Made by a program: the position numbers and the translations under genes. This document shows, in pieces, positions 1 through 64,000 of a stretch of DNA of 64,000 bases. This stretch comes from Collinsella aerofaciens. GTDB lineage: Bacteria; Actinomycetota; Coriobacteriia; Coriobacteriales; Coriobacteriaceae. The notes below the pieces were generated by a model. The model was not told where the DNA came from, did no database searches, and saw only the letters and a list, made by a program, of their open reading frames with translations. The stretch covers positions 124,001 to 188,000 of the forward strand of contig NZ_JADNHZ010000001.1 in assembly GCF_015554145.1 (NCBI RefSeq), in the 5' to 3' direction. Every line of letters begins with the position of its first letter. Within the stretch, counting starts at the first letter, position 1.

Positions 1-203
1 CCCTCTACCTGCGTTTTTAATTTCACAATCTTTGTCACGGTCGAGGGTGTGGTAGCAAACGTAGCAGATAGGCCCGTTTTGTGGCATACGACCCGTTCAA
101 GCCCAATCTCGAAAGCTAAAGAGAGCCTCTCATCCACGCCTGTGAGCGAAAACCAAATAGAATGAAAGGCAAATGGAAAGCCCGTTTGACGAGCGGAGGA
201 CAT

Positions 204-524
204 ATGCGCGACGTAGCCGAAAGCGACTGGAAGCTGTTTAAGAAAATGCTTCCTCAATGGCAAGAACGTTATATGGAAAAGCTCATCGGCCAGTACGTTG
301 AGATACTGAACGGCGACAGTGAAGCGTCCAGTAGATTTTGGGCACTAGAAGAGCGCCTCAATAGAGACAAGCTGTCCTCAGGCGTAATTGCAAACGACAT
401 TCGCCGCAGCACAATGCACCGCGAGATAGCCAATTTGCTTATCGACAGCGTGATCACCCTTGACGACCTTGACGGTTTTACCGAGGACATTAAGAGCTAT
501 GCGCAACACTGGATTGGCCAGTAA
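204..524 (+). CDS. small hypothetical protein (106 aa)
   Basis: A soluble, charged, mostly helical protein; I do not recognise a family with certainty. The ATG at 204 is preferred because GGAGG lies just upstream (195-199); an in-frame ATG at 162 has no ribosome binding site and would add 14 residues. The sequence includes WKLFKKMLPQWQERYMEKLI and a C-terminal helical stretch ending in HWIGQ, with no signal peptide, membrane segment or cysteine motif. Similar short proteins are common next to transporter genes in gut Firmicutes and Actinobacteria, but no function can be given from sequence. It converges on the ABC permease gene, with a terminator hairpin between them. Confidence 0.65.
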   Translation: MRDVAESDWKLFKKMLPQWQERYMEKLIGQYVEILNGDSEASSRFWALEERLNRDKLSSGVIANDIRRSTMHREIANLLIDSVITLDDLDGFTEDIKSYAQHWIGQ

Positions 525-555
525 GAGCACTGAACGACAGACATCCCCAGCAAAA

Positions 556-601
556 CGGGGCAAACGCCGGGCCACCTAATGGTTGTCCGGCGTTTGCCCC
601 G
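556..601 (-). terminator. intrinsic terminator of the ABC permease operon
   Basis: Perfect 15-bp arms (556-570 and 587-601, GGGGCAAACGCCGG core) with a 16-nt loop. On the minus strand the stem is followed by TTTTGC, so it can end transcription of the ABC permease gene. It lies between convergent genes. Confidence 0.75.
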
Positions 602-605
602 ATAA

Positions 606-642
606 AACCTGCCAAAATAAACCTGTCCCTTTTTGGCAGGTT
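606..642 (-). repeat. P3 hairpin repeat, copy 1
   Basis: Perfect 12-bp arms AACCTGCCAAAA / TTTTGGCAGGTT around a 13-nt loop that reads AGGGACAGGTTTA on the minus strand. The arm overlaps the TAA stop of the permease gene. The same element recurs at 4162-4198, 43409-43445 and, degraded, at 29224-29260 and 35384-35410. Confidence 0.85.
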
Positions 643-3406
643 ACTCGGCGCTCTTGAGGGCGCCGACCATGTCGATCTTGTTGAGGGTACGGTTGGTGGC
701 GAGGTTGACGATAAACGTAAAGCCAAATGCCAGCAGAACGGACAGCACATAGCTCAGCGGCTCGACCTCGACGTCAAAGTACAGCGACGGCATCTGCAAA
801 ATGTAGGTAAAGCTCTCGGCCAGCAAGCCGCCCAGCGGCACGCCCAGCGCAGCGCCGATCGCTGTGAGGATCAACGTCTCCTTGTTGACGTAGTGATGCA
901 CCTCGCCACGGCGGAAGCCCAGCACCTTGATGGTCGCCAGCTCGCGTTCGCGCTCCGAAATATTCGTATTAGACAGCGTAAACACCACCACAAACGACAG
1001 GCACGCCGCCATAAAGGTCACAAGCACCACGACCGAGTTGATGATGGTGAAGTTGGCCTCATAATTCTCCCAATGCTCGGACGTACTCGAAATCGTAAGC
1101 CAACCGTCACTCTTAAGATTCTTGCTAAACGCAATCTGGTCGGCCGACGAACCCTTAAGCAGCACAAAGACGCCGTTAAGGCGTGCACTTCGACCGAACG
1201 CGCGCTCATAGGTGCCCTGCGTCATGTAAAGCGTGTTGCCCAGATAGTTGAGCGAGATGTCGCTGACTTTGACCTTGGCAACATTGAGCGACGAATCCTG
1301 GACGTGTGCCGTATCGCCCGGCTTGATCCCCAGCACCAGCTGAGAGCTCTTGCTCAAATACACGTCTCCGTCACGCAGGGCGAGCGGTTCTTTGGACTCA
1401 TCCTCCAGGCGCACGTAATCGCCCAAGTCACCCGTGCGGTCGTCGGGAATCACGATGAGCTGCACGGTCTCGCTCTTGCCGCCAAACGTAAAGGTGACGT
1501 TGTCGGTCATAATCGGCAGGATCGAGGTCACCGTCACGTTGGAATCATTGGCCGTGCTGCGCTCATCCAATGCCGCGCACGTCTGCGAAAAATCGTCGGG
1601 ATTGGCGACCGCCAGCAAGTCATAGCGCGTGATATGCCCGTACTGTTTGGGCGAAAGCGCCACCGACGTGTCGCGAATTCCCATACCGCAAATCACGAGC
1701 GCCGTGCAGCCGGCGATACCGAAGGTGGTCATAAAGGCGCGCTTTTTGTAGCGGAACAGGTTACGTGCTGCCACCTTGTTCAAGAAGCCCATGCGGCGCC
1801 AAATAAAGCCGATGCGCTCGAGCAGAATGCGTGAGCCGGCGCGCGGCGCCTTGGGACGCATGAGCGAAGCCGGCGTCTCGGCCATCTCGTGGCGGCAGGC
1901 GATAATCGTAGCGCCCACCACGCCCACGGCAAACAGCGCCACCGAGACAATCGAGGACACGATATCGTACGAAAGCAACATCTGGGGCAGCGAGTACATG
2001 TCGTCGAACACCGTAAACAGGAACAGCGGCAGGCCCACAAATCCGATGATATTGCCGAGCACGCCACCGATCAGACACGCCCACAGCGAGTAGTCCACAT
2101 ATTTGGACAGGATACGCCCGCGCGAATAGCCGAGCGCCTTGTACAGGCCAATGAGCGTGCGCTCCTCCTCGACCATGCGCGTGGCGGTGGTGAGGCTGAT
2201 GAGCACGGCGACGATAAAGAAGATGAACGGGAACACCGTGGCGATGGCCTCGATCGAAGAACTATCGCTCTCGACGCTCGAGTAGCTTGCGATATTGCCG
2301 CGGTCCTGGATGTACCAGGTGCATTCGCCCAGGTCAGAGAGCTCGGCGCGGGCATCGGCAAACTGCTGGTCGGCGGCGGCGCGGCGCTGGTCCAGGTCGG
2401 CTTGCGCCTGCGCACGCTCGTCGCTGCCCTCGGCCATGCGATTGATGTTGTCCTGCTCGATCCCAAAGACCATATTCGCCTGACGCTCAGCCGCGTCCAA
2501 GCTCGCCGGTGTGTCGACCGTCAGCTCCTGAGCGCGCGCCTTCTCACGTCCCTCGCGGATCTTCTCGATATTGCCCTTGACCTCATTGATCTTTGCCGAG
2601 TAGGCATCCGAATAGGAGTTGAGGCTCTTGGCTCCCTCGACGACCACGTGGACAGCGGAGTAGGAAGAAGATGTCGCGGCATCCTCGCTCACGTAGAACT
2701 TGTAGTCCGCAGTCGAAGCAGCGCGAAAGGCGTTGACTGTCGAGTCGGAGCTCACATCAGTGGGATCGAGGACCTCAGCCGTAATGGTGTAGTCCCCATC
2801 GGCAAACTGGTCCTTGGCGCTTTGGTTCGACGAGCTCGCATCGTTGGCGGCAAAGCTCACCGTATCGCCGATTTTCTTGCCCGAAGCCTTCAAAAAACGT
2901 GAGGTCACTGCCACTTCGCCCGAAGTCTCGGGCAGCTCGCCGCGTACTAGCACCGGTTGGTCAATATTCTCTTTGGAGAGGCTCTGTACGACGACACGCT
3001 CGCGCGTCGTATCCACGGCGGTATAGGCGGTCTCGGTATAGATGCCCTCGGCCGTCTCGACGCCATCGACCTCTTGGATCGCGGCAAGATCGTCATCGGT
3101 CAGACCATAGGTCGACTGCACGTTGATGTCATAGACATTCTGCTGGTCAAAATAGGCGTCGACCGAATCACACAGGTCCTCGCAGCCCGCCTTAAGGCCG
3201 CACATCACGCTCACGCCAAGCGCGGTGATCACGACGATAGACAAGAAGCGTTTGAGGCTGCCGCGAATCGTGCGGTAGATGCCACGGCGAAAAACCGTCG
3301 GCACCATATCGTTTGAGCTTTGGGCGGTGCGGTAGGTCGTAAAATCCTGCTCGCGCTCCGTGCTCTGCGCGTCGCGGCGTTGGCTGTTTTGGCGGTCCTG
3401 ATTCAT
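641..3406 (-). CDS. ABC transporter permease, MacB/FtsX type
   Basis: A 921-residue membrane protein with two FtsX-like permease domains, twice the size of a simple MacB permease. A membrane segment near residue 45-65 is followed by a large extracytoplasmic region (about 70-390) containing a coiled coil rich in Glu, Ala and Arg. Three membrane segments follow (EAIATVFPFIFFIVAVLIS onward), then a second transmembrane-extracytoplasmic-transmembrane unit, with the FtsX-type cytoplasmic loop ERERELATIKVLGFRRGEV near residue 825. It pairs with the ATPase gene just upstream, and the likely ATG at 3406 lies 5 nt after the ATPase stop. A GTG at 3418 overlapping that stop is also possible. Such pairs export lipids, peptides or antimicrobials; the substrate is unknown. 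Confidence 0.9.
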   Translation of the reverse strand: MNQDRQNSQRRDAQSTEREQDFTTYRTAQSSNDMVPTVFRRGIYRTIRGSLKRFLSIVVITALGVSVMCGLKAGCEDLCDSVDAYFDQQNVYDINVQSTYGLTDDDLAAIQEVDGVETAEGIYTETAYTAVDTTRERVVVQSLSKENIDQPVLVRGELPETSGEVAVTSRFLKASGKKIGDTVSFAANDASSSNQSAKDQFADGDYTITAEVLDPTDVSSDSTVNAFRAASTADYKFYVSEDAATSSSYSAVHVVVEGAKSLNSYSDAYSAKINEVKGNIEKIREGREKARAQELTVDTPASLDAAERQANMVFGIEQDNINRMAEGSDERAQAQADLDQRRAAADQQFADARAELSDLGECTWYIQDRGNIASYSSVESDSSSIEAIATVFPFIFFIVAVLISLTTATRMVEEERTLIGLYKALGYSRGRILSKYVDYSLWACLIGGVLGNIIGFVGLPLFLFTVFDDMYSLPQMLLSYDIVSSIVSVALFAVGVVGATIIACRHEMAETPASLMRPKAPRAGSRILLERIGFIWRRMGFLNKVAARNLFRYKKRAFMTTFGIAGCTALVICGMGIRDTSVALSPKQYGHITRYDLLAVANPDDFSQTCAALDERSTANDSNVTVTSILPIMTDNVTFTFGGKSETVQLIVIPDDRTGDLGDYVRLEDESKEPLALRDGDVYLSKSSQLVLGIKPGDTAHVQDSSLNVAKVKVSDISLNYLGNTLYMTQGTYERAFGRSARLNGVFVLLKGSSADQIAFSKNLKSDGWLTISSTSEHWENYEANFTIINSVVVLVTFMAACLSFVVVFTLSNTNISERERELATIKVLGFRRGEVHHYVNKETLILTAIGAALGVPLGGLLAESFTYILQMPSLYFDVEVEPLSYVLSVLLAFGFTFIVNLATNRTLNKIDMVGALKSAE

Positions 3407-3411
3407 GGGCG

Positions 3412-4113
3412 CTACCACTCGATCGTCTCGATAGGCACAGGATTTTGCTGGACCGTCTCGCTCTCCACGCGGCCGCTCTTAAAGCGGATCAGGCGATCGG
3501 CCATGGGCGCCAGCGCAGAGTTGTGGGTGATGATGATGACCGTAATGCCTTGCTTGCGGCAAGTGTCCTGTAGCAGCTGCAAGATCTGCTTGCCGGTTTT
3601 GTAGTCGAGTGCACCCGTAGGCTCGTCGCACAAAAGCAGCTTGGGGTTCTTAGCCAGCGCGCGGGCGATGGATACGCGCTGCTGCTCGCCGCCCGAAAGC
3701 TGCGCCGGAAAGTTAGCGAGGCGGTCGCCCAGGCCAACCTGGCGAAGCGTTTGCTCGGCATCGAGCGAATCGGGACAGATCTGCGCCGCGAGTTCGACGT
3801 TCTCAAGCGCCGTCAGGTTAGGGACCAGATTGTAGAACTGAAAGACAAAGCCGACGTCAGCGCGACGGTATTCCACAAGCTGAGCCTCGTTGGCAGAGCT
3901 CACGTCACGCCCGTCCACCGTCACGGTGCCAGAAGTTGCCGTGTCCATGCCGCCCAGAATGTTGAGGGCCGTGGTCTTGCCGGCACCCGAAGCACCCAAA
4001 ATGATGGCGAGCTCGCCGCGCTCGACCGTAAAGCTCGCGCCGTCGAGCGCGTGGATGCGGGCATCGCCCTCGCCGTATGCCTTGATGACGTCTTTGAATT
4101 CGATATAGGCCAT
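3412..4113 (-). CDS. ABC transporter ATP-binding protein, MacB/LolD type
   Basis: A 233-residue nucleotide-binding subunit that powers the permease encoded directly downstream. All motifs are intact: Walker [10 protein letters not shown] near residue 40, Q-loop FQFYN, signature LSGGEQQR, Walker [13 protein letters not shown] with the catalytic Glu, and the switch His in IITHN. The length is normal for the MacB/LolD/FtsE family. It is the first gene of a two-gene operon. The 271-bp spacer upstream separates it from the divergent GyrI-like gene and holds a P3 hairpin. Substrate not predictable. Confidence 0.93.
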
Positions 4114-4161
4114 CGATTAATTCCCATCTGGTCGGATAACTCTTTAGTATTACCCATTTCC

Positions 4162-4198
4162 CACCTACCAAAAAGGGACAGGTTTATTTTGGCAGGTT
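4162..4198 (+). repeat. P3 hairpin repeat, copy 2
   Basis: Arms CCTACCAAAA / TTTTGGCAGG with one mismatch around the 13-nt loop AGGGACAGGTTTA (4174-4186). Here it lies between divergent genes rather than after a stop codon, which argues that not every copy is a terminator. Confidence 0.8.
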
Positions 4199-4384
4199 TT
4201 ATATGGGGAAACGGCAGCTATAGATAGGGCGCCGGGGAGGCCGAGAAATCATCAACGGGGTCAGGCCGACCGCCAAACACAACGCACGCATCTCAATCTG
4301 TCAGCCAAATCATTCGAACAGCTGTTCGTTTCTATGATATGATTCAACTATCTAAGCAGGCCAATACGCAGAAAGGCGGCCAAC

Positions 4385-5023
4385 ATGGCGTTCGACTTTA
4401 AGAAGGAATGCAAGGAGCTCTACAAACCTGCAAGCAAGCCGAGCATCGTAACAGTCCCGCCTATGAGCTACGTTGCCGTTCGCGGAAAGGGCGACCCAAA
4501 TACCGAAGGTGGCGAGTATCAAAACGCCCTGCCGCTACTTTACGGCATCGCCTATACCGTCAAGATGTCGAAGAAAGGCTCAAGGAGTATCGAGGGCTAT
4601 TTCGACTTTGTGGTACCGCCGCTCGAGGGTTTCTGGTGGCAAGAGTCCCCGAGCGGCGACATCGATTATGTACACAAGGACAATTTCAACTTTATCTCGT
4701 GCATCCGCCTGCCTGATTTCGTCACCCGAGATGACTTTGACTGGGCAGTCGCGGAAGCCGCGACCAAAAAGAACCTGGACTTTTCCGCCGTCGAACTGCT
4801 TAAAGTTGACGAGGGTCTCTGCGTTCAATGCATGCACACCGGGCCCTACGACAACGAACCGGCGACCGTAGACGCTATGCATGAATACACGACCGAGCTG
4901 GGCTATGTTCCCGACTTCTCAGACACCCGTTTACATCACGAAATCTATCTCTCCGATCCACGCAAATGCGCACCGGAGAAACTTAAGACCGTGGTTCGTC
5001 ATCCTATCAAGCGCGCTGAATAG
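4385..5023 (+). CDS. GyrI-like small-molecule-binding domain protein
   Basis: A 212-residue soluble protein of the GyrI/SbmC-like family: the N-terminal half carries the strand-rich motif SIVTVPPMSYVAVRGKGDPN and the second half repeats the fold (QCMHTGPYDNEPATVDAMHEY). Family members bind hydrophobic or cationic small molecules; some protect gyrase or act as stand-alone effector domains, and some hydrolyse cyclopropanoid toxins. AAAGG upstream supports the ATG at 4385. No DNA-binding domain is attached, so it is not itself a regulator. It is transcribed alone, divergent from the ABC exporter, so a link to drug binding is only a guess. Confidence 0.8.
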   Translation: MAFDFKKECKELYKPASKPSIVTVPPMSYVAVRGKGDPNTEGGEYQNALPLLYGIAYTVKMSKKGSRSIEGYFDFVVPPLEGFWWQESPSGDIDYVHKDNFNFISCIRLPDFVTRDDFDWAVAEAATKKNLDFSAVELLKVDEGLCVQCMHTGPYDNEPATVDAMHEYTTELGYVPDFSDTRLHHEIYLSDPRKCAPEKLKTVVRHPIKRAE

Positions 5024-5193
5024 CGTGGGGCGTCATTTCACTCGCTAGGTTTTAAGCCAGCCAACCAGCCGCCTCCTAGGCCGTCCGGTAATTATCTTGA
5101 CGCGGCCCGTCGCATCTTATAAGTTTGTTTTGCTAAAGCTGGAAAGCCTCTCAACGATGCGCAACTCCAGCTCTTTTTCTATCAAGAGAGCAA

Positions 5194-6444
5194 GTGTCGG
5201 AAAGCAAAATGTCAGAAAGCAGCGCTTCGAGCAGAATCAAACGCCTGGTCAACACCTACAGCGGTCTCGTGCTCATGGGCGCCGTCGGAATCCCTATCGG
5301 CGTTATCGTTGGCGCCATCTGCGCCCTTTTTGGTCGTGTGCTCCTGGCAATCGGCGCCTTCCGGGACGCGCACGTCGCACTGCTCCTTCCCTTTCTCGCC
5401 CTCGCGGGTCTGGCCATCGTATTTGCCTACCTCACCTGGGGCAAAGGCACCGATCGGGGCATGAGCTTAGTATTCGACGTAGGTCACGGGCGTGAAGACG
5501 CCATCTCCCCGCGTCTCGTGCCGCTCATTATGCTGAGCACGTGGGGGACGCATCTCTTTGGCGGTAGTGCGGGACGCGAGGGCGTAGCGGTGCAGATCGG
5601 CGCCACCGTCTCGTATTGGATCGGCCGACGTCTACCTTTCCGAGACCCCGGCAACACGTTTTTGCTTATCGGCATGGCCGCTGGCTTTGCCGGACTCTTT
5701 CGAACGCCGCTCGCCGCCACGGTCTTTGCTATCGAGGTGCTGGTCGCCGGACGCATTGAATACCGCGCGTTGTTCCCCGCGCTTACGGCTTCGCTTGCCG
5801 CAAGCATGACCTCGGGCGCCCTGGGGCTCGAGAAGTTCGAGGTCGCCGTTACCGCCTCGTATGCGCTCGACCTCCCCGGTCTTGGACGGCTGGCGCTGCT
5901 GGGTATCGCGTTTGGCATGGTCGGTGGAGCTTTTGCCTGGTGCCTTGCCCATGCCAAGACCCTTGCAGCGCGGCTGCTCCCCAACCCTTACATACGCGTT
6001 GCCGTTATGGGCCTTGCGCTGTCGGCGATTCTGTTCGTGCTGTGGCAGGGGCGATACTGCGGCCTTGGCACCAACCTGATATCGGCGGCGCTCAACGGTG
6101 ACGGCAAGGTCGCCATCATGCCTTGGGACTGGGCGCTCAAATTCACACTCACCATCGCCACGCTTGCCGCGGGTTATCAAGGTGGCGAGGTCACGCCGCT
6201 GTTCTCCATCGGAGCCAGCCTGGGTGTCGTACTCGCCGGGATTCTCGGCATGCCCGTCGAGCTCTGCGCCGCGCTGGGATACGCCGCCGTCTTTGGCAGC
6301 GCCACCAACACGCTACTCGCGCCGATCCTCATTGGCTGCGAGGTCTTTTGTTTCGGTAATCTGCCGGCGTTCTTCATCGTCTGCGTCGTGGCCTACCTGT
6401 TCAACATGGATAAGTCGATCTACGCTCTACAAGAGCGCGCGTAG
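5194..6444 (+). CDS. ClC-family antiporter, probable fluoride type (CLC-F)
   Basis: A 416-residue membrane protein (GTG start at 5194; ATG at 5209 also possible) with the ClC signatures HLFGGSAGREGVAVQIG, AAGFAGLFRTPLAATVFAIE and GGEVTPLFSIGASLG. Canonical chloride ClCs have GSGIP and GREGP; here the first motif is replaced by a Gly-Met pair (KGTDRGMSLVFD) and the second reads GREGV. From what is known of the CLC-F subfamily, these changes mark fluoride/proton antiporters, which protect the cell from fluoride. I looked for a fluoride riboswitch in the 170 bp upstream and did not see one. Transcribed alone, converging on ogt. Confidence 0.85.
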   Translation: MSESKMSESSASSRIKRLVNTYSGLVLMGAVGIPIGVIVGAICALFGRVLLAIGAFRDAHVALLLPFLALAGLAIVFAYLTWGKGTDRGMSLVFDVGHGREDAISPRLVPLIMLSTWGTHLFGGSAGREGVAVQIGATVSYWIGRRLPFRDPGNTFLLIGMAAGFAGLFRTPLAATVFAIEVLVAGRIEYRALFPALTASLAASMTSGALGLEKFEVAVTASYALDLPGLGRLALLGIAFGMVGGAFAWCLAHAKTLAARLLPNPYIRVAVMGLALSAILFVLWQGRYCGLGTNLISAALNGDGKVAIMPWDWALKFTLTIATLAAGYQGGEVTPLFSIGASLGVVLAGILGMPVELCAALGYAAVFGSATNTLLAPILIGCEVFCFGNLPAFFIVCVVAYLFNMDKSIYALQERA

Positions 6445-6503
6445 AAAGATGTCCAAGCAGGTGGTCTCAACCGGAAACGGCATGCCACTCTGAGGCTGTA
6501 TTC

Positions 6504-6549
6504 CGGGATGCGCTTTCCGCTTGGGACGCCATTCGGAAAGCGTGTCCCG
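6504..6549. terminator. hairpin between convergent ClC and ogt genes
   Basis: Arms CGGGATGCGCTTTCCG (6504-6519) and CGGAAAGCGTGTCCCG (6534-6549), 14 of 16 paired, followed on the plus strand by TTCTATT. Its position between convergent genes suits a terminator for the ClC gene. Confidence 0.6.
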
Positions 6550-6588
6550 TTCTATTGCGGCGTCCTAGTTATGCAAAGCGTTCGAGCG

Positions 6589-7167
6589 CTATTCCTCGTA
6601 CGCACCCTCAAGCCGAAGCAGCCACTCCTTGCGGTCGAGGCCACCGGCATATCCGTTGAGCGACCCGTCAGCGGCAACCACGCGATGGCACGGCACGATA
6701 ATCGAAATGGGATTACGCGCAACCGCAGCCCCCACGGCACGCGGGGACACAACGGGAGCCTCATTTCCCGGCACACGATGTCGAGCCGCAACACGCTGGG
6801 CGATTTCGCCATACGTAGCGACATCGCCACGCGGGATAGAAAGCAGCTCAAACCAAACCTCACGCTGAAACGCCGTGCCAATCATATGCAACGGCGGCGT
6901 AAACCGAGGTTCCTGCCCTGCAAAATAAGCATTCAGCCAAGCCCAAGAACGCTCAAGCACCGAAGAAGCCGCGCCATTTGCCGGACTCACCGAAGACATC
7001 CCACCGGTACCGGAAACCGCATCGGCGCCTTCAACGTGCTCCGCATCTTCTTCGAGCAGCGTAGAGCCAAAGTGCTCCTGCCCCTCAAACCAAAGCCCCG
7101 TCAAACCGCGGCCATCAGCGGCAAGCAAGATTTCGCCCAAAGGCGAAGCAAATGTCGTCGTGACCAC
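6589..7167 (-). CDS. ogt: methylated-DNA-[protein]-cysteine S-methyltransferase
   Basis: A 192-residue suicide repair protein that moves the methyl group from O6-methylguanine (or O4-methylthymine) onto its own cysteine. The active-site motif IIVPCHRV is near residue 155, followed by the DNA-binding hairpin region SLNGYAGGLDRKEWLLRLE. The N-terminal domain (MVTTTFASPLGEILLAADGRG) matches Ogt/MGMT proteins. The GTG start at 7167 is preceded by AAAGGAG. There is no Ada-type regulatory domain, so it is the constitutive Ogt form. It is transcribed alone, downstream of a long repeat-rich spacer. Confidence 0.95.
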   Translation of the reverse strand: MVTTTFASPLGEILLAADGRGLTGLWFEGQEHFGSTLLEEDAEHVEGADAVSGTGGMSSVSPANGAASSVLERSWAWLNAYFAGQEPRFTPPLHMIGTAFQREVWFELLSIPRGDVATYGEIAQRVAARHRVPGNEAPVVSPRAVGAAVARNPISIIVPCHRVVAADGSLNGYAGGLDRKEWLLRLEGAYEE

Positions 7168-7325
7168 CGGCGGCTCCTTTCAAAACTCCGCAACATAATA
7201 CCGCGAATTGTGCAGACAACCCCGCAGATACGTCCGGACAGACCCGATTGTCCAAGGGAGGGCGTTTTCCCTCTCAATATCAGCCGACACCGAGTCGCAA
7301 TGCCCAAAACGATGTCCGGCAAAAA

Positions 7326-7507
7326 CGAAGGTGAATGGTTTTCCGAGAAGTGAACGAGTAAAAATAGGGCCCCGAAGCATCCGCATTTTTTGATTGCAAA
7401 ACAGCAGGATTCATGCGATAAAACCGCAGGAAATAGCGACCAAAATATGCCGATGCTTCAAGGGTCCAAAATAGGTCGCTCACATCCCGGGAAACCATTC
7501 ACCTTCG
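7326..7507. repeat. P2 palindrome, copy 1 (182 bp)
   Basis: Outer arms 7326-7345 and 7488-7507 match at 19 of 20 positions (CGAAGGTGAATGGTTT...). An inner arm pair (GAAGCATCCGCATT at 7374 and the complementary stretch ending GATGCTTC at 7459) continues the stem. The tip holds AAAACCGCAGG (7420-7430), the motif shared by the other P2 copies at about 35.5, 43.6 and 62.6 kb. Confidence 0.75.
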
Positions 7508-7518
7508 ATTCGCACCAA

Positions 7519-7674
7519 CCCCAAAGTCACCCAAGGCAGCAGGCGCGACAGCGCCACAGCTGCCGCACGACCCCAAAGTCCCCGCAGGCAGCAGGCGCAA
7601 CGCGCCGCAGCTGCCGGCCGCGCCCCAAAGTCCCCCAAGGCGGCAGGCGCAAAGCGCCGAGGCCGCCGCCGGGA
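7519..7674. repeat. three tandem 52-bp stem-loop units
   Basis: Units begin at 7519, 7571 and 7623, each with CCCCAAAGTC followed by a stem-loop. The stems are GGCAGC...GCTGCC in units 1 and 2 and GGCGGC...GGCCGCC in unit 3, so the base pairs change on both sides and pairing is kept. An inner GGCGC...GCGCC pair is constant. Period is 52 bp, GC-rich. No reading frame crosses the units in a convincing way. Confidence 0.8.
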
Positions 7675-7768
7675 CCAGGGCCCGCAACAGCCACGCGCCC
7701 CCACATCAGCCCAGCGGCCCCAACCAACAACGGCCCCATCGCAGACCGCTCGCAGCAGCGTCGCCGCA

Positions 7769-7898
7769 GGCGGGGGCCGGGCTTAGTTTTCAGAACACTC
7801 CGCAGACCAGTGCGGCGCCTTGTCCGCAGCTCCGAAGGAGCAGGACAAGGCGCCGCACATGGTCGAGGACGTTCTGAAAACTAAGCCCGGCCCCCGCC
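7769..7898 (+). repeat. P1 nested palindrome, copy A
   Basis: Perfect 28-bp outer arms (7769-7796 / 7871-7898), then CTCCGCAG, a 3-bp helix ACC/GGT, a perfect 16-bp inner stem (7810-7825 / 7843-7858) and a small GAA-loop hairpin GCTCCGAAGGAGC. The 3' junction is AT-GGT-CGAGGACG. It ends 12 bp beyond the asd stop codon. The junction sequences are shared with copies B, C and D; the arms are not. Confidence 0.9.
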
Positions 7899-7910
7899 GG
7901 ACAGGTCGCA

Positions 7911-8936
7911 CTACTCGCAGAGCAGCTTAGCAATCTGGACGGCGTTGGTTGCCGCGCCTTTACGGATTTGGTCGCCGCAGCACCAGAAGGTGATGCCGCG
8001 CGCGGCCTCGGGGTTCGAGATGTCGCGACGCACGCGGCCGACCCAAATCAGATCCTGGTCGGACGTATCCATCGGCATGGGGAAACGGTCGTGCGCATCC
8101 TCGGCGCTCATGTCGTCAACCAGCTTGACGCCGGGAGCGGCAGCCAGCGCAGCACGGGCCTCCTCGACCGTAATATCGCACTCAAACTCGAGCGTAATGC
8201 TCTCGGAGTGCGAACGCAGCACGGGCACGCGCACGCAAGTGCAGTTCACGCGCAGCTCGGGCAGGTGCATGATCTTGCGGCCCTCGTTTTGCAGCTTCAT
8301 CTCCTCGGAGGTAAAGCCCTCCTCCTTGACGCCGCCAATCTGCGGAATCAGGTTGCTCGCCAGCTGGGCGGCAAATGCACGCGGCTCGGGAATCTCCTCG
8401 CCGCGGCCCAGAGCGACCAGCTGAGCCTCGAGCTCGGCCATACCGGGAGCGCCGGCACCCGAAGCCGCCTGATACGTCGAGACGATCATGCGCTTCACGC
8501 CGGCAAGCTGATGCAGCGGCCAGGTGGGAACCAGGCCGATGATGGTCGCACAGTTGGGATTGGCGATAAGGCCGTGGTGCCACTTGATATCGTCGGCATT
8601 AATCTCGGGCACGACCAGCGGCACTTCGGGATCCATGCGGAAGGCGTGACTGTTGTCGACCACGACGGCGCCGCGCTTGACGGCCTCGGGCAGCAGCTCC
8701 TTGGCGATATCGTCGCCGGCAGCGCCGAGCACGATGTCGCAGCCCTCAAAAGCCTCGGGGCAAGCTTCCTCAATCACGATCTGCTCGCCGCAGAACTCAA
8801 CGGTCTTGCCCGCAGAGCGCGCGCTCGCCAGCAGCTTGAGCTTACCGACCGGAAACTCCTGCTCGTTGAGGCACTCGAGCATCTGGGTGCCCACGGCTCC
8901 CGTCGCGCCCAAAATAGCAACCGTGTACTGTTTCAT
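7911..8936 (-). CDS. asd: aspartate-semialdehyde dehydrogenase
   Basis: A 341-residue cytoplasmic enzyme that reduces L-aspartyl-4-phosphate to aspartate-4-semialdehyde with NADPH, the branch point for lysine, threonine and methionine. The N-terminal Rossmann motif VAILGATGAVGTQMLECL and the active-site region NPNCATIIGLVPTWPLH (catalytic Cys) are present, with the later His in the RVPVLRSHSE region. The ATG at 8936 is preceded by GGGGGAAG, giving the usual length; longer frames lack a ribosome site. It lies downstream of lysC on the same strand but behind a terminator hairpin, so it probably has its own promoter. Confidence 0.97.
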   Translation of the reverse strand: MKQYTVAILGATGAVGTQMLECLNEQEFPVGKLKLLASARSAGKTVEFCGEQIVIEEACPEAFEGCDIVLGAAGDDIAKELLPEAVKRGAVVVDNSHAFRMDPEVPLVVPEINADDIKWHHGLIANPNCATIIGLVPTWPLHQLAGVKRMIVSTYQAASGAGAPGMAELEAQLVALGRGEEIPEPRAFAAQLASNLIPQIGGVKEEGFTSEEMKLQNEGRKIMHLPELRVNCTCVRVPVLRSHSESITLEFECDITVEEARAALAAAPGVKLVDDMSAEDAHDRFPMPMDTSDQDLIWVGRVRRDISNPEAARGITFWCCGDQIRKGAATNAVQIAKLLCE

Positions 8937-9010
8937 GCTTCCCCCTTTAAAGGTTTTGGCTTTTGCCCGCACGCCGAGCAGGCCGATTATTGTTGCCAGT
9001 GTATACAAGA

Positions 9011-9037
9011 ACGGGGCGGGCACGAAACCCGCCCCGT
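9011..9037 (-). terminator. hairpin between lysC and asd
   Basis: Perfect 10-bp arms ACGGGGCGGG / CCCGCCCCGT with a 7-nt loop, followed on the minus strand by TCTTGT. It would separate lysC from asd transcription. Confidence 0.6.
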
Positions 9038-9067
9038 CGAAACGAAACCGAAACGAAACGCCTCGCC

Positions 9068-9098
9068 GTAGATTTTTGAGACATGACCAAAAATCTAC
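9068..9098 (-). terminator. hairpin just after lysC
   Basis: Perfect 11-bp arms GTAGATTTTTG / CAAAAATCTAC with a 9-nt loop containing GACATGA, 10 bp after the lysC stop. The right arm plus loop sequence (CATGACC, AAAATCTACCG) also occurs at 24030-24047. Confidence 0.6.
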
Positions 9099-9108
9099 CG
9101 AGCAGTCG

Positions 9109-10497
9109 CTACTTTTTGAGCGCGGCCGGGGCGGGATCGGCCGGCGCGGGAGCCTCCAGGTCAGAGACCTTCACAATGCCGTTCTCGTCGGAGAAGGCGC
9201 GGTAAATGGTCCGAATCGCCAGGTCGAAGTCCTTCTCCTCGACACCGATAATGATGTTGATCTCGTCGCAGCTCTGCGAAATCATGCGCACGCTCACGCC
9301 GGCCTGGCCAAGCATGCCAAACAGATGGCCCGAGATACCCGCGCGGCCGCGCAGGTTACGGCCGACGGTCGCAATGAGCGCCAAGCCCTCGACAACCTCA
9401 ATCTCGAGCGGCTCGACCTCCTGCTGAATGTCGCCCACAAGCGAGTACAGCGAATCGTGAACGTCCTGCTCCTGCACCACGGCGCCAAAGCGGTCGACGC
9501 CGGTGGGCATGTGCTCAACGGAAACGTCATAGCGCTCGAATACCGAAAGCGCGCGGCGCATAAAGCCGACACGAGGCTTGGTACGGTCGCGGGCAACGTT
9601 GATGGCGACAAAGCCACGCTTGCCGGTCACGCCGGTAATGATGGGCTCTGCCTCGCCCTCGTCAGCCGTCTCGCTAATGATGGTGCCGGGGTCCTGCGGC
9701 GCATTGGTGTTCTTGATGACCAGCGGAATACCAGCCTCGCGCACGGGGAACACAGCCTCCTCGTGCAGGACGCTTGCACCCATGTACGAAAGCTCGCGCA
9801 GCTCCTCGTAGGTAACGCGGGCAATGGGCTGAGCCTCGGGAACAATACGCGGATCGGCGGAATAGAAGCCCGAAACGTCGGTCCAGTTCTCATACAGGTC
9901 GGCACCAAGGCATTTGGCCAGGATCGAGCCGGAAATATCGCCGCCGCCACGATCGAGTAGCTTAATCTGACCCTCACGCGTCGCGCCATAGAAGCCGGGC
10001 ATAACAAAGCCGCCCTGCTGACCGTACTCCTGCACCAGCTCGCAGGTACGATTCATGCTGAGCGTACCGTCGTGATGGAACGCCACGACCGTCGCGGCAT
10101 CCAGGAACGGCAGGCCCAGGTACTCGGCCATCAGGCGAGCGGTGAAGTACTCGCCGCGGCTCACGAGCTCCTCGGTGGAGTAGCCGCCCGAGCGGGCGCG
10201 CTCGGCAAAGGCCGCGAACTCCTCGCGGATGGGATAGGTGAGCTCCAGCTCGTCAGCGATATCAAAATAGCGCTGCCCAATGTCCTCGAGCAGCTCCTCG
10301 CACGACACGTGGTACTTAACGTGCGCGTTAACCAGGTAGAGCAGGTCGGTCACCTTGGTGTCGCCCTTAAAGCGGCGACCGCAGGCAGAAACCACCACAA
10401 AACGGCGGGCCGGGTCGGCATCGACAATGGCCTTGATCTTCTTAAAGTGTTCGGCGTCGGCGACCGACGAGCCGCCAAACTTGGCAATTTTTATCAT
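9109..10497 (-). CDS. lysC: aspartate kinase
   Basis: A 462-residue enzyme that phosphorylates L-aspartate, the first step to lysine, threonine and methionine. The kinase domain starts with KFGGSSVADAEHF, and later carries GFYGATREGQIKLLDRGGGD and SGFYSADPRIVPEA. Two ACT regulatory domains follow (about 300-445), indicating feedback control by an amino acid. The ATG at 10497 is preceded by AAAGGT about 13 nt upstream. It is divergent from thrC, sharing a 103-bp promoter region. No linked homoserine dehydrogenase domain is present, so it is the monofunctional type. Confidence 0.96.
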   Translation of the reverse strand: MIKIAKFGGSSVADAEHFKKIKAIVDADPARRFVVVSACGRRFKGDTKVTDLLYLVNAHVKYHVSCEELLEDIGQRYFDIADELELTYPIREEFAAFAERARSGGYSTEELVSRGEYFTARLMAEYLGLPFLDAATVVAFHHDGTLSMNRTCELVQEYGQQGGFVMPGFYGATREGQIKLLDRGGGDISGSILAKCLGADLYENWTDVSGFYSADPRIVPEAQPIARVTYEELRELSYMGASVLHEEAVFPVREAGIPLVIKNTNAPQDPGTIISETADEGEAEPIITGVTGKRGFVAINVARDRTKPRVGFMRRALSVFERYDVSVEHMPTGVDRFGAVVQEQDVHDSLYSLVGDIQQEVEPLEIEVVEGLALIATVGRNLRGRAGISGHLFGMLGQAGVSVRMISQSCDEINIIIGVEEKDFDLAIRTIYRAFSDENGIVKVSDLEAPAPADPAPAALKK

Positions 10498-10600
10498 GGG
10501 CTTGAGGTTACCTTTCTAAAAGCCTCTGCAAACCTGTTTTGCGCGCTCTGATACCATGGTTTCACCGATTGGGACCAAGGCATCCGAGGAGCAGTGTTAT

Positions 10601-12118
10601 ATGGGAACTTATCATAGTACACGAGGACGCACTTTATCGTGCTCAAGTAAGGTGGCAATCCGTACCGGCATCGCTCCCGACGGGGGTTTGTTTGTCTCGG
10701 ACGAGCTGGGCACCCAGCAACTCGATATCAGCTCGCTTGCAGATAAATCGTACTTTGAAATCGCTCAAGATGTGTTGGGAATGTTACTGAATGATTACAC
10801 AGACGAAGAAATTTCGGCCTGTGTGAATGAGGCATACCACGGCACGTTTGCGAGCGAAGAGGTCACGCCGCTCGTCAAACTCGACGCCGCACCGGGCGCC
10901 GACGCCCCTCAGACCTATGTGATGGAGCTCTTTGGCGGCCCCACGAGCGCCTTTAAGGACGTCGCCTTGCAGATGCTCCCCCGCCTTATGGCCCGCACCT
11001 CTGCCAAGGACGGCGGCGCCGAGCGCATCATGATCGTCACCGCCACGTCGGGCGACACCGGCAAGGCCGCGCTCGCCGGTTTTGCCGACGCTCCGGGCAC
11101 GGGCATCACCGTCTTTTATCCCGAGGGCAAGGTCAGCCGCGTCCAGAATCTGCAGATGTCCACGCAGGAGGGCGACAACGTCGCCGTCTGCGGCATCCGC
11201 GGCAACTTTGACGACGCTCAGAGCGCCGTCAAGCGCATCTTTGCCGATAAGGAGCTTGCCGAGCGTCTAGAGGCAGCCGGCACCGTGCTTTCGAGCGCCA
11301 ACTCCATCAACGTCGGCCGTCTGGTGCCGCAGGTCGTCTACTACTTTGCCGCCTATGCGCAGCTGCTGCGCGCCGGCGCTATCGAGGCTGGCGACGCTGT
11401 TGAGTTCTGTGTTCCCACCGGCAACTTTGGCGATATCTTGGCCGGCTACTACGCCAAGCGCATGGGTCTGCCCGTCGCCAAGCTCGTCGTGGCGAGCGAC
11501 AAGAACAACGTGCTTGCCGACTTCCTGACCACCGGCGTTTACGACCGTAACCGCCCGTTCTTCACGACCATTTCACCGTCGATGGACATCCTTATTAGCT
11601 CCAACCTGGAGCGCATGCTCTATTTCCTGTCCGACGGCGACTGCGAGCTCGTTGCCGGGCTTATGGAGCAGCTTGCCCAGACGGGTCGCTACGAGGTTCC
11701 CGCCGACCTGCTGGCCAAGATCCAGAGCGTGTTTGGCTGCGGCTGGGCCAGCGAGGACGAGGTCCGCGCCGCCATCAAGAGCTGCTGGGATGCGAACGGC
11801 TACGCGATCGACCCGCACACCGCTTGCGGCTATCACGTCTTTGAAAAGGTCGCTCCCGCCAAGGGCGCCAAGGCCCGCGTGCTGCTTTCGACCGCCAGCC
11901 CCTACAAGTTCCCGCGCGCCTGCTGCGACGCCCTGGGCCTCGACGTTCCCGAGGACGACTTTGAGGCCATGCGCGTGCTCGAGCAGGCAACCGATACGGT
12001 CGCCCCGGCACAGCTCGCCGAGCTCGAGTCCAAGCCCGTCCGTTTTGAAGACGTCTGCGACGTAGCCGACATGGCCAGCTACGTCGAGTCCGCAGCAAAA
12101 CGAATGAGCACCAACTAG
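10601..12118 (+). CDS. thrC: threonine synthase
   Basis: A 505-residue PLP enzyme that converts O-phosphohomoserine to threonine. The PLP lysine is in GGPTSAFKDVALQ (about residue 115) and the phosphate-binding loop in ATSGDTGKAALAGF. The long form with an N-terminal domain (TRGRTLSCSSKVAIRTGIAPDGGLFV) matches the class used by E. coli. The ATG at 10601 has GAGGAG nine bases upstream; an earlier in-frame ATG at 10556 lacks one. Followed by a strong terminator and a long palindrome before thrB, so the two threonine genes may be uncoupled. Confidence 0.97.
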   Translation: MGTYHSTRGRTLSCSSKVAIRTGIAPDGGLFVSDELGTQQLDISSLADKSYFEIAQDVLGMLLNDYTDEEISACVNEAYHGTFASEEVTPLVKLDAAPGADAPQTYVMELFGGPTSAFKDVALQMLPRLMARTSAKDGGAERIMIVTATSGDTGKAALAGFADAPGTGITVFYPEGKVSRVQNLQMSTQEGDNVAVCGIRGNFDDAQSAVKRIFADKELAERLEAAGTVLSSANSINVGRLVPQVVYYFAAYAQLLRAGAIEAGDAVEFCVPTGNFGDILAGYYAKRMGLPVAKLVVASDKNNVLADFLTTGVYDRNRPFFTTISPSMDILISSNLERMLYFLSDGDCELVAGLMEQLAQTGRYEVPADLLAKIQSVFGCGWASEDEVRAAIKSCWDANGYAIDPHTACGYHVFEKVAPAKGAKARVLLSTASPYKFPRACCDALGLDVPEDDFEAMRVLEQATDTVAPAQLAELESKPVRFEDVCDVADMASYVESAAKRMSTN

Positions 12119-12130
12119 ATCCCTTATTAA

Positions 12131-12161
12131 GCGCCGGCGAAAGCCGGCGCACCTTCTTTTA
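12131..12161 (+). terminator. terminator of thrC
   Basis: Perfect 8-bp GCGCCGGC / GCCGGCGC stem with a GAAA loop, followed by ACCTTCTTTTAT. Confidence 0.7.
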
Positions 12162-12196
12162 TCAGATACCCACCGGGATGATGACGAACGCGCACA

Positions 12197-12308
12197 GCGT
12201 GCCTGGCTGTTTAGTTCGTCGCGAGTTCCGCACGCAAAGGAAAGCACTTAATGTGCTTTCCGTCTTGCGCAGGACTGCCCGAGCAGCGAACTAAACAGCC
12301 AGGCACGC
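12197..12308 (+). repeat. long nested palindrome between thrC and thrB
   Basis: Outer arms of 22 bp are perfect (12197-12218 / 12287-12308, GCGTGCCTGGCTGTTTAG core). An inner hairpin GGAAAGCAC-TTAAT-GTGCTTTCC lies at 12239-12261. The outer arm ends one base before the thrB ribosome binding site AGGAGG (12310-12315). TTCCGCA and CCCGAG at the junctions resemble the P1 family but do not fully match it. Confidence 0.75.
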
Positions 12309-12321
12309 CAGGAGGACTCAC

Positions 12322-13203
12322 ATGATCAAGATCACCGTCCCAGCAACCAGCGCCAACTTAGGCATCGGCTACGACACCCTCGGCATGGCCGTCAGCCTTT
12401 ACTCGCACTTCACTTTCGAGCGCGCCGACAAGCTCACCATCACGGGCTGCCCCGAGGAGTTCCAGAACGAGAATAATCTGGTCTACGTTAGCTTTGTCGA
12501 TGCACTGTCTGCATGGGGCGAGCCGGCATTCCCCGTCACCATCGACATTCAAACCGATGTACCCGTCGCTCGCGGCCTGGGATCCAGCTCCACCTGCGTC
12601 GTCGCTGGCATCATGGCCGCCGCCGCACTGACGGGCCACACCGTCGACCGCGCCGAACTCGTCCGCATTGCCACCGAGGTCGAGGGCCATCCCGATAACG
12701 TCGCCCCTGCTATCCTGGGCGGCGCCGTCTGCTCCTTTACACCGACCGATTCGCTCCCCCAGTGCCTGCGCTACGAGGTGAGCGACAAGCTTCGTTTTAT
12801 TACTGTGATTCCGCCCTACGAGGTACATACGAGCGAGGCGCGCAAGGTCGTGCCGCAGGAAATTCCGCTCTCCACCGCCGTATGGCAAATGGGCCGCATC
12901 GCCGGCATGACGCGCGGCCTGGAGACCGGCGACCTTGACCTGATTGCCGCCGCCAACGACGACCGCATCCAAGAGCCGTATCGCCGTCGCCTGATTCCCG
13001 ACTACAACGCCGTGCGTGACACCTGCCTTAACGGCGGCGCTAAGACCATCTGGATCAGTGGCTCGGGCTCGACCCTCATGGCTGTAACCGACGACACCAT
13101 CGTGGCAAAGTTCCTGCAAGTCAAGCTGCGCGAGCAGTTCCCTAAGTGTGATACGCATATTCTGACGTGCGACACGGAGGGCGCTCAAATCGAGTACCTG
13201 TAG
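12322..13203 (+). CDS. thrB: homoserine kinase
   Basis: A 293-residue GHMP-family kinase that phosphorylates L-homoserine to the substrate of ThrC. The N-terminal PATSANLGIGYDTLGMAV, the ATP-binding PVARGLGSSSTCVVAG near residue 85, the EGHPDNVAPAILGG segment and the C-terminal glycine motif WISGSGSTLMAV are all in place. AGGAGG lies 6 nt before the ATG. It lies 200 bp after thrC behind a terminator and a long palindrome, and is followed 23 bp later by a P1 element. Confidence 0.97.
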   Translation: MIKITVPATSANLGIGYDTLGMAVSLYSHFTFERADKLTITGCPEEFQNENNLVYVSFVDALSAWGEPAFPVTIDIQTDVPVARGLGSSSTCVVAGIMAAAALTGHTVDRAELVRIATEVEGHPDNVAPAILGGAVCSFTPTDSLPQCLRYEVSDKLRFITVIPPYEVHTSEARKVVPQEIPLSTAVWQMGRIAGMTRGLETGDLDLIAAANDDRIQEPYRRRLIPDYNAVRDTCLNGGAKTIWISGSGSTLMAVTDDTIVAKFLQVKLREQFPKCDTHILTCDTEGAQIEYL

Positions 13204-13226
13204 CGCCCTGCCTCATTGCTCTCACC

Positions 13227-13343
13227 GGTCCCCTTGGGGCTTCCCCTGAAAACGTCCTCGATCATGAATTGCCCCGTCGTACGCTTCGCGCGACGGGGCA
13301 ATTCGATCTGCGGATTGTTTTCAGGGGAAGCCCCAAGGGGACC
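13227..13343 (-). repeat. P1 nested palindrome, copy D
   Basis: Perfect 27-bp outer arms (13227-13253 / 13317-13343), perfect 14-bp inner stem (GAATTGCCCCGTCG at 13266-13279 and its complement at 13291-13304) and a CGCGAAGCG tip. Read on the minus strand the junctions are ATCCGCAG-ATC and AT-GAT-CGAGGACG, as in copies A to C. It begins 24 bp after the thrB stop. Confidence 0.9.
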
Positions 13344-13405
13344 TGCGCAGCCTCGGCAGGATATCGCATTCGCTGATTTAATTATCGCCCGATTCGCGGC
13401 GCAAT

Positions 13406-13648
13406 CTATTTATCTCCGCTGCTCAGAACCGCCCCAAGTCTTTGCACGAGGACTCTGACGGTAATTCCAAGTGCCTCTGCATAGGCGAACTGTTCGTAAA
13501 CCCTAAGGCTGCGCTCCCCAGTCTCGACTTTCGAGATGAACGACTGAGGTACCCTCAGTTTCTTTGCGAGTTCAACCTGAGTGATACCTTGCTCTCGACG
13601 AATCTGGGAGAGGCATTTTCCGCATGTCCTATTAGCATCAACGTTCAT
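13406..13648 (-). CDS. XRE-family HTH regulator (80 aa)
   Basis: A small single-domain helix-turn-helix protein: CLSQIRREQGITQVELAKKLRVPQSFISKVETGERSL contains the full Cro/CI-type HTH, followed by a short C-terminal helix region. I place the start at the ATG at 13648; a TTG at 13684 would add 12 residues but falls inside a perfect palindrome and has no ribosome site. The N-terminal half holds a CGKC motif. It is divergent from the exported cysteine-repeat protein and probably controls the shared 120-bp promoter region and itself through the palindrome at 13675-13695. Confidence 0.85.
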   Translation of the reverse strand: MNVDANRTCGKCLSQIRREQGITQVELAKKLRVPQSFISKVETGERSLRVYEQFAYAEALGITVRVLVQRLGAVLSSGDK

Positions 13649-13674
13649 GCCGTTTACGCTATATTCCGTTTTGT

Positions 13675-13695
13675 TATATCCCAAACTGGGATATA
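13675..13695. promoter_or_regulatory. palindromic operator, XRE regulator promoter
   Basis: Perfect 9-bp arms TATATCCCA and TGGGATATA around a 3-base centre, located 27 bp before the likely start of the XRE gene and 76 bp before the divergent gene. Size and symmetry fit a dimeric HTH operator. Confidence 0.65.
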
Positions 13696-13770
13696 TTTAT
13701 GTTACTTGCCGCTTAACTTACAGCGATTGTTCACATCGGAAATCTAAACGAGAGAGGGGACTCAACAAAC

Positions 13771-14784
13771 ATGGATAATGAGACGAAAGAGCCCAACGAT
13801 GAGCAAATGCACGGCGCATCATACGAACAGACGCCAGATATCGAAGGGAAACAGCTTTCTGATGGTGCTGACGATGCCCCCTCCCCTGAAGATCGGTCAT
13901 CAAATGAAGATGACGTCGCATGCAAAAAAGAAGGGGGCGACTCACTTCTAACGAGAGCCATTCATAAATTAGGCGGTAAAAAACGGGCGGCTATTGCAGC
14001 TACTGCAATAGTTGCTGTCGTCTTCTGTTTGCCCACGTTATTCCCCCAATTGTTTTGCACCCACAAGCTTTGGACCAATGCGAGTTGTACAAGCCCTCGC
14101 ACCTGTAAAAGTTGCGGCAAAACCGAGGGGGAACCGCTCGGACATGAATGGGAAGAAGCAACGTGCACGGTTCCGAAGACCTGTCAACGCTGTGGTAAAA
14201 CCGATGGAAAACCCCTTGGGCATCAACCGGGCTCGTGGACTACCGAAGTTGACTACGTAGACGCCACCTCAAAGGAAATACGAGAATGCGAAAAATGCGG
14301 AGAGGTCGTTGACACTCGCAACGAAAAGGAAATTACTTCCTTTCTTGGCGACGGATCGTTTTCAATTTCACCTGAAGGCTTTATTGAACGACTTAACGAG
14401 GAATTCTCCGATATCCCCAATTGCAGCAGTATGAAGGCGAGTTACGAGCTAGACGATAGCGGCACGGGACTCGAGCTTCAGATAAAAAATGGCTCTACGC
14501 TTGCCGGTATTGGAGGCTTTTTCTCGGACTCGAGCAGCCAACTACTATTCAGCTATCTTGGATCCGAAAACTGCTTCAAAAACATAGTCATGTACTTCGA
14601 AAACTCCGACTATGCCGCGGCGACAGCATTGGCAACTATACAAGCAATCGATCCAACACTTTCGTTTTCAGACGCCAAGGAAGTTGGTGCTGCCTGCGTA
14701 GATACGCCAACTGTCAAAAATGGAATTACGTACGCAATCGTAGCTTCGAATGGAGAGTACTGGCTAAGCGCTCGAATTGAATAA
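13771..14784 (+). CDS. membrane-anchored protein with cysteine-pair (zinc-ribbon-like) repeats
   Basis: A 337-residue protein. The first 65 residues are acidic and cytoplasmic, followed by one membrane segment (RAAIAATAIVAVVFCLPTLF), then two copies of a Cys/His repeat of about 27 residues (SCTSPRTCKSCGKTEGEPLGH and TCTVPKTCQRCGKTDGKPLGH) and a third degraded Cys pair (ECEKCGEVV). The C-terminal 170 residues are a soluble domain I cannot name. These repeats resemble exported metal-ribbon repeats of gut bacteria. AGAGGGG precedes the ATG. Codon use is more AT-rich than its neighbours, suggesting later arrival. Divergent from the XRE regulator. Function unknown. Confidence 0.85.
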   Translation: MDNETKEPNDEQMHGASYEQTPDIEGKQLSDGADDAPSPEDRSSNEDDVACKKEGGDSLLTRAIHKLGGKKRAAIAATAIVAVVFCLPTLFPQLFCTHKLWTNASCTSPRTCKSCGKTEGEPLGHEWEEATCTVPKTCQRCGKTDGKPLGHQPGSWTTEVDYVDATSKEIRECEKCGEVVDTRNEKEITSFLGDGSFSISPEGFIERLNEEFSDIPNCSSMKASYELDDSGTGLELQIKNGSTLAGIGGFFSDSSSQLLFSYLGSENCFKNIVMYFENSDYAAATALATIQAIDPTLSFSDAKEVGAACVDTPTVKNGITYAIVASNGEYWLSARIE

Positions 14785-14862
14785 TTTTCTTTGATTACTA
14801 AATTCAGACGCCTCTTACTCGCGACATATTAAAACTCAACCCCTGGCAGCATCGTCAATCGA

Positions 14863-14901
14863 AAATTGCCCCGCCGAGCACTTTAGCTTGGCGGGGCATT
14901 T
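14863..14901 (+). terminator. terminator after the cysteine-repeat protein gene
   Basis: Arms TGCCCCGCC / GGCGGGGCA with a 14-nt loop, flanked by AAAT and ATTTC. The stretch from here to 15021 shows nothing else. Confidence 0.65.
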
Positions 14902-15021
14902 CAATATGAAAGCGGATTTAAATATCAACAAGGCCTGCACGCCCCAACGAGACAGCCGGCCTCGCTGCTCAAATTGCCCTTGGTGAACCACAACTTGAGC
15001 AATCAGCGGCCAGCATCTCTT

Positions 15022-15720
15022 TTAGGCGGCGCTGGTTTCTTTGTATTCGAAGACTGGCTCTAGGAGGTCTTCGATGTTGCAGCGTAGGGCTTTTGCTATA
15101 TCCCTTACGGTTGTTACCGAGGCTTCGTTGATGTTTCTCTGGCGTTGTTCGTACATTTGGATTGAGCGGAGTGATACGCCCGATTCGTATGCCAGGTCTT
15201 GTTGGGTTTTCTTGAGCCGCTTTCTTGCTAGCGCCAGTTTGGTTTGACGAGGTGTTTTCTTCGCCATGTCGCAAATAAGACGCGTCACACGTTCCTCCGA
15301 GGCTTCGTGCCAGGGATGATACAGGTTATGCAGCACATCAAACGGAGCGACATGCAGCAGGTCTTCAAAAGACTCTCCCAGGCGCCACTGTAGATACGCC
15401 AATATCCAGCCCGTCCAGTATTCCGGTGTTTTCTCAAATCGATAGGTACGATCCGGCATCGACCCTGCTTGGTAACCGGACCTTTCGGCGATAAGCGCGA
15501 ACAGCTCAACGCCCGATTTTCCCGACACTACCCATGCGTTGCCGCGTTCGAACTCGCGAGCTACGCCGCTCAGGCAAAAGAGTTCAGCAACTTCCGATCC
15601 TTCTGCTCCATAATCGTTAACGGCATAGTCAAAGCAGTCACCGAGGTTGTTCATTGCATCCTCGAGGTAGTAGACGGGGTATGTCCTACTCGGCCCACAA
15701 TCCATTAACTTTTTGATCAC
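15022..15720 (-). CDS. HTH protein with N-terminal helical domain, toxin-antitoxin-like partner
   Basis: A 232-residue protein. Residues 1-150 form a domain with conserved-looking blocks (FDYAVNDYGAEGSEVAELFC, TPEYWTGWILAYLQWRLG) that I cannot assign firmly; residues 155-225 are an XRE-type HTH (LKKTQQDLAYESGVSLRSIQMYEQRQRNIN). The GTG start at 15720 directly abuts the stop codon of the upstream 60-aa gene and has GGGGAGGG upstream, so the two are translationally coupled. The layout resembles two-gene toxin-antitoxin or abortive modules in Clostridia and Coriobacteria in which a DUF3990-type protein precedes an HTH protein. That role is an inference. Confidence 0.8.
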   Translation of the reverse strand: MIKKLMDCGPSRTYPVYYLEDAMNNLGDCFDYAVNDYGAEGSEVAELFCLSGVAREFERGNAWVVSGKSGVELFALIAERSGYQAGSMPDRTYRFEKTPEYWTGWILAYLQWRLGESFEDLLHVAPFDVLHNLYHPWHEASEERVTRLICDMAKKTPRQTKLALARKRLKKTQQDLAYESGVSLRSIQMYEQRQRNINEASVTTVRDIAKALRCNIEDLLEPVFEYKETSAA

Positions 15721-15903
15721 TTAATCGACCCTCCCCGCCATTAAATCCCTGATGTAGGTGCCCTCAGAGTCGAATCCATTAATTGTGTCCAAGTACTTGC
15801 GCCGTGCGTTCTGCTCTCGCTCATAACGCTTGGGATAATACTCGGAACCCGATGCCTGCTTCCAATCACAGAATTTAATTGCCGAAAACGCACGCCCACT
15901 CAT
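15721..15903 (-). CDS. short protein coupled to the HTH gene, possible truncated toxin
   Basis: A 60-residue frame (GRAFSAIKFCDWKQASGSEYYP...) ending exactly where the HTH gene begins. It looks like the C-terminal part of a longer protein: it starts within a compact sequence, has no clear ribosome site, and the partner proteins in this type of module are usually about 150 residues. I saw no upstream in-frame continuation before the engB terminator, so it is either a real small gene or a remnant of a truncated toxin. No function can be assigned. Confidence 0.5.
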   Translation of the reverse strand: MSGRAFSAIKFCDWKQASGSEYYPKRYEREQNARRKYLDTINGFDSEGTYIRDLMAGRVD

Positions 15904-15930
15904 AAGCGCATATTGGATACCTAGGTCTCC

Positions 15931-15983
15931 TAAAAAATATCACCTCAGTGATAGTTTACCAATAACTATCCCTGAGGTGATAT
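15931..15983 (-). terminator. terminator of engB, with operator-like symmetry
   Basis: Arms 15937-15956 and 15964-15983 pair at 19 of 20 positions (ATATCACCTCAG core), loop 7 nt, followed on the minus strand by TTTTTT. Each arm is itself a partial palindrome (TATCACCTCAGTGATA), so it could double as an operator for the 60-aa/HTH pair that starts 34 bp further on. Confidence 0.75.
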
Positions 15984-16011
15984 AGATAGGAGCTTTGGGG
16001 GGTTAACCTGA

Positions 16012-16602
16012 TTAGAGGCAGGCCTCGGCGATGCGCTTTTTGAGTTCGTCGATGCCGGTGCCGGTCTGGGAGCTCGTGATAATAACGTTCTCGGCCGGGA
16101 CGTTGAGCTGCTTTTTGATGGCTGCTGCCTGGCGGGCCTGCTGGGTGCGGCTGAGCTTGTCGGCCTTGGTGAGGCAGACGATAAAGTTGAACTCGTTGCC
16201 CTGCAGATAGTCGATCATGTCGTGATCGAGCTTGCTGGGGTCGTGACGAATGTCCACCAGCGAGACGACCAAGTTAAAGCTGCGCTCCGAGTCGAAGAAG
16301 TCGCCGATAAGCTCTGCCCAGCGGTCGCGCTCGGCCTTGGAACGACGGGCGAAACCGTAACCCGGCAGGTCCACGAAATGCACGTCGTCGGCCTCAAAGA
16401 AGTTGATGTTGCTCGTCTTGCCCGGCGTGCTGGAAACCTTGACCAGGTTCTTGCGGCCAAAAAGCTTGTTCATAATCGACGACTTGCCCACGTTGGAGCG
16501 GCCGACAAAGCTCACCTCGGGGCAGGTGGACTCGGGAATCTGGGAAACCTTGCCGTAGCTGGCAACGAACTTGGCAAGCTGGTAGTTAATGGAATCGGCC
16601 AT
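16012..16602 (-). CDS. engB: ribosome biogenesis GTPase EngB/YsxC
   Basis: A 196-residue GTPase needed for assembly of the large ribosomal subunit. The G motifs are clear: G1 GRSNVGKSS, G2 region TPGKTSNINF, G3 DLPGYG and G4 TKAD. The ATG at 16602 has AAGGAGT upstream and gives the family's usual length; the longer frame to 16731 has no ribosome site. It follows mtnN on the same strand with a 38-bp gap, so the two are probably one transcript, ended by the hairpin at 15931-15983. Confidence 0.97.
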   Translation of the reverse strand: MADSINYQLAKFVASYGKVSQIPESTCPEVSFVGRSNVGKSSIMNKLFGRKNLVKVSSTPGKTSNINFFEADDVHFVDLPGYGFARRSKAERDRWAELIGDFFDSERSFNLVVSLVDIRHDPSKLDHDMIDYLQGNEFNFIVCLTKADKLSRTQQARQAAAIKKQLNVPAENVIITSSQTGTGIDELKKRIAEACL

Positions 16603-16640
16603 GGACACTCCTTGGTCGTAGGTTCTTACAAAAGAGCGCG

Positions 16641-17381
16641 CTAATAGATAGCAGCGATACGGCGAACGATATCGAGCGTAATGCCACTCGCGGTACGGGC
16701 ATACTCGAACAGGTCGAACTCGCGGTCGCAAATCGCATCGTACGCCTCGTCACAATTATCGCTGATAGCGCGCAACACCAGGCAATCGACACCATTTTTA
16801 GTTGCGACATGGGCAATCGCCGCGCCCTCCATGCCAACACAATCGGCATGCGTCGCCTCGATAGCGTCGTTGCGCATGGCGGCACCCGTCACAAAACGGT
16901 TGCCCGTGGCAATCGTGCCGACCAGGAACTGCTTGGTGCCCTCGTTCGAAGCGGCTGCATTTGTCGAAGCATCGACAAAGCCACGCTCAGCAAGCACATC
17001 GGCAGCAATATCTACCAGCGCAGGCGTCGAGCCAAACTCCTCGAGCCCCGGTGCAGACTCGGCGATAAGCGCGGTATCGGTATCCAGATAGCGCAGGCGT
17101 TTGCCAATGACCACGTCGTCGATATGGAGCTTGGGGTTCAAACCGCCCGCAATGCCCGAAAACACAACAGCCTGCGGAGCATACTTGCTAATGAGGTGCT
17201 GTGTTGCAGCGGCGGCGTTCACCGTGCCCATGCCCGCCGTTGTGGCGACAACTGTCAGGCCGTCGAGCCCGCCGGTCACAACGTTCAAGCCCGCCTCCTG
17301 TACCATGCAAACGTTACTCAACTCTTCCTTAATCTGCATGATCTCTTTTTCGAGCGCACCGATAATCGCGATGGTAGCCAT
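16641..17381 (-). CDS. mtnN: 5'-methylthioadenosine/S-adenosylhomocysteine nucleosidase
   Basis: A 246-residue enzyme that cleaves adenine from MTA and SAH, recycling methyl-donor by-products. The start MATIAIIGALEKEIMQIKEEL matches the family, with the central VVFSGIAGGLNPKLHIDDVVIG and the active-site segment VGMEGAAIAHVATKNGVDCLVLRAISD. The ATG at 17381 is chosen over an in-frame TTG four codons earlier. It precedes engB with a short gap and follows the serine hydrolase gene on the same strand with 78 bp between. Confidence 0.95.
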   Translation of the reverse strand: MATIAIIGALEKEIMQIKEELSNVCMVQEAGLNVVTGGLDGLTVVATTAGMGTVNAAAATQHLISKYAPQAVVFSGIAGGLNPKLHIDDVVIGKRLRYLDTDTALIAESAPGLEEFGSTPALVDIAADVLAERGFVDASTNAAASNEGTKQFLVGTIATGNRFVTGAAMRNDAIEATHADCVGMEGAAIAHVATKNGVDCLVLRAISDNCDEAYDAICDREFDLFEYARTASGITLDIVRRIAAIY

Positions 17382-17459
17382 GCCATTCCCCAAACCTATT
17401 CGAAATTCTCAACCACGGTATGGTACCAGCATTTTGTTTGCCAACGCCAAACGAACACG

Positions 17460-18578
17460 CTAAGCCAGTGCAGCTCGGGTATCATAGAGCGCCTTGGCGA
17501 TGGTGGCCACGACCTCGCTCGAACGGTCACTCCATGGCATCGATGTCATGATGCTCATAATGTAGGTGTCGCCGTCGACATCGATGAGGCCCGCATCGCA
17601 TGTCGCATTGCAACCTGCCTCGCTAATCCAGCCGGCCTTGTTGCGCACCAAGGCTTGGTCGTCCGCAATGCCGTCACGAATAAACGATTGGGTCGTAGAG
17701 GCCAGAAGACCCGACAGCCATTGCGACGTCTCGGTATCACAGCTCAAATACTCGCTCATCTCGCGCCACAACTTGGCCGAGGTGCGCGCGCAATAGGTTG
17801 GGAAATCGCTCATCGGATCGAGTGCGGTATCGTAATCGATGCCAAGACCGACAATCCAATCCTCGTAACCGACACGGTCAAACGCCGCGCGTAACGCAAT
17901 AAACGAATCGTTGTCCGAATTAACGACCGCGGCCTCGATCAGGTCGCGCACCGTCTGCCAGCCCATGTTGTAGCCACCATAGGTGCCAAGGGAATCATCG
18001 AGTGAGGCCCGGCCCGTCTCGACCAGAGATTCGCAGATGAACAACGCATAGAGTGCCTTGTAGCTACTCGCACCGTACACCTCGGCGTCCGCGTTATACG
18101 TCACGCCCTTGCCGCTCGACAGATCGTAAAACACCACGCCCACATCGCCCAATTCCTGGGCCTGATCAAGGGCATCTTGGAGCGCGGCGAGGCTCTCATC
18201 CTCCAGGGCGGGGATCTGGTCTTCAGCCAGTGAGAAGGTCTGCACGGTATCGCCTGAGGGAATATCGTTAAAGTCCGCCTTCGAAAGCCTCATCTTGAGG
18301 CTCGCTGTCGACAGGGTTTGACTTGCGGTGGCTTTAGATTCAGAGACCTTTTTGTTTTGCATCTGTACCGTTGACGCATCTGGGTGCGCCATTCGCTCCG
18401 ACGCGTAGGTTTTGGCGGTAATTCCGAGGATAATAACCGCCAACGTTAGCATCCCAATGGCGGCAATCTTCACCCCGCGGATGCGAGCGTCTGCAAGGCC
18501 ACGCGAAGACGTGCCCTTCGTCTCATATCTGCTGCCATGTTGCGGCACATACCCGTCCCGCGATGCGCCCTTTCGCAC
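17460..18578 (-). CDS. serine hydrolase, class A beta-lactamase-like fold
   Basis: A 372-residue membrane-anchored protein: residues 35-60 form a signal anchor (AAIGMLTLAVIILGITAKTYA), followed by a linker and a catalytic domain. The penicillin-recognising motifs are SSYK (Ser and Lys of SxxK, near 188), SDN (VVNSDNDSF, near 238) and KAG in place of KTG (VRNKAGWISEAG). This set fits the beta-lactamase2 family. Such proteins in Actinobacteria may be true beta-lactamases or cell-wall peptidases, and the N-terminal anchor without lipobox favours a cell-surface role. The GTG start is preceded by AGGAG. Confidence 0.88.
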   Translation of the reverse strand: MRKGASRDGYVPQHGSRYETKGTSSRGLADARIRGVKIAAIGMLTLAVIILGITAKTYASERMAHPDASTVQMQNKKVSESKATASQTLSTASLKMRLSKADFNDIPSGDTVQTFSLAEDQIPALEDESLAALQDALDQAQELGDVGVVFYDLSSGKGVTYNADAEVYGASSYKALYALFICESLVETGRASLDDSLGTYGGYNMGWQTVRDLIEAAVVNSDNDSFIALRAAFDRVGYEDWIVGLGIDYDTALDPMSDFPTYCARTSAKLWREMSEYLSCDTETSQWLSGLLASTTQSFIRDGIADDQALVRNKAGWISEAGCNATCDAGLIDVDGDTYIMSIMTSMPWSDRSSEVVATIAKALYDTRAALA

Positions 18579-18739
18579 GTGGTCTCCTGACTGCTACCAT
18601 TCATATACGAGCAGCATAATACCGAGCAGGCATTTCTTACCGAAGACATTCAGTCGCGTTTAAGGTGTCTATAAACAAAATACAGGCGTATCTATGCAAA
18701 AACACCGATTCTGTTGCGCATCTCCGCCCAAAACGCAGC

Positions 18740-18800
18740 TGCGGTGAAATAGTTCCTGTTTGGGCGGTATTAGCCGATAAACAAGAACTATTCCACCGCA
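18740..18800. repeat. long palindrome upstream of the serine hydrolase gene
   Basis: Arms 18740-18761 and 18779-18800 pair at 20 of 22 positions (TGCGGTG...AATAGTTC...TGTTT), both mismatches being of the transition type. The 17-nt loop contains GGC...GCC. It lies between the serine hydrolase gene and the pflA gene end and has no T-run. I cannot place it in P1-P3. Confidence 0.65.
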
Positions 18801-18840
18801 ACTTGACGGGGCTCTTTAGCAATCAACTAGGTGCCCGGGG

Positions 18841-18871
18841 GCACTCATTTAAGTCTGTCCCCAATGAGTGC
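18841..18871 (-). repeat. P3 hairpin, copy after pflA
   Basis: Perfect 9-bp arms GCACTCATT / AATGAGTGC around a loop of exactly 13 nt, GGGGACAGACTTA on the minus strand. It begins 2 bp after the pflA stop, in the sense orientation. The arms share nothing with other P3 copies. Confidence 0.8.
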
Positions 18872-18873
18872 TG

Positions 18874-19692
18874 CTAGCCGATGGCGTTTTTGAGTTCCGC
18901 GCGACGCTTTTTCATGCCCGTCATGACTGCGTTGCGCAGCTCGGGCATGCGCGCGGTATCCATCTGAGGCACGCCCTCGAGCTTATAGGGGATCCCCAGC
19001 TGCTCATATTTGACGATACCCATGGTGTGATACGGCAGCATCTCCAGACCGACCACGTTATGCCACGGGGCAATCAGGCGGCCGAGCGCCTCACACTCCT
19101 CCACCGTGTCGGTAATGCCCGGCACCACCACGTGGCGAATAACAACCTTAATCTTGCGACGGGCAAGCTCATCGCCAAACGCCAGGATGCGCGCAGGATC
19201 GCAACCGGTCAGCTTTTTATGCTCAACCGGATCGGCATGCTTGATGTCGAGCAGCACCATATCGGTCTCGTTGAGAACAGCATCGAACTTCTCCGGATGC
19301 TTGGGATCAAATGCATAGCCACAGCTGTCTAGGCAGGTGTGTACGCGGCCATCGGGGTTGTTGTGCATCACGCGGAACAGGTCGGCCAAAAACTCGGGCT
19401 GCAGGAGCGGTTCACCGCCCGAAACGGTAATGCCGCCGCTACGGTAGAACTCATGGTTGCTCTGGAACTCGTCCATGAGATGCTCGACGGTCACCATCGT
19501 GCCGCCGTTAACAGACCAGGTATCGGGATTGTGGCAATACGCGCAGCGCATGGGACAGCCCTGAACAAACACCACAAAGCGGATGCCGGGTCCGTCGACC
19601 GTTCCCATCGTCTCGATCGAATGCACGCGACCCAGGGCATACGCAGAGTCCTCGGGATGAGCATCCACACCCTCAAGCGTCATCTCAGCCAT
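18874..19692 (-). CDS. pflA: pyruvate formate-lyase activating enzyme
   Basis: A 272-residue radical SAM enzyme that installs the glycyl radical on pyruvate formate-lyase. The cluster-binding motif is CPMRCAYC (residues about 50-57), followed by HNPDTW; the glycine-rich SAM site is VSGGEPLLQPEF. Length is normal for PflA. The ATG at 19692 is likely, with a second ATG three codons later. In this genome its target glycine lies on a separate small protein (21173-21424), so the activase must act on that subunit or on the complex. pflA is 1.5 kb downstream of that gene on the same strand, separated by a degV gene. Confidence 0.95.
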   Translation of the reverse strand: MAEMTLEGVDAHPEDSAYALGRVHSIETMGTVDGPGIRFVVFVQGCPMRCAYCHNPDTWSVNGGTMVTVEHLMDEFQSNHEFYRSGGITVSGGEPLLQPEFLADLFRVMHNNPDGRVHTCLDSCGYAFDPKHPEKFDAVLNETDMVLLDIKHADPVEHKKLTGCDPARILAFGDELARRKIKVVIRHVVVPGITDTVEECEALGRLIAPWHNVVGLEMLPYHTMGIVKYEQLGIPYKLEGVPQMDTARMPELRNAVMTGMKKRRAELKNAIG

Positions 19693-19879
19693 TCCCGCAA
19701 CCTTGCCTCTCTTTGGTTTTTGTCAATTAAAATGCCAGAGCCATTCTAGCCCATACGCCTGATGGCGAAACGGTTTAGCGGTCAATTTGATCGTCCTATT
19801 TGACTCCACGCAAAAGCAGCGGGAAGGTTGTCACAACCCGCTCGCCGCCGAAGCAATAGAAATCGATAGACGCCAGGCC

Positions 19880-20734
19880 CTACGCCTTAAGCGTAAGCAC
19901 CGCGCCAAAGGCGGTCGGGCCGCAGTGGCTCGAGATGACGCCGCCGACCTGAGTCCAGGTAACGTCCTTAAAGCCCAGGTCGTGCGCATAGACTTCCATA
20001 TCGTCGCGCAGCTCCTCGGAAAGGCCCACCGAATACGCCAAGCCAATGTGCGAATAGTCGATCTCGCCCTTCTCAACCATGTGATCGATAAAGGCGCGGG
20101 CGCACTTGAGCATAGAGCCGCGGAACTTCTTGGTGGCCACGAACTTGCCACCCGTCACCTCAATGCAGGGCTTAATCTTGAGCAGATGGGCGCCTAAGAA
20201 CGCGACGTTGGACAAGCGACCGCCCGCCTTAAGGAAGGCAAGGTCGGTAGGAACAAAGCCCAGCAGCACGCGGTCCATGACGGAATTGGTGAAGGCGAAA
20301 ATCTCGTCGACGGTGGCATCGGGGTGAGCCTCGATGTATTTGGCGGTCTCGACGACAACTAGCGACTGGCCCACCGAGACAAAGCGCGTATCCATGGAGA
20401 AGACGTAGTCGCGGCCCTTTGCCGCAATCTTCGACGACTGATGCGAGCAGGTCGTAACCTCGGAATACGCAAGATGCAAAATGGTCGCATCGGGCCGCTC
20501 GGCGTGGATGCGGTCGTACACATGCGCAAAATCCGCCGGCGAGCAACCGCTGGTCTTGGGCATCACACCAAACTCGTTGCAGCGAGAGTAAATCTCAAGC
20601 GGGTCGATCGATCCGTCTTCGACGGTCTCGTCACCAATCGTGACATGCATGGGCACGCGCACGATGCCATAGCGCTCGCAGAGCTCCGGCGTCACATCCG
20701 AACCAGACTCAACCACGATTACGTACTTGCCCAT
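19880..20734 (-). CDS. DegV family fatty-acid-binding protein
   Basis: A 284-residue DegV-fold protein. The start MGKYVIVVESGSDVTPEL and the segments VMPKTSGCSPADF and GGRLSNVAFLGAHLLKIKPCIEV match the family, whose members (FakB) bind a fatty acid for phosphorylation by FakA and use in phospholipid synthesis. No FakA kinase is present in the window. I use the ATG at 20734; an ATG two codons earlier is equally possible. The gene sits between the pfl genes and pflA on the same strand. Two direct copies of AAACGGTAGC lie upstream (20924-20953). Confidence 0.9.
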   Translation of the reverse strand: MGKYVIVVESGSDVTPELCERYGIVRVPMHVTIGDETVEDGSIDPLEIYSRCNEFGVMPKTSGCSPADFAHVYDRIHAERPDATILHLAYSEVTTCSHQSSKIAAKGRDYVFSMDTRFVSVGQSLVVVETAKYIEAHPDATVDEIFAFTNSVMDRVLLGFVPTDLAFLKAGGRLSNVAFLGAHLLKIKPCIEVTGGKFVATKKFRGSMLKCARAFIDHMVEKGEIDYSHIGLAYSVGLSEELRDDMEVYAHDLGFKDVTWTQVGGVISSHCGPTAFGAVLTLKA

Positions 20735-20820
20735 TATCATCACAACCCATCTCGACGTTGGCTTTTGAATATGTGACGCACGTCCGCCGTCCTGCTGCAG
20801 AACGGCCTCCAAGCGCCAAA

Positions 20821-20859
20821 GAGACGCCGCCCCTTGCACACAACAAAGGACAGCGTCTC
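20821..20859 (-). promoter_or_regulatory. leader hairpin upstream of degV
   Basis: Arms GAGACGC / GCGTCTC with a 25-nt loop in the 5' leader of the degV gene, followed on the minus strand by TCTTTGG. It may be a weak attenuator. The T-run is poor. Confidence 0.35.
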
Positions 20860-21012
20860 CCTGGAAAACTCCGTGCTTATCTGAGATTCTACACGGTTTA
20901 TTAAGGAGTGTTGCTTATTCCGCAAACGGTAGCTATACGCGATAAACGGTAGCAAGCAAGAATCCAGAACGCTCAACCCATTAGGAGAGTTCCGCCTAAA
21001 GGGTGGCTACAC

Positions 21013-21155
21013 AGGACCCCGCCGGGGCTGCTTGGGCTATCTCCCAAAATATTCCGCAGGACGCAAGAAGCCCTCGCCGCACGAAGTGCGCAGCGAGGGT
21101 TTCTTGCATGTCCGAGGACGTTTTGGGAGGTAACCCAAACAGCCCCGGCGATCCT
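21013..21155 (+). repeat. P1 nested palindrome, copy B
   Basis: Outer arms GCCGGGGCTG...CTCCCAAAA and their complement (21021-21049 / 21121-21149) with small internal loops; junction ATTCCGCAG (21051-21059), 3-bp helix GAC/GTC, 15-bp inner stem GCAAGAAGCCCTCGC (one G-T pair), tip CGCACGAAGTGCGCA, and 3' junction AT-GTC-CGAGGACG (21108-21120). It lies 18-24 bp beyond the stop of the glycyl-radical subunit gene. Confidence 0.9.
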
Positions 21156-21172
21156 GCGGGAGTTAAATCCCT

Positions 21173-21424
21173 TTAGAACTTGTCGTGGAAGGTACGCGAA
21201 ATGACCTCGTCCTGCTGCTCCTTGGTGAGCGTGTGGAAGTTCACGGCATAGCCGGAAACGCGGATGGTCAGCTGCGGGTACTTCTCGGGGTGAGCCTGAG
21301 CGTCGAGCAGCGTCTCACGGTTGAAGACGTTGATGTTCAGGTGGTGGCCACCCTTCTCGGCGTAAGCGTCGAGCATGTGGACCAGGTTATCGGCCTGAGT
21401 CTCGGAAACTTCAGAAACCTTCAT
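21173..21424 (-). CDS. grcA: glycyl-radical subunit of pyruvate formate-lyase (GrcA-like)
   Basis: An 83-residue protein equal to the C-terminal glycyl-radical domain of pyruvate formate-lyase. The radical glycine is in [11 protein letters not shown], preceded by [19 protein letters not shown]. The ATG at 21424 is preceded by GAAGGAGA. It lies directly downstream of a pfl gene that ends just before this domain, so the two together make one complete enzyme of about 766 residues. E. coli GrcA (YfiD) is a spare part for damaged enzyme; here the small protein appears to be the only source of the radical domain, at least in this window. Confidence 0.93.
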
Positions 21425-21447
21425 AATGTGTCTCCTTCGATCAATAG

Positions 21448-21469
21448 GCGCCGGCCGAAACCGGCGCAC
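21448..21469 (-). terminator. GC-rich hairpin between pfl and grcA
   Basis: GCGCCGG / CCGGCGC stem without a T-run, preceded by an AT-rich inverted repeat (ATTGTT / AACAAT, 21480-21505). It may act as a processing or partial termination site that sets the ratio of the two subunits. Confidence 0.45.
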
Positions 21470-21509
21470 TAATCAGTAATCGTTATTGTTAGTATAGCAC
21501 CAACAATAG

Positions 21510-23561
<2,052 letters not shown>

Positions 23562-24071
23562 TGTGTAACCACGCTCCTAGTTACGTGTAATGCGGCGCTC
23601 TCTCACACCGCTGCTTATTGAATTCTTGAATTATCGGCTTGCACTACCGGCTTCTTCCGTTCTTCACCACACGTTGGTACAGGGAAAAACGTTTGTCCAC
23701 CTTGGAACTGCAACCCAAAACCCAAGATTTCACCCGTTTGAGAAGGATAACATAGCCACCCCCTTCATCAGGGCTGTTATATGTTTCTTTTTTTATACCA
23801 TTAGGGCGTTTTTAACAAATCCGCAGGAAATGCGAGCGCGAGCAACTACCGTTCACCGATTTGTTTGGTATTTTTCCTTGCCTTTGTACGACGTTCGCTC
23901 TAGCTGTTATGCCAGCTTTAGCAGAGTAAAGTGCCTCTGAGTAGGCTTTGGGACATGCCTTACGATCTACCCCTTACTTTGCTGATACCGACGGTGTACG
24001 GAGGTCGCCTAAAGGTTGTTTTCTAGGCATGACCCAAAATCTACCGTATAGGGTGCGCGTGCAAGGGTATC
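23562..24071. other. spacer between pfl and marR: promoter region
   Basis: About 510 bp without a convincing gene. It holds an AT-rich tract (23785-23820), a site TACCGTTCACCG (23848-23859) resembling the CGTGAACGGTA motif seen at gal, lac and agmatine promoters, and a hairpin GGTCGCCTA / TAGGCATGACC (24002-24034). AAATCCGCAGGAAATG at 23818 resembles the P2 tip but no clear outer arms were found. Confidence 0.5.
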
Positions 24072-24120
24072 ATCTTTCACCGAAAATAGTTTCTAGTGTT
24101 AGGGGTTTTCGGTGGAAGAT
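24072..24120. promoter_or_regulatory. inverted repeat over the marR start, probable MarR operator
   Basis: 15-bp arms ATCTTTCACCGAAAA (24072-24086) and TTTTCGGTGGAAGAT (24106-24120) match at 14 of 15 positions. The right arm covers the GTG start codon of the marR gene, so a bound repressor would block its own operon. Confidence 0.6.
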
Positions 24121-24561
24121 ACCGATTTCCATGAGCTTGGACGTCAGCTCCTTACTGAGTTTGGCGGCATTCACCAGCGCGTTTCGCGCTTTGTGGACAA
24201 AGTTCTCAGCGGCGAGATGGCCGTCATGCGCGCCCTCATGCTCGCTGGCGGTTCGCTCACGCCGAGCGAACTCGCTGATCGTGCCTGGGTCTCGAGCGCC
24301 CGCATCGCCAATATCTTGCGCGCCCTCGAGGCCAAGGGTTGGATTGAGCGCGAGCATTCAAAGACCGACCGTCGTCGCGTACACGTCATAGTGACCGACA
24401 AGGGATTCCAGGATCTCGAAATCAAACGCCGGGAATTCGAGGAGCGCACCGCGGCTTTCCTCGAGCAGCTCGGCGAAACAGATACCCAAGAGATGGTGCG
24501 CCTTCTAAGACGTGCCAACGAAATTATCGACCGCAATCAAGAAAGGAGAGATGCCGAGTGA
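24112..24561 (+). CDS. MarR-family transcriptional regulator
   Basis: A 149-residue winged-helix regulator. The DNA-binding part MRALMLAGGSLTPSELADRAWVSSARIANILRALEAKGWIEREHSKTDRRRVHV shows the recognition helix and the wing with the DRR motif. The start is a GTG at 24112 with AGGGG upstream. Its TGA overlaps the GTG of the first ABC exporter gene, so regulator and both exporter genes form one operon. MarR proteins usually repress such operons and are released by the drug; the inverted repeat over its start supports self-control. Confidence 0.92.
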   Translation: MEDTDFHELGRQLLTEFGGIHQRVSRFVDKVLSGEMAVMRALMLAGGSLTPSELADRAWVSSARIANILRALEAKGWIEREHSKTDRRRVHVIVTDKGFQDLEIKRREFEERTAAFLEQLGETDTQEMVRLLRRANEIIDRNQERRDAE

Positions 24562-26923
24562 GGATTCTCAAGCTCTTTAAAAAGCATGTCCTGGCACTGT
24601 TCGCAGCTATCGTACTTATCGTAATCAGCTGCAACGCCGACCTGGCGCTGCCTACCTATATGAGCGACATCGTCGACGTGGGCGTGCAGCAAGGCGGCAT
24701 TGCCTCGCCCGTGCCCGACACCATTCGCGCCGAATCGCTCGACGACCTCGAACTCTTTATGCGCGCCAAGGACGCCAAAGCTGTGGAGGCCGTGTTTGGC
24801 AAGGCAGACAAGAACGGCATTCGAACGTACAAGGGCACCGAGGAAGAGCGTGCCGACGGCAGCAAGATTGCCGACATTATGAGCCTGCCTGAGACCGTCG
24901 TGCTCGCCTTCAACCAGGGCATCGACGCCGACTCCATGGGCGACATGACCGGCACGTCCAGCGAGAAAGACAGCGACGCCGCTCAGGCCATGCCCACGCC
25001 CGAGCAAATGGCGGCGATGACGCCCGAGCAGCTCGCCGAGATGCAGCAGAAGGCCGCAGCGGCGCAGAATATGCAAAAGCAGATTGATGCCGACGGCGGT
25101 AAGATCACCATGAAGGGTCTGCGTCTAGGCGTTGAAGGCGGCCTAATCGACCAGGGCAAGCTCGTCGAGGGCGCCAACGATATGGCGGACAAAATGGGCT
25201 CCATGTCGGGCTCCATCGTGACCCAACGCGCCGTGAGCTATGTACAGGACGAGTACAAGGCACAGGGCATCGACCCCGCCGACGTGCAGAACGCCTACCT
25301 GGGCCGCATGGCGACCACGATGTTTGGGCTGTGTCTGGTGTCGCTGGTCGCCACCATCCTGACCGGTGCCGTTGCTTCGCGCACTGCCTGCTCCATCGCC
25401 CGCGACCTGCGCCGCGAGACCTTCAACAAGGTTATGCACTTCTCGCCGGCCGAGGTGGGCAAGTTTAGCCAGGCCTCGCTCATCACCCGCTGCACCAATG
25501 ACATTCAGCAGATCCAGATGGCCGCAACCCTGTTTATCCGCATGTGTCTGATGGCCCCCGTCATGGGCATCGTCGCCGTCATGCGCGTCCTGGCCAACCA
25601 TACCGGCCTGGAGTGGACCATCGCCGTTGCCATCATCGCGGTCTCGGCCGTCGTCGGCGTGCTCATGGGCCTCACCATGCCCAAGTTCAAAAAGATGCAA
25701 AGTTACGTGGACCGCGTGAACCTTACCGCCCGCGAGCTGCTCGACGGCCTTATGCCTATCCGCTCGTTCAACCGCGAGGAGCATGAGCTCGAGCGTTTTG
25801 ACAAGGCTTCGCTCGACCTGATGACCACGCAGCTCTACACCAACCGAGCCATGAGCTTTATGATGCCGCTCATGATGCTGGTCATGAACTGCATCACCGT
25901 GCTTATCGTCTGGTTTGGCGCGCAGGGCGTGTCCGACGGCGTGATGCAGGTCGGCAACATGATGGCGTTTATCTCCTACACCATGCAGATCGTCATGGCG
26001 TTTATGATCCTCACCATGGTTTCGGTCATCCTGCCCCGCGCCGAGGTCGCAGCCGAGCGCGTAGAAGAGGTCATCACTTGTCCCACGAGCATCAACGACC
26101 CTGCCTCGCCCAAACTGCCTGCGACCAGCGCGCCGCGCGGTGAGCTGTGCTTCCGCGACGTGAGCTTCCAGTATCCCGATGCCCGCGCCGATGTCATCAG
26201 CGGCGTGAACTTCACCACGCATGCCGGTCAGATGCTCGGCATCATTGGCTCCACGGGCTCGGGCAAATCTACGCTCGTGCAGCTGATCCCGCGCTTATAC
26301 GACGTCACGGGCGGCAGCATTTCGCTCGACGGCATCGACGTGCGCGACATGACCCTTTCCGAGCTGCGCGGCCGCATTGGATACATCCCGCAGCAGGGGC
26401 GTCTGTTCTCGGGCACCGTCGAGAGCAACCTCAAGTTTGCCGGCGACATGGTGAGCGACGAGGACATGCACCGGGCGGCACGCATCGCACAGGCCGAGGA
26501 CTTTATCGCCGAGCGCGAGGGCGGCTACAACTCCCCCATCAGCCAGGGCGGTTCCAATGTCTCGGGCGGTCAGCGCCAGCGTCTGGCCATCGCCCGCGCC
26601 TTGGCAAAAAAGCCCGAGGTTGTGGTGTTCGATGACTCGTTTAGCGCCCTCGACTACAAGACCGACGCGCGCCTGCGCGAAGAGCTGGCCAAAAACGTTA
26701 CCGACGCCGCACTCGTGGTCGTGGCCCAGCGCATCGCGACCATCATGCACGCCGATCAAATCATCGTGCTCGACGACGGCCACGTGGTGGGCACCGGCAC
26801 GCACGAGGAGCTGCTGCGCAGCTGCCCGGCGTACCTGGAGATCGCACAGTCGCAGCTTTCCGCCGAGGAGCTGGGGCTTACCCAAGAAGAAATTGCAGCC
26901 GTCATGGAAGGAGGCGAGCGCTA

Positions 26924-26924
<1 letters not shown>
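24558..26924 (+). CDS. heterodimeric ABC multidrug exporter, subunit with degenerate ATPase site
   Basis: A 788-residue exporter half-subunit, about 200 residues longer than usual. After the first membrane segment (residues 10-30) there is an inserted extracytoplasmic region (about 45-235) rich in Met, Gln and Ala (PEQMAAMTPEQLAEMQQKAA). The membrane domain and ATPase follow: Walker A GSTGSGKST, signature NVSGGQRQR, Walker B VVVFDDSFSALD with Asp where the catalytic Glu is expected. That substitution is typical of one partner in heterodimeric exporters such as BmrCD. The GTG start overlaps the marR stop. Confidence 0.93.
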
Positions 26925-28780
<1,856 letters not shown>

Positions 28781-28812
28781 ATTCTGCCGCAGGGAACGAA
28801 TAACGCCCGAGA

Positions 28813-28850
28813 ACGGGGACGCAGGACAATCTGCGTCCCCGTTTTTGTTT
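28813..28850 (+). terminator. terminator of the marR-ABC operon
   Basis: Perfect 12-bp arms ACGGGGACGCAG / CTGCGTCCCCGT with a 6-nt loop, followed by TTTTGTTTT. Confidence 0.85.
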
Positions 28851-28906
28851 TGCAGCCCTCGAACCGCCTCCCCTGGGACCTGATTGACGCCCTCCCTCAA
28901 GGCCCC

Positions 28907-29136
28907 GTGGACAAAAAATGGCAAATATGAGTACTGTCACCTTTTTAGTAACAGCCAAAACTGCCCCAAACGACCTCATTGCAGCCTAGATATGCCTTCA
29001 AATTGATCAAAATGCCCGGTAGCATGCTTCTGTGTGCCAACGTTAATGAACATATTTACTGTTGTGTCTATTATCTTGTAAGATCGATATGATACTACGC
29101 TAGCAACAGTACTCATATTTGCCATTTTTTGTCCAC
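28907..29136. mobile_element. MITE-like element with perfect 31-bp terminal inverted repeats
   Basis: A 230-bp AT-rich block bounded by arms 28907-28937 and 29106-29136, which are perfect complements over 31 bases (outer end GTGGACAAAAAATGGC). The interior has no gene; a small hairpin CTGTCAC...GTAACAG lies just inside the left arm. I see no clear target-site duplication. The size and inverted ends fit a non-autonomous insertion; a paired-arm RNA structure is the alternative. Confidence 0.7.
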
Positions 29137-29223
29137 AGGGTATGCCGCAGAAGATCCAACTTGCTCCAGCGTGCCGTACGTTGGCCCTCCCCTTCCGGCG
29201 AGCGCCGACATTTCCCCAGATAA

Positions 29224-29260
29224 AACCGACCAAAATAAACCCGTCCCTTTTCGGCAAGTT
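29224..29260 (-). repeat. degraded P3 hairpin
   Basis: On the minus strand the loop reads AGGGACGGGTTTA and the arms (AACTTGCCGAAA / TTTTGGTCGGTT) still pair at 8 of 12 positions, followed by TTATCTGGG as in copies at 35.4 and 43.4 kb. Confidence 0.65.
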
Positions 29261-29349
29261 TCACTTGCACTTTAGCGTGCGACAGCGGATAATGCCGAGC
29301 ATTCGAGAATTCGCCAATTGTTGCCGTTAATTGATAAAGGAGGCCCCAT

Positions 29350-30381
29350 ATGGCCATGGAATTCAAGCGCAGGCTGCCGATCCCCATGGAGATCCGCGAG
29401 GAAATGCCGCTTTCCGCCGAGCTTACCGCCAAAAAGCAGGCATTCGACGCCGAGGTCGCCAAGGTCTTTACCGGCGAGGACGCACGCAAGGTGCTCATCA
29501 TCGGCCCGTGCTCTGCCGACCGCGAGGACTCGGTGCTTGAGTACATGAACCGACTGGCCAAGGTCGCCGAAGAGGTCAAGGACAAGCTCATCATCATTCC
29601 GCGTGTCTACACCAACAAGCCGCGCACCAAGGGCACCGGCTACAAGGGGCTGCTGCACAACCCCGACCCCGAGGCGCCCGATGACCTGCTTGAAGGCGTT
29701 AAGGCCATCCGCCACATGCACCTGCGCGTCATCGAGGAGACTGGCTTCTTTACCGCCGACGAGATGCTCTACCCGTCCAACTACCAGTACCTCGTCGACC
29801 TGCTGAGCTACGTCGCCGTGGGCGCGCGCTCGGTCGAGAACCAGGAGCATCGTCTGGTGTCGAGCGGCATTTCGGTGCCTGTGGGCATGAAAAACCCCAC
29901 CGCCGGTTCCACCACCGTTATGCTCAACTCCATCTACGCCGCCCAGGCACATCAGAGCTTTATCTTCCGCAACTGGGAGGTCGAGTGCGACGGCAACCCG
30001 CTCGCGCACGCCGTTATGCGTGGCTACATCGGTCTCGACGGTCGTACCTACCCCAATTACCACTACGAGCACCTGGAGCGCCTGGCCGAGCGCTACACCG
30101 AGCATGCCGGTTACGCCAACCCGGCGGCGGTCATCGACTGCAACCACGACAACTCGGGCAAGCGCCCGCTGGAGCAGTACCGCATTTGCAAGGAGGTGCT
30201 CGACAGTTGCCGCCGCAACGAGTCCATCTCCAAGCTGGTCAAGGGCTTTATGATCGAGTCTTACCTTGAGGACGGCAACCAGCCGGTCGATGGCGGTGTC
30301 TTTGGTAAGTCGATCACCGACCCGTGCCTGGGCTGGGAAAAGACCGATTACCTCATCCACGAGATCGCAGAGCGGATCTAG
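29350..30381 (+). CDS. aroF: 3-deoxy-7-phosphoheptulonate synthase, AroF/G/H type
   Basis: A 343-residue enzyme joining phosphoenolpyruvate and erythrose-4-phosphate in the first step of aromatic amino acid synthesis. Class I alpha motifs are present: IGPCSADR near residue 55, PRVYTNKPRTKGTGYKGL, VGMKNPTAGST, and the metal-binding VIDCNHDNSGK and SYLEDGNQ. Length matches E. coli AroF/G/H (about 350). GGAGG lies 6 nt before the ATG at 29350, with another ATG two codons on. It is transcribed alone and followed by two hairpins. Which aromatic acid inhibits it cannot be told. Confidence 0.95.
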   Translation: MAMEFKRRLPIPMEIREEMPLSAELTAKKQAFDAEVAKVFTGEDARKVLIIGPCSADREDSVLEYMNRLAKVAEEVKDKLIIIPRVYTNKPRTKGTGYKGLLHNPDPEAPDDLLEGVKAIRHMHLRVIEETGFFTADEMLYPSNYQYLVDLLSYVAVGARSVENQEHRLVSSGISVPVGMKNPTAGSTTVMLNSIYAAQAHQSFIFRNWEVECDGNPLAHAVMRGYIGLDGRTYPNYHYEHLERLAERYTEHAGYANPAAVIDCNHDNSGKRPLEQYRICKEVLDSCRRNESISKLVKGFMIESYLEDGNQPVDGGVFGKSITDPCLGWEKTDYLIHEIAERI

Positions 30382-30492
30382 GTTACGCGGTTTTACCAAA
30401 CCGCGTAACGGCTCGACGCTGCGCGCCGCCCAGGGCGACAATTTGTCATTCAAAAGGCAAGGCATGACCAGAAGGTCTATGCCTTGCCTTTT
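30382..30492 (+). terminator. two consecutive hairpins after the DAHP synthase gene
   Basis: First stem GTTACGCGGTTT / AAACCGCGTAAC (30382-30409). Second stem AAAAGGCAAGGCAT / ATGCCTTGCCTTTT (30452-30492), ending in TTTT and TTTC, a good intrinsic terminator. Confidence 0.8.
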
Positions 30493-30567
30493 TCATGCCA
30501 ACTTGTTCGCCCTGGACGTCGCTCGCTGGCACTACCAAGACATCGGCGTTGCCAAATCTGGCAGCTA

Positions 30568-30627
30568 GGTAGTCGTTGGGGACGCTCTTGTTTGACTGGT
30601 CGTTTAAGAACATCCCCAATGACTACC
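30568..30627. repeat. P3 double hairpin, copy 1
   Basis: Two P3 units head to head: TAGTCGTT-GGGGACGCTCTTG from the left and, on the other strand, TAGTCATT-GGGGATGTTCTTA from the right, so the whole forms one long stem GGTAGTC...GACTACC. A near-identical double unit lies at 57929-57986 with the centre inverted. Confidence 0.75.
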
Positions 30628-30744
30628 CAATTGCCACCTCTCCGTCCCCGAGGTATCGGGGCTCGTCTGCCGAATGATTGATGCGGGCGCCCTGCGGCCA
30701 TGTCACACTCAGAAGTGGCCTGACCCAACTTGGAAGGAGCCCCC

Positions 30745-31389
30745 ATGAGCCTTGACAACGTAACTCTGCGTGCCGCCACGCTCGATGACCTGGCCGGCAT
30801 CGCCGCCATCTACAACCAGCTGTGGTGCAACACGCTGCGCAACCGAGGCGACGTCGAAGCCGCCGATTTCTGTGCGCGCTTTAACATCGCCATGCAGCTG
30901 CAGCGCTCCCCCATCGCGCTCGTTGCCGAAGCTGAAGGCCGCATCATCGCCGCTTGCTGCATCGGCATCTTCGAAGACGGCAAACCACGCACCAATCCCA
31001 CGTGGGAGCCCTGCTACAACGAGATGTTCGCCCAGGCAACCGAGATGGCAAAGACCGCCGATGCCAAGCTCGAAGGCTCGCTCTTTGGCGATAGCCGCGA
31101 GAAGGCAACAGCCGACCGCTTTGCCGCCACGGGCAACGAATATGCCCAGGGCCAGATCAACCTGATCATCATCGTGCCCGAATGGCAGGGCAAGGGGCTC
31201 GGCCGTGCGCTCATCGACCTTGCGCGCGCCGAACTCGCCAAAGCCGGGTGCACCAAATTCTTCCTGATGAGCGACTGCAACTCCGATTGGCAGTTCTACG
31301 AGCACCTCAACATGAAGCGCATCCTGGAGGATCACAGCCAGGACACCGGCGACGGATTTATCGTCTATATGTACGGAGACACGCTCTAA
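30745..31389 (+). CDS. GNAT-family N-acetyltransferase
   Basis: A 214-residue acetyltransferase of the GNAT superfamily. The acetyl-CoA binding segment is INLIIIVPEWQGKGLGRALIDLARAELAKAG (a Q-x-x-G-x-G/A pattern) near residue 140, followed by FLMSDCNSDWQFYEHLNM. Substrate unknown; an added C-terminal strand includes SQDTGDGFIVYMYGDTL. GGAAGGAG precedes the ATG at 30745. It is transcribed alone and converges on the AlbA-type regulator gene. Confidence 0.9.
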   Translation: MSLDNVTLRAATLDDLAGIAAIYNQLWCNTLRNRGDVEAADFCARFNIAMQLQRSPIALVAEAEGRIIAACCIGIFEDGKPRTNPTWEPCYNEMFAQATEMAKTADAKLEGSLFGDSREKATADRFAATGNEYAQGQINLIIIVPEWQGKGLGRALIDLARAELAKAGCTKFFLMSDCNSDWQFYEHLNMKRILEDHSQDTGDGFIVYMYGDTL

Positions 31390-31419
31390 GTACCCCTTCA
31401 ATCAAGGCGAGCCGGGCAC

Positions 31420-31459
31420 CCGGCCCTTGGCCTCTGCCCAGGAATAACCCAGGGGCCGG
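31420..31459. terminator. hairpin between convergent genes
   Basis: CCGGCCCTTGG / CCAGGGGCCGG arms, 18-nt loop, no T-run on either side. Confidence 0.45.
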
Positions 31460-31470
31460 ACCGCCCGTCC

Positions 31471-33021
31471 CTAAACCTGTCCGACAGCGCGATATCTCGT
31501 CGCCCGAGCGCGCCCCTCTTTAACGAGTGCGCCTTCCTCAAGCAAACCGTTGATAACCCGCAGCGTCACGTCGCGCCCAGTTCCCAGGGCGTCCGAAGCA
31601 TCCTGGCGCGTAAAACCGCGGGGCCGCTCAAGGGCAAAGCGAATCAAGGTGCGAGCGTATCCACCACGTCGCTCGTCCGAGACATCCTGTAGCATCGCGG
31701 ACGCCTTGCACGCAACATCAAAGCCAAGCTCCTCCACGAGCTTGGCACGCACCTCGTGGCCGCAGTCGCCATTCATCGACACGCGCCCCTCTCGCTGCGC
31801 TCGCACGGATGCAAACGCCTGCGAAACATCGGGCGGCAACGCCCCTTCCCGCTCGAGCTGCTCATAATCGCTGTAATCCCCACGCAAGTTGGGACCGCTA
31901 TTGCCACGAGGCGTCAGATAGGAATTGCGCACGGCGTTGACGTTGGGCAGCGACAACCTAAACATTGCAGGGTAGGCGCAGACCTCGGGTTCCAACCCTT
32001 CCGCCTCATAGAGCGCACGAATCCCCTTGAGGCCCGTTCCAAACGCCTCAACCATCCCCAGACGCAAAAAGAGCAGTTGCAGCTTTGGATTCCGAGCGTC
32101 CGAGCCGCCCGCAAGCGCCTCCTCGACGCTGATGTGCTGCGGCCCTCCCGCATTGGTAAATTCAAGCGCCGTACGGCTCATCTTGATAAGAGACGCCACC
32201 GAAGATTCGTAGTCGCGATGGATAAACAAGTTCAGAATTCCCTCTCGAACAGCCTCGCGGGGATAGTCGTCCTTATCTATGCGATCGAGCCTTCCCGGCA
32301 CAAAGTACATACGCGTTGCGTTCGATATATTGAGGAACCGTTCGATATCCTCTATCTGCCTGAAGATCGAGCCCTCGCCATCCTGACGGTCGATAAACTC
32401 GGTATACGCATCGTCGTTGAAGAGGCCAGCGCGGACTGCAAAGGGGTTTTGGTCAGAGACCAGCAGTGCCAAATTGGTGTAAAAGCCCAGCTCATCGATA
32501 AGGCCGAGATTCTTTTGAGAGGTTTGGTCAAACGTAATCTCCGCGCGCCTAAAGACCCGCTCGGCTTCAAAAAACGTCAAGCTCTGTTCATGAGAGCGCG
32601 CGGTCTCAAAATAATCGCCGTCGGTGCGCTTGATCATCGAGCGGATCTGGGCCATCTCGATGGGCACGTTGGCAGGACCTAGGCGCCGATATACCCCGGC
32701 GGGAACAAATCCCTTCGAGCACAGGCAGTACGGCTTGTGAGGACCCGCTTCCACCTCGATTTTCACCAACGCTACGCCATCGATGTCCAATGCGGAGACC
32801 GTCGTGATTTCAGAAACGTCGGGATACACGCCATCGGTTATTGCATTAGAGCATTGAAGCATGGTGGCATCGATATCGTCCACGCCGACGATGCTGCCAA
32901 AATCGTCGATTCCGATATACAAGGTACCGCCATTCGAATTGGCAAACGCCACCACGGCTTTGAGCAGCTTAGGGGTAAATGTGCACTTGAACTCCACGGT
33001 TTCACTTTCAACAAGCTGCAT
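31471..33021 (-). CDS. AlbA_2/Schlafen-type putative DNA-binding protein with ATPase-like C-terminal region
   Basis: A 516-residue protein. The N-terminal 120 residues form an AlbA_2 (divergent AAA-4/Schlafen) domain: ESETVEFKCTFTPKLLKAVVAFANSNGGTLYIGIDDFG. The middle part is the HATPase_c_4-like region (NLFIHRDYESS, FTNAGGPQHISVEEALAGGSDARNPKL), and the end a winged-helix-like segment (FTRQDASDALGTGRDVTLRVINGLLEEGALVKEG). Proteins with this layout are taken as transcriptional regulators; direct data are few. The ATG at 33021 follows GGGGG. Two 12-bp direct repeats 21 bp apart lie just upstream, fitting self-regulation. Confidence 0.85.
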   Translation of the reverse strand: MQLVESETVEFKCTFTPKLLKAVVAFANSNGGTLYIGIDDFGSIVGVDDIDATMLQCSNAITDGVYPDVSEITTVSALDIDGVALVKIEVEAGPHKPYCLCSKGFVPAGVYRRLGPANVPIEMAQIRSMIKRTDGDYFETARSHEQSLTFFEAERVFRRAEITFDQTSQKNLGLIDELGFYTNLALLVSDQNPFAVRAGLFNDDAYTEFIDRQDGEGSIFRQIEDIERFLNISNATRMYFVPGRLDRIDKDDYPREAVREGILNLFIHRDYESSVASLIKMSRTALEFTNAGGPQHISVEEALAGGSDARNPKLQLLFLRLGMVEAFGTGLKGIRALYEAEGLEPEVCAYPAMFRLSLPNVNAVRNSYLTPRGNSGPNLRGDYSDYEQLEREGALPPDVSQAFASVRAQREGRVSMNGDCGHEVRAKLVEELGFDVACKASAMLQDVSDERRGGYARTLIRFALERPRGFTRQDASDALGTGRDVTLRVINGLLEEGALVKEGRARATRYRAVGQV

Positions 33022-33038
33022 GCTACCCCCTATCATCG

Positions 33039-33071
33039 ACTATCGACGATTCTAGACCAACTATCGACGAT
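33039..33071 (-). promoter_or_regulatory. direct repeats upstream of the AlbA-type gene
   Basis: ACTATCGACGAT occurs at 33039-33050 and 33060-33071, exactly 21 bp apart (two helical turns), with a related ATCATCGA at 33032. Candidate operator for the gene starting at 33021. Confidence 0.55.
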
Positions 33072-33210
33072 AAGCAAGGCCCCTGGTACCCTCGCTTAGA
33101 CCCGAGTGCCCGCGTGCAACGCTGCCCGCCGCACGCAAAAGGGCCCGCCAGCGTGTGCGCCAGCGGGCCCCAGGTCATATCGACACTACCCCGTGTGCCT
33201 GCAACCGCCT

Positions 33211-34332
33211 CTACTTGCAGCGCGCCTTGGGCTGCTGTTGGGTGATGCAGTGGATGTTGCCGCCACCATAGATGACCTCGCGCGTCATGATGCCGATGAC
33301 CTCGCGATCCGGATAGGCGGCTTGGATATCCTTGAGTGCCTGGGCATCGTTGGGGTCGCCAAACTGTGGCACCAGCACCGCCCCGTTGATGGGCAAGAAG
33401 TTGAGGTAGCTGGGCTCAAAGGCGTCCTCGGGAGTACGCGGCAGCACACCCTCGACCGGATCGATGGTCGATGCCTCCTCCTCGGTCATATATACCGAGG
33501 TCGCAGGCATAATCACCTTGTGGATCTTGAGCTTGCGGCCACGGGCATCCGTCGTCTCGGAAAGCGTCTTATACGCCTCTTGGCACTCCTTGTAGAACTT
33601 ATGGTTGGGATCATCGGTCCACATGCAGCAGACCTCGCCGGGCGCACTAAAGCATGCGACGTCGTCCACATGACCGTTCGTTTCGTACGGATCGATACCG
33701 TCCTTGATCCAGATAACCTTCTCGATACCGAGATACTCAGAAAGCTTCTCCTCAATCTGCTCCTTGGTGTACTGCGGGTTGCGGTCCTCGTTGAGCAGAC
33801 ACATCTCGGTGGTCACGACGGTGCCTTGACCATCACAGTTGAACGAGCCGCCCTCGAGGATGTAATCCTCGGGACGATAGCGGTTAACCTGCTCGAGCTG
33901 TGCCACCTGCAGGCCAATAGAAGCGTCCTTGTCCCACGGGAAATACAGGCCGTCAATGAAACCGCCGTAAGCATTAAAGTGGAAGTGCGAAAGAGCAACC
34001 TCACCATTGTCATTAACAAGGAACGCCGGGCCGGGGTCGCGAATCCAGCTGTCGTTGTACTCCATGTGGATAACGCGCACGTTCTCAACGCCGTCGAAGA
34101 TCTCACACACCGCGGGGAAGTCTTCGGTGTTGACGCCCACAGTGATGGGCTGAAAACGTGCAATGGTCTTGATGATCTCGGTGAAGACCTTTTGCGCCGG
34201 CTTGGCGCCGCAGCGCCACACGTCGGAGCGGTGCGGCCACAGAATCCAGGTGCGCTCCTGTTCCTCATACTCGCCGGGCATATAGAACCCGTCCTTCTTA
34301 GGTGTGGACTCACTCTCGTAGATGGTCTTCAT
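33211..34332 (-). CDS. aguA: agmatine deiminase, first copy
   Basis: A 373-residue enzyme converting agmatine to N-carbamoylputrescine and ammonia. It belongs to the PPAD fold: GEYEEQERTWILWPHRSDVW at the N-terminus, NDSWIRDPGP, ETNGHVDDVACF (catalytic His) and the nucleophile Cys in YGGGNIHCITQQ near the C-terminus. AGGAG precedes the ATG. It is about 55% like the second copy at 37898 by eye but lacks its 25-residue insertion. It is divergent from a GAF-LuxR regulator gene, which likely controls it. Confidence 0.95.
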   Translation of the reverse strand: MKTIYESESTPKKDGFYMPGEYEEQERTWILWPHRSDVWRCGAKPAQKVFTEIIKTIARFQPITVGVNTEDFPAVCEIFDGVENVRVIHMEYNDSWIRDPGPAFLVNDNGEVALSHFHFNAYGGFIDGLYFPWDKDASIGLQVAQLEQVNRYRPEDYILEGGSFNCDGQGTVVTTEMCLLNEDRNPQYTKEQIEEKLSEYLGIEKVIWIKDGIDPYETNGHVDDVACFSAPGEVCCMWTDDPNHKFYKECQEAYKTLSETTDARGRKLKIHKVIMPATSVYMTEEEASTIDPVEGVLPRTPEDAFEPSYLNFLPINGAVLVPQFGDPNDAQALKDIQAAYPDREVIGIMTREVIYGGGNIHCITQQQPKARCK

Positions 34333-34510
34333 TTCAAGCTCCTAAATCTCGGTGCTTTTGCTTGACGAGACCATGATGCGGCCGCACCGAGATGTTCTCA
34401 ATGGTCCCTCGAGCCCCTTTCAGCGATCGACGGTATACCATTCGCTGACCTAAAGTTCTATTCAGGCCGAGAACATGACATACTGGGTTCCGCAATGGAA
34501 AGGACGCCCT

Positions 34511-35314
34511 ATGCCCCCATGCAATAAACAGCAGACTATTGAGTTGGACAGTACGACCTGGACTGCTCTCAACGAGCTCGCGCTTGCAATCCACGCATCA
34601 CACGGTGTCGATAAGCTGCAAAAGGAGACCCTCGAGGGAACGATAGGGCTCGTGCCCCATCGGATCGCCATGTTCGACCTGATCGAAGCGGCGAGCAGTG
34701 ATGCGCCATGCTACGTCCACCCCGCAAGCAGCGGAATGGACGACCGCGCGCTGAGCGACTACTACAACCGCTACGCCGCGATGGACTATACAACATGGAG
34801 CTTTGACCTACATAAGGTCGGCGTCTACCGCGACCTCGACCTCGTCGACGTCAAGCGACGCGATGCCACGCCCATCTATCGCAAATGGATGGAACCGCAG
34901 GGCGTCTACTTTGGCTGTACGGCCACGCTCGCTCACAACAACCTACCACTTGGAAGCATCACCCTGTTTCGCGAACGCACGGCCGGAGACTTCACCGACA
35001 CCGAGCTCGCAATCCTGCTCGAAGTCGCTCGGCACGCGAGCCTCGCGCTCGCCAACCTCTATCCTCGGGGCATTAAACTCACCCAGACAGAAGACACAAA
35101 CCAGCTAAATGCTTTCATTACAGAACACAATATCCAACCGCGCGAAGCCGAAGTCATGCGGCTCATGCTCGACGGCAAAACGAACAAACAGATGGCAAAC
35201 GAGCTATTCATAAGCGAGTCAACCGTCAAGAAGCATGTCAACGCCATCTATCGCAAGCTCGGCGTCAGCAACCGCCTGGGCCTCATGACTGCCACGCAAA
35301 ACATCCCGCGATAA
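34511..35314 (+). CDS. LuxR-type regulator with N-terminal GAF-like sensor
   Basis: A 267-residue cytoplasmic regulator. Residues 1-190 look like a GAF/PAS sensory domain ([38 protein letters not shown]); residues 205-265 are a LuxR HTH ([43 protein letters not shown] in outline). The ATG at 34511 has AAAGGA seven bases upstream. No membrane segment or response-regulator receiver is present. It is divergent from aguA copy 1, with 178 bp between, so it is a good candidate regulator of agmatine use; that is inferred from position only. Confidence 0.88.
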
Positions 35315-35316
35315 AA

Positions 35317-35346
35317 AAGGGCGCCCTCCATGCAGAGAACGCCCTT
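35317..35346 (+). terminator. hairpin after the GAF-LuxR gene
   Basis: AAGGGCG / CGCCCTT stem with a 16-nt loop directly after the stop codon. Confidence 0.5.
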
Positions 35347-35383
35347 CGATTTCGCCATTTGAATTAGTGTCGGCTCTGGCTCA

Positions 35384-35610
35384 AAGAGTAGACAGGTTTA
35401 TTTTGGCAGGTTTTATCTGGGCAAATGTCAGCCGCCGCGAGGGAGCTGCCTTCCCTCGTGGCGGTCTTCTAACAGAAAAAACCAAGTGAGTGGGCTTTTT
35501 TGCAGGAGGCCAAGCACGTCCCAAAATGCCGCAGCTCTGACCTGCGGTTTTATTGAGCATTTGTCGCGATATGCTCGGCATATCCAAATTAGTCTACTCA
35601 CTTGCATCTG
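35384..35610 (+). repeat. composite repeat, left copy (P3 remnant, terminator, P2)
   Basis: A block of about 225 bp closely related to 43421-43645. It starts with a P3 hairpin that has lost its left arm (ACAGGTTTATTTTGGCAGG), then a GC hairpin CCGCCGCGAGGGA...TCCCTCGTGGCGG (35420-35451), then a P2 palindrome with arms CAAGTGAGTGG / CTACTCACTTG (35483-35493 / 35594-35604) and the tip CCTGCGGTTTTATTGAGC. It follows the first LuxR gene. Confidence 0.85.
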
Positions 35611-35714
35611 CCCATCCCCTTTGTGGTGGTTTGGAGCTCTCCTCGGCGGAATGCTAGACTGGCGGCGTATACATTCGCGCCAAAACACGGGTCGCATGCA
35701 AGAAAGGAGATGCC

Positions 35715-35906
35715 ATGGCGCCTATCGCACCGCTCAAGATGCTCGTCGCTCCTGCCGCCAAGACCATCGCCCGCCTGAGCGACTCACTCACCTACGAAGA
35801 TATCCCCTGCGTCGTCGAATCACGCGAGGACAGCTGCCCCTACCTGGGCCACGTCCCCTACTTTGCACCCAAGCTCGCATCTGATCCCGAGCAGCGTGAG
35901 CAGTAA
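35715..35906 (+). CDS. small conserved-looking hypothetical protein (63 aa)
   Basis: A 63-residue protein (MAPIAPLKMLVAPAAKTIARL...) with no membrane segment or motif I recognise. It is supported as a gene by AAAGGAG six bases before the ATG, GC-rich third positions like its neighbours, and position in an otherwise empty spacer. The C-terminal half is acidic and contains SCPYLGHVPYFAPK. It converges on the first agmatine-region permease gene. Function unknown. Confidence 0.6.
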   Translation: MAPIAPLKMLVAPAAKTIARLSDSLTYEDIPCVVESREDSCPYLGHVPYFAPKLASDPEQREQ

Positions 35907-35941
35907 TCCAAGATGCAACTAGCACCGCACAACTCGCGGCG

Positions 35942-37351
35942 CTACTGTTTTGGCGCAAAGCGACCTGTCCCCCTTGCGCCAACGCCGGGATTGTCGATGC
36001 TGCGGCCGCGGCGCGATATGAGGCGCGAAACCTCGCCCAGCAACACGCCGATCACCACACCCATGAGGATCGGCAACTTTGACATCTCGGCGGGCGAGCT
36101 GTTAAGCGGCACGATTGTCGCAACAATCGAAAGCACGAGCTCTACCACCGGCACCGCAAGCGCTACCGCAAGCACCTTGCCCTCGAAGGGCGCGCGGAAC
36201 ACACGTGGGCGGTCGTCGTATTTACGCAGGCGCCAAAACGCCGGGAACATCGGGATATAGCTCATGAGCAGAAAGACGACGTTCATCGAGAAGAAGACCC
36301 AAAAGACGTCGGAACCTTCGCCCAGCGGAATCTGAAGTAGCAGCACCAAGCTGGCAAAACAACCGTTAATGAGTGCTGAGCCGTTGGGCATGCCGGTCTT
36401 CTTGGACACCAGCGCAAAGGGGCGCGGCATGTTGCCGTGGCGCGCGGCATAGCTCGCCACGTTGTTGACGCCAAAACTCCAGCAGATCATGTTGGCGAAC
36501 AGCGTCACCAAAAAGGCCACGCCCACGACCATCGTCAGCGGGTGAGCGCGCCCCACCATGGCGGCAACCGCGTCCACAATGCCCGAATCGAGTGAAAGCT
36601 GCTCGGTGGGAACCGCGGCTCCAATACCGATGCCACAGATAATGTAGATCGCCGCGATGGCAACGCCACCGGCGATAACCGCCTTGGGGATATCGCGCGA
36701 TGGATTCTTCATCGTGCTGGCAAAGGTCGCGACCACCTCAAAGCCCATAAAGTTGAATAGGATGATTGAAAGATACGTCAGTGAGTTAGTGTCTCCCAGA
36801 TCGGGGACAAAGGTCTTAAACGACATATCGTTGGCAAAGCCGTTATTGCAGGCAAACCAGATGCCGACGATTCCCACCACGGCGGTAATGAGCACCTTGA
36901 TGACGGCGCCGCCATCCATGACCCAATCGGCCTCGGCCACCGGCTGCATTGCCATGACCGTGACGCCCCACACAAAGGCAAGCTCGATGGCAATTCGGAC
37001 CCCAAGCGAAAATTCGATGCCCCATACCGCATTGATGACACTGGGGAACATGCAAGCGATACTTGCCACCCACAGTGGAAAGTTGACCCAATAGCACCAG
37101 GAGCAGCGGGCGCCCCAACGGTCGCCCAAGCCCAGGCGAACCCAATCGTACAGACCGCCCTCGGAATCGAACGCCGTACCGAGCTCGGCCACCACCAGGC
37201 CATAGGGAAGCAAAAACGTAATGATGAGGAAGATCCACCAGAAGAACTGCACGTTACCCATGGCAGATGCCGGAGCGGCCGCCTCGATGGTAAAGACAAC
37301 GCAGATAACCGAGAGGATGACCTCGAACAGGGAGAACTTTTTACCTGCCAC
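35942..37351 (-). CDS. APC-family amino acid/polyamine antiporter, first copy
   Basis: A 469-residue permease with twelve predicted membrane segments. The family motif SLFEVILSVICVVFTIEAAAPASAMG at the N-terminus and FNFMGFEVVATFASTMKNPSRDIPKA in the middle match APC antiporters of the glutamate/GABA and agmatine/putrescine group. Its place among aguA and carbamoyltransferase genes suggests agmatine/putrescine exchange. The start is a GTG at 37351 with GGGGGAG upstream. A structured leader with a terminator-like stem lies 20 bp before the start. About half its residues match the second permease at 39471. Confidence 0.9.
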   Translation of the reverse strand: MAGKKFSLFEVILSVICVVFTIEAAAPASAMGNVQFFWWIFLIITFLLPYGLVVAELGTAFDSEGGLYDWVRLGLGDRWGARCSWCYWVNFPLWVASIACMFPSVINAVWGIEFSLGVRIAIELAFVWGVTVMAMQPVAEADWVMDGGAVIKVLITAVVGIVGIWFACNNGFANDMSFKTFVPDLGDTNSLTYLSIILFNFMGFEVVATFASTMKNPSRDIPKAVIAGGVAIAAIYIICGIGIGAAVPTEQLSLDSGIVDAVAAMVGRAHPLTMVVGVAFLVTLFANMICWSFGVNNVASYAARHGNMPRPFALVSKKTGMPNGSALINGCFASLVLLLQIPLGEGSDVFWVFFSMNVVFLLMSYIPMFPAFWRLRKYDDRPRVFRAPFEGKVLAVALAVPVVELVLSIVATIVPLNSSPAEMSKLPILMGVVIGVLLGEVSRLISRRGRSIDNPGVGARGTGRFAPKQ

Positions 37352-37370
37352 GACACGCTCCCCCTACAGC

Positions 37371-37447
37371 AAAAAGGATGGCATCTGTACCGAAGGCGCA
37401 GCCCAAGGTAGGGTTGCAGGCCGCGTCACCGGTGCAGGTGCCATCCC
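37371..37447 (-). promoter_or_regulatory. structured leader with terminator-like stem upstream of permease 1
   Basis: On the minus strand GGATGGCA (37446-37439) pairs with TGCCATCC (37383-37376), followed at once by TTTTT and, 20 bp later, the GTG start of the permease. Between the arms are further helices: CACCGGTG and GCAACCC...GGGCTGC. A terminator inside a leader with inner folds suggests attenuation or a riboswitch-like element. I cannot match it to a known class. Confidence 0.5.
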
Positions 37448-37578
37448 AAAGAGAAGAGAGGATGCAATTGTTGGACCAACGCTCGCGGAACAGGCGCATG
37501 TAGATAACGATACGCTGGTACATAGATACTCCGATCAAAACGGTCGCGCTCGCAACCGGAAACTATCAGCAATTGAAG

Positions 37579-37885
37579 ACGCGTCTGACCTGGGATATTC
37601 AAGCGAACAATTGGCCTAACCCGCAATAAATCCCAGATCAGACGCGTACTCAATCAAAGAGGCGGGCACTCCGAAGTGGAGGCAACGGAGTGCCCAAAGA
37701 AAAACCCAGCCGACCAAGACATCGAATAAACCGACCATCAATGCCCCGAGATGGTCACGGTGCGATTCATCGACTGTCCGATTGATCGGCTGGGTTTCCG
37801 AGGTGCGGCAGATTGCCCTGAAAGAGGAGGGCATAGACCTTAAGGGTCATGCCCGACGATTGAAGGGCAAGGTGCCGTGCCTCGG
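37579..37885. repeat. cluster of four palindromes after aguA copy 2
   Basis: Four consecutive stems: ACGCGTCTGACCTGGGAT and its complement (37579-37596 / 37630-37647, one mismatch); GGGCACTCCG / CGGAGTGCCC (37664-37695); AAACCCAGCCGA / TCGGCTGGGTTT (37702-37797) enclosing GACCATC / GATGGTC; and a nested stem CCGAGG...CCTCGG (37798-37885) with inner TTGCCCT / AGGGCAA and GGGCAT / ATGCCC. The last one ends 12 bp from the aguA stop. No gene is present between 37352 and 37897. Confidence 0.7.
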
Positions 37886-37897
37886 GAAGCCAGACAA

Positions 37898-39103
37898 TTA
37901 CGCGGACGGCTCCTGCTGCGTAATGCAGTGGATGTTGCCGCCGCCGAAGACGACCTGCTCGGACTGGACGCCGACGCACTTGTAGACGCCCTCGCCCCAG
38001 ACCTCGTCATAGATCTTCTGGAGCGTGTCGACGGCCAGCTGGTCGTTCTCGTCGCCGTACTGCGGGACGATGACGCCGTGGTTGGTGACCAGGTAGTTCA
38101 TGTAGGACGCGATCAGCGGCTCGTCGGGGACGCGCGGCTCGGCGTTCTCGTCGGCGTCGATGGTGTCGCAGGAGGCCTGGTCCATGAACAGCGGGTTCAC
38201 GGGCATGCAGAGCTTGTAGACCTTCATCTTGCGGCCCTTGGCGTCAACGGCGTTGGAGAGGGTCTCGTAGGCAGCGTGGCACTGCTCGTAGAACGGATAC
38301 TCGGGATCGTCGGTCCAGATGCAGGCCATGACGCCCGGAGCGATGAACGTGGCAACGTCGTCGATATGACCGTTGGTCTCCTCGGGGTCGATGCCCTCCT
38401 TGACCCAGATGACCTTCTCGACACCCAGGTAATCCTTGAGGTGCTCGTCCATGTAGGCGCGAAGCTCCTCGCTCCAAGGCTCAAACTTCTTGTGGAACTT
38501 GGGCCAGATGGACTCGGGATCCTCTTCCTCCTCCAGAACCGCAGAGCAGGTGCGGCCCGGGGAAAGCAGGCACTGGTCGGTCACGACAAGGGTGCCCTCG
38601 CCGTCGACGGTGATGGAGCCGCCCTCGAGGATCATGTCGTCGGGACGATAGCGACGGCAGCCGGAGAGCTCAGCCATCTTGAGGGCGATCTGCTCGTCCT
38701 TGTCCCACGGAAAGTACAGGCCGTCGACGAGGCCGCCGTAGGCGTTGAAGTGCCAGTGGTTGGCGCGCTTCTCGCCCTTGCCGTTGATGACGTAGGTGGC
38801 GGCGGTGTCGCGGAACCAGGCGTCGTCGGTGGTCATCTCGATAACGGTGACGTTCTCGTCGTTCTCGAAGACGGCCTTGCAGTTGGCATAGTCGACCTGG
38901 TTGGCGCACATATAGACCGGGGTGAACTCGGAGATGGCGCGGGCGATGGCGGCATACTGCTTCTGAGCCGGCTTGGCGCCGTGGGCCCAGGTGTCGGTGC
39001 GGTGGGGCCAGCCCATCCACACGCGATCCTGCGGGGCGAACTCGGCGGGCATAAAGAAGCCGTCGGCCTTGGGGGTGGACTCGGACTCGGTGATCGTACG
39101 CAT
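37898..39103 (-). CDS. aguA: agmatine deiminase, second copy
   Basis: A 401-residue agmatine deiminase with the same catalytic features as the first copy: MPAEFAPQDRVWMGWPHRTDTW, DDAWFRDTAATY, ETNGHIDDVATF and the Cys in FGGGNIHCITQQ. It is longer by an acidic insertion (SAVLEEEEDPESIWPKFHKKFEPWSEELR, about residues 170-198), and the usual Asp-Pro-Gly after the Arg is replaced by DTAATY, so substrate preference could differ. GGAGG precedes the ATG at 39103. It lies between the two permease genes, all on the minus strand. Confidence 0.93.
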   Translation of the reverse strand: MRTITESESTPKADGFFMPAEFAPQDRVWMGWPHRTDTWAHGAKPAQKQYAAIARAISEFTPVYMCANQVDYANCKAVFENDENVTVIEMTTDDAWFRDTAATYVINGKGEKRANHWHFNAYGGLVDGLYFPWDKDEQIALKMAELSGCRRYRPDDMILEGGSITVDGEGTLVVTDQCLLSPGRTCSAVLEEEEDPESIWPKFHKKFEPWSEELRAYMDEHLKDYLGVEKVIWVKEGIDPEETNGHIDDVATFIAPGVMACIWTDDPEYPFYEQCHAAYETLSNAVDAKGRKMKVYKLCMPVNPLFMDQASCDTIDADENAEPRVPDEPLIASYMNYLVTNHGVIVPQYGDENDQLAVDTLQKIYDEVWGEGVYKCVGVQSEQVVFGGGNIHCITQQEPSA

Positions 39104-39470
39104 AAGATTTCCTCCAAATCGAACGATCGTTTGCCGCGGGCGGATTACCCGCAGCCTAAAACCAAGAGATAGTGGGCGCCCGTCCCCCGGCAAAGGTCGG
39201 GGCGCCCGGTGCCGGTTTTCACGGAGCCGCACCGACGAGCGGCAACGTAACCAAGTGCGTGGAGACAAACGCACGAAGGATACGAGAGAGAGGTTGGGGC
39301 GGGCGGTGGTTACCGGAGCTATCGCTCGCACCCGCCCCAGGAAATAGTGAGCAAATTTGTCGCTTTGGGCACGCCCTCGAAGAGGCTAGAGTGCCTGGAG
39401 TCGGGAGCGACAAGCCCGACGAAGCGCACGTTGGTACGCGAGGAGGGTTGGAGCACCAGAACCGGGTGCT
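39104..39470 (-). other. spacer between permease 2 and aguA copy 2
   Basis: A 367-bp spacer without a gene. It holds a hairpin GAGCACC / GGTGCTC directly at the permease stop (39450-39470) and a GC-rich stem GGGCGCCC...GGGCGCCC (39174-39208) in the aguA leader. Promoter elements are not clear. Confidence 0.5.
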
Positions 39471-40910
39471 CTAGTTCTCCTCGGCCTCGGCGGCCTCCTC
39501 AGCGAGACGCTGAGCTGCCAGCTCGGGAGTGAGGCCCTTGTACTCGGTCTCGCGGCCCTTAGCGCTGACGACGCGGACAACCTCGCCGATGAGCAGAAGC
39601 ACGATGAAGATAACGATCATCGGGAGCTTGTCGCCAATTTCAGCGGCAGAGAACGGCACCAGCGTTGCAACGATGGCCAGGATCAGCTCGATGCAAGGGA
39701 TGGCCAGCATGACCTTCATCATGGCACCCTTAAACGGGAACGTGAAGATGCGCTCGCGGTCGGGGTCGTTCTTGCGAAGGTTGAGGAACGCCGGGAACAT
39801 CGGGATGTAGGTCAGCAGCAGGAAGACGACGGAGGTGCCGAAGAGCATCCAGAAGACGCCGTTGGAGATGGCATCGATGGGAACGAGCTGCAGGCACAGC
39901 ACCAGGGAGGCAACGACGGCGTTGACCAGGTTGGCACCGTTGGGCATGTCGTCATCAGAGATCATCGAGGCGAAGACCTTGGGCATGTTGCCGTGCTCGG
40001 CAGCGTAGCGAGCAACGGAGTTAACGCCGAAGGACCAAGCAGCCATGTTGGCGAACAGGGTGATCAGGAAGGCAATGCAGATGACCTTAAAGATCATGGA
40101 GTCGCCCACCATGGTCTGGACTGCATAAATCATGCCGTAGTCGGGGTCGATGGAATCGGCCGGCACAGCAGCGCCGATGCCAAAGCCAGCGAACAGGTAG
40201 ATCACGGCGATGGACAGGCCACCGACGATGATAGCCTTGGGAATATCGCGAGCGGGATCGGCCATGTCATCGGTCATGGTGCAGATGACCTCGAAGCCCA
40301 TGAAGTTAAAGATGATGATCGACAGGTAACCGAGAGCGTTGGTGTTGGTGAGCTCGGGCAGGAAGGTGGCAGCGGACATGTCGTTCGCAAAACCGTTCTC
40401 CATGGCATACCAAATGCCCAAAGCGCCAACGATAACGGCGACGGCGACCTTGATGATGGCGCCACCGTTAAGGACCCACTCGGAGTCGGCCGCCTTGGAG
40501 CGGCCCATGAGGTAGACGATCCACACAAAGGCAAGATCGATACCCATCTTGGCGATCAAGTTGAACTCAACGCCAAAGACCATGCCCAAAATGTCGGGGA
40601 ACATGGTAGCCAGCGAGGCAATCCACAGCGGGTAGTTGACCCAGTAGTAATACGAGATGCGGGCGCCCCATTTGTCGCCCAGGCCATCGCGTACCCAGTC
40701 GTAAATGCCGCCCTCGCCGTCATAGGTGGTGCCGAGCTCGGCAACAACCATGCCATAAGGAAGCAGGAAGGTCAGGATCAGGAAGATCCACCAGAAGAAC
40801 TGCTGGTTGCCAATGGCAGCAGCAGGAGCGGCGGCCTCGCAAACGAAGACGACGCAGATGATGGTCGAAATGACCGTCAAAAAGGAAAGCTTTTTCTTTC
40901 CGTCGCTCAT
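39471..40910 (-). CDS. APC-family amino acid/polyamine antiporter, second copy
   Basis: A 479-residue permease with about twelve membrane segments, paralogous to the one at 35942: SFLTVISTIICVVFVCEAAAPAAAIGNQQFFWW at the start and FNFMGFEVICTMTDDMADPARDIPKA in the middle. The C-terminus ends in a Glu/Ala-rich tail (LAEEAAEAEEN). AAGGAG precedes the ATG. It is followed by aguA copy 2 and preceded by the carbamoyltransferase gene, the usual set for agmatine/putrescine exchange, so AguD-like function is probable but not proven; transport of another cationic amine is possible. Confidence 0.9.
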   Translation of the reverse strand: MSDGKKKLSFLTVISTIICVVFVCEAAAPAAAIGNQQFFWWIFLILTFLLPYGMVVAELGTTYDGEGGIYDWVRDGLGDKWGARISYYYWVNYPLWIASLATMFPDILGMVFGVEFNLIAKMGIDLAFVWIVYLMGRSKAADSEWVLNGGAIIKVAVAVIVGALGIWYAMENGFANDMSAATFLPELTNTNALGYLSIIIFNFMGFEVICTMTDDMADPARDIPKAIIVGGLSIAVIYLFAGFGIGAAVPADSIDPDYGMIYAVQTMVGDSMIFKVICIAFLITLFANMAAWSFGVNSVARYAAEHGNMPKVFASMISDDDMPNGANLVNAVVASLVLCLQLVPIDAISNGVFWMLFGTSVVFLLLTYIPMFPAFLNLRKNDPDRERIFTFPFKGAMMKVMLAIPCIELILAIVATLVPFSAAEIGDKLPMIVIFIVLLLIGEVVRVVSAKGRETEYKGLTPELAAQRLAEEAAEAEEN

Positions 40911-41042
40911 GATGAGCTCCTTCGCTCAGTCTTGGACAGATCCGAGGCCCAAGGTACTAAGGCAATTGCCTGAGCCTCGGTGAGCGGGCGACAGGAGACG
41001 AGCATCCGCCGCCCGCAAACGTGCGTTTAGCAGGCTTAAGGC

Positions 41043-42116
41043 TTAGAGCTGCTCGAGAGCCTCGAGAGCGGCGTGAAGCTCGGCCTTGGCGGAGTACTCG
41101 ACACCCTCGTCGTTGAGCGGGGTGCGCTTGCCCAGGGCAGCGAGGAGAGCACGGATGGAGTGCTTGCGGTTCTCGGCCTCGACCCAGCACAGGGAGCGCT
41201 CGGGATCGTCCATAACCTCGTCGACGACTTCCTCGTTGCGAGTGGCCGGCAGGCAGTGCATGAACTTGGAGTTGGGGCCGGCGAAGTTCATCATGTCCAT
41301 GGTGACCTGATACTTGGGGTAGAACACGTCCATGTAGTTCTCGCCCGAGACCTCCTCGTCGTACAGGCCATACCACACGTCGGTGTAGATGAAGTCGGCG
41401 CCCTTGATGCACTCGATGTCGTCGGAGATGACGACGGAGCCGCCGGAGACCTTGCAGTTCTCCTCGGCGATGGCCATCATCTGCTTGCCGAACTCGGCGC
41501 GCTCCTCAACGGTGCCAACGTGCAGGCCGCCGTCGGGGATCTGGTGGCCCTTGGGTCCAAACTGGACAAACTTCATGCCGACCTTGGAGGCGATGAACAT
41601 GAGGGAGACGCAGACCTGGGTGGCGTCGCCGATGAAGGCCAGGGTGCAGTCCTCGATCTTCTTGCCCTCGGGGAGGTTCTCGAGCATGGTCATGAGGTCG
41701 CCCATCTCCTGCGTGGGATGGTTGAACTCGGACATGCCATTGATGACGGGCACAGCGGAGCCCTCGGCGAGGCCGACGACGTCCTTGTGACGGTCAACGC
41801 GAGCCATCATGATGTCGAGCAGCGAGCCCATAACGCGAGCGGTGTCGCCCAGGGACTCGTGACCGCCGAGCTGGATGGTGCCAGGGCCATAGAACTGAGC
41901 ATGGCCGCCGAGGTCGGTCATAGCGGTCTCGAAGGAAAGACGGGTGCGGGTGGAAACCTGCTGGAAGATCATGCCAAGGCTCTGGTTGCGGAGCAGGTGC
42001 GGATAATAACCGTCAACCTTGATGGCCTTCTTCATTGCCAGGCCAAGATCCTCGATAGCCAGGATCTGCTCTTTGGTGAAGTCGTTGGTGTCGATGAAAT
42101 CCTTAGGCAGCGCCAT
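41043..42116 (-). CDS. aguB: putrescine carbamoyltransferase
   Basis: A 357-residue transcarbamoylase converting N-carbamoylputrescine and phosphate to putrescine and carbamoyl phosphate. The carbamoyl-phosphate site is STRTRLSFE, with HPTQ and the late HCLPATR. Several features fit the putrescine rather than ornithine enzyme: [35 protein letters not shown], and the extended C-terminal helix region ([20 protein letters not shown]) used for trimer contact. AAAGGA precedes the ATG at 42116. Carbamate kinase, which would yield ATP, is not in the window. Confidence 0.93.
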
Positions 42117-42238
42117 GTCGATTCCTTTCCGCCGGTCGTGCCGACTATTGCTATGAGGCGCTCGAACATCACGCCTCGTGTTGACAAGACCATCATTCAC
42201 CCGTATGCAATTTTTACCTAGTTTATTCGGGATTAAAG

Positions 42239-42328
42239 ACCGTTCACGGAGTTACACCCCCTCTAAACCAATATAAACCCGCAGGTAGCCAGCTTGCAGG
42301 GGGTTTACTATCTAGAACCGCGAACGGT
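42239..42328. promoter_or_regulatory. inverted motif pair in the aguB/luxR2 divergent promoter region
   Basis: ACCGTTCACGG at 42239-42249 faces CCGCGAACGGTA at 42318-42329 as an inverted pair. TAAACCC / GGGTTTA arms and AAACCCGCAGG (resembling the P2 tip) lie between. The same ACCGTTCACGG motif occurs upstream of gal and lac genes. Confidence 0.55.
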
Positions 42329-42445
42329 ATACGGCTATGCTGTATCTCGGCGCCTAATCCGCAATGGAACGAAGGGTTGAGACGTCTATATCCCACAAGG
42401 TATACAGGGCTCGGCCATAGATGAAATGAGATGGGACGGTGGCAG

Positions 42446-43411
42446 ATGAACACCCTGATGTTCTTCTATACCCTAGCGATACTCGTGATCTGTATTGTGA
42501 CGGCAGTGCTTTCGCTTGCCGCCTATGCCTCGTCTCGTCGACGCTTCTTTATCTATGGCAGCGGCGTTTTTATTTGCTATGCCATCGAGATGACCGAGAT
42601 CTTCTTTTTTGAATACACGTTGCAAAACCAGAGTTTTCCAGCCAGCGACTATTACTCAATTACCATGCCTGTGTTGCGGACCCTTGTGGCGACCGCTTCA
42701 CAAGCTTTTATCTGGCTCATTGCCATGGACTTGCTCGACAAACATTCAAAAAAGCAGTTTGTTATTCCCGTCGCAACGTTCTTCCTGAGCGAGCTGCTGG
42801 TCATTGTCGCTGTCCCCTACGGCCCCATGCATCAATGGCTCTACTACACGATGCGTCAGGTATTCCTTGTATTTGTGGGACTGTATATCTTTTGGACGGC
42901 GCATAAAAGCACGCAGGTCGAGCTTAAGGCGCGCGTCAACAATCAACGAAAGCACCTCATTATCGGCGCCATTCTGGTCGGGTGCATCGTTGCCGAGGAT
43001 TTCTACAACATCCTTGTTGTTCCCATGAGCCTGGCACCCTCTTGGCTGCAGCTGTACCTGTCCGAGCGCAACTTTAGCGAGAACATCTTTGCGTGCTACT
43101 TTGCGATTCTGCTGATCATCTATGCCTATCACGTGCTTTCGATTCGCATGCAGGAGGCGCCCGAGGAAAAGAACGTCAGCGATCTTGATCGACACATCGA
43201 AGAGCAGATGCCCTTCTATCGCAACGCCTACAAGCTCTCCAACCGCGAAACCGAAGTCATGCGTCTGGTTGTGTTGGGCAAATCGAACCAAGAGATCGCT
43301 GACGAGCTCTTCCTTGCCGTGGGCACCGTCAAGACCCATATCCACAACATCCTGGTCAAAACTGAGCAGCAAAACCGCACGACGCTCATCCTCCACTTTT
43401 GGAAACGATAA
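42446..43411 (+). CDS. membrane-anchored LuxR-type regulator
   Basis: A 321-residue protein with seven predicted membrane segments in residues 1-240 (for example MFFYTLAILVICIVTAVLSLAAY and FACYFAILLIIYAYHVLSI) and a C-terminal LuxR HTH (LSNRETEVMRLVVLGKSNQEIADELFLAVGTVKTHIHNILVK in outline). This one-component layout is frequent in Coriobacteriia. The ATG at 42446 follows GGACGGTGG; an ATG five codons earlier is possible. It is divergent from aguB and so may sense agmatine or a related signal at the membrane, by position only. A P3 hairpin begins at its stop codon. Confidence 0.88.
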   Translation: MNTLMFFYTLAILVICIVTAVLSLAAYASSRRRFFIYGSGVFICYAIEMTEIFFFEYTLQNQSFPASDYYSITMPVLRTLVATASQAFIWLIAMDLLDKHSKKQFVIPVATFFLSELLVIVAVPYGPMHQWLYYTMRQVFLVFVGLYIFWTAHKSTQVELKARVNNQRKHLIIGAILVGCIVAEDFYNILVVPMSLAPSWLQLYLSERNFSENIFACYFAILLIIYAYHVLSIRMQEAPEEKNVSDLDRHIEEQMPFYRNAYKLSNRETEVMRLVVLGKSNQEIADELFLAVGTVKTHIHNILVKTEQQNRTTLILHFWKR

Positions 43412-43645
43412 CCTACCAAAAAGGGACAGGTTTATTTTGGCAGGTTTTATCTGGGCAAATGCCAAAACCGCCGCGAGGGAGCTACTTTCCCTCGCGGCGG
43501 TTTTCTAGCAGTAAAACCAAGTGAGTAGGCTTTTGGCGGGATGCCGAGCACGCCCCAAAACACCACCGCCCTGACCTGCGGTTTTATTGAGCGTTTGGCG
43601 CGGTGTGCTCGACAAGTCCAAAAAAGTCTACTCACTTGCATCTGA
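43409..43645 (+). repeat. composite repeat, right copy (P3, terminator, P2)
   Basis: Full version of the block also found at 35384-35610. P3 hairpin 43409-43445 (arms AACCTACCAAAA / TTTTGGCAGGTT, loop AGGGACAGGTTTA) overlapping the luxR TAA stop; a strong terminator with perfect 17-bp arms AAAACCGCCGCGAGGGA (43464-43504); then P2 with arms CAAGTGAGTAG / CTACTCACTTG (43518-43528 / 43628-43638) and CCTGCGGTTTTATTGAGC at the tip. Confidence 0.88.
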
Positions 43646-43667
43646 GAGGCATCCGATAGACAAAAAA

Positions 43668-43703
43668 CCGCCGCGAAAAGGGTCCGGACCCCGTTCGCGG
43701 CGG
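43668..43703 (-). terminator. terminator of the bceAB-like operon
   Basis: CCGCCGCGAA / TTCGCGGCGG arms enclosing GTCCGGAC, followed on the minus strand by TTTTTTG. Confidence 0.8.
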
Positions 43704-43740
43704 CTGTTCGCGTTGGTTTTGCGACGGTTTTGCCCGCTTG

Positions 43741-45957
43741 TTACTCGCTGTAGCGGGTGGCGATGGCAGCTTGTACCATGCCGGCGCTCATGAGGTACGT
43801 CACCAGGAAGTAGCCACCATAGGCTGCCAGGAAGATCGCACAGGTGAGGCCCACGGTGCCGCCGATGCTCATATTTCCGAATATGCTCACCAGCTCGATG
43901 ATCACCTTAAGTGCCAGAAAGGAGTGCGCTAGGCCCACTGCCAGCGGGAACAGGAAGAATACCGCTTGCTGCGCCATCACCGAATGGCGAATCTGGCGGT
44001 CGTCGCAGCCGATCTGTGCCAGCACACGATAGCTGCGGCTGCCATCGGCCACGTTGGAGAGTTGCTGGATCGACAGAATCGCCGCGCATGCAACGACCAA
44101 TACAAAGCCGATGTAGATGGCTAGGCAGCTAATAAGACCGTTCATTTGCGCTGCTTGCGTGTACATCTCGGAGCGTGTGATGAAGGTTCCCCACGACCCC
44201 GGCTTCTTGCCGTCAACGAGCAGATCGTCGAGCAGAGTGTATTTAATGCTCTCGTCTGCCTCGGTCGTATCCATCCCCTGTTTGTAGTTAACGAGCAGGC
44301 TACTGGAATACGGCTGCAGATTAAGTTGGGACAACAGCTCGTCGGCAACGACGACGGTACCCGGATTACTGCCCATCGCCGAGTTGGCGATGGCCGCCGT
44401 ATCTTCGTCCGACTTATCGGTTGCGGGCTTGAGCGTATGCCCGCCCAAGGTAAGGGCATGGCCACCAGCCATATACTTGGTGTACAGGTCGACCAGCTCG
44501 CCGCCCATATCACACGTGAGCAGATACTGGTCGTGACCGATGTGCACCGGCTCCTCACCCATCATCTGACGCAGTTTGTTGTACTGGCTCGCCGGCGTCA
44601 CAAACAGACCCATCGTATCGGCATTGCTACCCCCGAACGCCTTGGGAAGCTTTTCGCCCATGATCTTGCACATCTCACTTGGGGTCACCGAAGGATTCGA
44701 GCTGCCAAACGGGTAACTCAGATACGAATCGATCTGCACATGCTCACCGGCAACATCGGCGATATCGACCTTCTTGCCGGTCTCGTCGTTGTTGTCCGCC
44801 GAACTGTCCCTGCCGTGCCATGCGGGGTACAAATCGACCGTTGTATCGGCCGGCACCATGCGATCGGCTTCATCAGACGGATTGACGTACTCTTTGTAGT
44901 AGTCGAGCGTATCGGGCGTGTAATAGACATACGTCTGTGACACGTCAACAGGGTTATAGCGCTCCAGGTTTTCGTTCATCACATTGGCAATCGACATACC
45001 GCACGTCACCGAGGTGATGGCCAAAAACAGGAGCATCGCGATGACGCCCATCGAAAAGCACACCGTGTTGACCTTGGCCGCAAGCTGGCGCACGGTAAAC
45101 ATGTTGAGGCCGCGCCAATACACGCCGCGCAGGCTCTGCAGCAGCTTGATGAGCATGCCCGAGAGTCCCCAGAACAGGGCAAAGGTGCCCACGGTAACCA
45201 TAGCGGTCGTAATGCCAAACTGGTTCATGGCCTCTTGCAGCTTGCTGTCCGTCGCGGTTAGCGGGAACCCATCACGTAGCAGACGGTAATAGGCCACACC
45301 CACAAGCACCACGCCCACGGCAAAGATGGCAATCGCAATCCAGGGGTTGCGCGTCTTGATGCTCTCGTTGCGACGCTCGGCACCCATAAGCTCGATGAGT
45401 TTGGTACGACGCACGGCGCGAAGGTTCAGCAGTAGCGTAAGCACAAACATTACGAGCATGCAGGCAAGGGTCAGATTGAACGCATGCACCGAGAAAAAGA
45501 AGTGGAAATTGGCGATCTGTGTCTTAAAAAGCGAGGCCGTAAAGAACGTCATGAGCTGGGAGAGTCCCACACCCAGCACAATGCCGGCGACAAAGGCCAC
45601 GACCGAGACAATCACCGTCTCGAGCGCCATGATCGTGGCGACGCGTCCGCGCCCCATGCCGAGCACCTGATACAGGCCAAACTCCTTCTTGCGGCGTTTC
45701 ATGATGAAGTTATTGGCATACACCATCAAAAAGGCCATGACACCGGCCAAAAAGTACGTCAGGTCGCCGAGCATGCTGCCCATAACCTGCGCCAAGCCCT
45801 CTTCATCGATTCCGGCAATGTCGACCTGCATCGAGACGGTATTGAAGGCATAGAAGACCGTGACACCCAGGGTGAGCGTCAAAAGGTAGACGAGGTAGTC
45901 GCGGCCGGCGCGGCGGACGTTACCCCAAGCGAGTTTACAGAGCATCGGAGCCCTCAC
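43741..45957 (-). CDS. BceB-type ABC transporter permease
   Basis: A 738-residue FtsX-family permease of the bacitracin/antimicrobial peptide group. Membrane segments occur near 20-40, 60-80, 105-135, 150-175, 205-225, 240-300 and three at the C-terminus, with the large extracytoplasmic domain between (about 330-600), the hallmark of BceB proteins. The start MRAPMLCKLAWGNVRRAGRDYLVYLLTLTLGVTVFY is typical. It overlaps the end of the ATPase gene (GTG at 45957, or ATG at 45945). Such systems detect and remove cell-wall-active peptides, normally signalling to a linked two-component pair, which is absent here. Confidence 0.92.
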   Translation of the reverse strand: MRAPMLCKLAWGNVRRAGRDYLVYLLTLTLGVTVFYAFNTVSMQVDIAGIDEEGLAQVMGSMLGDLTYFLAGVMAFLMVYANNFIMKRRKKEFGLYQVLGMGRGRVATIMALETVIVSVVAFVAGIVLGVGLSQLMTFFTASLFKTQIANFHFFFSVHAFNLTLACMLVMFVLTLLLNLRAVRRTKLIELMGAERRNESIKTRNPWIAIAIFAVGVVLVGVAYYRLLRDGFPLTATDSKLQEAMNQFGITTAMVTVGTFALFWGLSGMLIKLLQSLRGVYWRGLNMFTVRQLAAKVNTVCFSMGVIAMLLFLAITSVTCGMSIANVMNENLERYNPVDVSQTYVYYTPDTLDYYKEYVNPSDEADRMVPADTTVDLYPAWHGRDSSADNNDETGKKVDIADVAGEHVQIDSYLSYPFGSSNPSVTPSEMCKIMGEKLPKAFGGSNADTMGLFVTPASQYNKLRQMMGEEPVHIGHDQYLLTCDMGGELVDLYTKYMAGGHALTLGGHTLKPATDKSDEDTAAIANSAMGSNPGTVVVADELLSQLNLQPYSSSLLVNYKQGMDTTEADESIKYTLLDDLLVDGKKPGSWGTFITRSEMYTQAAQMNGLISCLAIYIGFVLVVACAAILSIQQLSNVADGSRSYRVLAQIGCDDRQIRHSVMAQQAVFFLFPLAVGLAHSFLALKVIIELVSIFGNMSIGGTVGLTCAIFLAAYGGYFLVTYLMSAGMVQAAIATRYSE

Positions 45958-46720
45958 CGCCCATCATGGCAACGACCTCCATAATGCGGTCGAAGAACTC
46001 TCGGCGATCGGTGTCGCCGCGGCGCAGCTCGGTGAAGATCTTGCCGTCGCGAATAAACAGCACATGGCTCGTGTAGCTGGCGGCAAAGCTGTCGTGCGTG
46101 ACCATGAGCACGGTGGCGCGTAGACGGCGGTTAAGAGCCTCCAGGCTCTCGAGCAGCAAACGGGCGCTCTTGGAATCGAGGGCGCCGGTGGGCTCGTCGG
46201 CCATAATCATAGTGGGGTCGGTGACGAGCGCGCGAGCCGCGGCAACGCGCTGCTGCTGACCGCCGGACATCTGGTAGGGATACTTGTCGAGCACCTGACT
46301 GATGGACAGACGCGCGGCCACGTCCTGCACGCGGGTCGAGATTTCGGCCGAATTCACACGGGCGATGGTGAGCGGCAGGGCTATGTTCTCGCGTGCCGTG
46401 AGCGTATCGAGCAGGTTGGAATCCTGGAAGATAAAGCCGAGCTCCTCGCGGCGAAACTGCGAAAGCTTGGCCTGCTTCATGCGCGTCACGTCCTGGCCGT
46501 TGATGCGGATCGTGCCACTTGTGGCGCTATCGATGGTCGAGACGCAGTTGAGCAACGTCGACTTGCCCGAGCCCGAGGCGCCCATGATGCCAACGAATTC
46601 GCCGCGGTTGACGGTAAAGCTGACGTCGTTGAGCGCGCGGGTCACGTTGCCCAGCGCTCCATATACCTTTTCGAGATGCGCGACCTCCAGTACCGGGGTC
46701 GCCATGTGCGTGGTTTGCAT
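45935..46720 (-). CDS. BceA-type ABC transporter ATP-binding protein
   Basis: A 261-residue ATPase partner of the BceB-like permease. Walker A GASGSGKST, Q-loop FQDSNLLDTLT, signature MSGGQQQR, Walker [14 protein letters not shown] and H-loop VTHDS are intact. A C-terminal extension (RGDTDRREFFDRIMEVVAMMGG) is typical of BceA/YxdL/VraF. AAAGGA precedes the ATG at 46720. Its last codons overlap the permease start, giving translational coupling. It is divergent from the NUDIX-Vsr gene. Confidence 0.94.
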   Translation of the reverse strand: MQTTHMATPVLEVAHLEKVYGALGNVTRALNDVSFTVNRGEFVGIMGASGSGKSTLLNCVSTIDSATSGTIRINGQDVTRMKQAKLSQFRREELGFIFQDSNLLDTLTARENIALPLTIARVNSAEISTRVQDVAARLSISQVLDKYPYQMSGGQQQRVAAARALVTDPTMIMADEPTGALDSKSARLLLESLEALNRRLRATVLMVTHDSFAASYTSHVLFIRDGKIFTELRRGDTDRREFFDRIMEVVAMMGGEGSDAL

Positions 46721-46868
46721 ACCGAGTCCTTTCTTGCGATTAGTCTACGGCATCTATAGTCGCAAGAAGACGAGTCGGCTACCATCGATATGGCTTACGC
46801 TTGCCTTACCGTTGTGTAAGGTACGGGTAGCTAGCCTGTCACTTGTTGATGTTGAGAGAGGACTCCTG

Positions 46869-47858
46869 TTGAAAACTGTTCATGTTGCCGCTGGGATCAT
46901 TCGCAAGGAAGGATCCGACGAGCTGCTTGCCGTGCAGCGCGGCTACGGCGACATGCAGGGACTTTGGGAATTCCCAGGCGGCAAGCTCATGCGCGGCGAG
47001 ACGCCCGAAGACGCCGTGCGCCGCGAGCTCATGGAAGAGCTGCAGGTGAAGGTCACCAACCTGCGTGACTTCTACACCGTTGAGTACGACTACCCCGATT
47101 TCCATCTCTCCATGGAGTGCTACTACTGCTCGCTCGCCGATGAATCCGATGAGCCCCAGAAGCACGACCGCCAGCTCGATATCCGCTGGATTCCGCGCAC
47201 CTCGCTTGCCACGGTGGAATGGATGCCCGCCGACAAAGGGCTTATCGATGCTCTGATTGAGTTGAAGGAAGACCGGCTTGAGGCCAATGGCGCTGCCAAC
47301 GACGCCGAGGCCGCCACGACCGAACACCCCGCCGCCAAACCAAAGCGCGCACCTAAGCGCCGTAGCAAAAAACGCCCCAAGCCAGGTCTGCTCGACGGCA
47401 TCGATACCTCGGACCTTTCCGCCGACGAGCGTGAACTGGTGCGCCGTCGCGCCGCCATCAAAAAGTCCATGAAGGGCAACAAGCGCGCCAACACCAAGCC
47501 CGAGCTGCTCGTTCGCCAGCGCCTGCGCGCCGCGGGCCTTACGGGCTATCGCTTGGAATGGAAGGTTCCCGGCAAGCCCGACATCGCCTTCCCCGGCCGC
47601 AAGATCGCCATCTTTGTCAATGGTTGCTTTTGGCATCGCTGCCCTAAGTGCAATCCGAGCCAGCCAAAGCGCAATGTTGAGTTTTGGGAGGCAAAGTTCC
47701 GTCGCAACGTCGAGCGCGACCGCGCTGCCGTGGCTGCACTCACTCAAATGGGCTGGACGCCCATAACCATCTGGGAATGCGAGCTCAAAAAAGACCGCAT
47801 CGACGCCACGATGGAAAGGGTCATCGAGCAGGTGCGCGCCGCAGAGTCGCAGCGCTAA
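46869..47858 (+). CDS. NUDIX hydrolase fused to a Vsr-type mismatch endonuclease
   Basis: A 329-residue two-domain repair protein. Residues 1-130 are a NUDIX (MutT-like) hydrolase with the box GGKLMRGETPEDAVRRELMEEL (G-x5-E-x7-REUXEE pattern). A basic, Ala/Pro-rich linker follows (about 140-190, PKRAPKRRSKKRPK). Residues 200-325 match Vsr very-short-patch repair endonuclease: NTKPELLVRQRLRAAG, GKPDIAFPGRKIAIFVNGCFWHRCPKC (catalytic Asp, zinc Cys/His) and WECELKK. The TTG start at 46869 has AGAGGA upstream; no ATG lies nearby in frame. No Dcm-type methylase is adjacent. The fusion joins nucleotide-pool cleaning and nicking at mismatches. Confidence 0.9.
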   Translation: MKTVHVAAGIIRKEGSDELLAVQRGYGDMQGLWEFPGGKLMRGETPEDAVRRELMEELQVKVTNLRDFYTVEYDYPDFHLSMECYYCSLADESDEPQKHDRQLDIRWIPRTSLATVEWMPADKGLIDALIELKEDRLEANGAANDAEAATTEHPAAKPKRAPKRRSKKRPKPGLLDGIDTSDLSADERELVRRRAAIKKSMKGNKRANTKPELLVRQRLRAAGLTGYRLEWKVPGKPDIAFPGRKIAIFVNGCFWHRCPKCNPSQPKRNVEFWEAKFRRNVERDRAAVAALTQMGWTPITIWECELKKDRIDATMERVIEQVRAAESQR

Positions 47859-47939
47859 CAGCGAGCATTCACACGCTCCGCACGTCCGCGCCACATCCAC
47901 GTCACAAACCTTAGAAAGCCCTTAAGCTCAAAACCTTTC

Positions 47940-47996
47940 AAGAGTGTTACTCGATACCTCTGACCTGCAGTTTCATCGTAACACCAAACCAGGTTA
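47940..47996. repeat. degraded P2-like palindrome
   Basis: GTGTTAC / GTAACAC arms (47944-47950 / 47970-47976) with CTCTGACCTGCAGTTTCATC between, close to the P2 tip CTGACCTGCGGTTTTATTG. The rest of the spacer to 48111 holds a GCACGGG / CCCGTGC hairpin (48037-48074) and nothing else clear. Confidence 0.45.
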
Positions 47997-48111
47997 AGCC
48001 TTTCTTTAGCGCTTCTTTGCGGCAGCCGCGTCATAATACAGCCAACGCACGGGACCTAGCAGCACACCCCGTGCGCAACCTTTTGGTGGACATCGAGGAG
48101 GCCGCATAAGC

Positions 48112-48321
48112 ATGCATTCTTCCAATGACGCAGCACAGCAGCCATCCCTAACACATGCAAACCTTTTCTCCTTCCCCCCGACACAGAGAAACGGCCTCCT
48201 CGACTCCCCAACCTCACAGCAAAAGCGCTCAGCCGATCAGAGCCTCAACCTGCGAGCATCCTTCGAAAAGCTCCAAGCATCCCTAGACAAGGCGTTCCCC
48301 GAACAGGCAAGAGCAATCTAA
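48112..48321 (+). CDS. possible small protein (69 aa)
   Basis: A 69-residue hydrophilic frame with Ser, Gln and Asn-rich first half and a helical C-terminus (LRASFEKLQASLDKAFPEQA). GAGGAGG lies about 12 bases before the ATG, somewhat far. It lies just upstream of an AraC regulator gene on the same strand. No family recognised; it could be a leader peptide or a chance frame. Confidence 0.4.
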   Translation: MHSSNDAAQQPSLTHANLFSFPPTQRNGLLDSPTSQQKRSADQSLNLRASFEKLQASLDKAFPEQARAI

Positions 48322-48346
48322 GCCCATCGCGCTTTATACTGATGTC

Positions 48347-49285
48347 ATGCGAAACATGGATCACATAGAATTGCACCGCGGAGGACGCGAGGAAGCGTTT
48401 CCCGAGACCGCCGAAGACTGGCCCTATATTGCCGAACGCGCAGAATTCGCTCGCTATCCGGGCAATTCCGTCCCCTGGCACTGGCATTCCGAAGTTGAGC
48501 TTTTCTACATGGAGCAGGGAGCGATTGACTATCGAACGCACGCGGCTCATGAGCACGTACGCTTTGAGGAAGGGTCCGCCGGCTTTATCAACGGCGGCGT
48601 TTTGCACAGCACGCTGCAATCACCCAATTCGGCGCCAGCCATTCAAATGCTGCATATCTTTCAGCCGTCGATGCTCGGCGATCCCGCGGGACGTCTCCAA
48701 AAGCGCTACATCAACCCATTGCTTCAATGTCGAGGCGTCGATGTGCTCAAATGGTCGCCCACCAATCCCGACGATATGCCCTTTATCGATTTGCTGAAGA
48801 GCTCCTTTAGCCACGACCTTCAACAGCCGCAGAACGAGATGGCGCTTCGAAATAGTTTGTCAGAGCTCTGGATTCAGATTAACGCCAAGACCGAACCGCT
48901 CTTTTCTTCCGACGGCGCCTCTTGGATGACCAGCCGCGACGTACAGTTCAAGGCAATCCTGGACTTTATCCGCGCAAACTATGCAGCCGCTATAGATGTG
49001 CCCCAGATGGCATCTGCAGCCGGCGTAAGCGAAAGAGAGTGTTACCGCATTATCGAAACTTGTGCAGGAACGACCCCGGCGGCATATCTACGCGCATACC
49101 GCATAAACCGTGCTTGCGAACTTTTGGCACACACCACGCGAACGGTACAGACAGTCGCGCGCCAATGCGGATTTATAACAGCAAGCCATCTTGGCCAGGT
49201 ATTTAAAGAACAAATGGGGTGCACTCCTTCGAGCTATCGAGCAGCGAGGCAGAATCTCGATAGCACCAGACAGAAATCCCGCTAG
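48347..49285 (+). CDS. AraC-family regulator with cupin sensor
   Basis: A 312-residue regulator. Residues 25-120 form an AraC-type cupin (PGNSVPWHWHSEVELFYMEQGAI, with paired His), and residues 205-300 contain the two HTH motifs (IDVPQMASAAGVSERECYRIIETCAGTTPAAYLRAYRINRACELL and the second, VARQCGFITASHLGQVFKEQMG, in outline). The ATG at 48347 or 48356 may start it. It precedes a HAD phosphatase gene on the same strand by 56 bp; no sugar operon is adjacent, so its effector is unknown. Confidence 0.9.
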   Translation: MRNMDHIELHRGGREEAFPETAEDWPYIAERAEFARYPGNSVPWHWHSEVELFYMEQGAIDYRTHAAHEHVRFEEGSAGFINGGVLHSTLQSPNSAPAIQMLHIFQPSMLGDPAGRLQKRYINPLLQCRGVDVLKWSPTNPDDMPFIDLLKSSFSHDLQQPQNEMALRNSLSELWIQINAKTEPLFSSDGASWMTSRDVQFKAILDFIRANYAAAIDVPQMASAAGVSERECYRIIETCAGTTPAAYLRAYRINRACELLAHTTRTVQTVARQCGFITASHLGQVFKEQMGCTPSSYRAARQNLDSTRQKSR

Positions 49286-49341
49286 CCCTTCTTCTGTCAC
49301 TGCATCAAACTTGCAGGCAAACAACAGAGAGGAGCAATCAT

Positions 49342-49965
49342 ATGAAGCACTTTGACCATATCGTATTTGACGTTGATGGGACATTGGCAGATACAGAAGA
49401 AAGCGTTCTGTCATCGCTTGTCCAGATTGTCCAAGAAGAGACCAGCAAAACGCTTCCCCGACACGAGCTTGACTTTGCCCTCGGCATACCCGGCAAGGAT
49501 GCCCTTGAGAAACTTGGGATCTACTCGCAGGCAACGTTGGATCGCTGGTGCCAAGTTGCCGCCAGCTTTAAAAGCACCATCAGCGTGTTTCCAGGTTTGC
49601 TTGAAGTCATCGCAACACTCGCCGATAGCGGCTGCAAACTTGGCATCGTCTCCTCACGTGCGCGCGACGAATACGCAAAAGAAATTGCACCCCTTGGTTT
49701 CGATAAGTATTTTGAGCACATCATCCTTGTCGAAGACACAACCGAACATAAACCCGCACCCGCACCCATGCTCGAATATCTCCGACGTGCGGGCGCGAAT
49801 CCTGGCAACGTCGTCTACGTTGGCGACACCGTCTACGACGAACAATGCGCAACTTCAGCAGGGGTCAGTTTTGCCCGAGCAGCATGGGGATCACACCAAG
49901 ATATCCCAAACGCCACCTACAACCTCAAAACCCCCAACGACCTACTAACCCTAACAACCAAATAA
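49342..49965 (+). CDS. HAD-superfamily phosphatase (phosphoglycolate phosphatase-like)
   Basis: A 207-residue HAD hydrolase with cap subclass I. Motif I FDVDGTLADTEES (nucleophile and acid Asp) is at residue 8, motif II VSSRARDEY near 108, motif III Lys in EHKPAPAPM and motif IV VGDTVYDEQCA. Length and cap region resemble Gph/PpaX/YjjG-like enzymes acting on small phosphates. AGAGGAG precedes the ATG. AT content is a little higher than in neighbours. It converges on the aldolase gene, with a duplicated P1 region between. Confidence 0.92.
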   Translation: MKHFDHIVFDVDGTLADTEESVLSSLVQIVQEETSKTLPRHELDFALGIPGKDALEKLGIYSQATLDRWCQVAASFKSTISVFPGLLEVIATLADSGCKLGIVSSRARDEYAKEIAPLGFDKYFEHIILVEDTTEHKPAPAPMLEYLRRAGANPGNVVYVGDTVYDEQCATSAGVSFARAAWGSHQDIPNATYNLKTPNDLLTLTTK

Positions 49966-49980
49966 CCCACGCGTCCCACC

Positions 49981-50092
49981 CTTTCAGCCCCAACACCACA
50001 AGGGCGATTGAGCAGGACGGTTTGGGCGGGTCCCCGTACTTAGTTTCCAAAATCATTCCGCAGCGCGAAGGCTTCTTATTATTTTCAGACCT
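49981..50092 (+). repeat. partial tandem duplicate of the left half of P1 copy C
   Basis: TTTCAGCCCCAACACCACAAGGGCGA at 49982 and TTTCAGACCTAACGCCACAAGGGCGA at 50083 (compared in pieces) begin two related segments; each leads to a CTTAGTTT/CTCC..AATC arm and ATTCCGCAG or TTTCCGCAG. In the first segment the element stops after GCGAAGGCTTCTT (50065-50080), so it has no right half. Confidence 0.65.
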
Positions 50093-50126
50093 AACGCCAC
50101 AAGGGCGACGACCTCGAGTAGGTCAA

Positions 50127-50257
50127 CCTGGGAGGGACGAGGGCTTAGTTCTCCAATCTTTCCGCAGGGGGCAAAAAGCCTCGCCGCACGAAGTGCGCAG
50201 CGAGGCTTTTTGCATGCCCGAGGACGATTGGGGAACTAAGCCCTCATCCCTCCCCGG
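50127..50257 (+). repeat. P1 nested palindrome, copy C
   Basis: 32-bp outer arms (50127-50158 / 50226-50257, three wobble-type differences), junction TTTCCGCAG, perfect 14-bp inner stem GCAAAAAGCCTCGC (50171-50184 / 50200-50213), tip CGCACGAAGTGCGCA and 3' junction AT-GCC-CGAGGACG. It ends 30 bp from the aldolase stop. Confidence 0.9.
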
Positions 50258-50287
50258 GATCTATTTTGAGTCGGAGTACCCTTGCTG

Positions 50288-51145
50288 TTACTCTGCTTTG
50301 CCCACAGAGTTGAGGTTGGTCATACGGATCTTAACCAGTTCGGTGATCTCACGCATGCCCTCCTTGGCCGGCTTCTTGGGATCGAAGCAGGCGGGGTTCT
50401 CGGCCATGTAGGCCATGAAGCCCTTGGTGTAGGCCTGACGCAGCTCGGTGGCGTAGTTGACCTTGCAGATACCGTTCTTCACAGCCTCGGCAACCTGCTC
50501 ATCGGGCACACCAGAGGTGCCGTGCAGAACCAGCGGTACGTCGACGGCGTCGCGGATGGCCTTGACCACGGACTGCTCGATGTGAGGATCGCTCGTATAC
50601 ACGCCGTGGCTGGTGCCAACGCCAATGGCCAGCGAGGTGCATCCAGTGCGCTCGACGAACTCCTTGGCCTCGGCCGGATCGGTGTAGGGGCTCTCGCCCT
50701 CAACCGCGGGACCGTCGTCCTCCTTGCCGCCAACCTTACCGAGCTCAGCCTCGACGGGCACGCCCATGGCGCGGCCAGCATCGGCGACGGACTTGGTCAG
50801 AGCGATGTTGTCCTCGAAAGACTCGTGCGAACCGTCGATCATAACGGAGGTGTAGCCCGTGCGGAAAGCCTGCATGCAGCGGTCATAGCCATCGCCGTGA
50901 TCGAGGTGCAGGGCGACGGGCACGGAAGCGCGCTCGGCAGCGGCCTTGACCATGCCGTAGAAGTAATCCAGGCCAGCGGTCTTGATGGTGCCCGGGGTGG
51001 TCTGCATGATGACGGGGGACTTGGTCTCCTCGGCAGCAGCCAGAACGGCCATAACGAACTCGAGGTTCTCGACGTTGAACGCGCCAACGGCGTAGTGGCC
51101 GGCCTGGGCGTCCTTGAGCATCTTTTCGGTGGTAACAAGTGCCAT
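50288..51145 (-). CDS. class II fructose/tagatose-bisphosphate aldolase
   Basis: A 285-residue zinc aldolase cleaving a ketose-1,6-bisphosphate to glyceraldehyde-3-phosphate and dihydroxyacetone phosphate. Zinc ligands are in ALHLDHGDGY, VEAELGKVGG, GTSHGVY and LHGTSGVP, with NYATELRQAY late. Size and sequence fit the GatY/KbaY/short Fba group. The neighbourhood has lacA, lacB, lacC but no class I LacD, so this enzyme may serve as tagatose-1,6-bisphosphate aldolase as well as in glycolysis. GGAG precedes the ATG at 51145. Divergent from the DeoR regulator gene. Confidence 0.93.
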   Translation of the reverse strand: MALVTTEKMLKDAQAGHYAVGAFNVENLEFVMAVLAAAEETKSPVIMQTTPGTIKTAGLDYFYGMVKAAAERASVPVALHLDHGDGYDRCMQAFRTGYTSVMIDGSHESFEDNIALTKSVADAGRAMGVPVEAELGKVGGKEDDGPAVEGESPYTDPAEAKEFVERTGCTSLAIGVGTSHGVYTSDPHIEQSVVKAIRDAVDVPLVLHGTSGVPDEQVAEAVKNGICKVNYATELRQAYTKGFMAYMAENPACFDPKKPAKEGMREITELVKIRMTNLNSVGKAE

Positions 51146-51336
51146 GAGCGTTTGCTCCTCTCCATCGCCCGCATCTGGACATCGGGCGTACGTGTCCGCA
51201 AGGCGTTTTACCTTGCGTTTTGCTGCGTTCATTGTATGAAATTCAGCGGGTATGCATGTGCGAGATATTGTCATCGCGCGAGGTCCAACCTTCATTTTTG
51301 AAAAGCAAACGGAAGGGGTCGAACCCGAGCGTGCGT

Positions 51337-51350
51337 GTTCGAAATTGAGT
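51337..51350. promoter_or_regulatory. half-site resembling the lac operator, aldolase/deoR promoter region
   Basis: TGTTCGAAATTGAG matches the TGTTCGA(A/T)ATTG half of the sites upstream of lacA and lacF (opposite strand notation). It lies between the divergent aldolase and deoR genes. Confidence 0.4.
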
Positions 51351-51479
51351 TTTGAGCCTTGATCATCTTTCTTTTATAGAAAAAGTAAGTAATCGAAAGG
51401 TGTTTTCTTACTCAAAAAGAAAATGAACGAAAATAGACTCAACACAATTCCTACAAATTTAGCCGAGAATGGAGCAGAT

Positions 51480-52283
51480 ATGGCCCACGCAACAACCCGA
51501 GCTTTCGCCGACGAGCGTCGTTCCGCCATCATGGAGATGCTCGAACATAACGCCTCTGTGCAGGTGGCAGAAATCGCCCAGACCTTTGGCGTATCCTCCG
51601 TCACCGCCCGCGCCGACCTGGACGCGCTAGCCGAGTCCGGCAAGTTGCGCCGCACGCACGGCGGCGCCGTGTCGCTCCAGAAGCGACTGACCGTATCCAC
51701 CCAGGATCGCCGTATCAACGTCAATGTCGCCGCCAAGCAGGCCATCGCGCAAAGCGCCATCGAACTCGTCAGCGACGGTGACACCCTGCTCGTCGACTCG
51801 GGCACCACCGCGCTCGAATTTGTCCGCCTGCTCGACCAGCGCGACGGCATCACCGTCATCACGGCCGACATCACCATCGCCGATTATATCGACGAGAGCA
51901 TGCCCTCGGTCGATGTCGTCATGCTGGGCGGAGCACTGCGCAAAGGTCATCGTTATTTGTACGGTCCGCTCACCATGCAGGCGCTCCAAATAATCCATGC
52001 CGATCTGGCCGTCATGTGCCCCGGCGCTTTTGTCCCCCGTTGCGGCTTTACGACCGACTTTCCCCAGATGGCCGAGACCAAAACGGCCATGATCGCCGCA
52101 GCCCATCAAAGCGTCGCCCTCATGGACGCCAGCAAGGTTTACGGACGCGGCATGTACCGTTTTGCTGAGCTTGCCGACGTCGGCACCATCGTGATGGACC
52201 GTGACCCCGATCATGCCGTCGCCACCTCAATCGCCGAGATCGTCGACAACGCCCGCCCAAATCTCGTCATCGCCGGCGCTTAA
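51480..52283 (+). CDS. DeoR-family transcriptional regulator (LacR/FruR-like)
   Basis: A 267-residue regulator. The N-terminal HTH is RRSAIMEMLEHNASVQVAEIAQTFGVSSVTARADLDALAESGKLRRTHGGA, and the sugar-phosphate sensing domain follows with DTLLVDSGTTALEFVRLL and a Lys in DASKVYGRGMYRFA. DeoR proteins of this type respond to phosphorylated sugars such as tagatose-6-phosphate or fructose-1-phosphate. The ATG at 51480 has GGAG upstream and gives the normal length; an earlier ATG at 51423 lacks one. It is divergent from the aldolase gene and is the best candidate regulator of the lac genes at 58-63 kb. Confidence 0.92.
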   Translation: MAHATTRAFADERRSAIMEMLEHNASVQVAEIAQTFGVSSVTARADLDALAESGKLRRTHGGAVSLQKRLTVSTQDRRINVNVAAKQAIAQSAIELVSDGDTLLVDSGTTALEFVRLLDQRDGITVITADITIADYIDESMPSVDVVMLGGALRKGHRYLYGPLTMQALQIIHADLAVMCPGAFVPRCGFTTDFPQMAETKTAMIAAAHQSVALMDASKVYGRGMYRFAELADVGTIVMDRDPDHAVATSIAEIVDNARPNLVIAGA

Positions 52284-52287
52284 ACAA

Positions 52288-52326
52288 AAACCACCACAAA
52301 GGTGCCTGTCCCCTTTGTGGTGGTTT
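52288..52326 (-). repeat. P3 hairpin between deoR and the flavodiiron gene, terminator-like
   Basis: Perfect 13-bp arms AAACCACCACAAA / TTTGTGGTGGTTT around a loop of exactly 13 nt, GGGGACAGGCACC on the minus strand, followed there by TTGTTT. It lies 24 bp beyond the flavodiiron protein stop and is also a terminator candidate for it. A right-arm remnant (CCCCTTTGTGGTGGTTTG) occurs at 35617-35634. Confidence 0.8.
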
Positions 52327-52349
52327 GAGCGTTAAAAGTGAGCGTATCG

Positions 52350-53510
52350 CTACTTGGAGAGCTCGTCAGCGAGGGCCTCGATCTGAGCGCGCGAGGCGTC
52401 GTTGAGCGAACCCAGGACAGTCACCTTGTTCTCCGTCAGGGTGATGTCCTTCATGCCCTCGAGCTCCTTGGTCATAACCTTAGCGGCGGCAGGTGCCCAA
52501 GAGCCGGCCTCAACGAGCGCCACGGTACGGTTCTGGTAGGCATGCTCGGCGAGCGTATGGATAAAGGTGCTCATAAACGGGAAGATCTCGCCCTGATAGG
52601 TGATGGAAGCGAGCACCAGACGGTCATAGCGGAACGCGTCCTCAACGGCCTCGGCCATGTCGTCGCGAGCCAGGTCAAAGACGGAGACCTTCTGGCCGCG
52701 AGCCTCGAGCGCTGCGGCGAGCTCCTCGACGGCGGCCTTCAGGTGGCCATAGACGCTCGCGTAGGCAATGGTGATGCCCTCGTCCTCGGGCTGATAGCTC
52801 GACCAGATGTTGTAGGTGTCGAGGTAGTAGCCCAGGTTCTCGGTCAGCACGGGGCCGTGGAGCGGGCAGATGATCTGGATGTCCAGGTCGGCGGCCTTCT
52901 TGAGCACGGCCTGCACGAACTTGCCGAACTTGCCGACGATGCCAAAGTAGTAGCGGCGCGCCTCGCAGGCCCACCCTTCCGGATCCTCGATGTCATTGGC
53001 ACCAAACTTGCCAAAGCCGTCGGCACTAAAGAGCACCTTGTCGGTGGCCTCGTAAGAGAACAGCACCTCGGGCCAGTGAACGTTGGGGGCGCCGACAAAC
53101 GTCAGGCTGTGGCCGCCCAGGTCGAGCACGTCGCCCTCTTTGACGACCATCTTGCGCTCGGGATAATCGGTGCCAAAGTAGTTGACCATCATGCGGAAGG
53201 CGCCCATGCTGGCCACAATCTGTGCCTGGGGATAGCGCTCCATAAAGGCGGCGAGGCCGGCGGAGTGATCGGGCTCCATGTGATGGATGACCAGGTAGTC
53301 GGGCGTGCGGCCGTCGAGCACGGCCTCGAGGTTGCCGAGCCACTCGTCGACAAAACCGCCATCGACCGAATCGGCGACAGCGATCTTCTCGCCCAAGATA
53401 ACGTAGCTGTTGTATGCCATACCGTTCTCGGACACATCGTACTGGCCCTCGAACAGGTCAATGTCGTGATCGTCAACGCCAATGTAGCGGATATCCTTGG
53501 TGATCTCCAT
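52350..53510 (-). CDS. flavodiiron protein (A-type flavoprotein)
   Basis: A 386-residue enzyme that reduces oxygen to water or nitric oxide to nitrous oxide, protecting anaerobes. The metallo-beta-lactamase-like domain carries the diiron ligands in HHMEPDH (H-x-E-x-D-H) near residue 79, further ligands around NVHWPE and FSADGFGKFG, and CPLHGPVL. The flavodoxin domain (about 250-386) begins with ITIAYASVYGHLKAA. There is no rubredoxin domain, so a separate electron donor is needed. GGAGG precedes the ATG at 53510. Length is normal for class A. Confidence 0.95.
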   Translation of the reverse strand: MEITKDIRYIGVDDHDIDLFEGQYDVSENGMAYNSYVILGEKIAVADSVDGGFVDEWLGNLEAVLDGRTPDYLVIHHMEPDHSAGLAAFMERYPQAQIVASMGAFRMMVNYFGTDYPERKMVVKEGDVLDLGGHSLTFVGAPNVHWPEVLFSYEATDKVLFSADGFGKFGANDIEDPEGWACEARRYYFGIVGKFGKFVQAVLKKAADLDIQIICPLHGPVLTENLGYYLDTYNIWSSYQPEDEGITIAYASVYGHLKAAVEELAAALEARGQKVSVFDLARDDMAEAVEDAFRYDRLVLASITYQGEIFPFMSTFIHTLAEHAYQNRTVALVEAGSWAPAAAKVMTKELEGMKDITLTENKVTVLGSLNDASRAQIEALADELSK

Positions 53511-53639
53511 CAGGCAAAGCCTCCTAGATAGACAAATGAACCCGTCTATCATAGCACTCGCCCGCATCCCAACAGCTATCTGCCGGCATCCTTACCGATT
53601 GTTATTGAAATGCGATAAATCGCCGTTTACCAGCACAAA

Positions 53640-54671
53640 CTATGAGCGCGGTATCGCCGTGCTATGTCGAATGATGAGCTGACCGGGAATGCGAATGGCG
53701 ACGGGTCTGTCCGATGCCCCCGCCTCGGGAACCGCATGCTCAAACACCTCGCGTCCGCGCTGATGCAAATCGAATCGGACAGTCGTGAGCTCGTTATGTG
53801 CGACAAAGTCGTCGAGCGAGTCATCAACGCCCACCACGCTCACGTCCTCGGGCACGCACAAGCCGCTATCGCGCAGCGCGGCGATGGCGCCGTTTGCCAT
53901 TTGGTCGTTTGCCGCATAAATCGCCGTCATGGTGCGGTCGTGCTCAGCCAGGTACCGAGCGGCCTCGTAGCCGCTGTTTGCAGACCAGTCGCCCTCGAGT
54001 GGCGCCTGCGGCTTAATGTGCTTACGCTCGAGCGCATCCTGCCAACCGGCGCGACGAAATTGCTCGTCGACCGAGAACGACGGGCCGCCGATAAAGCGAA
54101 TCTGCTCGTGTCCCAGCTCAAACAGATGATCCATGAGCAGCAGCGAGCAGCCGTAATGATCTGAGTCGACCGTGGTCACCCGCGGGTGCGCATACATGGT
54201 GACGATGACCGTACCAATACCCGGCAACGGATCGAATGTCTCAAAATCGGGCGCCATACGGCTCATGCCGATAATGATGCCGTCCACGGGCAGCGCGGCC
54301 ATGCGGCGGGTGGCTTCGGCAAGCGAAAACTCCTCGCTCTTGGACATCTCGACCAGCGTGATGGCGCAGCCGTGCTCGCGGGCCGCGCTGGCAATGCCGT
54401 CGATCATCGTCAGGTTGCCAAACTTGGTGACATCGTTGACGCACAGGCCGACCGAATGGTAACGACCATCGCGCAGCGAACGACCGGCATAACTCGGACG
54501 GAAGCCGAGCTCTTGCATAGCGGCTTGCACGCGCTGTCGCGTCTGCTCGTTGACGTTAGGAAGGCCGTTGGCAACGCGCGAGACCGTCTGCTGCGAAACA
54601 CCGGCAGCACGGGCAACGTCGGCCATGGAAACCGGGCGTGTACCCGTATCGTTGGAAGGGCGCCTTGCCAC
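53640..54671 (-). CDS. LacI-family regulator of the galactose genes
   Basis: A 343-residue repressor. The HTH is SMADVARAAGVSQQTVSRVANGLPNVNEQTRQRV, followed by the hinge GRSLRDG and a periplasmic-binding-protein-like sensor domain (VGLCVNDVTKFGNL, IYAANDQMANGAIAALRDSG, VVGVDDS). The GTG at 54671 with GAAGGTG upstream gives the normal size; longer frames run through the operators. It is divergent from galK, and three identical 13-bp sites in the shared region fit a LacI-type operator. A second LacI gene at 63379 has the same C-terminal domain. Likely effector galactose or a derivative. Confidence 0.93.
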   Translation of the reverse strand: MARRPSNDTGTRPVSMADVARAAGVSQQTVSRVANGLPNVNEQTRQRVQAAMQELGFRPSYAGRSLRDGRYHSVGLCVNDVTKFGNLTMIDGIASAAREHGCAITLVEMSKSEEFSLAEATRRMAALPVDGIIIGMSRMAPDFETFDPLPGIGTVIVTMYAHPRVTTVDSDHYGCSLLLMDHLFELGHEQIRFIGGPSFSVDEQFRRAGWQDALERKHIKPQAPLEGDWSANSGYEAARYLAEHDRTMTAIYAANDQMANGAIAALRDSGLCVPEDVSVVGVDDSLDDFVAHNELTTVRFDLHQRGREVFEHAVPEAGASDRPVAIRIPGQLIIRHSTAIPRS

Positions 54672-54763
54672 AAAATCACCTTCGCTCTTGCGAGATCTGA
54701 ATAGCGTGAGTGTTTGCTCGAGCGGAAACACACTCCGCACCGAGCCCGCTATTGTCGGACGCA

Positions 54764-54776
54764 TGTTAACGTACTC
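54764..54776 (+). promoter_or_regulatory. LacI-type operator O1
   Basis: TGTTAACGTACTC, a half of a pseudo-palindrome TGTTAAC-GTACTCA, upstream of the lacI-like gene. Identical to O2 and O3. Confidence 0.6.
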
Positions 54777-54882
54777 TACTTTTTCTATCTGCATCTCTTC
54801 TGCTTTATAAGTCCATACGGCAATACCGTTCACGGCCGAAAATCTACCGATTACCAGATTCTCAAAAAGTAACAAGCGATGT

Positions 54883-54968
54883 GTTATGAGTACGTTAACA
54901 TAGCCCGTAACGTGCGGTATCGTGAACACTTGGTTCATGCCGCTTCAAGTTGTTAACGTACTCATAAC
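54883..54968. promoter_or_regulatory. operator pair O2/O3 upstream of galK
   Basis: GTTATGAGTACGTTAACA (54883-54900) and TGTTAACGTACTCATAAC (54951-54968) are perfect 18-bp inverted copies, 68 bp between centres, lying 41 bp and more before the galK start. Looping by a tetrameric LacI-type repressor is plausible. An ACCGTTCACGG motif lies at 54825-54835. Confidence 0.7.
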
Positions 54969-55008
54969 GGCGCAAAACTCACCCTTGCGCGCCAAGGAAA
55001 GGACTCCC

Positions 55009-56214
55009 ATGACCACCCCCGACGAAAAGGCATTCGCCGCCCTCACCAAGCTGTTTGAGGAGGAGTTTGGCCCCATCGGCGACCGCCAGGTGCTCTACGT
55101 GCATGCGCCCGGGCGCTCCGAGATCAGCGGCAACCACACCGATCACGAGGGCGGCCACGTTATCGCCGGCTCGCTCGACGTCGCCGTTGACGGTATCGCC
55201 GTGGCCACCGATTCCAACAAGGTCCGCGTCGCCGACGAGGGCTACCCCACGTTTGAGATCACACTCGACACGCTGGATGTTCAGGAGTCCGAGAAGGGCA
55301 CCTCGGCAAGCCTCGTGCGCGGAATGGCCCACGAAATCGCTGCTCTGGGCGTTGAGCCCCAAGGCTTCGACTTTGCCTTTACCTGCTCCGTCCCCTCGGG
55401 TGGCGGCCTTTCTAGCTCCGCCGCTGTCGAGGCGGCTTACGGCCGCGCCATGGAGACGCTCTGGGGCGCGCCCGCCATTGAGCCCGTCACGCTCGCCCAG
55501 ATGAGCCAGCGCACCGAGAACAACTATTACGGCAAGCCCTGCGGTCTTATGGATCAGGCCGCCGTATGCCTGGGCGGTCTTGCCTACATGGACTTTGAGG
55601 ATCAGGCCCATCCTAAAACCCAGAAGCTCGAGCTCAACTTTGAGGATCACGGCTATGCGCTCGTGCTCGTTAAGGTCGGTGCCGACCACGTAGCCGCCAC
55701 TGACGACTACGCCGCCGTTCCGCGCGAGATGCAGGACGTCGCCGCCGAGTTTGGCAAGGCGCGCCTGTGCGAGGTCGACGTCGCCGACTTTGACGCCAAG
55801 CTCCCTGAGCTGCGCGCCAAGCTGGGCGACCGCGCCTGCCTGCGCGCCGTTCACTACTGGTACGAGAACGGCCTGGTCGACAAGCGCTGGGCAGCTCTGA
55901 ACGCCGGCGACATTGACCAGTTCCTGGTCCTGACGCGCGAATCCGGCGCCAGCTCCGCCATGTACCTGCAGAATGTTGTTGCCAAGCTGGGTTCCGAGCA
56001 GCCTTCCATGTATGCCTTGGCACTGGCCGAGCATGTGCTCGACGGCCGTGGCGCCGTTCGTATTCACGGCGGCGGCTTCGGCGGCACCATCCAGGCCTTC
56101 GTGCCGCTCGATCTGGTCGACACCTTCATTGCCAAGATGAACAGCTGGCTGGGCGAGGGCTCTGCCCGTCACTACGCCATCTCTGACAAGGGGGCTTATG
56201 CGGCATGGCTGTAA
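55009..56214 (+). CDS. galK: galactokinase
   Basis: A 401-residue GHMP kinase that phosphorylates galactose at C1, the entry to the Leloir pathway. The family signature appears as APGRSEISGNHTDHEGG (usually GRTNLIGEHTDY), with VPSGGGLSSSAAVEAA for the phosphate loop and the late HGGGFGGTIQAF. The NHTDH variation from EHTDY suggests a divergent subfamily found in some Actinobacteria and Firmicutes. GGAAAGGA precedes the ATG at 55009. It overlaps galT by 10 bp and lies downstream of three LacI-type operators. Confidence 0.93.
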   Translation: MTTPDEKAFAALTKLFEEEFGPIGDRQVLYVHAPGRSEISGNHTDHEGGHVIAGSLDVAVDGIAVATDSNKVRVADEGYPTFEITLDTLDVQESEKGTSASLVRGMAHEIAALGVEPQGFDFAFTCSVPSGGGLSSSAAVEAAYGRAMETLWGAPAIEPVTLAQMSQRTENNYYGKPCGLMDQAAVCLGGLAYMDFEDQAHPKTQKLELNFEDHGYALVLVKVGADHVAATDDYAAVPREMQDVAAEFGKARLCEVDVADFDAKLPELRAKLGDRACLRAVHYWYENGLVDKRWAALNAGDIDQFLVLTRESGASSAMYLQNVVAKLGSEQPSMYALALAEHVLDGRGAVRIHGGGFGGTIQAFVPLDLVDTFIAKMNSWLGEGSARHYAISDKGAYAAWL

Positions 56215-57833
56215 TGACCGACGTGCGCGAGGCTGCACAGAGCCTCATCGAATATGCCATCCACCGATCGATGATCGGACAGGACGATCGCATCTGGGCA
56301 TACAACACTATTTTGGAGTGCATCGGCGCCACGGGCCCCGCGCTCGACATGGCTTGGGCGCTCAAGACCGAGAAGATTTCGCTCTTGCACCCCGATACGC
56401 TCCCCGACTTTGACCTGGAGGGCACGCTTGCCGCGCTTTCCGAGGCCGCCGTTACCAACGGTGCCGCCGAGGACACGGCGTCGGGCCGCGACCGCATCGC
56501 CATGCACATCATGGGCGTACTCATGCCGAGGCCTTCGGTTGTAAACGAGGAGTTCAACGGACGTATGGGCGTCAACGAGCCCCGCGCCGCGACCGACTGG
56601 TTCTACGGCCTGTGCTGCGACGCCGGCTACGTGCGCCGTGCCGCCATCGCGCGCAACATCAAATGGAGCACCCCCACCAACTGGGGCGATCTTGAGATCA
56701 CCATCAACCTCTCCAAGCCTGAGAAGGACCCACGCGATATCGCCGCGGCTGGTGCCGCAAAGAACACGGGCGAGAAGTATCCCGCCTGCCAGCTCTGCAT
56801 CGAAAACGAGGGCTATCCCGGACGCTCCGCCGCAGCCGACGGCGGCGCTCACCCCGCTCGCCAGAATCTGCGCATTATCCCCATTGAGCTCAACGGCGAG
56901 CGCTGGGGTTTCCAGTACAGCCCGTACGCGTACTTTAACGAGCATTGCATTGCCATGAGCTCCGAGCATCGTCCGATGCACGTCGACCGCAAGGGCCTGA
57001 CCTGCCTGCTCGACTTTGTGGACCTGTTCCCGCATTACTTCATCGGCTCCAACGCCGACCTGCCCATCGTGGGCGGCTCGATTCTGTCGCACGACCACTT
57101 CCAGGGCGGCGCGCACGAGTTCCCCATGATGCACGCAGCCGAGGTCTCGCAGTTTAGCGTGCCCGGTTTTGACGAGGTCAGCGGTACCGTGCTGCAGTGG
57201 CCACTCTCTGTGCTGCGCCTGCGCTCGCACGACCGCGCTCAGCTGCTCGGCGCTGCCGAGAAGATTATCCTCGCCTGGCGCGAGTGGACCGATGAGTCTG
57301 TGGGCGTTATCGCGCACACAGCCGATGGCGTGGCGCACAACACCGTGACGCCCGTCATTCGCCGCGTCGACTCCCGCGGCAACGCCGGCGGCGAAATCTA
57401 CGAGGCCTACCTGGCGCTTCGCTGCAATATCACGACCGACGAGCACCCGCTGGGCGTTTTCCACCCGCATGCCGAGTATCACCACATTAAGAAGGAGAAC
57501 ATCGGCCTGATTGAGGTCATGGGCCTGGCCATTCTGCCGCCGCGCCTGGTTCCCGAGCTCGGCACTGTCCGCGAGCATCTGCTGGCGGCCAAGGCCGATG
57601 CCAGCTACGACCTTGCCGCTGCGCTCGAGGGCGACGACCTGTGCCGCAGCCATGCCGCGTGGGCCGAGGATGTTTTTGCCCGCCGCGCCGACGAGCTTAC
57701 GGCGGATAACGCCATCGATATCCTGCACGAGGAGGTCGGCGTGGTGTTTGGCCACGTGCTCGACAACGCCGGCGTCTTTAAATGGGACGAAGCCGGCCGC
57801 GCCGCCCAGCAGCGCTTCATCAACTCGCTGTAG
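56205..57833 (+). CDS. galT: UDP-glucose-hexose-1-phosphate uridylyltransferase, GalT class 2
   Basis: A 542-residue enzyme exchanging UMP between UDP-glucose and galactose-1-phosphate. It is the long class 2 form typical of Firmicutes and related bacteria: LMPRPSVVNEEFN near residue 108, GWSFQYSP-like segment RWGFQYSPYAYFNEHCI, and SHDHFQGGAHEFPM in place of the classical HPH motif. The ATG at 56205 (AAGGGGG 10 bases upstream) lies inside the end of galK; an ATG at 56214 would give a TAATG overlap. Followed by a strong terminator. UDP-galactose epimerase (galE) is not in the window. Confidence 0.94.
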   Translation: MAVMTDVREAAQSLIEYAIHRSMIGQDDRIWAYNTILECIGATGPALDMAWALKTEKISLLHPDTLPDFDLEGTLAALSEAAVTNGAAEDTASGRDRIAMHIMGVLMPRPSVVNEEFNGRMGVNEPRAATDWFYGLCCDAGYVRRAAIARNIKWSTPTNWGDLEITINLSKPEKDPRDIAAAGAAKNTGEKYPACQLCIENEGYPGRSAAADGGAHPARQNLRIIPIELNGERWGFQYSPYAYFNEHCIAMSSEHRPMHVDRKGLTCLLDFVDLFPHYFIGSNADLPIVGGSILSHDHFQGGAHEFPMMHAAEVSQFSVPGFDEVSGTVLQWPLSVLRLRSHDRAQLLGAAEKIILAWREWTDESVGVIAHTADGVAHNTVTPVIRRVDSRGNAGGEIYEAYLALRCNITTDEHPLGVFHPHAEYHHIKKENIGLIEVMGLAILPPRLVPELGTVREHLLAAKADASYDLAAALEGDDLCRSHAAWAEDVFARRADELTADNAIDILHEEVGVVFGHVLDNAGVFKWDEAGRAAQQRFINSL

Positions 57834-57884
57834 CATACGAGTTCGAGCCTCATCAGCGGCCACGACATAACCGCCCACACGACA

Positions 57885-57926
57885 ACGGCGCCCGCCGGCA
57901 ACATCGCCGACGGGCGCCGTTTTATT
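57885..57926 (+). terminator. terminator of galK-galT
   Basis: ACGGCGCCCG / CGGGCGCCGT arms with inner CCGGC / GCCG pairing, followed by TTTTATT. Confidence 0.85.
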
Positions 57927-57928
57927 GG

Positions 57929-57986
57929 TTAGTCATTGGGGACGCTCTTAAACGACTAGTCAAACAAGAACGTCCCCGACGACTAA
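57929..57986. repeat. P3 double hairpin, copy 2
   Basis: Two P3 units head to head (TTAGTCATT-GGGGACGCTCTTA and, on the other strand, TTAGTCGTC-GGGGACGTTCTTG), nearly identical to 30568-30627 but with the central AAACGACTAGTCAAAC inverted. Confidence 0.78.
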
Positions 57987-57992
57987 TGACTC

Positions 57993-58056
57993 GAGCGTGG
58001 AAAATCTCCCTCTTTGAGCTCGTATGGGCACCAAAAGCGGGAGATTATCCACGCTC
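57993..58056 (-). terminator. long hairpin after lacC
   Basis: 18-bp arms GAGCGTGGAAAATCTCCC (57993-58010) and complement (58039-58056), 17 of 18 paired, with a 28-nt loop; 22 bp beyond the lacC stop. No good T-run. Confidence 0.55.
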
Positions 58057-58078
58057 ATTCTATTAGGAGTCACAACCG

Positions 58079-59014
58079 CTACAACTCTACGACCTCAACG
58101 TTGTTGTAGATCTCGTCCCAGCGGTCCATGACCAGGTGGCCGGTCTTGGGATCCATGGCGTTGAGCTTGCCGCAGGTATTGGCGGTCTTGAGCACCGTGA
58201 CGTCGTCGGCACCAGCAGCAATGGCATGCGCAAAGCCGGCGATGGTCGAGTCGCCGGAACCCGTCGCGTTCACAGCCGCAATCGCGGGCGTCTTGGCGCG
58301 GAACGCGCGACCCTCATGGAAGCCCACCGAACCGGCAGCGCCCATCGAAACGACAACCCAGGGAATATCGGCAAAGCGGCCATCGGCGGCAAGCGCCTCG
58401 CGCAGGGCATCGACATCATCGGTCGTAAAGGACATACCCAGCAGGCCGTTAATCTCGGTCAGGTTGGGCTTTACGAGCTCAGGCTTAGCGTCGGACTCCA
58501 GCGCGGCCTCCAGCGATGCACCCGAGGTGTCGAGCAGCACCTTGGCGCCCGCCTCCTCGGCGATCTTGACGAGCTCGGCATAGTAGCCGGCATCGACACC
58601 ACGCGGCAGCGAGCCCGAAAGCGTCACAACGTCCGCCTTCGCCGCAAGCTCGGCGAACTTGGCCGTAAAGGCCTCGAGCTCGGCCGGGGCGATCTGCGGG
58701 CCGCTCTCCAGCAGCTCGGTCTGATTACCCTCGTGCAGGATATTCAGGCAAATGCGCGTCTCACCGGCGATGGGCACAAAGTCGTTCTTGACGCCGTCGG
58801 CATCCATAAGCTCGGCCATATAGGCACCCATGTGGCCGCCGAGCAGGCCGGTCGCGAGCACATCGTCGCCCAACTGCAGCAGCACGCGGCTCACGTTGAG
58901 ACCCTTGCCGCCAGCGGTCTTTTCGGGCGTCACGCGGTTCACGTCGTCGATGATCAGCTTGTCGAGTTGATAGCGCGTATCGATCGACGGGTTCATGGTA
59001 ACGGTCAGAATCAT
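58079..59014 (-). CDS. lacC: PfkB-family sugar kinase, probable tagatose-6-phosphate kinase
   Basis: A 311-residue ribokinase-fold enzyme. MILTVTMNPSIDTRYQL at the start, KTAGGKGLNVSRVLLQLG, and the catalytic NATGSGDSTIAGFAHAI near the C-terminus (Asp in GSGD) define the LacC/FruK subgroup of hexose-phosphate kinases. Linkage with lacA, lacB and lacX favours tagatose-6-phosphate kinase over 1-phosphofructokinase; the sequence alone cannot separate them. CAGGAGT precedes the ATG at 59014. It follows lacX on the same strand after 56 bp. Confidence 0.88.
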   Translation of the reverse strand: MILTVTMNPSIDTRYQLDKLIIDDVNRVTPEKTAGGKGLNVSRVLLQLGDDVLATGLLGGHMGAYMAELMDADGVKNDFVPIAGETRICLNILHEGNQTELLESGPQIAPAELEAFTAKFAELAAKADVVTLSGSLPRGVDAGYYAELVKIAEEAGAKVLLDTSGASLEAALESDAKPELVKPNLTEINGLLGMSFTTDDVDALREALAADGRFADIPWVVVSMGAAGSVGFHEGRAFRAKTPAIAAVNATGSGDSTIAGFAHAIAAGADDVTVLKTANTCGKLNAMDPKTGHLVMDRWDEIYNNVEVVEL

Positions 59015-59070
59015 GTTGAACTCCTGTTTCCGGGGCACGACGTGTGCGACCCCAAACATACGATAGCTCT

Positions 59071-59952
59071 TTAAAGGATCTCGATCTCAAAACCGCGGGT
59101 GACGGTCTCCCCCGGCTTGGCAACCAGGCAGCCACGCTTGTGCTCCAGAATATCGTCCTCGTCGGAGCAGGTGGACAGGCCGCCCCACGGTTCCACGGCC
59201 ACAAAGTCGCCTTCGGGCTTGCTCCACACAATCAGGTACGGCATATCGCGGAACGTTAGGCGCACGCCCTTGTCCTCGGTTTTCTTGGTCAGCGTAACCA
59301 CGCGGCTCTCGAGCACGTCGAAGATGGTCTCGGCAAAGTCAAAGAGTTCGTGGGTCAGCGGCAGGTTCTGGCCGATCATGGGGTTCTTGCTGCGATGCTC
59401 AACATCAATCAGGCCCGTCGAGGGAACGGCAGTACAGAGCTCGGCGGCCTCACGCTGCTCAAAACGAAGCTCGTAATCGTCATAGGACTCGCCCTCGTCG
59501 AGCGGGCACGTAAAGCCGGGGTGACCGCCCACAAAGAACGGCATGTCCTCGGTACCCTCATTGGTCACCTCGTACGACACGGCCACCTTTTCCGAATCGA
59601 TCGCGTAACGAGCAACGATCTTAAACGGATACGGGTACTGCTCGAGCAACTCGGCATGGTCGGCAGAGCTCAGGCTCAGCGCAACCATGTTATCGCCCTG
59701 CTCCTCGAGCTTCCACTCCTGCTTGCGAGCAAAGCCGTGGCGGGCGAGCTTTACCTCGCGGCCGCCCACGGTCATCGCGCGGCCGTCACGAAGGCCGCCG
59801 CAGATCGGAAAGCAAATGGGCGCCTGGCCCGACCAAACCGCCGGGTCACCCTGCCACAGGTACTCACGATCGTTGGCTTTAATCGAAGTGAACGATCCGC
59901 CAGCCGTGCTCAGTGCCACGCGAACAGAACCGTTATCAAGAACAAACTCCAT
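59071..59952 (-). CDS. lacX: aldose 1-epimerase family protein (LacX-like)
   Basis: A 293-residue galactose mutarotase-fold protein. MEFVLDNGSVRVALSTAGGSFTSIKANDREYLWQGDPAVW resembles LacX from lactic acid bacteria, with the conserved His in ARHGFARKQEW and FVGGHPGFTCPL and a Glu in VAVEPWGGLS. The enzyme would interconvert anomers of a hexose or hexose phosphate. It lies between lacB (119 bp away) and lacC, as in lactococcal lac operons where lacX is also present. Its exact substrate is not established in the family. Confidence 0.87.
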   Translation of the reverse strand: MEFVLDNGSVRVALSTAGGSFTSIKANDREYLWQGDPAVWSGQAPICFPICGGLRDGRAMTVGGREVKLARHGFARKQEWKLEEQGDNMVALSLSSADHAELLEQYPYPFKIVARYAIDSEKVAVSYEVTNEGTEDMPFFVGGHPGFTCPLDEGESYDDYELRFEQREAAELCTAVPSTGLIDVEHRSKNPMIGQNLPLTHELFDFAETIFDVLESRVVTLTKKTEDKGVRLTFRDMPYLIVWSKPEGDFVAVEPWGGLSTCSDEDDILEHKRGCLVAKPGETVTRGFEIEIL

Positions 59953-60071
59953 AGGAGCCTTCCCTTTCGTACGCCAGCCCGCCGAGTCAGTGGGGCTGAT
60001 AGAAAACCGGCCCGCGCCCCCTCACAGAAACGCGAGCCGTCAACGGACTAGTAAATTACGCCGGATACCCG

Positions 60072-60596
60072 CTAGTCATGGTATTCGCCGCGGTCCCACT
60101 TCTCGAGGAACTCGTCAAAGAAGTGCGGGTCAGCCTGAGCCTCGGCGTCGGCCTTATTGCAAGCGTCAATCTTGGCGATCAGGGCGTCGTGCTCGGGAGT
60201 CTTCTCGTAGGGCTCCTCCAGGAAGGCAAGCATAATGTCGGCCATCAGGAACTCACCGGTGATCTTACCGCCAAAGCCCACGATGTTGGCGTTGAGCTCG
60301 CGACGGGCATACAGGGCAGAGGTCATGTCGCGAACCAGGGCGCAGCGAGCGCCGGGAACCTTGTTGACGGCGTTGGTGATGCCGATGCCGGTGCCGCACA
60401 GGGCCACGCCAAAGTCGGCCTTGCCGCTGGCAACAGCCTCGCCCACGGCCTTACCGTAGATGGGATAGTGCGTACGGGTGTGGCTGTAGGTGCCGCAGTC
60501 GAGCACCTTGTAGCCAGCCTGCTCCAGGCGGTCGGCCAGATAGATCTTCTCGTCCGTAACGATATGGTCGCAACCGATTGCGATGGTCTTCTTCAT
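60072..60596 (-). CDS. lacB: galactose-6-phosphate isomerase subunit LacB
   Basis: A 174-residue RpiB/LacAB-family subunit. [31 protein letters not shown] and the catalytic-site segment [25 protein letters not shown] match LacB, which with LacA makes the heteromeric isomerase converting galactose-6-phosphate to tagatose-6-phosphate. The active-site Cys is in LCGTGIG. AAAGGAC upstream supports the ATG. lacA lies 63 bp upstream on the same strand. Confidence 0.93.
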
Positions 60597-60659
60597 CAGA
60601 ACGTCCTTTCGTCTGAATTCACAAGTTGAGATAGAAGTTCGAGTTCTCGGTGGCTCTCG

Positions 60660-61088
60660 TTAGGCCATCTTGTTGAGCATGTCGACACGGATCTGGTGAC
60701 GGCCGCCGGCGTACTGGGCGCGCAGGAACTCGCGGGCGATCTTCTTGGCGACCTCGGTGCCCACAACGCCCGGGCCCATGGTGACCATGCGCGAGCCGTT
60801 GTGCTCGCGGGTCATGTAGGCGGAACGCTCGTCGGAAATGTTGGCGACGACCATGCCCTTGATCTTGACGGCGGCCATATAGGAGCCGACGCCGTACTTA
60901 TCGAATGCGAAGCCCTGGGAATCCTTGTGCTCCAGCAGGTCCTTGGCAACGGCGGTCGCGGAATCGACAAAGTCCGCGGCAGGGGTCTCGGAATAGTCGA
61001 CGACCTCGTGACCGTCGGCGATGAGCATCTCCTTGATGGACTCCTTCATCGACATACCGTCGGCATCGGAAGCGATTACAACCCTCAT
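60660..61088 (-). CDS. lacA: galactose-6-phosphate isomerase subunit LacA
   Basis: A 142-residue partner of LacB. MRVVIASDADGMSMKESIKEML and FDKYGVGSYMAAVKIKGMVVANISDERSAYMTREHNGSRMVTMG match LacA, in which the catalytic Cys of RpiB-type isomerases is missing, as seen here (DKYGVGS where LacB has LCGTGIG). Length is normal. AAGGAGG precedes the ATG. First gene of lacA-lacB-lacX-lacC; its promoter region carries TGAACA/CGAACA repeats shared with the lacF promoter. Confidence 0.93.
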   Translation of the reverse strand: MRVVIASDADGMSMKESIKEMLIADGHEVVDYSETPAADFVDSATAVAKDLLEHKDSQGFAFDKYGVGSYMAAVKIKGMVVANISDERSAYMTREHNGSRMVTMGPGVVGTEVAKKIAREFLRAQYAGGRHQIRVDMLNKMA

Positions 61089-61196
61089 GACATCCTCCTT
61101 GAGAGATACGCAGGTGCGTAGTTTCTGTTTGGAAGTGTTGAATCGCGCTCAGGTCCGGGCATCTGAATGTGCGGTTCTTCACTGTTCATGTTTATT

Positions 61197-61270
61197 TGAA
61201 CACATTCGAACATAGGTTGCAACCATTATTTGTTTAACTTTGTTCTTTTTTGAACAAATACCGTTCACGG
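61197..61270 (-). promoter_or_regulatory. lac operator region upstream of lacA
   Basis: TGAACACATTCGAACATA (61197-61214) matches TGAACAATATCGAACACA (63333-63350, upstream of lacF) at 14 of 18 positions. A palindrome TTTGTTC...GAACAAA (61239-61258) and ACCGTTCACGG (61260-61270) follow. Likely targets of the DeoR-type regulator and a second factor. Confidence 0.6.
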
Positions 61271-61323
61271 ATGATTGCCGACCGTTTGAGCCCGGCGCAG
61301 ACGTAGCGACCATGTGTTCAACA

Positions 61324-61359
61324 AACAAAAGGGCGGCCGAGAACGTGTCTCGGCCGCCC
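61324..61359 (-). terminator. terminator of the 61397 membrane protein gene
   Basis: Perfect 12-bp arms GGGCGGCCGAGA / TCTCGGCCGCCC, 5-nt loop, TTTTGTTTG after it on the minus strand. Confidence 0.85.
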
Positions 61360-61396
61360 CTTCGGCGGTATTCCCCGGTATATACAGCTGTTTTAG

Positions 61397-62410
61397 CTAC
61401 TCAGACTGCCTGTTCTTCTTGGCATGTTTGGACGGAGCGCTCAAGAAACGACCCGTCAGATAGTTCGCGGGACCGGAGATATCAATCCCCAGCAGGGTGT
61501 GGCCCAGCCACAGAAACGCCACAAGCACCAGCAGCGGGATAACGCACGAGGTCACGATCATCACGATGACGCCTTCGATCAAATCGGTCACCTGCTGCAC
61601 GATCTCATCGGTCATTTGCTTGGCACCACTGGTTACCGACGTGACCAGGCTCGAGGCACCGTCGGCAAGCTGTTCAAGCACGTTCTTGGACTCTGTGGAC
61701 TCGGTCTTTTTCTTGCTTGCTTTGGAGCTGTCGCTATCTGCCGCACTCGCAGCGTCGGCCGCCTTTTGCTCGGCTGCCTCGATGCTCACTCGATACGTTT
61801 CGTCGACCTTTTGCGACACCCATACGCTTGCAGGCACCAACGCCATGCCGATCATGGCAACCACCAGCACGCGAGTCGCCACGCGGCGCAGGACGGCGCT
61901 CGTGCTCCAGCGCCCATGAATGCCAAGCGACACCGCAAAGAGCACCAACGCAAACGGGATTAAGATGCCTAGGCCAACCGACCACAAAATAGTCAGCAGA
62001 TATTTCTCGAGATAGAGCACGGCAAGCACGATGCCCAAGTTGCCTGAAAGCTGCGCGAGCTGCTCGGCAACCGGCGTTCCCGTATCACCCGGCAGCGCGG
62101 TAATGCCCGCAGATAGCGCCACGCACGAGGTCGTGAGCGCCAGTACGTTACCTTTCTTTTGATCGATGACCTCGATGGTGGAGTCCCAAGTCTTGGTATC
62201 GGCAAAATGCGGACGAGCTACAAAGCCCGACAGCAGCGCCAGCACCACGAGCGCAACGATAAAGCCAATCTGCAGCTTTTTGTTTGCGCACACGACATCG
62301 GACAGGCTGGGCTGCAGCTCGGTTACCGTCGTATGCTCGGTTATCTGGACAGGACGCCCATGAGCCATCTCATACGCGTCTCTTTTTTGAATTGATCCGT
62401 TGTCCGGCAT
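61397..62410 (-). CDS. multi-pass membrane protein of unknown function
   Basis: A 337-residue protein with about five membrane segments (near 48-67, 85-105, 120-165, 175-195 and 285-310). Between the fourth and fifth is a soluble stretch with Ala/Asp/Ser/Lys-rich low complexity (KAADAASAADSDSSKASKKKTE) that could be a coiled or disordered linker. I do not recognise a family. It ends in a basic tail (SKHAKKNRQSE). It lies between lacF and lacA on the same strand but behind its own terminator, so a role in sugar uptake is not supported beyond position. Confidence 0.75.
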   Translation of the reverse strand: MPDNGSIQKRDAYEMAHGRPVQITEHTTVTELQPSLSDVVCANKKLQIGFIVALVVLALLSGFVARPHFADTKTWDSTIEVIDQKKGNVLALTTSCVALSAGITALPGDTGTPVAEQLAQLSGNLGIVLAVLYLEKYLLTILWSVGLGILIPFALVLFAVSLGIHGRWSTSAVLRRVATRVLVVAMIGMALVPASVWVSQKVDETYRVSIEAAEQKAADAASAADSDSSKASKKKTESTESKNVLEQLADGASSLVTSVTSGAKQMTDEIVQQVTDLIEGVIVMIVTSCVIPLLVLVAFLWLGHTLLGIDISGPANYLTGRFLSAPSKHAKKNRQSE

Positions 62411-62527
62411 TTGGATACCTCCTCATTCCGGCCTGTATTGCGGTGGAAAGTATACCCACCCATCGAAAAACTGAACGGCAGGAGGTGCAACAGGCTGCTG
62501 CATGATCCGCCCGCCATGAAATGGGCC

Positions 62528-62657
62528 CATCTACTACGTTTAACCGCCCATCCCCGACCATGCCACAAAGCGGAAAAACAAAACCGCAGGTAGAAGTCCT
62601 GCGGTTTTTCATGAAACGCGGGTGTGTTCGAGGGTATCGGGTTAAACGTAGTAGATG
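62528..62657. repeat. P2 palindrome, copy with 18-bp perfect outer arms
   Basis: CATCTACTACGTTTAACC (62528-62545) and its exact complement (62640-62657). The tip is AAAACCGCAGG-TAGAAGT-CCTGCGGTTTT (62580-62608), followed by GGGTGTGTTCGA, as in the 43.6-kb copy GCGGTGTGCTCGA. Confidence 0.8.
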
Positions 62658-62765
62658 AGCCAGTTTCGTGGCGAGCGCTGCCAACCGATCCTCCGGGGAC
62701 GGGAAAAGCGGGTCATTTGGGGCTGTCGGCCCCTATTTCGCCGCAACCTAGATAGGTGAGATACA

Positions 62766-62799
62766 GAAAAACCCTGCCGCGGATAGCGGCAGGGTTTTT
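62766..62799 (-). terminator. terminator of lacF
   Basis: AAAACCCTGCCGC / GCGGCAGGGTTTT stem with a 5-nt loop and T-runs on both strands; 28 bp beyond the lacF stop. Confidence 0.85.
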
Positions 62800-62826
62800 G
62801 GAAGGGGACGAGGTTGTGCGAGCTCG

Positions 62827-63165
62827 TTAGGCGAGCTTGGCCTCGAGCTCAGCGATGCGCTTGTAGGCATCGATGGTAAAGCGGGCCTGCTTCTCCAGGA
62901 TCATAGTGGTCATGAGAGTGTCCTGAGCGTGAGCCATGATGAAGGTCATCTCCATCTCGCCGCCGCCGGCCTCCTGCGAAAGCAGCTTGGTCTGCGTGTC
63001 ATGGGCGCCGATAAGTGCATCGCTGGCATCCTTGTGCAGCTGTTCGGCCTTCTCAAAATCACCCTCGCGAGCAGCATCGAGCGCTGCAAGCAGATCGGTC
63101 TGGGCGTCACCTGCGTATGCGACAATCTCGAATCCAACCATCGAGATTTCTTCTTTGGTTGCCAT
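62827..63165 (-). CDS. lacF: PTS lactose/cellobiose-type EIIA component
   Basis: A 112-residue helical EIIA protein that passes phosphate from HPr to a EIIB partner. The family layout is seen: MVGFEIVAYAGDAQTDLLAALDAAREGDFEKAEQLHKDASDALIGAHDTQTKLL, then the phosphorylated His in FIMAHAQDTLMTTM. The four-helix bundle and size match LacF and CelC; linkage with lacA-lacC favours lactose. AAAGGA precedes the ATG. The membrane component (LacE) and phospho-beta-galactosidase are not in the window, so the full system lies elsewhere or beyond 64 kb. Confidence 0.92.
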   Translation of the reverse strand: MATKEEISMVGFEIVAYAGDAQTDLLAALDAAREGDFEKAEQLHKDASDALIGAHDTQTKLLSQEAGGGEMEMTFIMAHAQDTLMTTMILEKQARFTIDAYKRIAELEAKLA

Positions 63166-63250
63166 ATTGCGTTCCTTTCACATATGAACCAATCGAGAGC
63201 ATCGCGTCCGGGCATACGCGCTGCGTTCTGTATGGCAGAAACATTAACAT

Positions 63251-63350
63251 TCAAACAAAAAAGAACAGCGCAAAACGTAATTTCAAGCTATGAACGGTCA
63301 TTTTTCGCCCGTGAACGGTTTTTAAACCAATCTGAACAATATCGAACACA
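63251..63350 (-). promoter_or_regulatory. lac operator region upstream of lacF
   Basis: TGAACAATATCGAACACA (63333-63350), CCGTGAACGGT (63309-63319), TGAACGGTC (63291-63299) and CAAAAAAGAACA (63256-63267). The first and last are shared with the lacA promoter, the middle two with the gal, agmatine and pfl regions. Confidence 0.55.
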
Positions 63351-63378
63351 GTTAGCGGCAACCCAAACAGGTCCGCCT

Positions 63379-64000
63379 CTAGCGTACATCGCGCACCGTA
63401 TCGCCCTCTACGAGCACGCCGGGGATCAGCATGTGCTCCACGCCAGACGCAACCCCCTCGGCACCGGCGATCTTGTCGACCGCCCACATGCCGACACGCC
63501 TGTTGTTAAAGCGCACCGTGGTCAGGCGACGGTCGGGCACGATGTCGCCCAGGCTGTCGTCAACACCCACTACGCTCACGTCCTGGGGCACGCGTTTCCC
63601 GCGCGACTCGAGCCCGCGAATGCAGCCGTAGGCCATGGCATCGTTGGAAGCATAGATGGCGGTACAGGTCGGATCGTACGCTAGAGCCTGACCGGCAGCA
63701 TATCCGCTCTGTGCCGTCCAATCGCCACGGACGAGTCGCGGCGGCTCAATACCATGTGCGCGCAGTGTCTCACGCCAGCCTTCCTCGCGCTGCATGCCCG
63801 AAAGCGAGCGCTCGGGGCATGAGATAAAGTGCACGGTCTTGTGCCCCTGCTCCAACAAGTACTCGACCACCTGGCGCGAGCAATCGAACTGGTCGTTATC
63901 GACCGTTGAACAGAGCGGGTGCTCCAGCATGGTAACGAGCACCGTCTGCATGCCGGGCAGCGGCTCGAAGGTGCCAAAGTCCGCCGGCATGCGATTCATG
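63379..64000 (-). CDS. LacI-family regulator, C-terminal part (runs off the window)
   Basis: The last 207 or so codons of a LacI-type repressor; the N-terminal HTH lies beyond the window edge. The sensor domain is clear: VEYLLEQGHKTVHFISCP, IYASNDAMAYGCIRGLESRGKRVPQDVSVVGVDDSLGDIV and the last strand LTTVRFNNRRVGMWAV. It resembles the galactose-region LacI at 53640 across this part (both have VPEDVSVVGVDDS-type motifs). Upstream on the same strand as lacF, 213 bp before it, so it probably takes part in lactose or galactose control. Confidence 0.9.
   Translation of the reverse strand, partial: MNRMPADFGTFEPLPGMQTVLVTMLEHPLCSTVDNDQFDCSRQVVEYLLEQGHKTVHFISCPERSLSGMQREEGWRETLRAHGIEPPRLVRGDWTAQSGYAAGQALAYDPTCTAIYASNDAMAYGCIRGLESRGKRVPQDVSVVGVDDSLGDIVPDRRLTTVRFNNRRVGMWAVDKIAGAEGVASGVEHMLIPGVLVEGDTVRDVR

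Follow-up and report, generated by a model that had tools for sequence, protein, structure and literature searches.

P1, a family of nested palindromes with covarying helices and invariant junctions at gene 3′ ends in Collinsella

The 64,000-nt stretch of the Collinsella aerofaciens genome analyzed here (the window) contains four copies of a nested palindrome, P1, each lying shortly past the stop codon of a gene (Table 1). These genes encode aspartate-semialdehyde dehydrogenase (asd), a GHMP-family kinase for which the name thrB was chosen from family and neighborhood, a grcA-like glycine-radical protein, and class II fructose-bisphosphate (FBP) aldolase. The initial annotation, made from the sequence alone, had placed four copies after the stop codons of these genes with the consensus running antisense to each. 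Direct reading of the stretches, domain matches for the genes, and hits at all four positions with the covariance model R1 bore this out; R1 was built from 14 P1 copies of the source genome, and the E values of 9e-35 to 3e-31 apply to window copies that belong to its training set. The outer arms are long, as had been described, and an inverted-repeat search found them perfect in copy 1 (28 bp) and copy 2 (27 bp) and slightly imperfect in copies 3 and 4. When the core was searched for together with pairing arms on either side, five sites turned up in the 64-kb window, whereas three random sequences of equal length and dinucleotide composition gave none. The four copies are all real, but the annotation had missed a related fifth element (type 2) upstream of thrB.

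Table 1. Positions of P1 copies, the genes that they end, and related features. Window coordinates are used except for the Y1_Tnp/RAYT-like genes.
Feature	Position	Strand	Outer arms	Junctions	Remarks
P1 copy 1 (ACC class, recursive tip)	7769..7898	+	7769-7796 / 7871-7898	TCCGCAG 7799-7805, CGAGGACG 7864-7871	consensus antisense to asd, 12 nt past its stop codon
asd, aspartate-semialdehyde dehydrogenase	7911..9023	-			PF02774, PF01118; ended by copy 1
Type 2 relative (AGTTCCGCA...CAGGACTGCCCGAGCAG)	12197..12308	+	perfect, 22 bp		ends 14 nt before thrB start; R3 E 1.2e-8
thrB, GHMP kinase family	12322..13203	+			PF00288; ended by copy 2
P1 copy 2	13227..13343	-	13317-13343 / 13227-13253	minus strand, TCCGCAG 13308-13314, CGAGGACG 13253-13260	antisense to thrB, 19 nt past its stop codon
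P1 copy 3 (GAC class)	21013..21155	+	21020-21049 / 21121-21150	21053-21059, 21113-21120	antisense to grcA, 22 nt past its stop codon
grcA-like glycine-radical protein	21173..21469	-			PF01228; ended by copy 3
P1 copy 4	50127..50257	+	~50130-50157 / 50227-50254	50161-50167, 50219-50226	antisense to class II FBP aldolase, 33 nt past its stop codon
Fructose-bisphosphate aldolase class II	50288..51295	-			PF01116; ended by copy 4
Y1_Tnp/RAYT-like gene, source genome (L019)	G000:C8:52830-53156
Y1_Tnp/RAYT-like gene, source genome (L020)	G000:C44:118181-118504

P1 elements measure approximately 117-151 nt. Their outer stems span 25-38 bp, and the predicted hairpin energies, flanks included, are -97 to -143 kcal/mol. 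On the consensus strand, a foot (mostly GCAG, with GTAG or other variants, and often CGCAGG or CGTAGG) is followed by an outer arm of about 28 bp, A(T), TCC, GCA, G NNN, the inner stem, and the tip; the 3′ half continues from the inner stem through AT, NNN C, GA, GGA, and C into the returning outer arm. The pairing of TCC with GGA leaves an internal loop, GCA/GA, that is asymmetric and invariant. In the ACC class, represented by copy 1, the inner tip repeats the core as TCCGCAG...CAGGA, and the nesting is thus recursive. The inner cassettes are A-rich on their 5′ strand (A exceeded T in 14 of 18 dereplicated cassettes and T exceeded A in none; sign test, p = 6e-5), and in copy 4 the cassette read on the gene strand terminates in CTTTTTGC, resembling an intrinsic terminator. 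The tip, initially described as centered on GAA, usually carries GNA in Collinsella, often as a C(GNA)G triloop on the consensus strand, but is often AAA or another sequence in sister genera and follows no family rule. A reading of the GNA triloop as the sign of a single-stranded DNA hairpin was dropped on account of these tips.

Conserved junctions had been described from the four window copies, and TCCGCAG and CGAGGACG were found to be invariant in the 14 copies of the source genome used for R1. When 50 P1 copies were aligned, with the structure derived from the same sequences and the alignment fitted to it, 97.7% of cells paired compared with 67.7% in shuffles, and 750 cells had changed on both sides compared with 206 after shuffling. 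All 28 outer pairs covaried, as did the short helix next to the junctions, whose pairs had been noted to change together (alignment columns 46/109 and 47/108). The shuffles ignore the relatedness of the copies; sliding the pairing partners by one to three columns corrects for it and destroyed the signal. Covariation is strong by pair counts against shuffled and slid controls, which were used rather than R-scape. The claim that the arms are unrelated between copies did not hold, since 39 dereplicated outer arms have in common a core of about GGG-S-TT-A-C-YYY-CC-AARA (GGGSTTACYYYCC), with the outer ends as their least conserved part. Across genera, the helices of P1 vary freely and its internal loops are fixed.

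In the source genome (2.45 Mb), a two-junction pattern located 14 genuine copies, its remaining matches being chance or nested, and the R1 search gave 15 strong copies together with weaker relatives. Approximately 26 related species carry roughly 10-17 copies each. A specific P1 pattern occurred in 105 stretches among 84,980 species genomes, all of them Collinsella among the record titles listed. Within the genus, 36 of 45 genomes had matches at E 1e-12, with ~10-23 per genome in the C. aerofaciens group when both strands are counted, or roughly 10-17 elements, and 0-5 in other Collinsella. A minimal form, arm-AT-TCCGCAG-short stem-CGAGGACG-arm′, is present in sister genera of the same family and occurs sparsely beyond it, in further families of the order and of the class (Coriobacteriia); CGCAG and CGAGGAC were invariant in 22 aligned simple copies. 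A model of this simple form, R2, retained only 10 base pairs and was set aside. A phylum sample of 296 genomes gave matches in only 11, almost all of them members of the same family, a count that strict filters make a lower bound. Type 2 elements (AGTTCCGCA...CAGGACTG...GAGC) lie 13-20 nt before the thrB start in several Collinsella (L360, L362, L064, and L318) and are sense to thrB, an orientation opposite to that of type 1. A type 3 variant, GAGCGATTCCGCAG...CGAGGACCAGCGA, was seen in sister genera (L338, L341, and L346) as outward-facing pairs ~150-330 nt apart.

Genes around 91 copies in 21 locus groups were predicted with a home-made codon model. In 18 of the 21 groups, the consensus has a gene 3′ end 5-46 nt to its right and runs antisense to that gene; on the far side there may be either the start or the end of a gene, at very variable distance. 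Sister genera follow the same trend, with 22 elements antisense, 4 sense, and 13 neither, the last count including other element types. About 15 genes are ended by P1, among them thrB, FBP aldolase, phosphoenolpyruvate carboxylase (PEPC), a MIP channel, PFOR, PFK, GroEL, a branched-chain aminotransferase, asd, grcA, pta, and a few others, eight of which were identified by Pfam and the others by inspecting the translation. They are mostly housekeeping or central metabolism genes and, judging from their identity alone, presumably highly expressed. Two convergent genes each have their own outward-facing copy (L352), and two copies are reversed, the asd copy of G008 (L066) and L330. The initial annotation had read P1 as a selected fold tied to gene 3′ ends and not as a decaying repeat. 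Covariation, junctions, and position support that view, for an RNA fold and a DNA fold alike: further copies exist in related genomes, the junctions hold in other genera, and the 3′-end bias is present with a fixed orientation.

L093, L095, and locus groups 2 and 12 have no ORF ahead of P1. The upstream DNA of such loci has TGAGATYGRAAATCAACC in common between two loci of one genome, which is possibly a candidate small RNA; an Rfam search at the ORF-less loci returned no match except a nearby tRNA. At the aldolase 3′ end of distant Collinsella (L288, L289, and L291-L293), hairpins followed by a T-tract, typical of terminators, occupy the same distance from the stop codon as P1 does in its carriers. 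Exclusive occurrence of P1 and canonical terminators is suggestive at aldolase; at asd and thrB, the terminator detector also fires within P1. Canonical terminators were also found ≤250 nt after P1 at some loci.

The positions of P1 are conserved across species while arms and inner cassettes change. The same place at the thrB site is occupied by four complex alleles, unrelated to one another, along with several simple alleles, and the aldolase site has three unrelated alleles. Exchange of inner cassettes is sometimes exact at the junctions: L078 combines the MIP-locus arms of L061 with a cassette one base from the PFOR-locus cassette of L002, and L130 compared with L015 shows a similar swap in which the arms are kept and the cassette between the junctions is replaced. 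In L312 and L299, the 3′ half of a different allele comes after one element, and L304, near a contig end, has lost its interior, which could be an assembly fault. The thrB and aldolase alleles occur in combinations mixed across species, which suggests that alleles may be exchanged by recombination between species. At the aldolase 3′ end of G012 (L277), P1 breaks off after the inner hairpin and runs into unrelated DNA, perhaps through insertion or misassembly. P1 elements break genome assemblies, as seen at L145 (G007), L147 (G004), L144 (G006), and L272 (G003): contigs end inside P1, and the asd copy of one long-contig genome holds a poly-G/C filler.

The suggestion that P1 belongs to no described family agrees with the searches made. 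Rfam had no match in the window at gathering thresholds, and weaker matches were unrelated hairpin families, mostly microRNA precursors. The literature searched on Collinsella palindromes and terminators, which takes in the main text of PMC8040213, names nothing similar in this clade. According to that text, a structured-RNA set from the human microbiome comprises 3161 candidates, 250 of them palindromic and most of these read as terminators; the sole Collinsella candidate named there lies upstream of the L7/L12 gene, and P1 could be among the palindromic candidates. Like intrinsic terminators, including the actinobacterial I-shaped ones that lack a U-tract, P1 is a stable predicted hairpin shortly past the stop codon; it takes their place at aldolase, and its inner cassettes have A/U polarity. 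It differs from them in being nested and ~130 nt long, with an invariant asymmetric loop, conserved junctions, and no U-tract after the outer stem. Terminators without a U-tract are reported to be common, and a U-tract directly after the hairpin is not demanded by all terminator descriptions (PMC8355165).

REPs, tagged GTAG or CGTC, are 20-40 bp long with stems of 5-13 bp and a terminal unpaired tag (PMC3733652). P1 resembles REPs and BIMEs as a dispersed intergenic palindrome, often at gene ends and sometimes nested, but is ~130 nt long with variable arms and a conserved middle, and has no RAYT link of the kind that GTAG-type REPs have. It falls outside the REP ranges of size and stem length and lacks an end tag, the CGTC sitting in the middle of the gene strand. 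ERIC/IRU and other MITE-like elements are imperfect palindromes of ~130 bp with many intergenic copies. These elements keep their sequence between copies, whereas the helices of P1 vary and covary around fixed loops; the outer ends of the P1 arms are the least conserved part, and shared terminal inverted repeats are accordingly absent. No precise empty P1 site was found. P1 clearly exemplifies a dispersed element that conserves its structure but not its sequence, and its conserved positions with replaced arms and cassettes are a natural record of the turnover of near-perfect palindromes in bacterial genomes.

We consider that P1 may be a clade-specific, protein-read element of transcription termination or of the mRNA 3′ end, a reading to which we give roughly even chances. 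The region ~20 nt past the stop codon would be transcribed with the upstream gene and fold into a long hairpin, with an outer stem of ~28 bp and the invariant asymmetric internal loop, which on the gene strand would read UCC-UC-G / C-UGC-GGA. In the C. aerofaciens group, the inner cassette itself looks like a bidirectional intrinsic terminator, with a 5′ strand rich in A, a GC stem, and a 3′ strand rich in U. The most likely role of the hairpin is to end transcription, to protect the 3′ end of the mRNA, or both, and its loop is most likely read by a putative protein. Orientation, spacing, gene class, occupation of the canonical-terminator site of relatives, and the A/T polarity of the cassettes argue for termination or a 3′-end role; an invariant loop amid freely changing helices favors recognition by a protein. 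If only base pairing matters in the helices, arms and cassettes could diverge freely and be exchanged between copies. Several observations count against termination: minimal forms lack a terminator-like inner cassette, two locus groups have no ORF, type 2 elements precede gene starts, two copies are reversed, and canonical terminators occur near P1. Nor does a U-tract follow the outer stem; U-rich strands are confined to the interior of the element, where many inner cassettes have one. The idea that P1 had inserted into the loop of a pre-existing terminator was rejected for want of a U-tract after the outer arm. A fuller version, a 3′-end system specific to Coriobacteriia in which one protein would read the invariant loop in hairpins of arbitrary sequence and so end or process housekeeping transcripts, while cassette exchange at the loop motif would rebuild the nests, preserving the pairing of the helices but wiping out similarity among copies, is put forward tentatively and seems to us rather doubtful.

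The main rival to the termination reading makes P1 a REP-like, nonautonomous mobile hairpin that would insert at or replace terminators in a fixed orientation and might nest within itself; the DNA hairpin would be recognized through its conserved loop, and the turnover of arms and cassettes would reflect mobilization. P1 is indeed palindromic, dispersed, and multicopy, its cassettes are common to different loci and swapped at the junctions, composite and deleted elements occur, the foot CGCAGG or CGTAGG is near the GTAG tag of REPs, and published REPs include some nested in palindromes (PMC3733652). The source genome also has two Y1_Tnp genes, one with a C-terminal helix-turn-helix-like segment. 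However, neither is flanked by P1, positions are largely conserved and arms locus-specific with little sign of recent transposition, and the size and variable arms are unlike those of REPs. A REP driven by a RAYT was discarded because the number and type of Y1_Tnp genes do not track P1 across 45 Collinsella genomes. Mobility seems to us possible, though on the improbable side.

Two further readings appear considerably less plausible. The selected molecule could be the consensus-strand RNA, antisense to the gene end, with P1 stopping or shaping antisense transcription that enters from downstream. On that strand, the C(GNA)G triloop and the GCA/GA loop look more structured than their complement, and type 2 elements are sense-oriented before the thrB start, but the variation of the tip in sister genera and the inconstant far side of P1 speak against it, and we regard it as unlikely. 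Alternatively, P1 could act at gene ends as a DNA structure, a cruciform or strand hairpin that might serve, for instance, as a binding site or a topological boundary, and quasipalindrome correction during replication would keep the arms perfect. This would suit the outer stem, which has diverged widely yet shows almost no intermediates, and the breaking of assemblies inside P1. Wobble mismatches are strand-symmetric as well, but GU-versus-AC wobble is equally symmetric in canonical terminators and does not discriminate between RNA and DNA selection; the fixed orientation and stop-codon spacing would also go unexplained, and we give a DNA structure little credence. If, on the preferred reading, P1 ends transcripts, the terminators of Coriobacteriia would include a type marked by a specific recognition element, which would open a new approach to gene ends in a common gut genus.

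Other palindromic features were observed in the window. Long intergenic hairpins without the P1 junction lie at 43518-43638, 54883-54968, 57978-58071, and 62508-62677, and some of them are possibly decayed P1 relatives or members of other families. At 28903-29140, inverted repeats of 35 nt, 97% complementary and 168 nt apart, look MITE-type.
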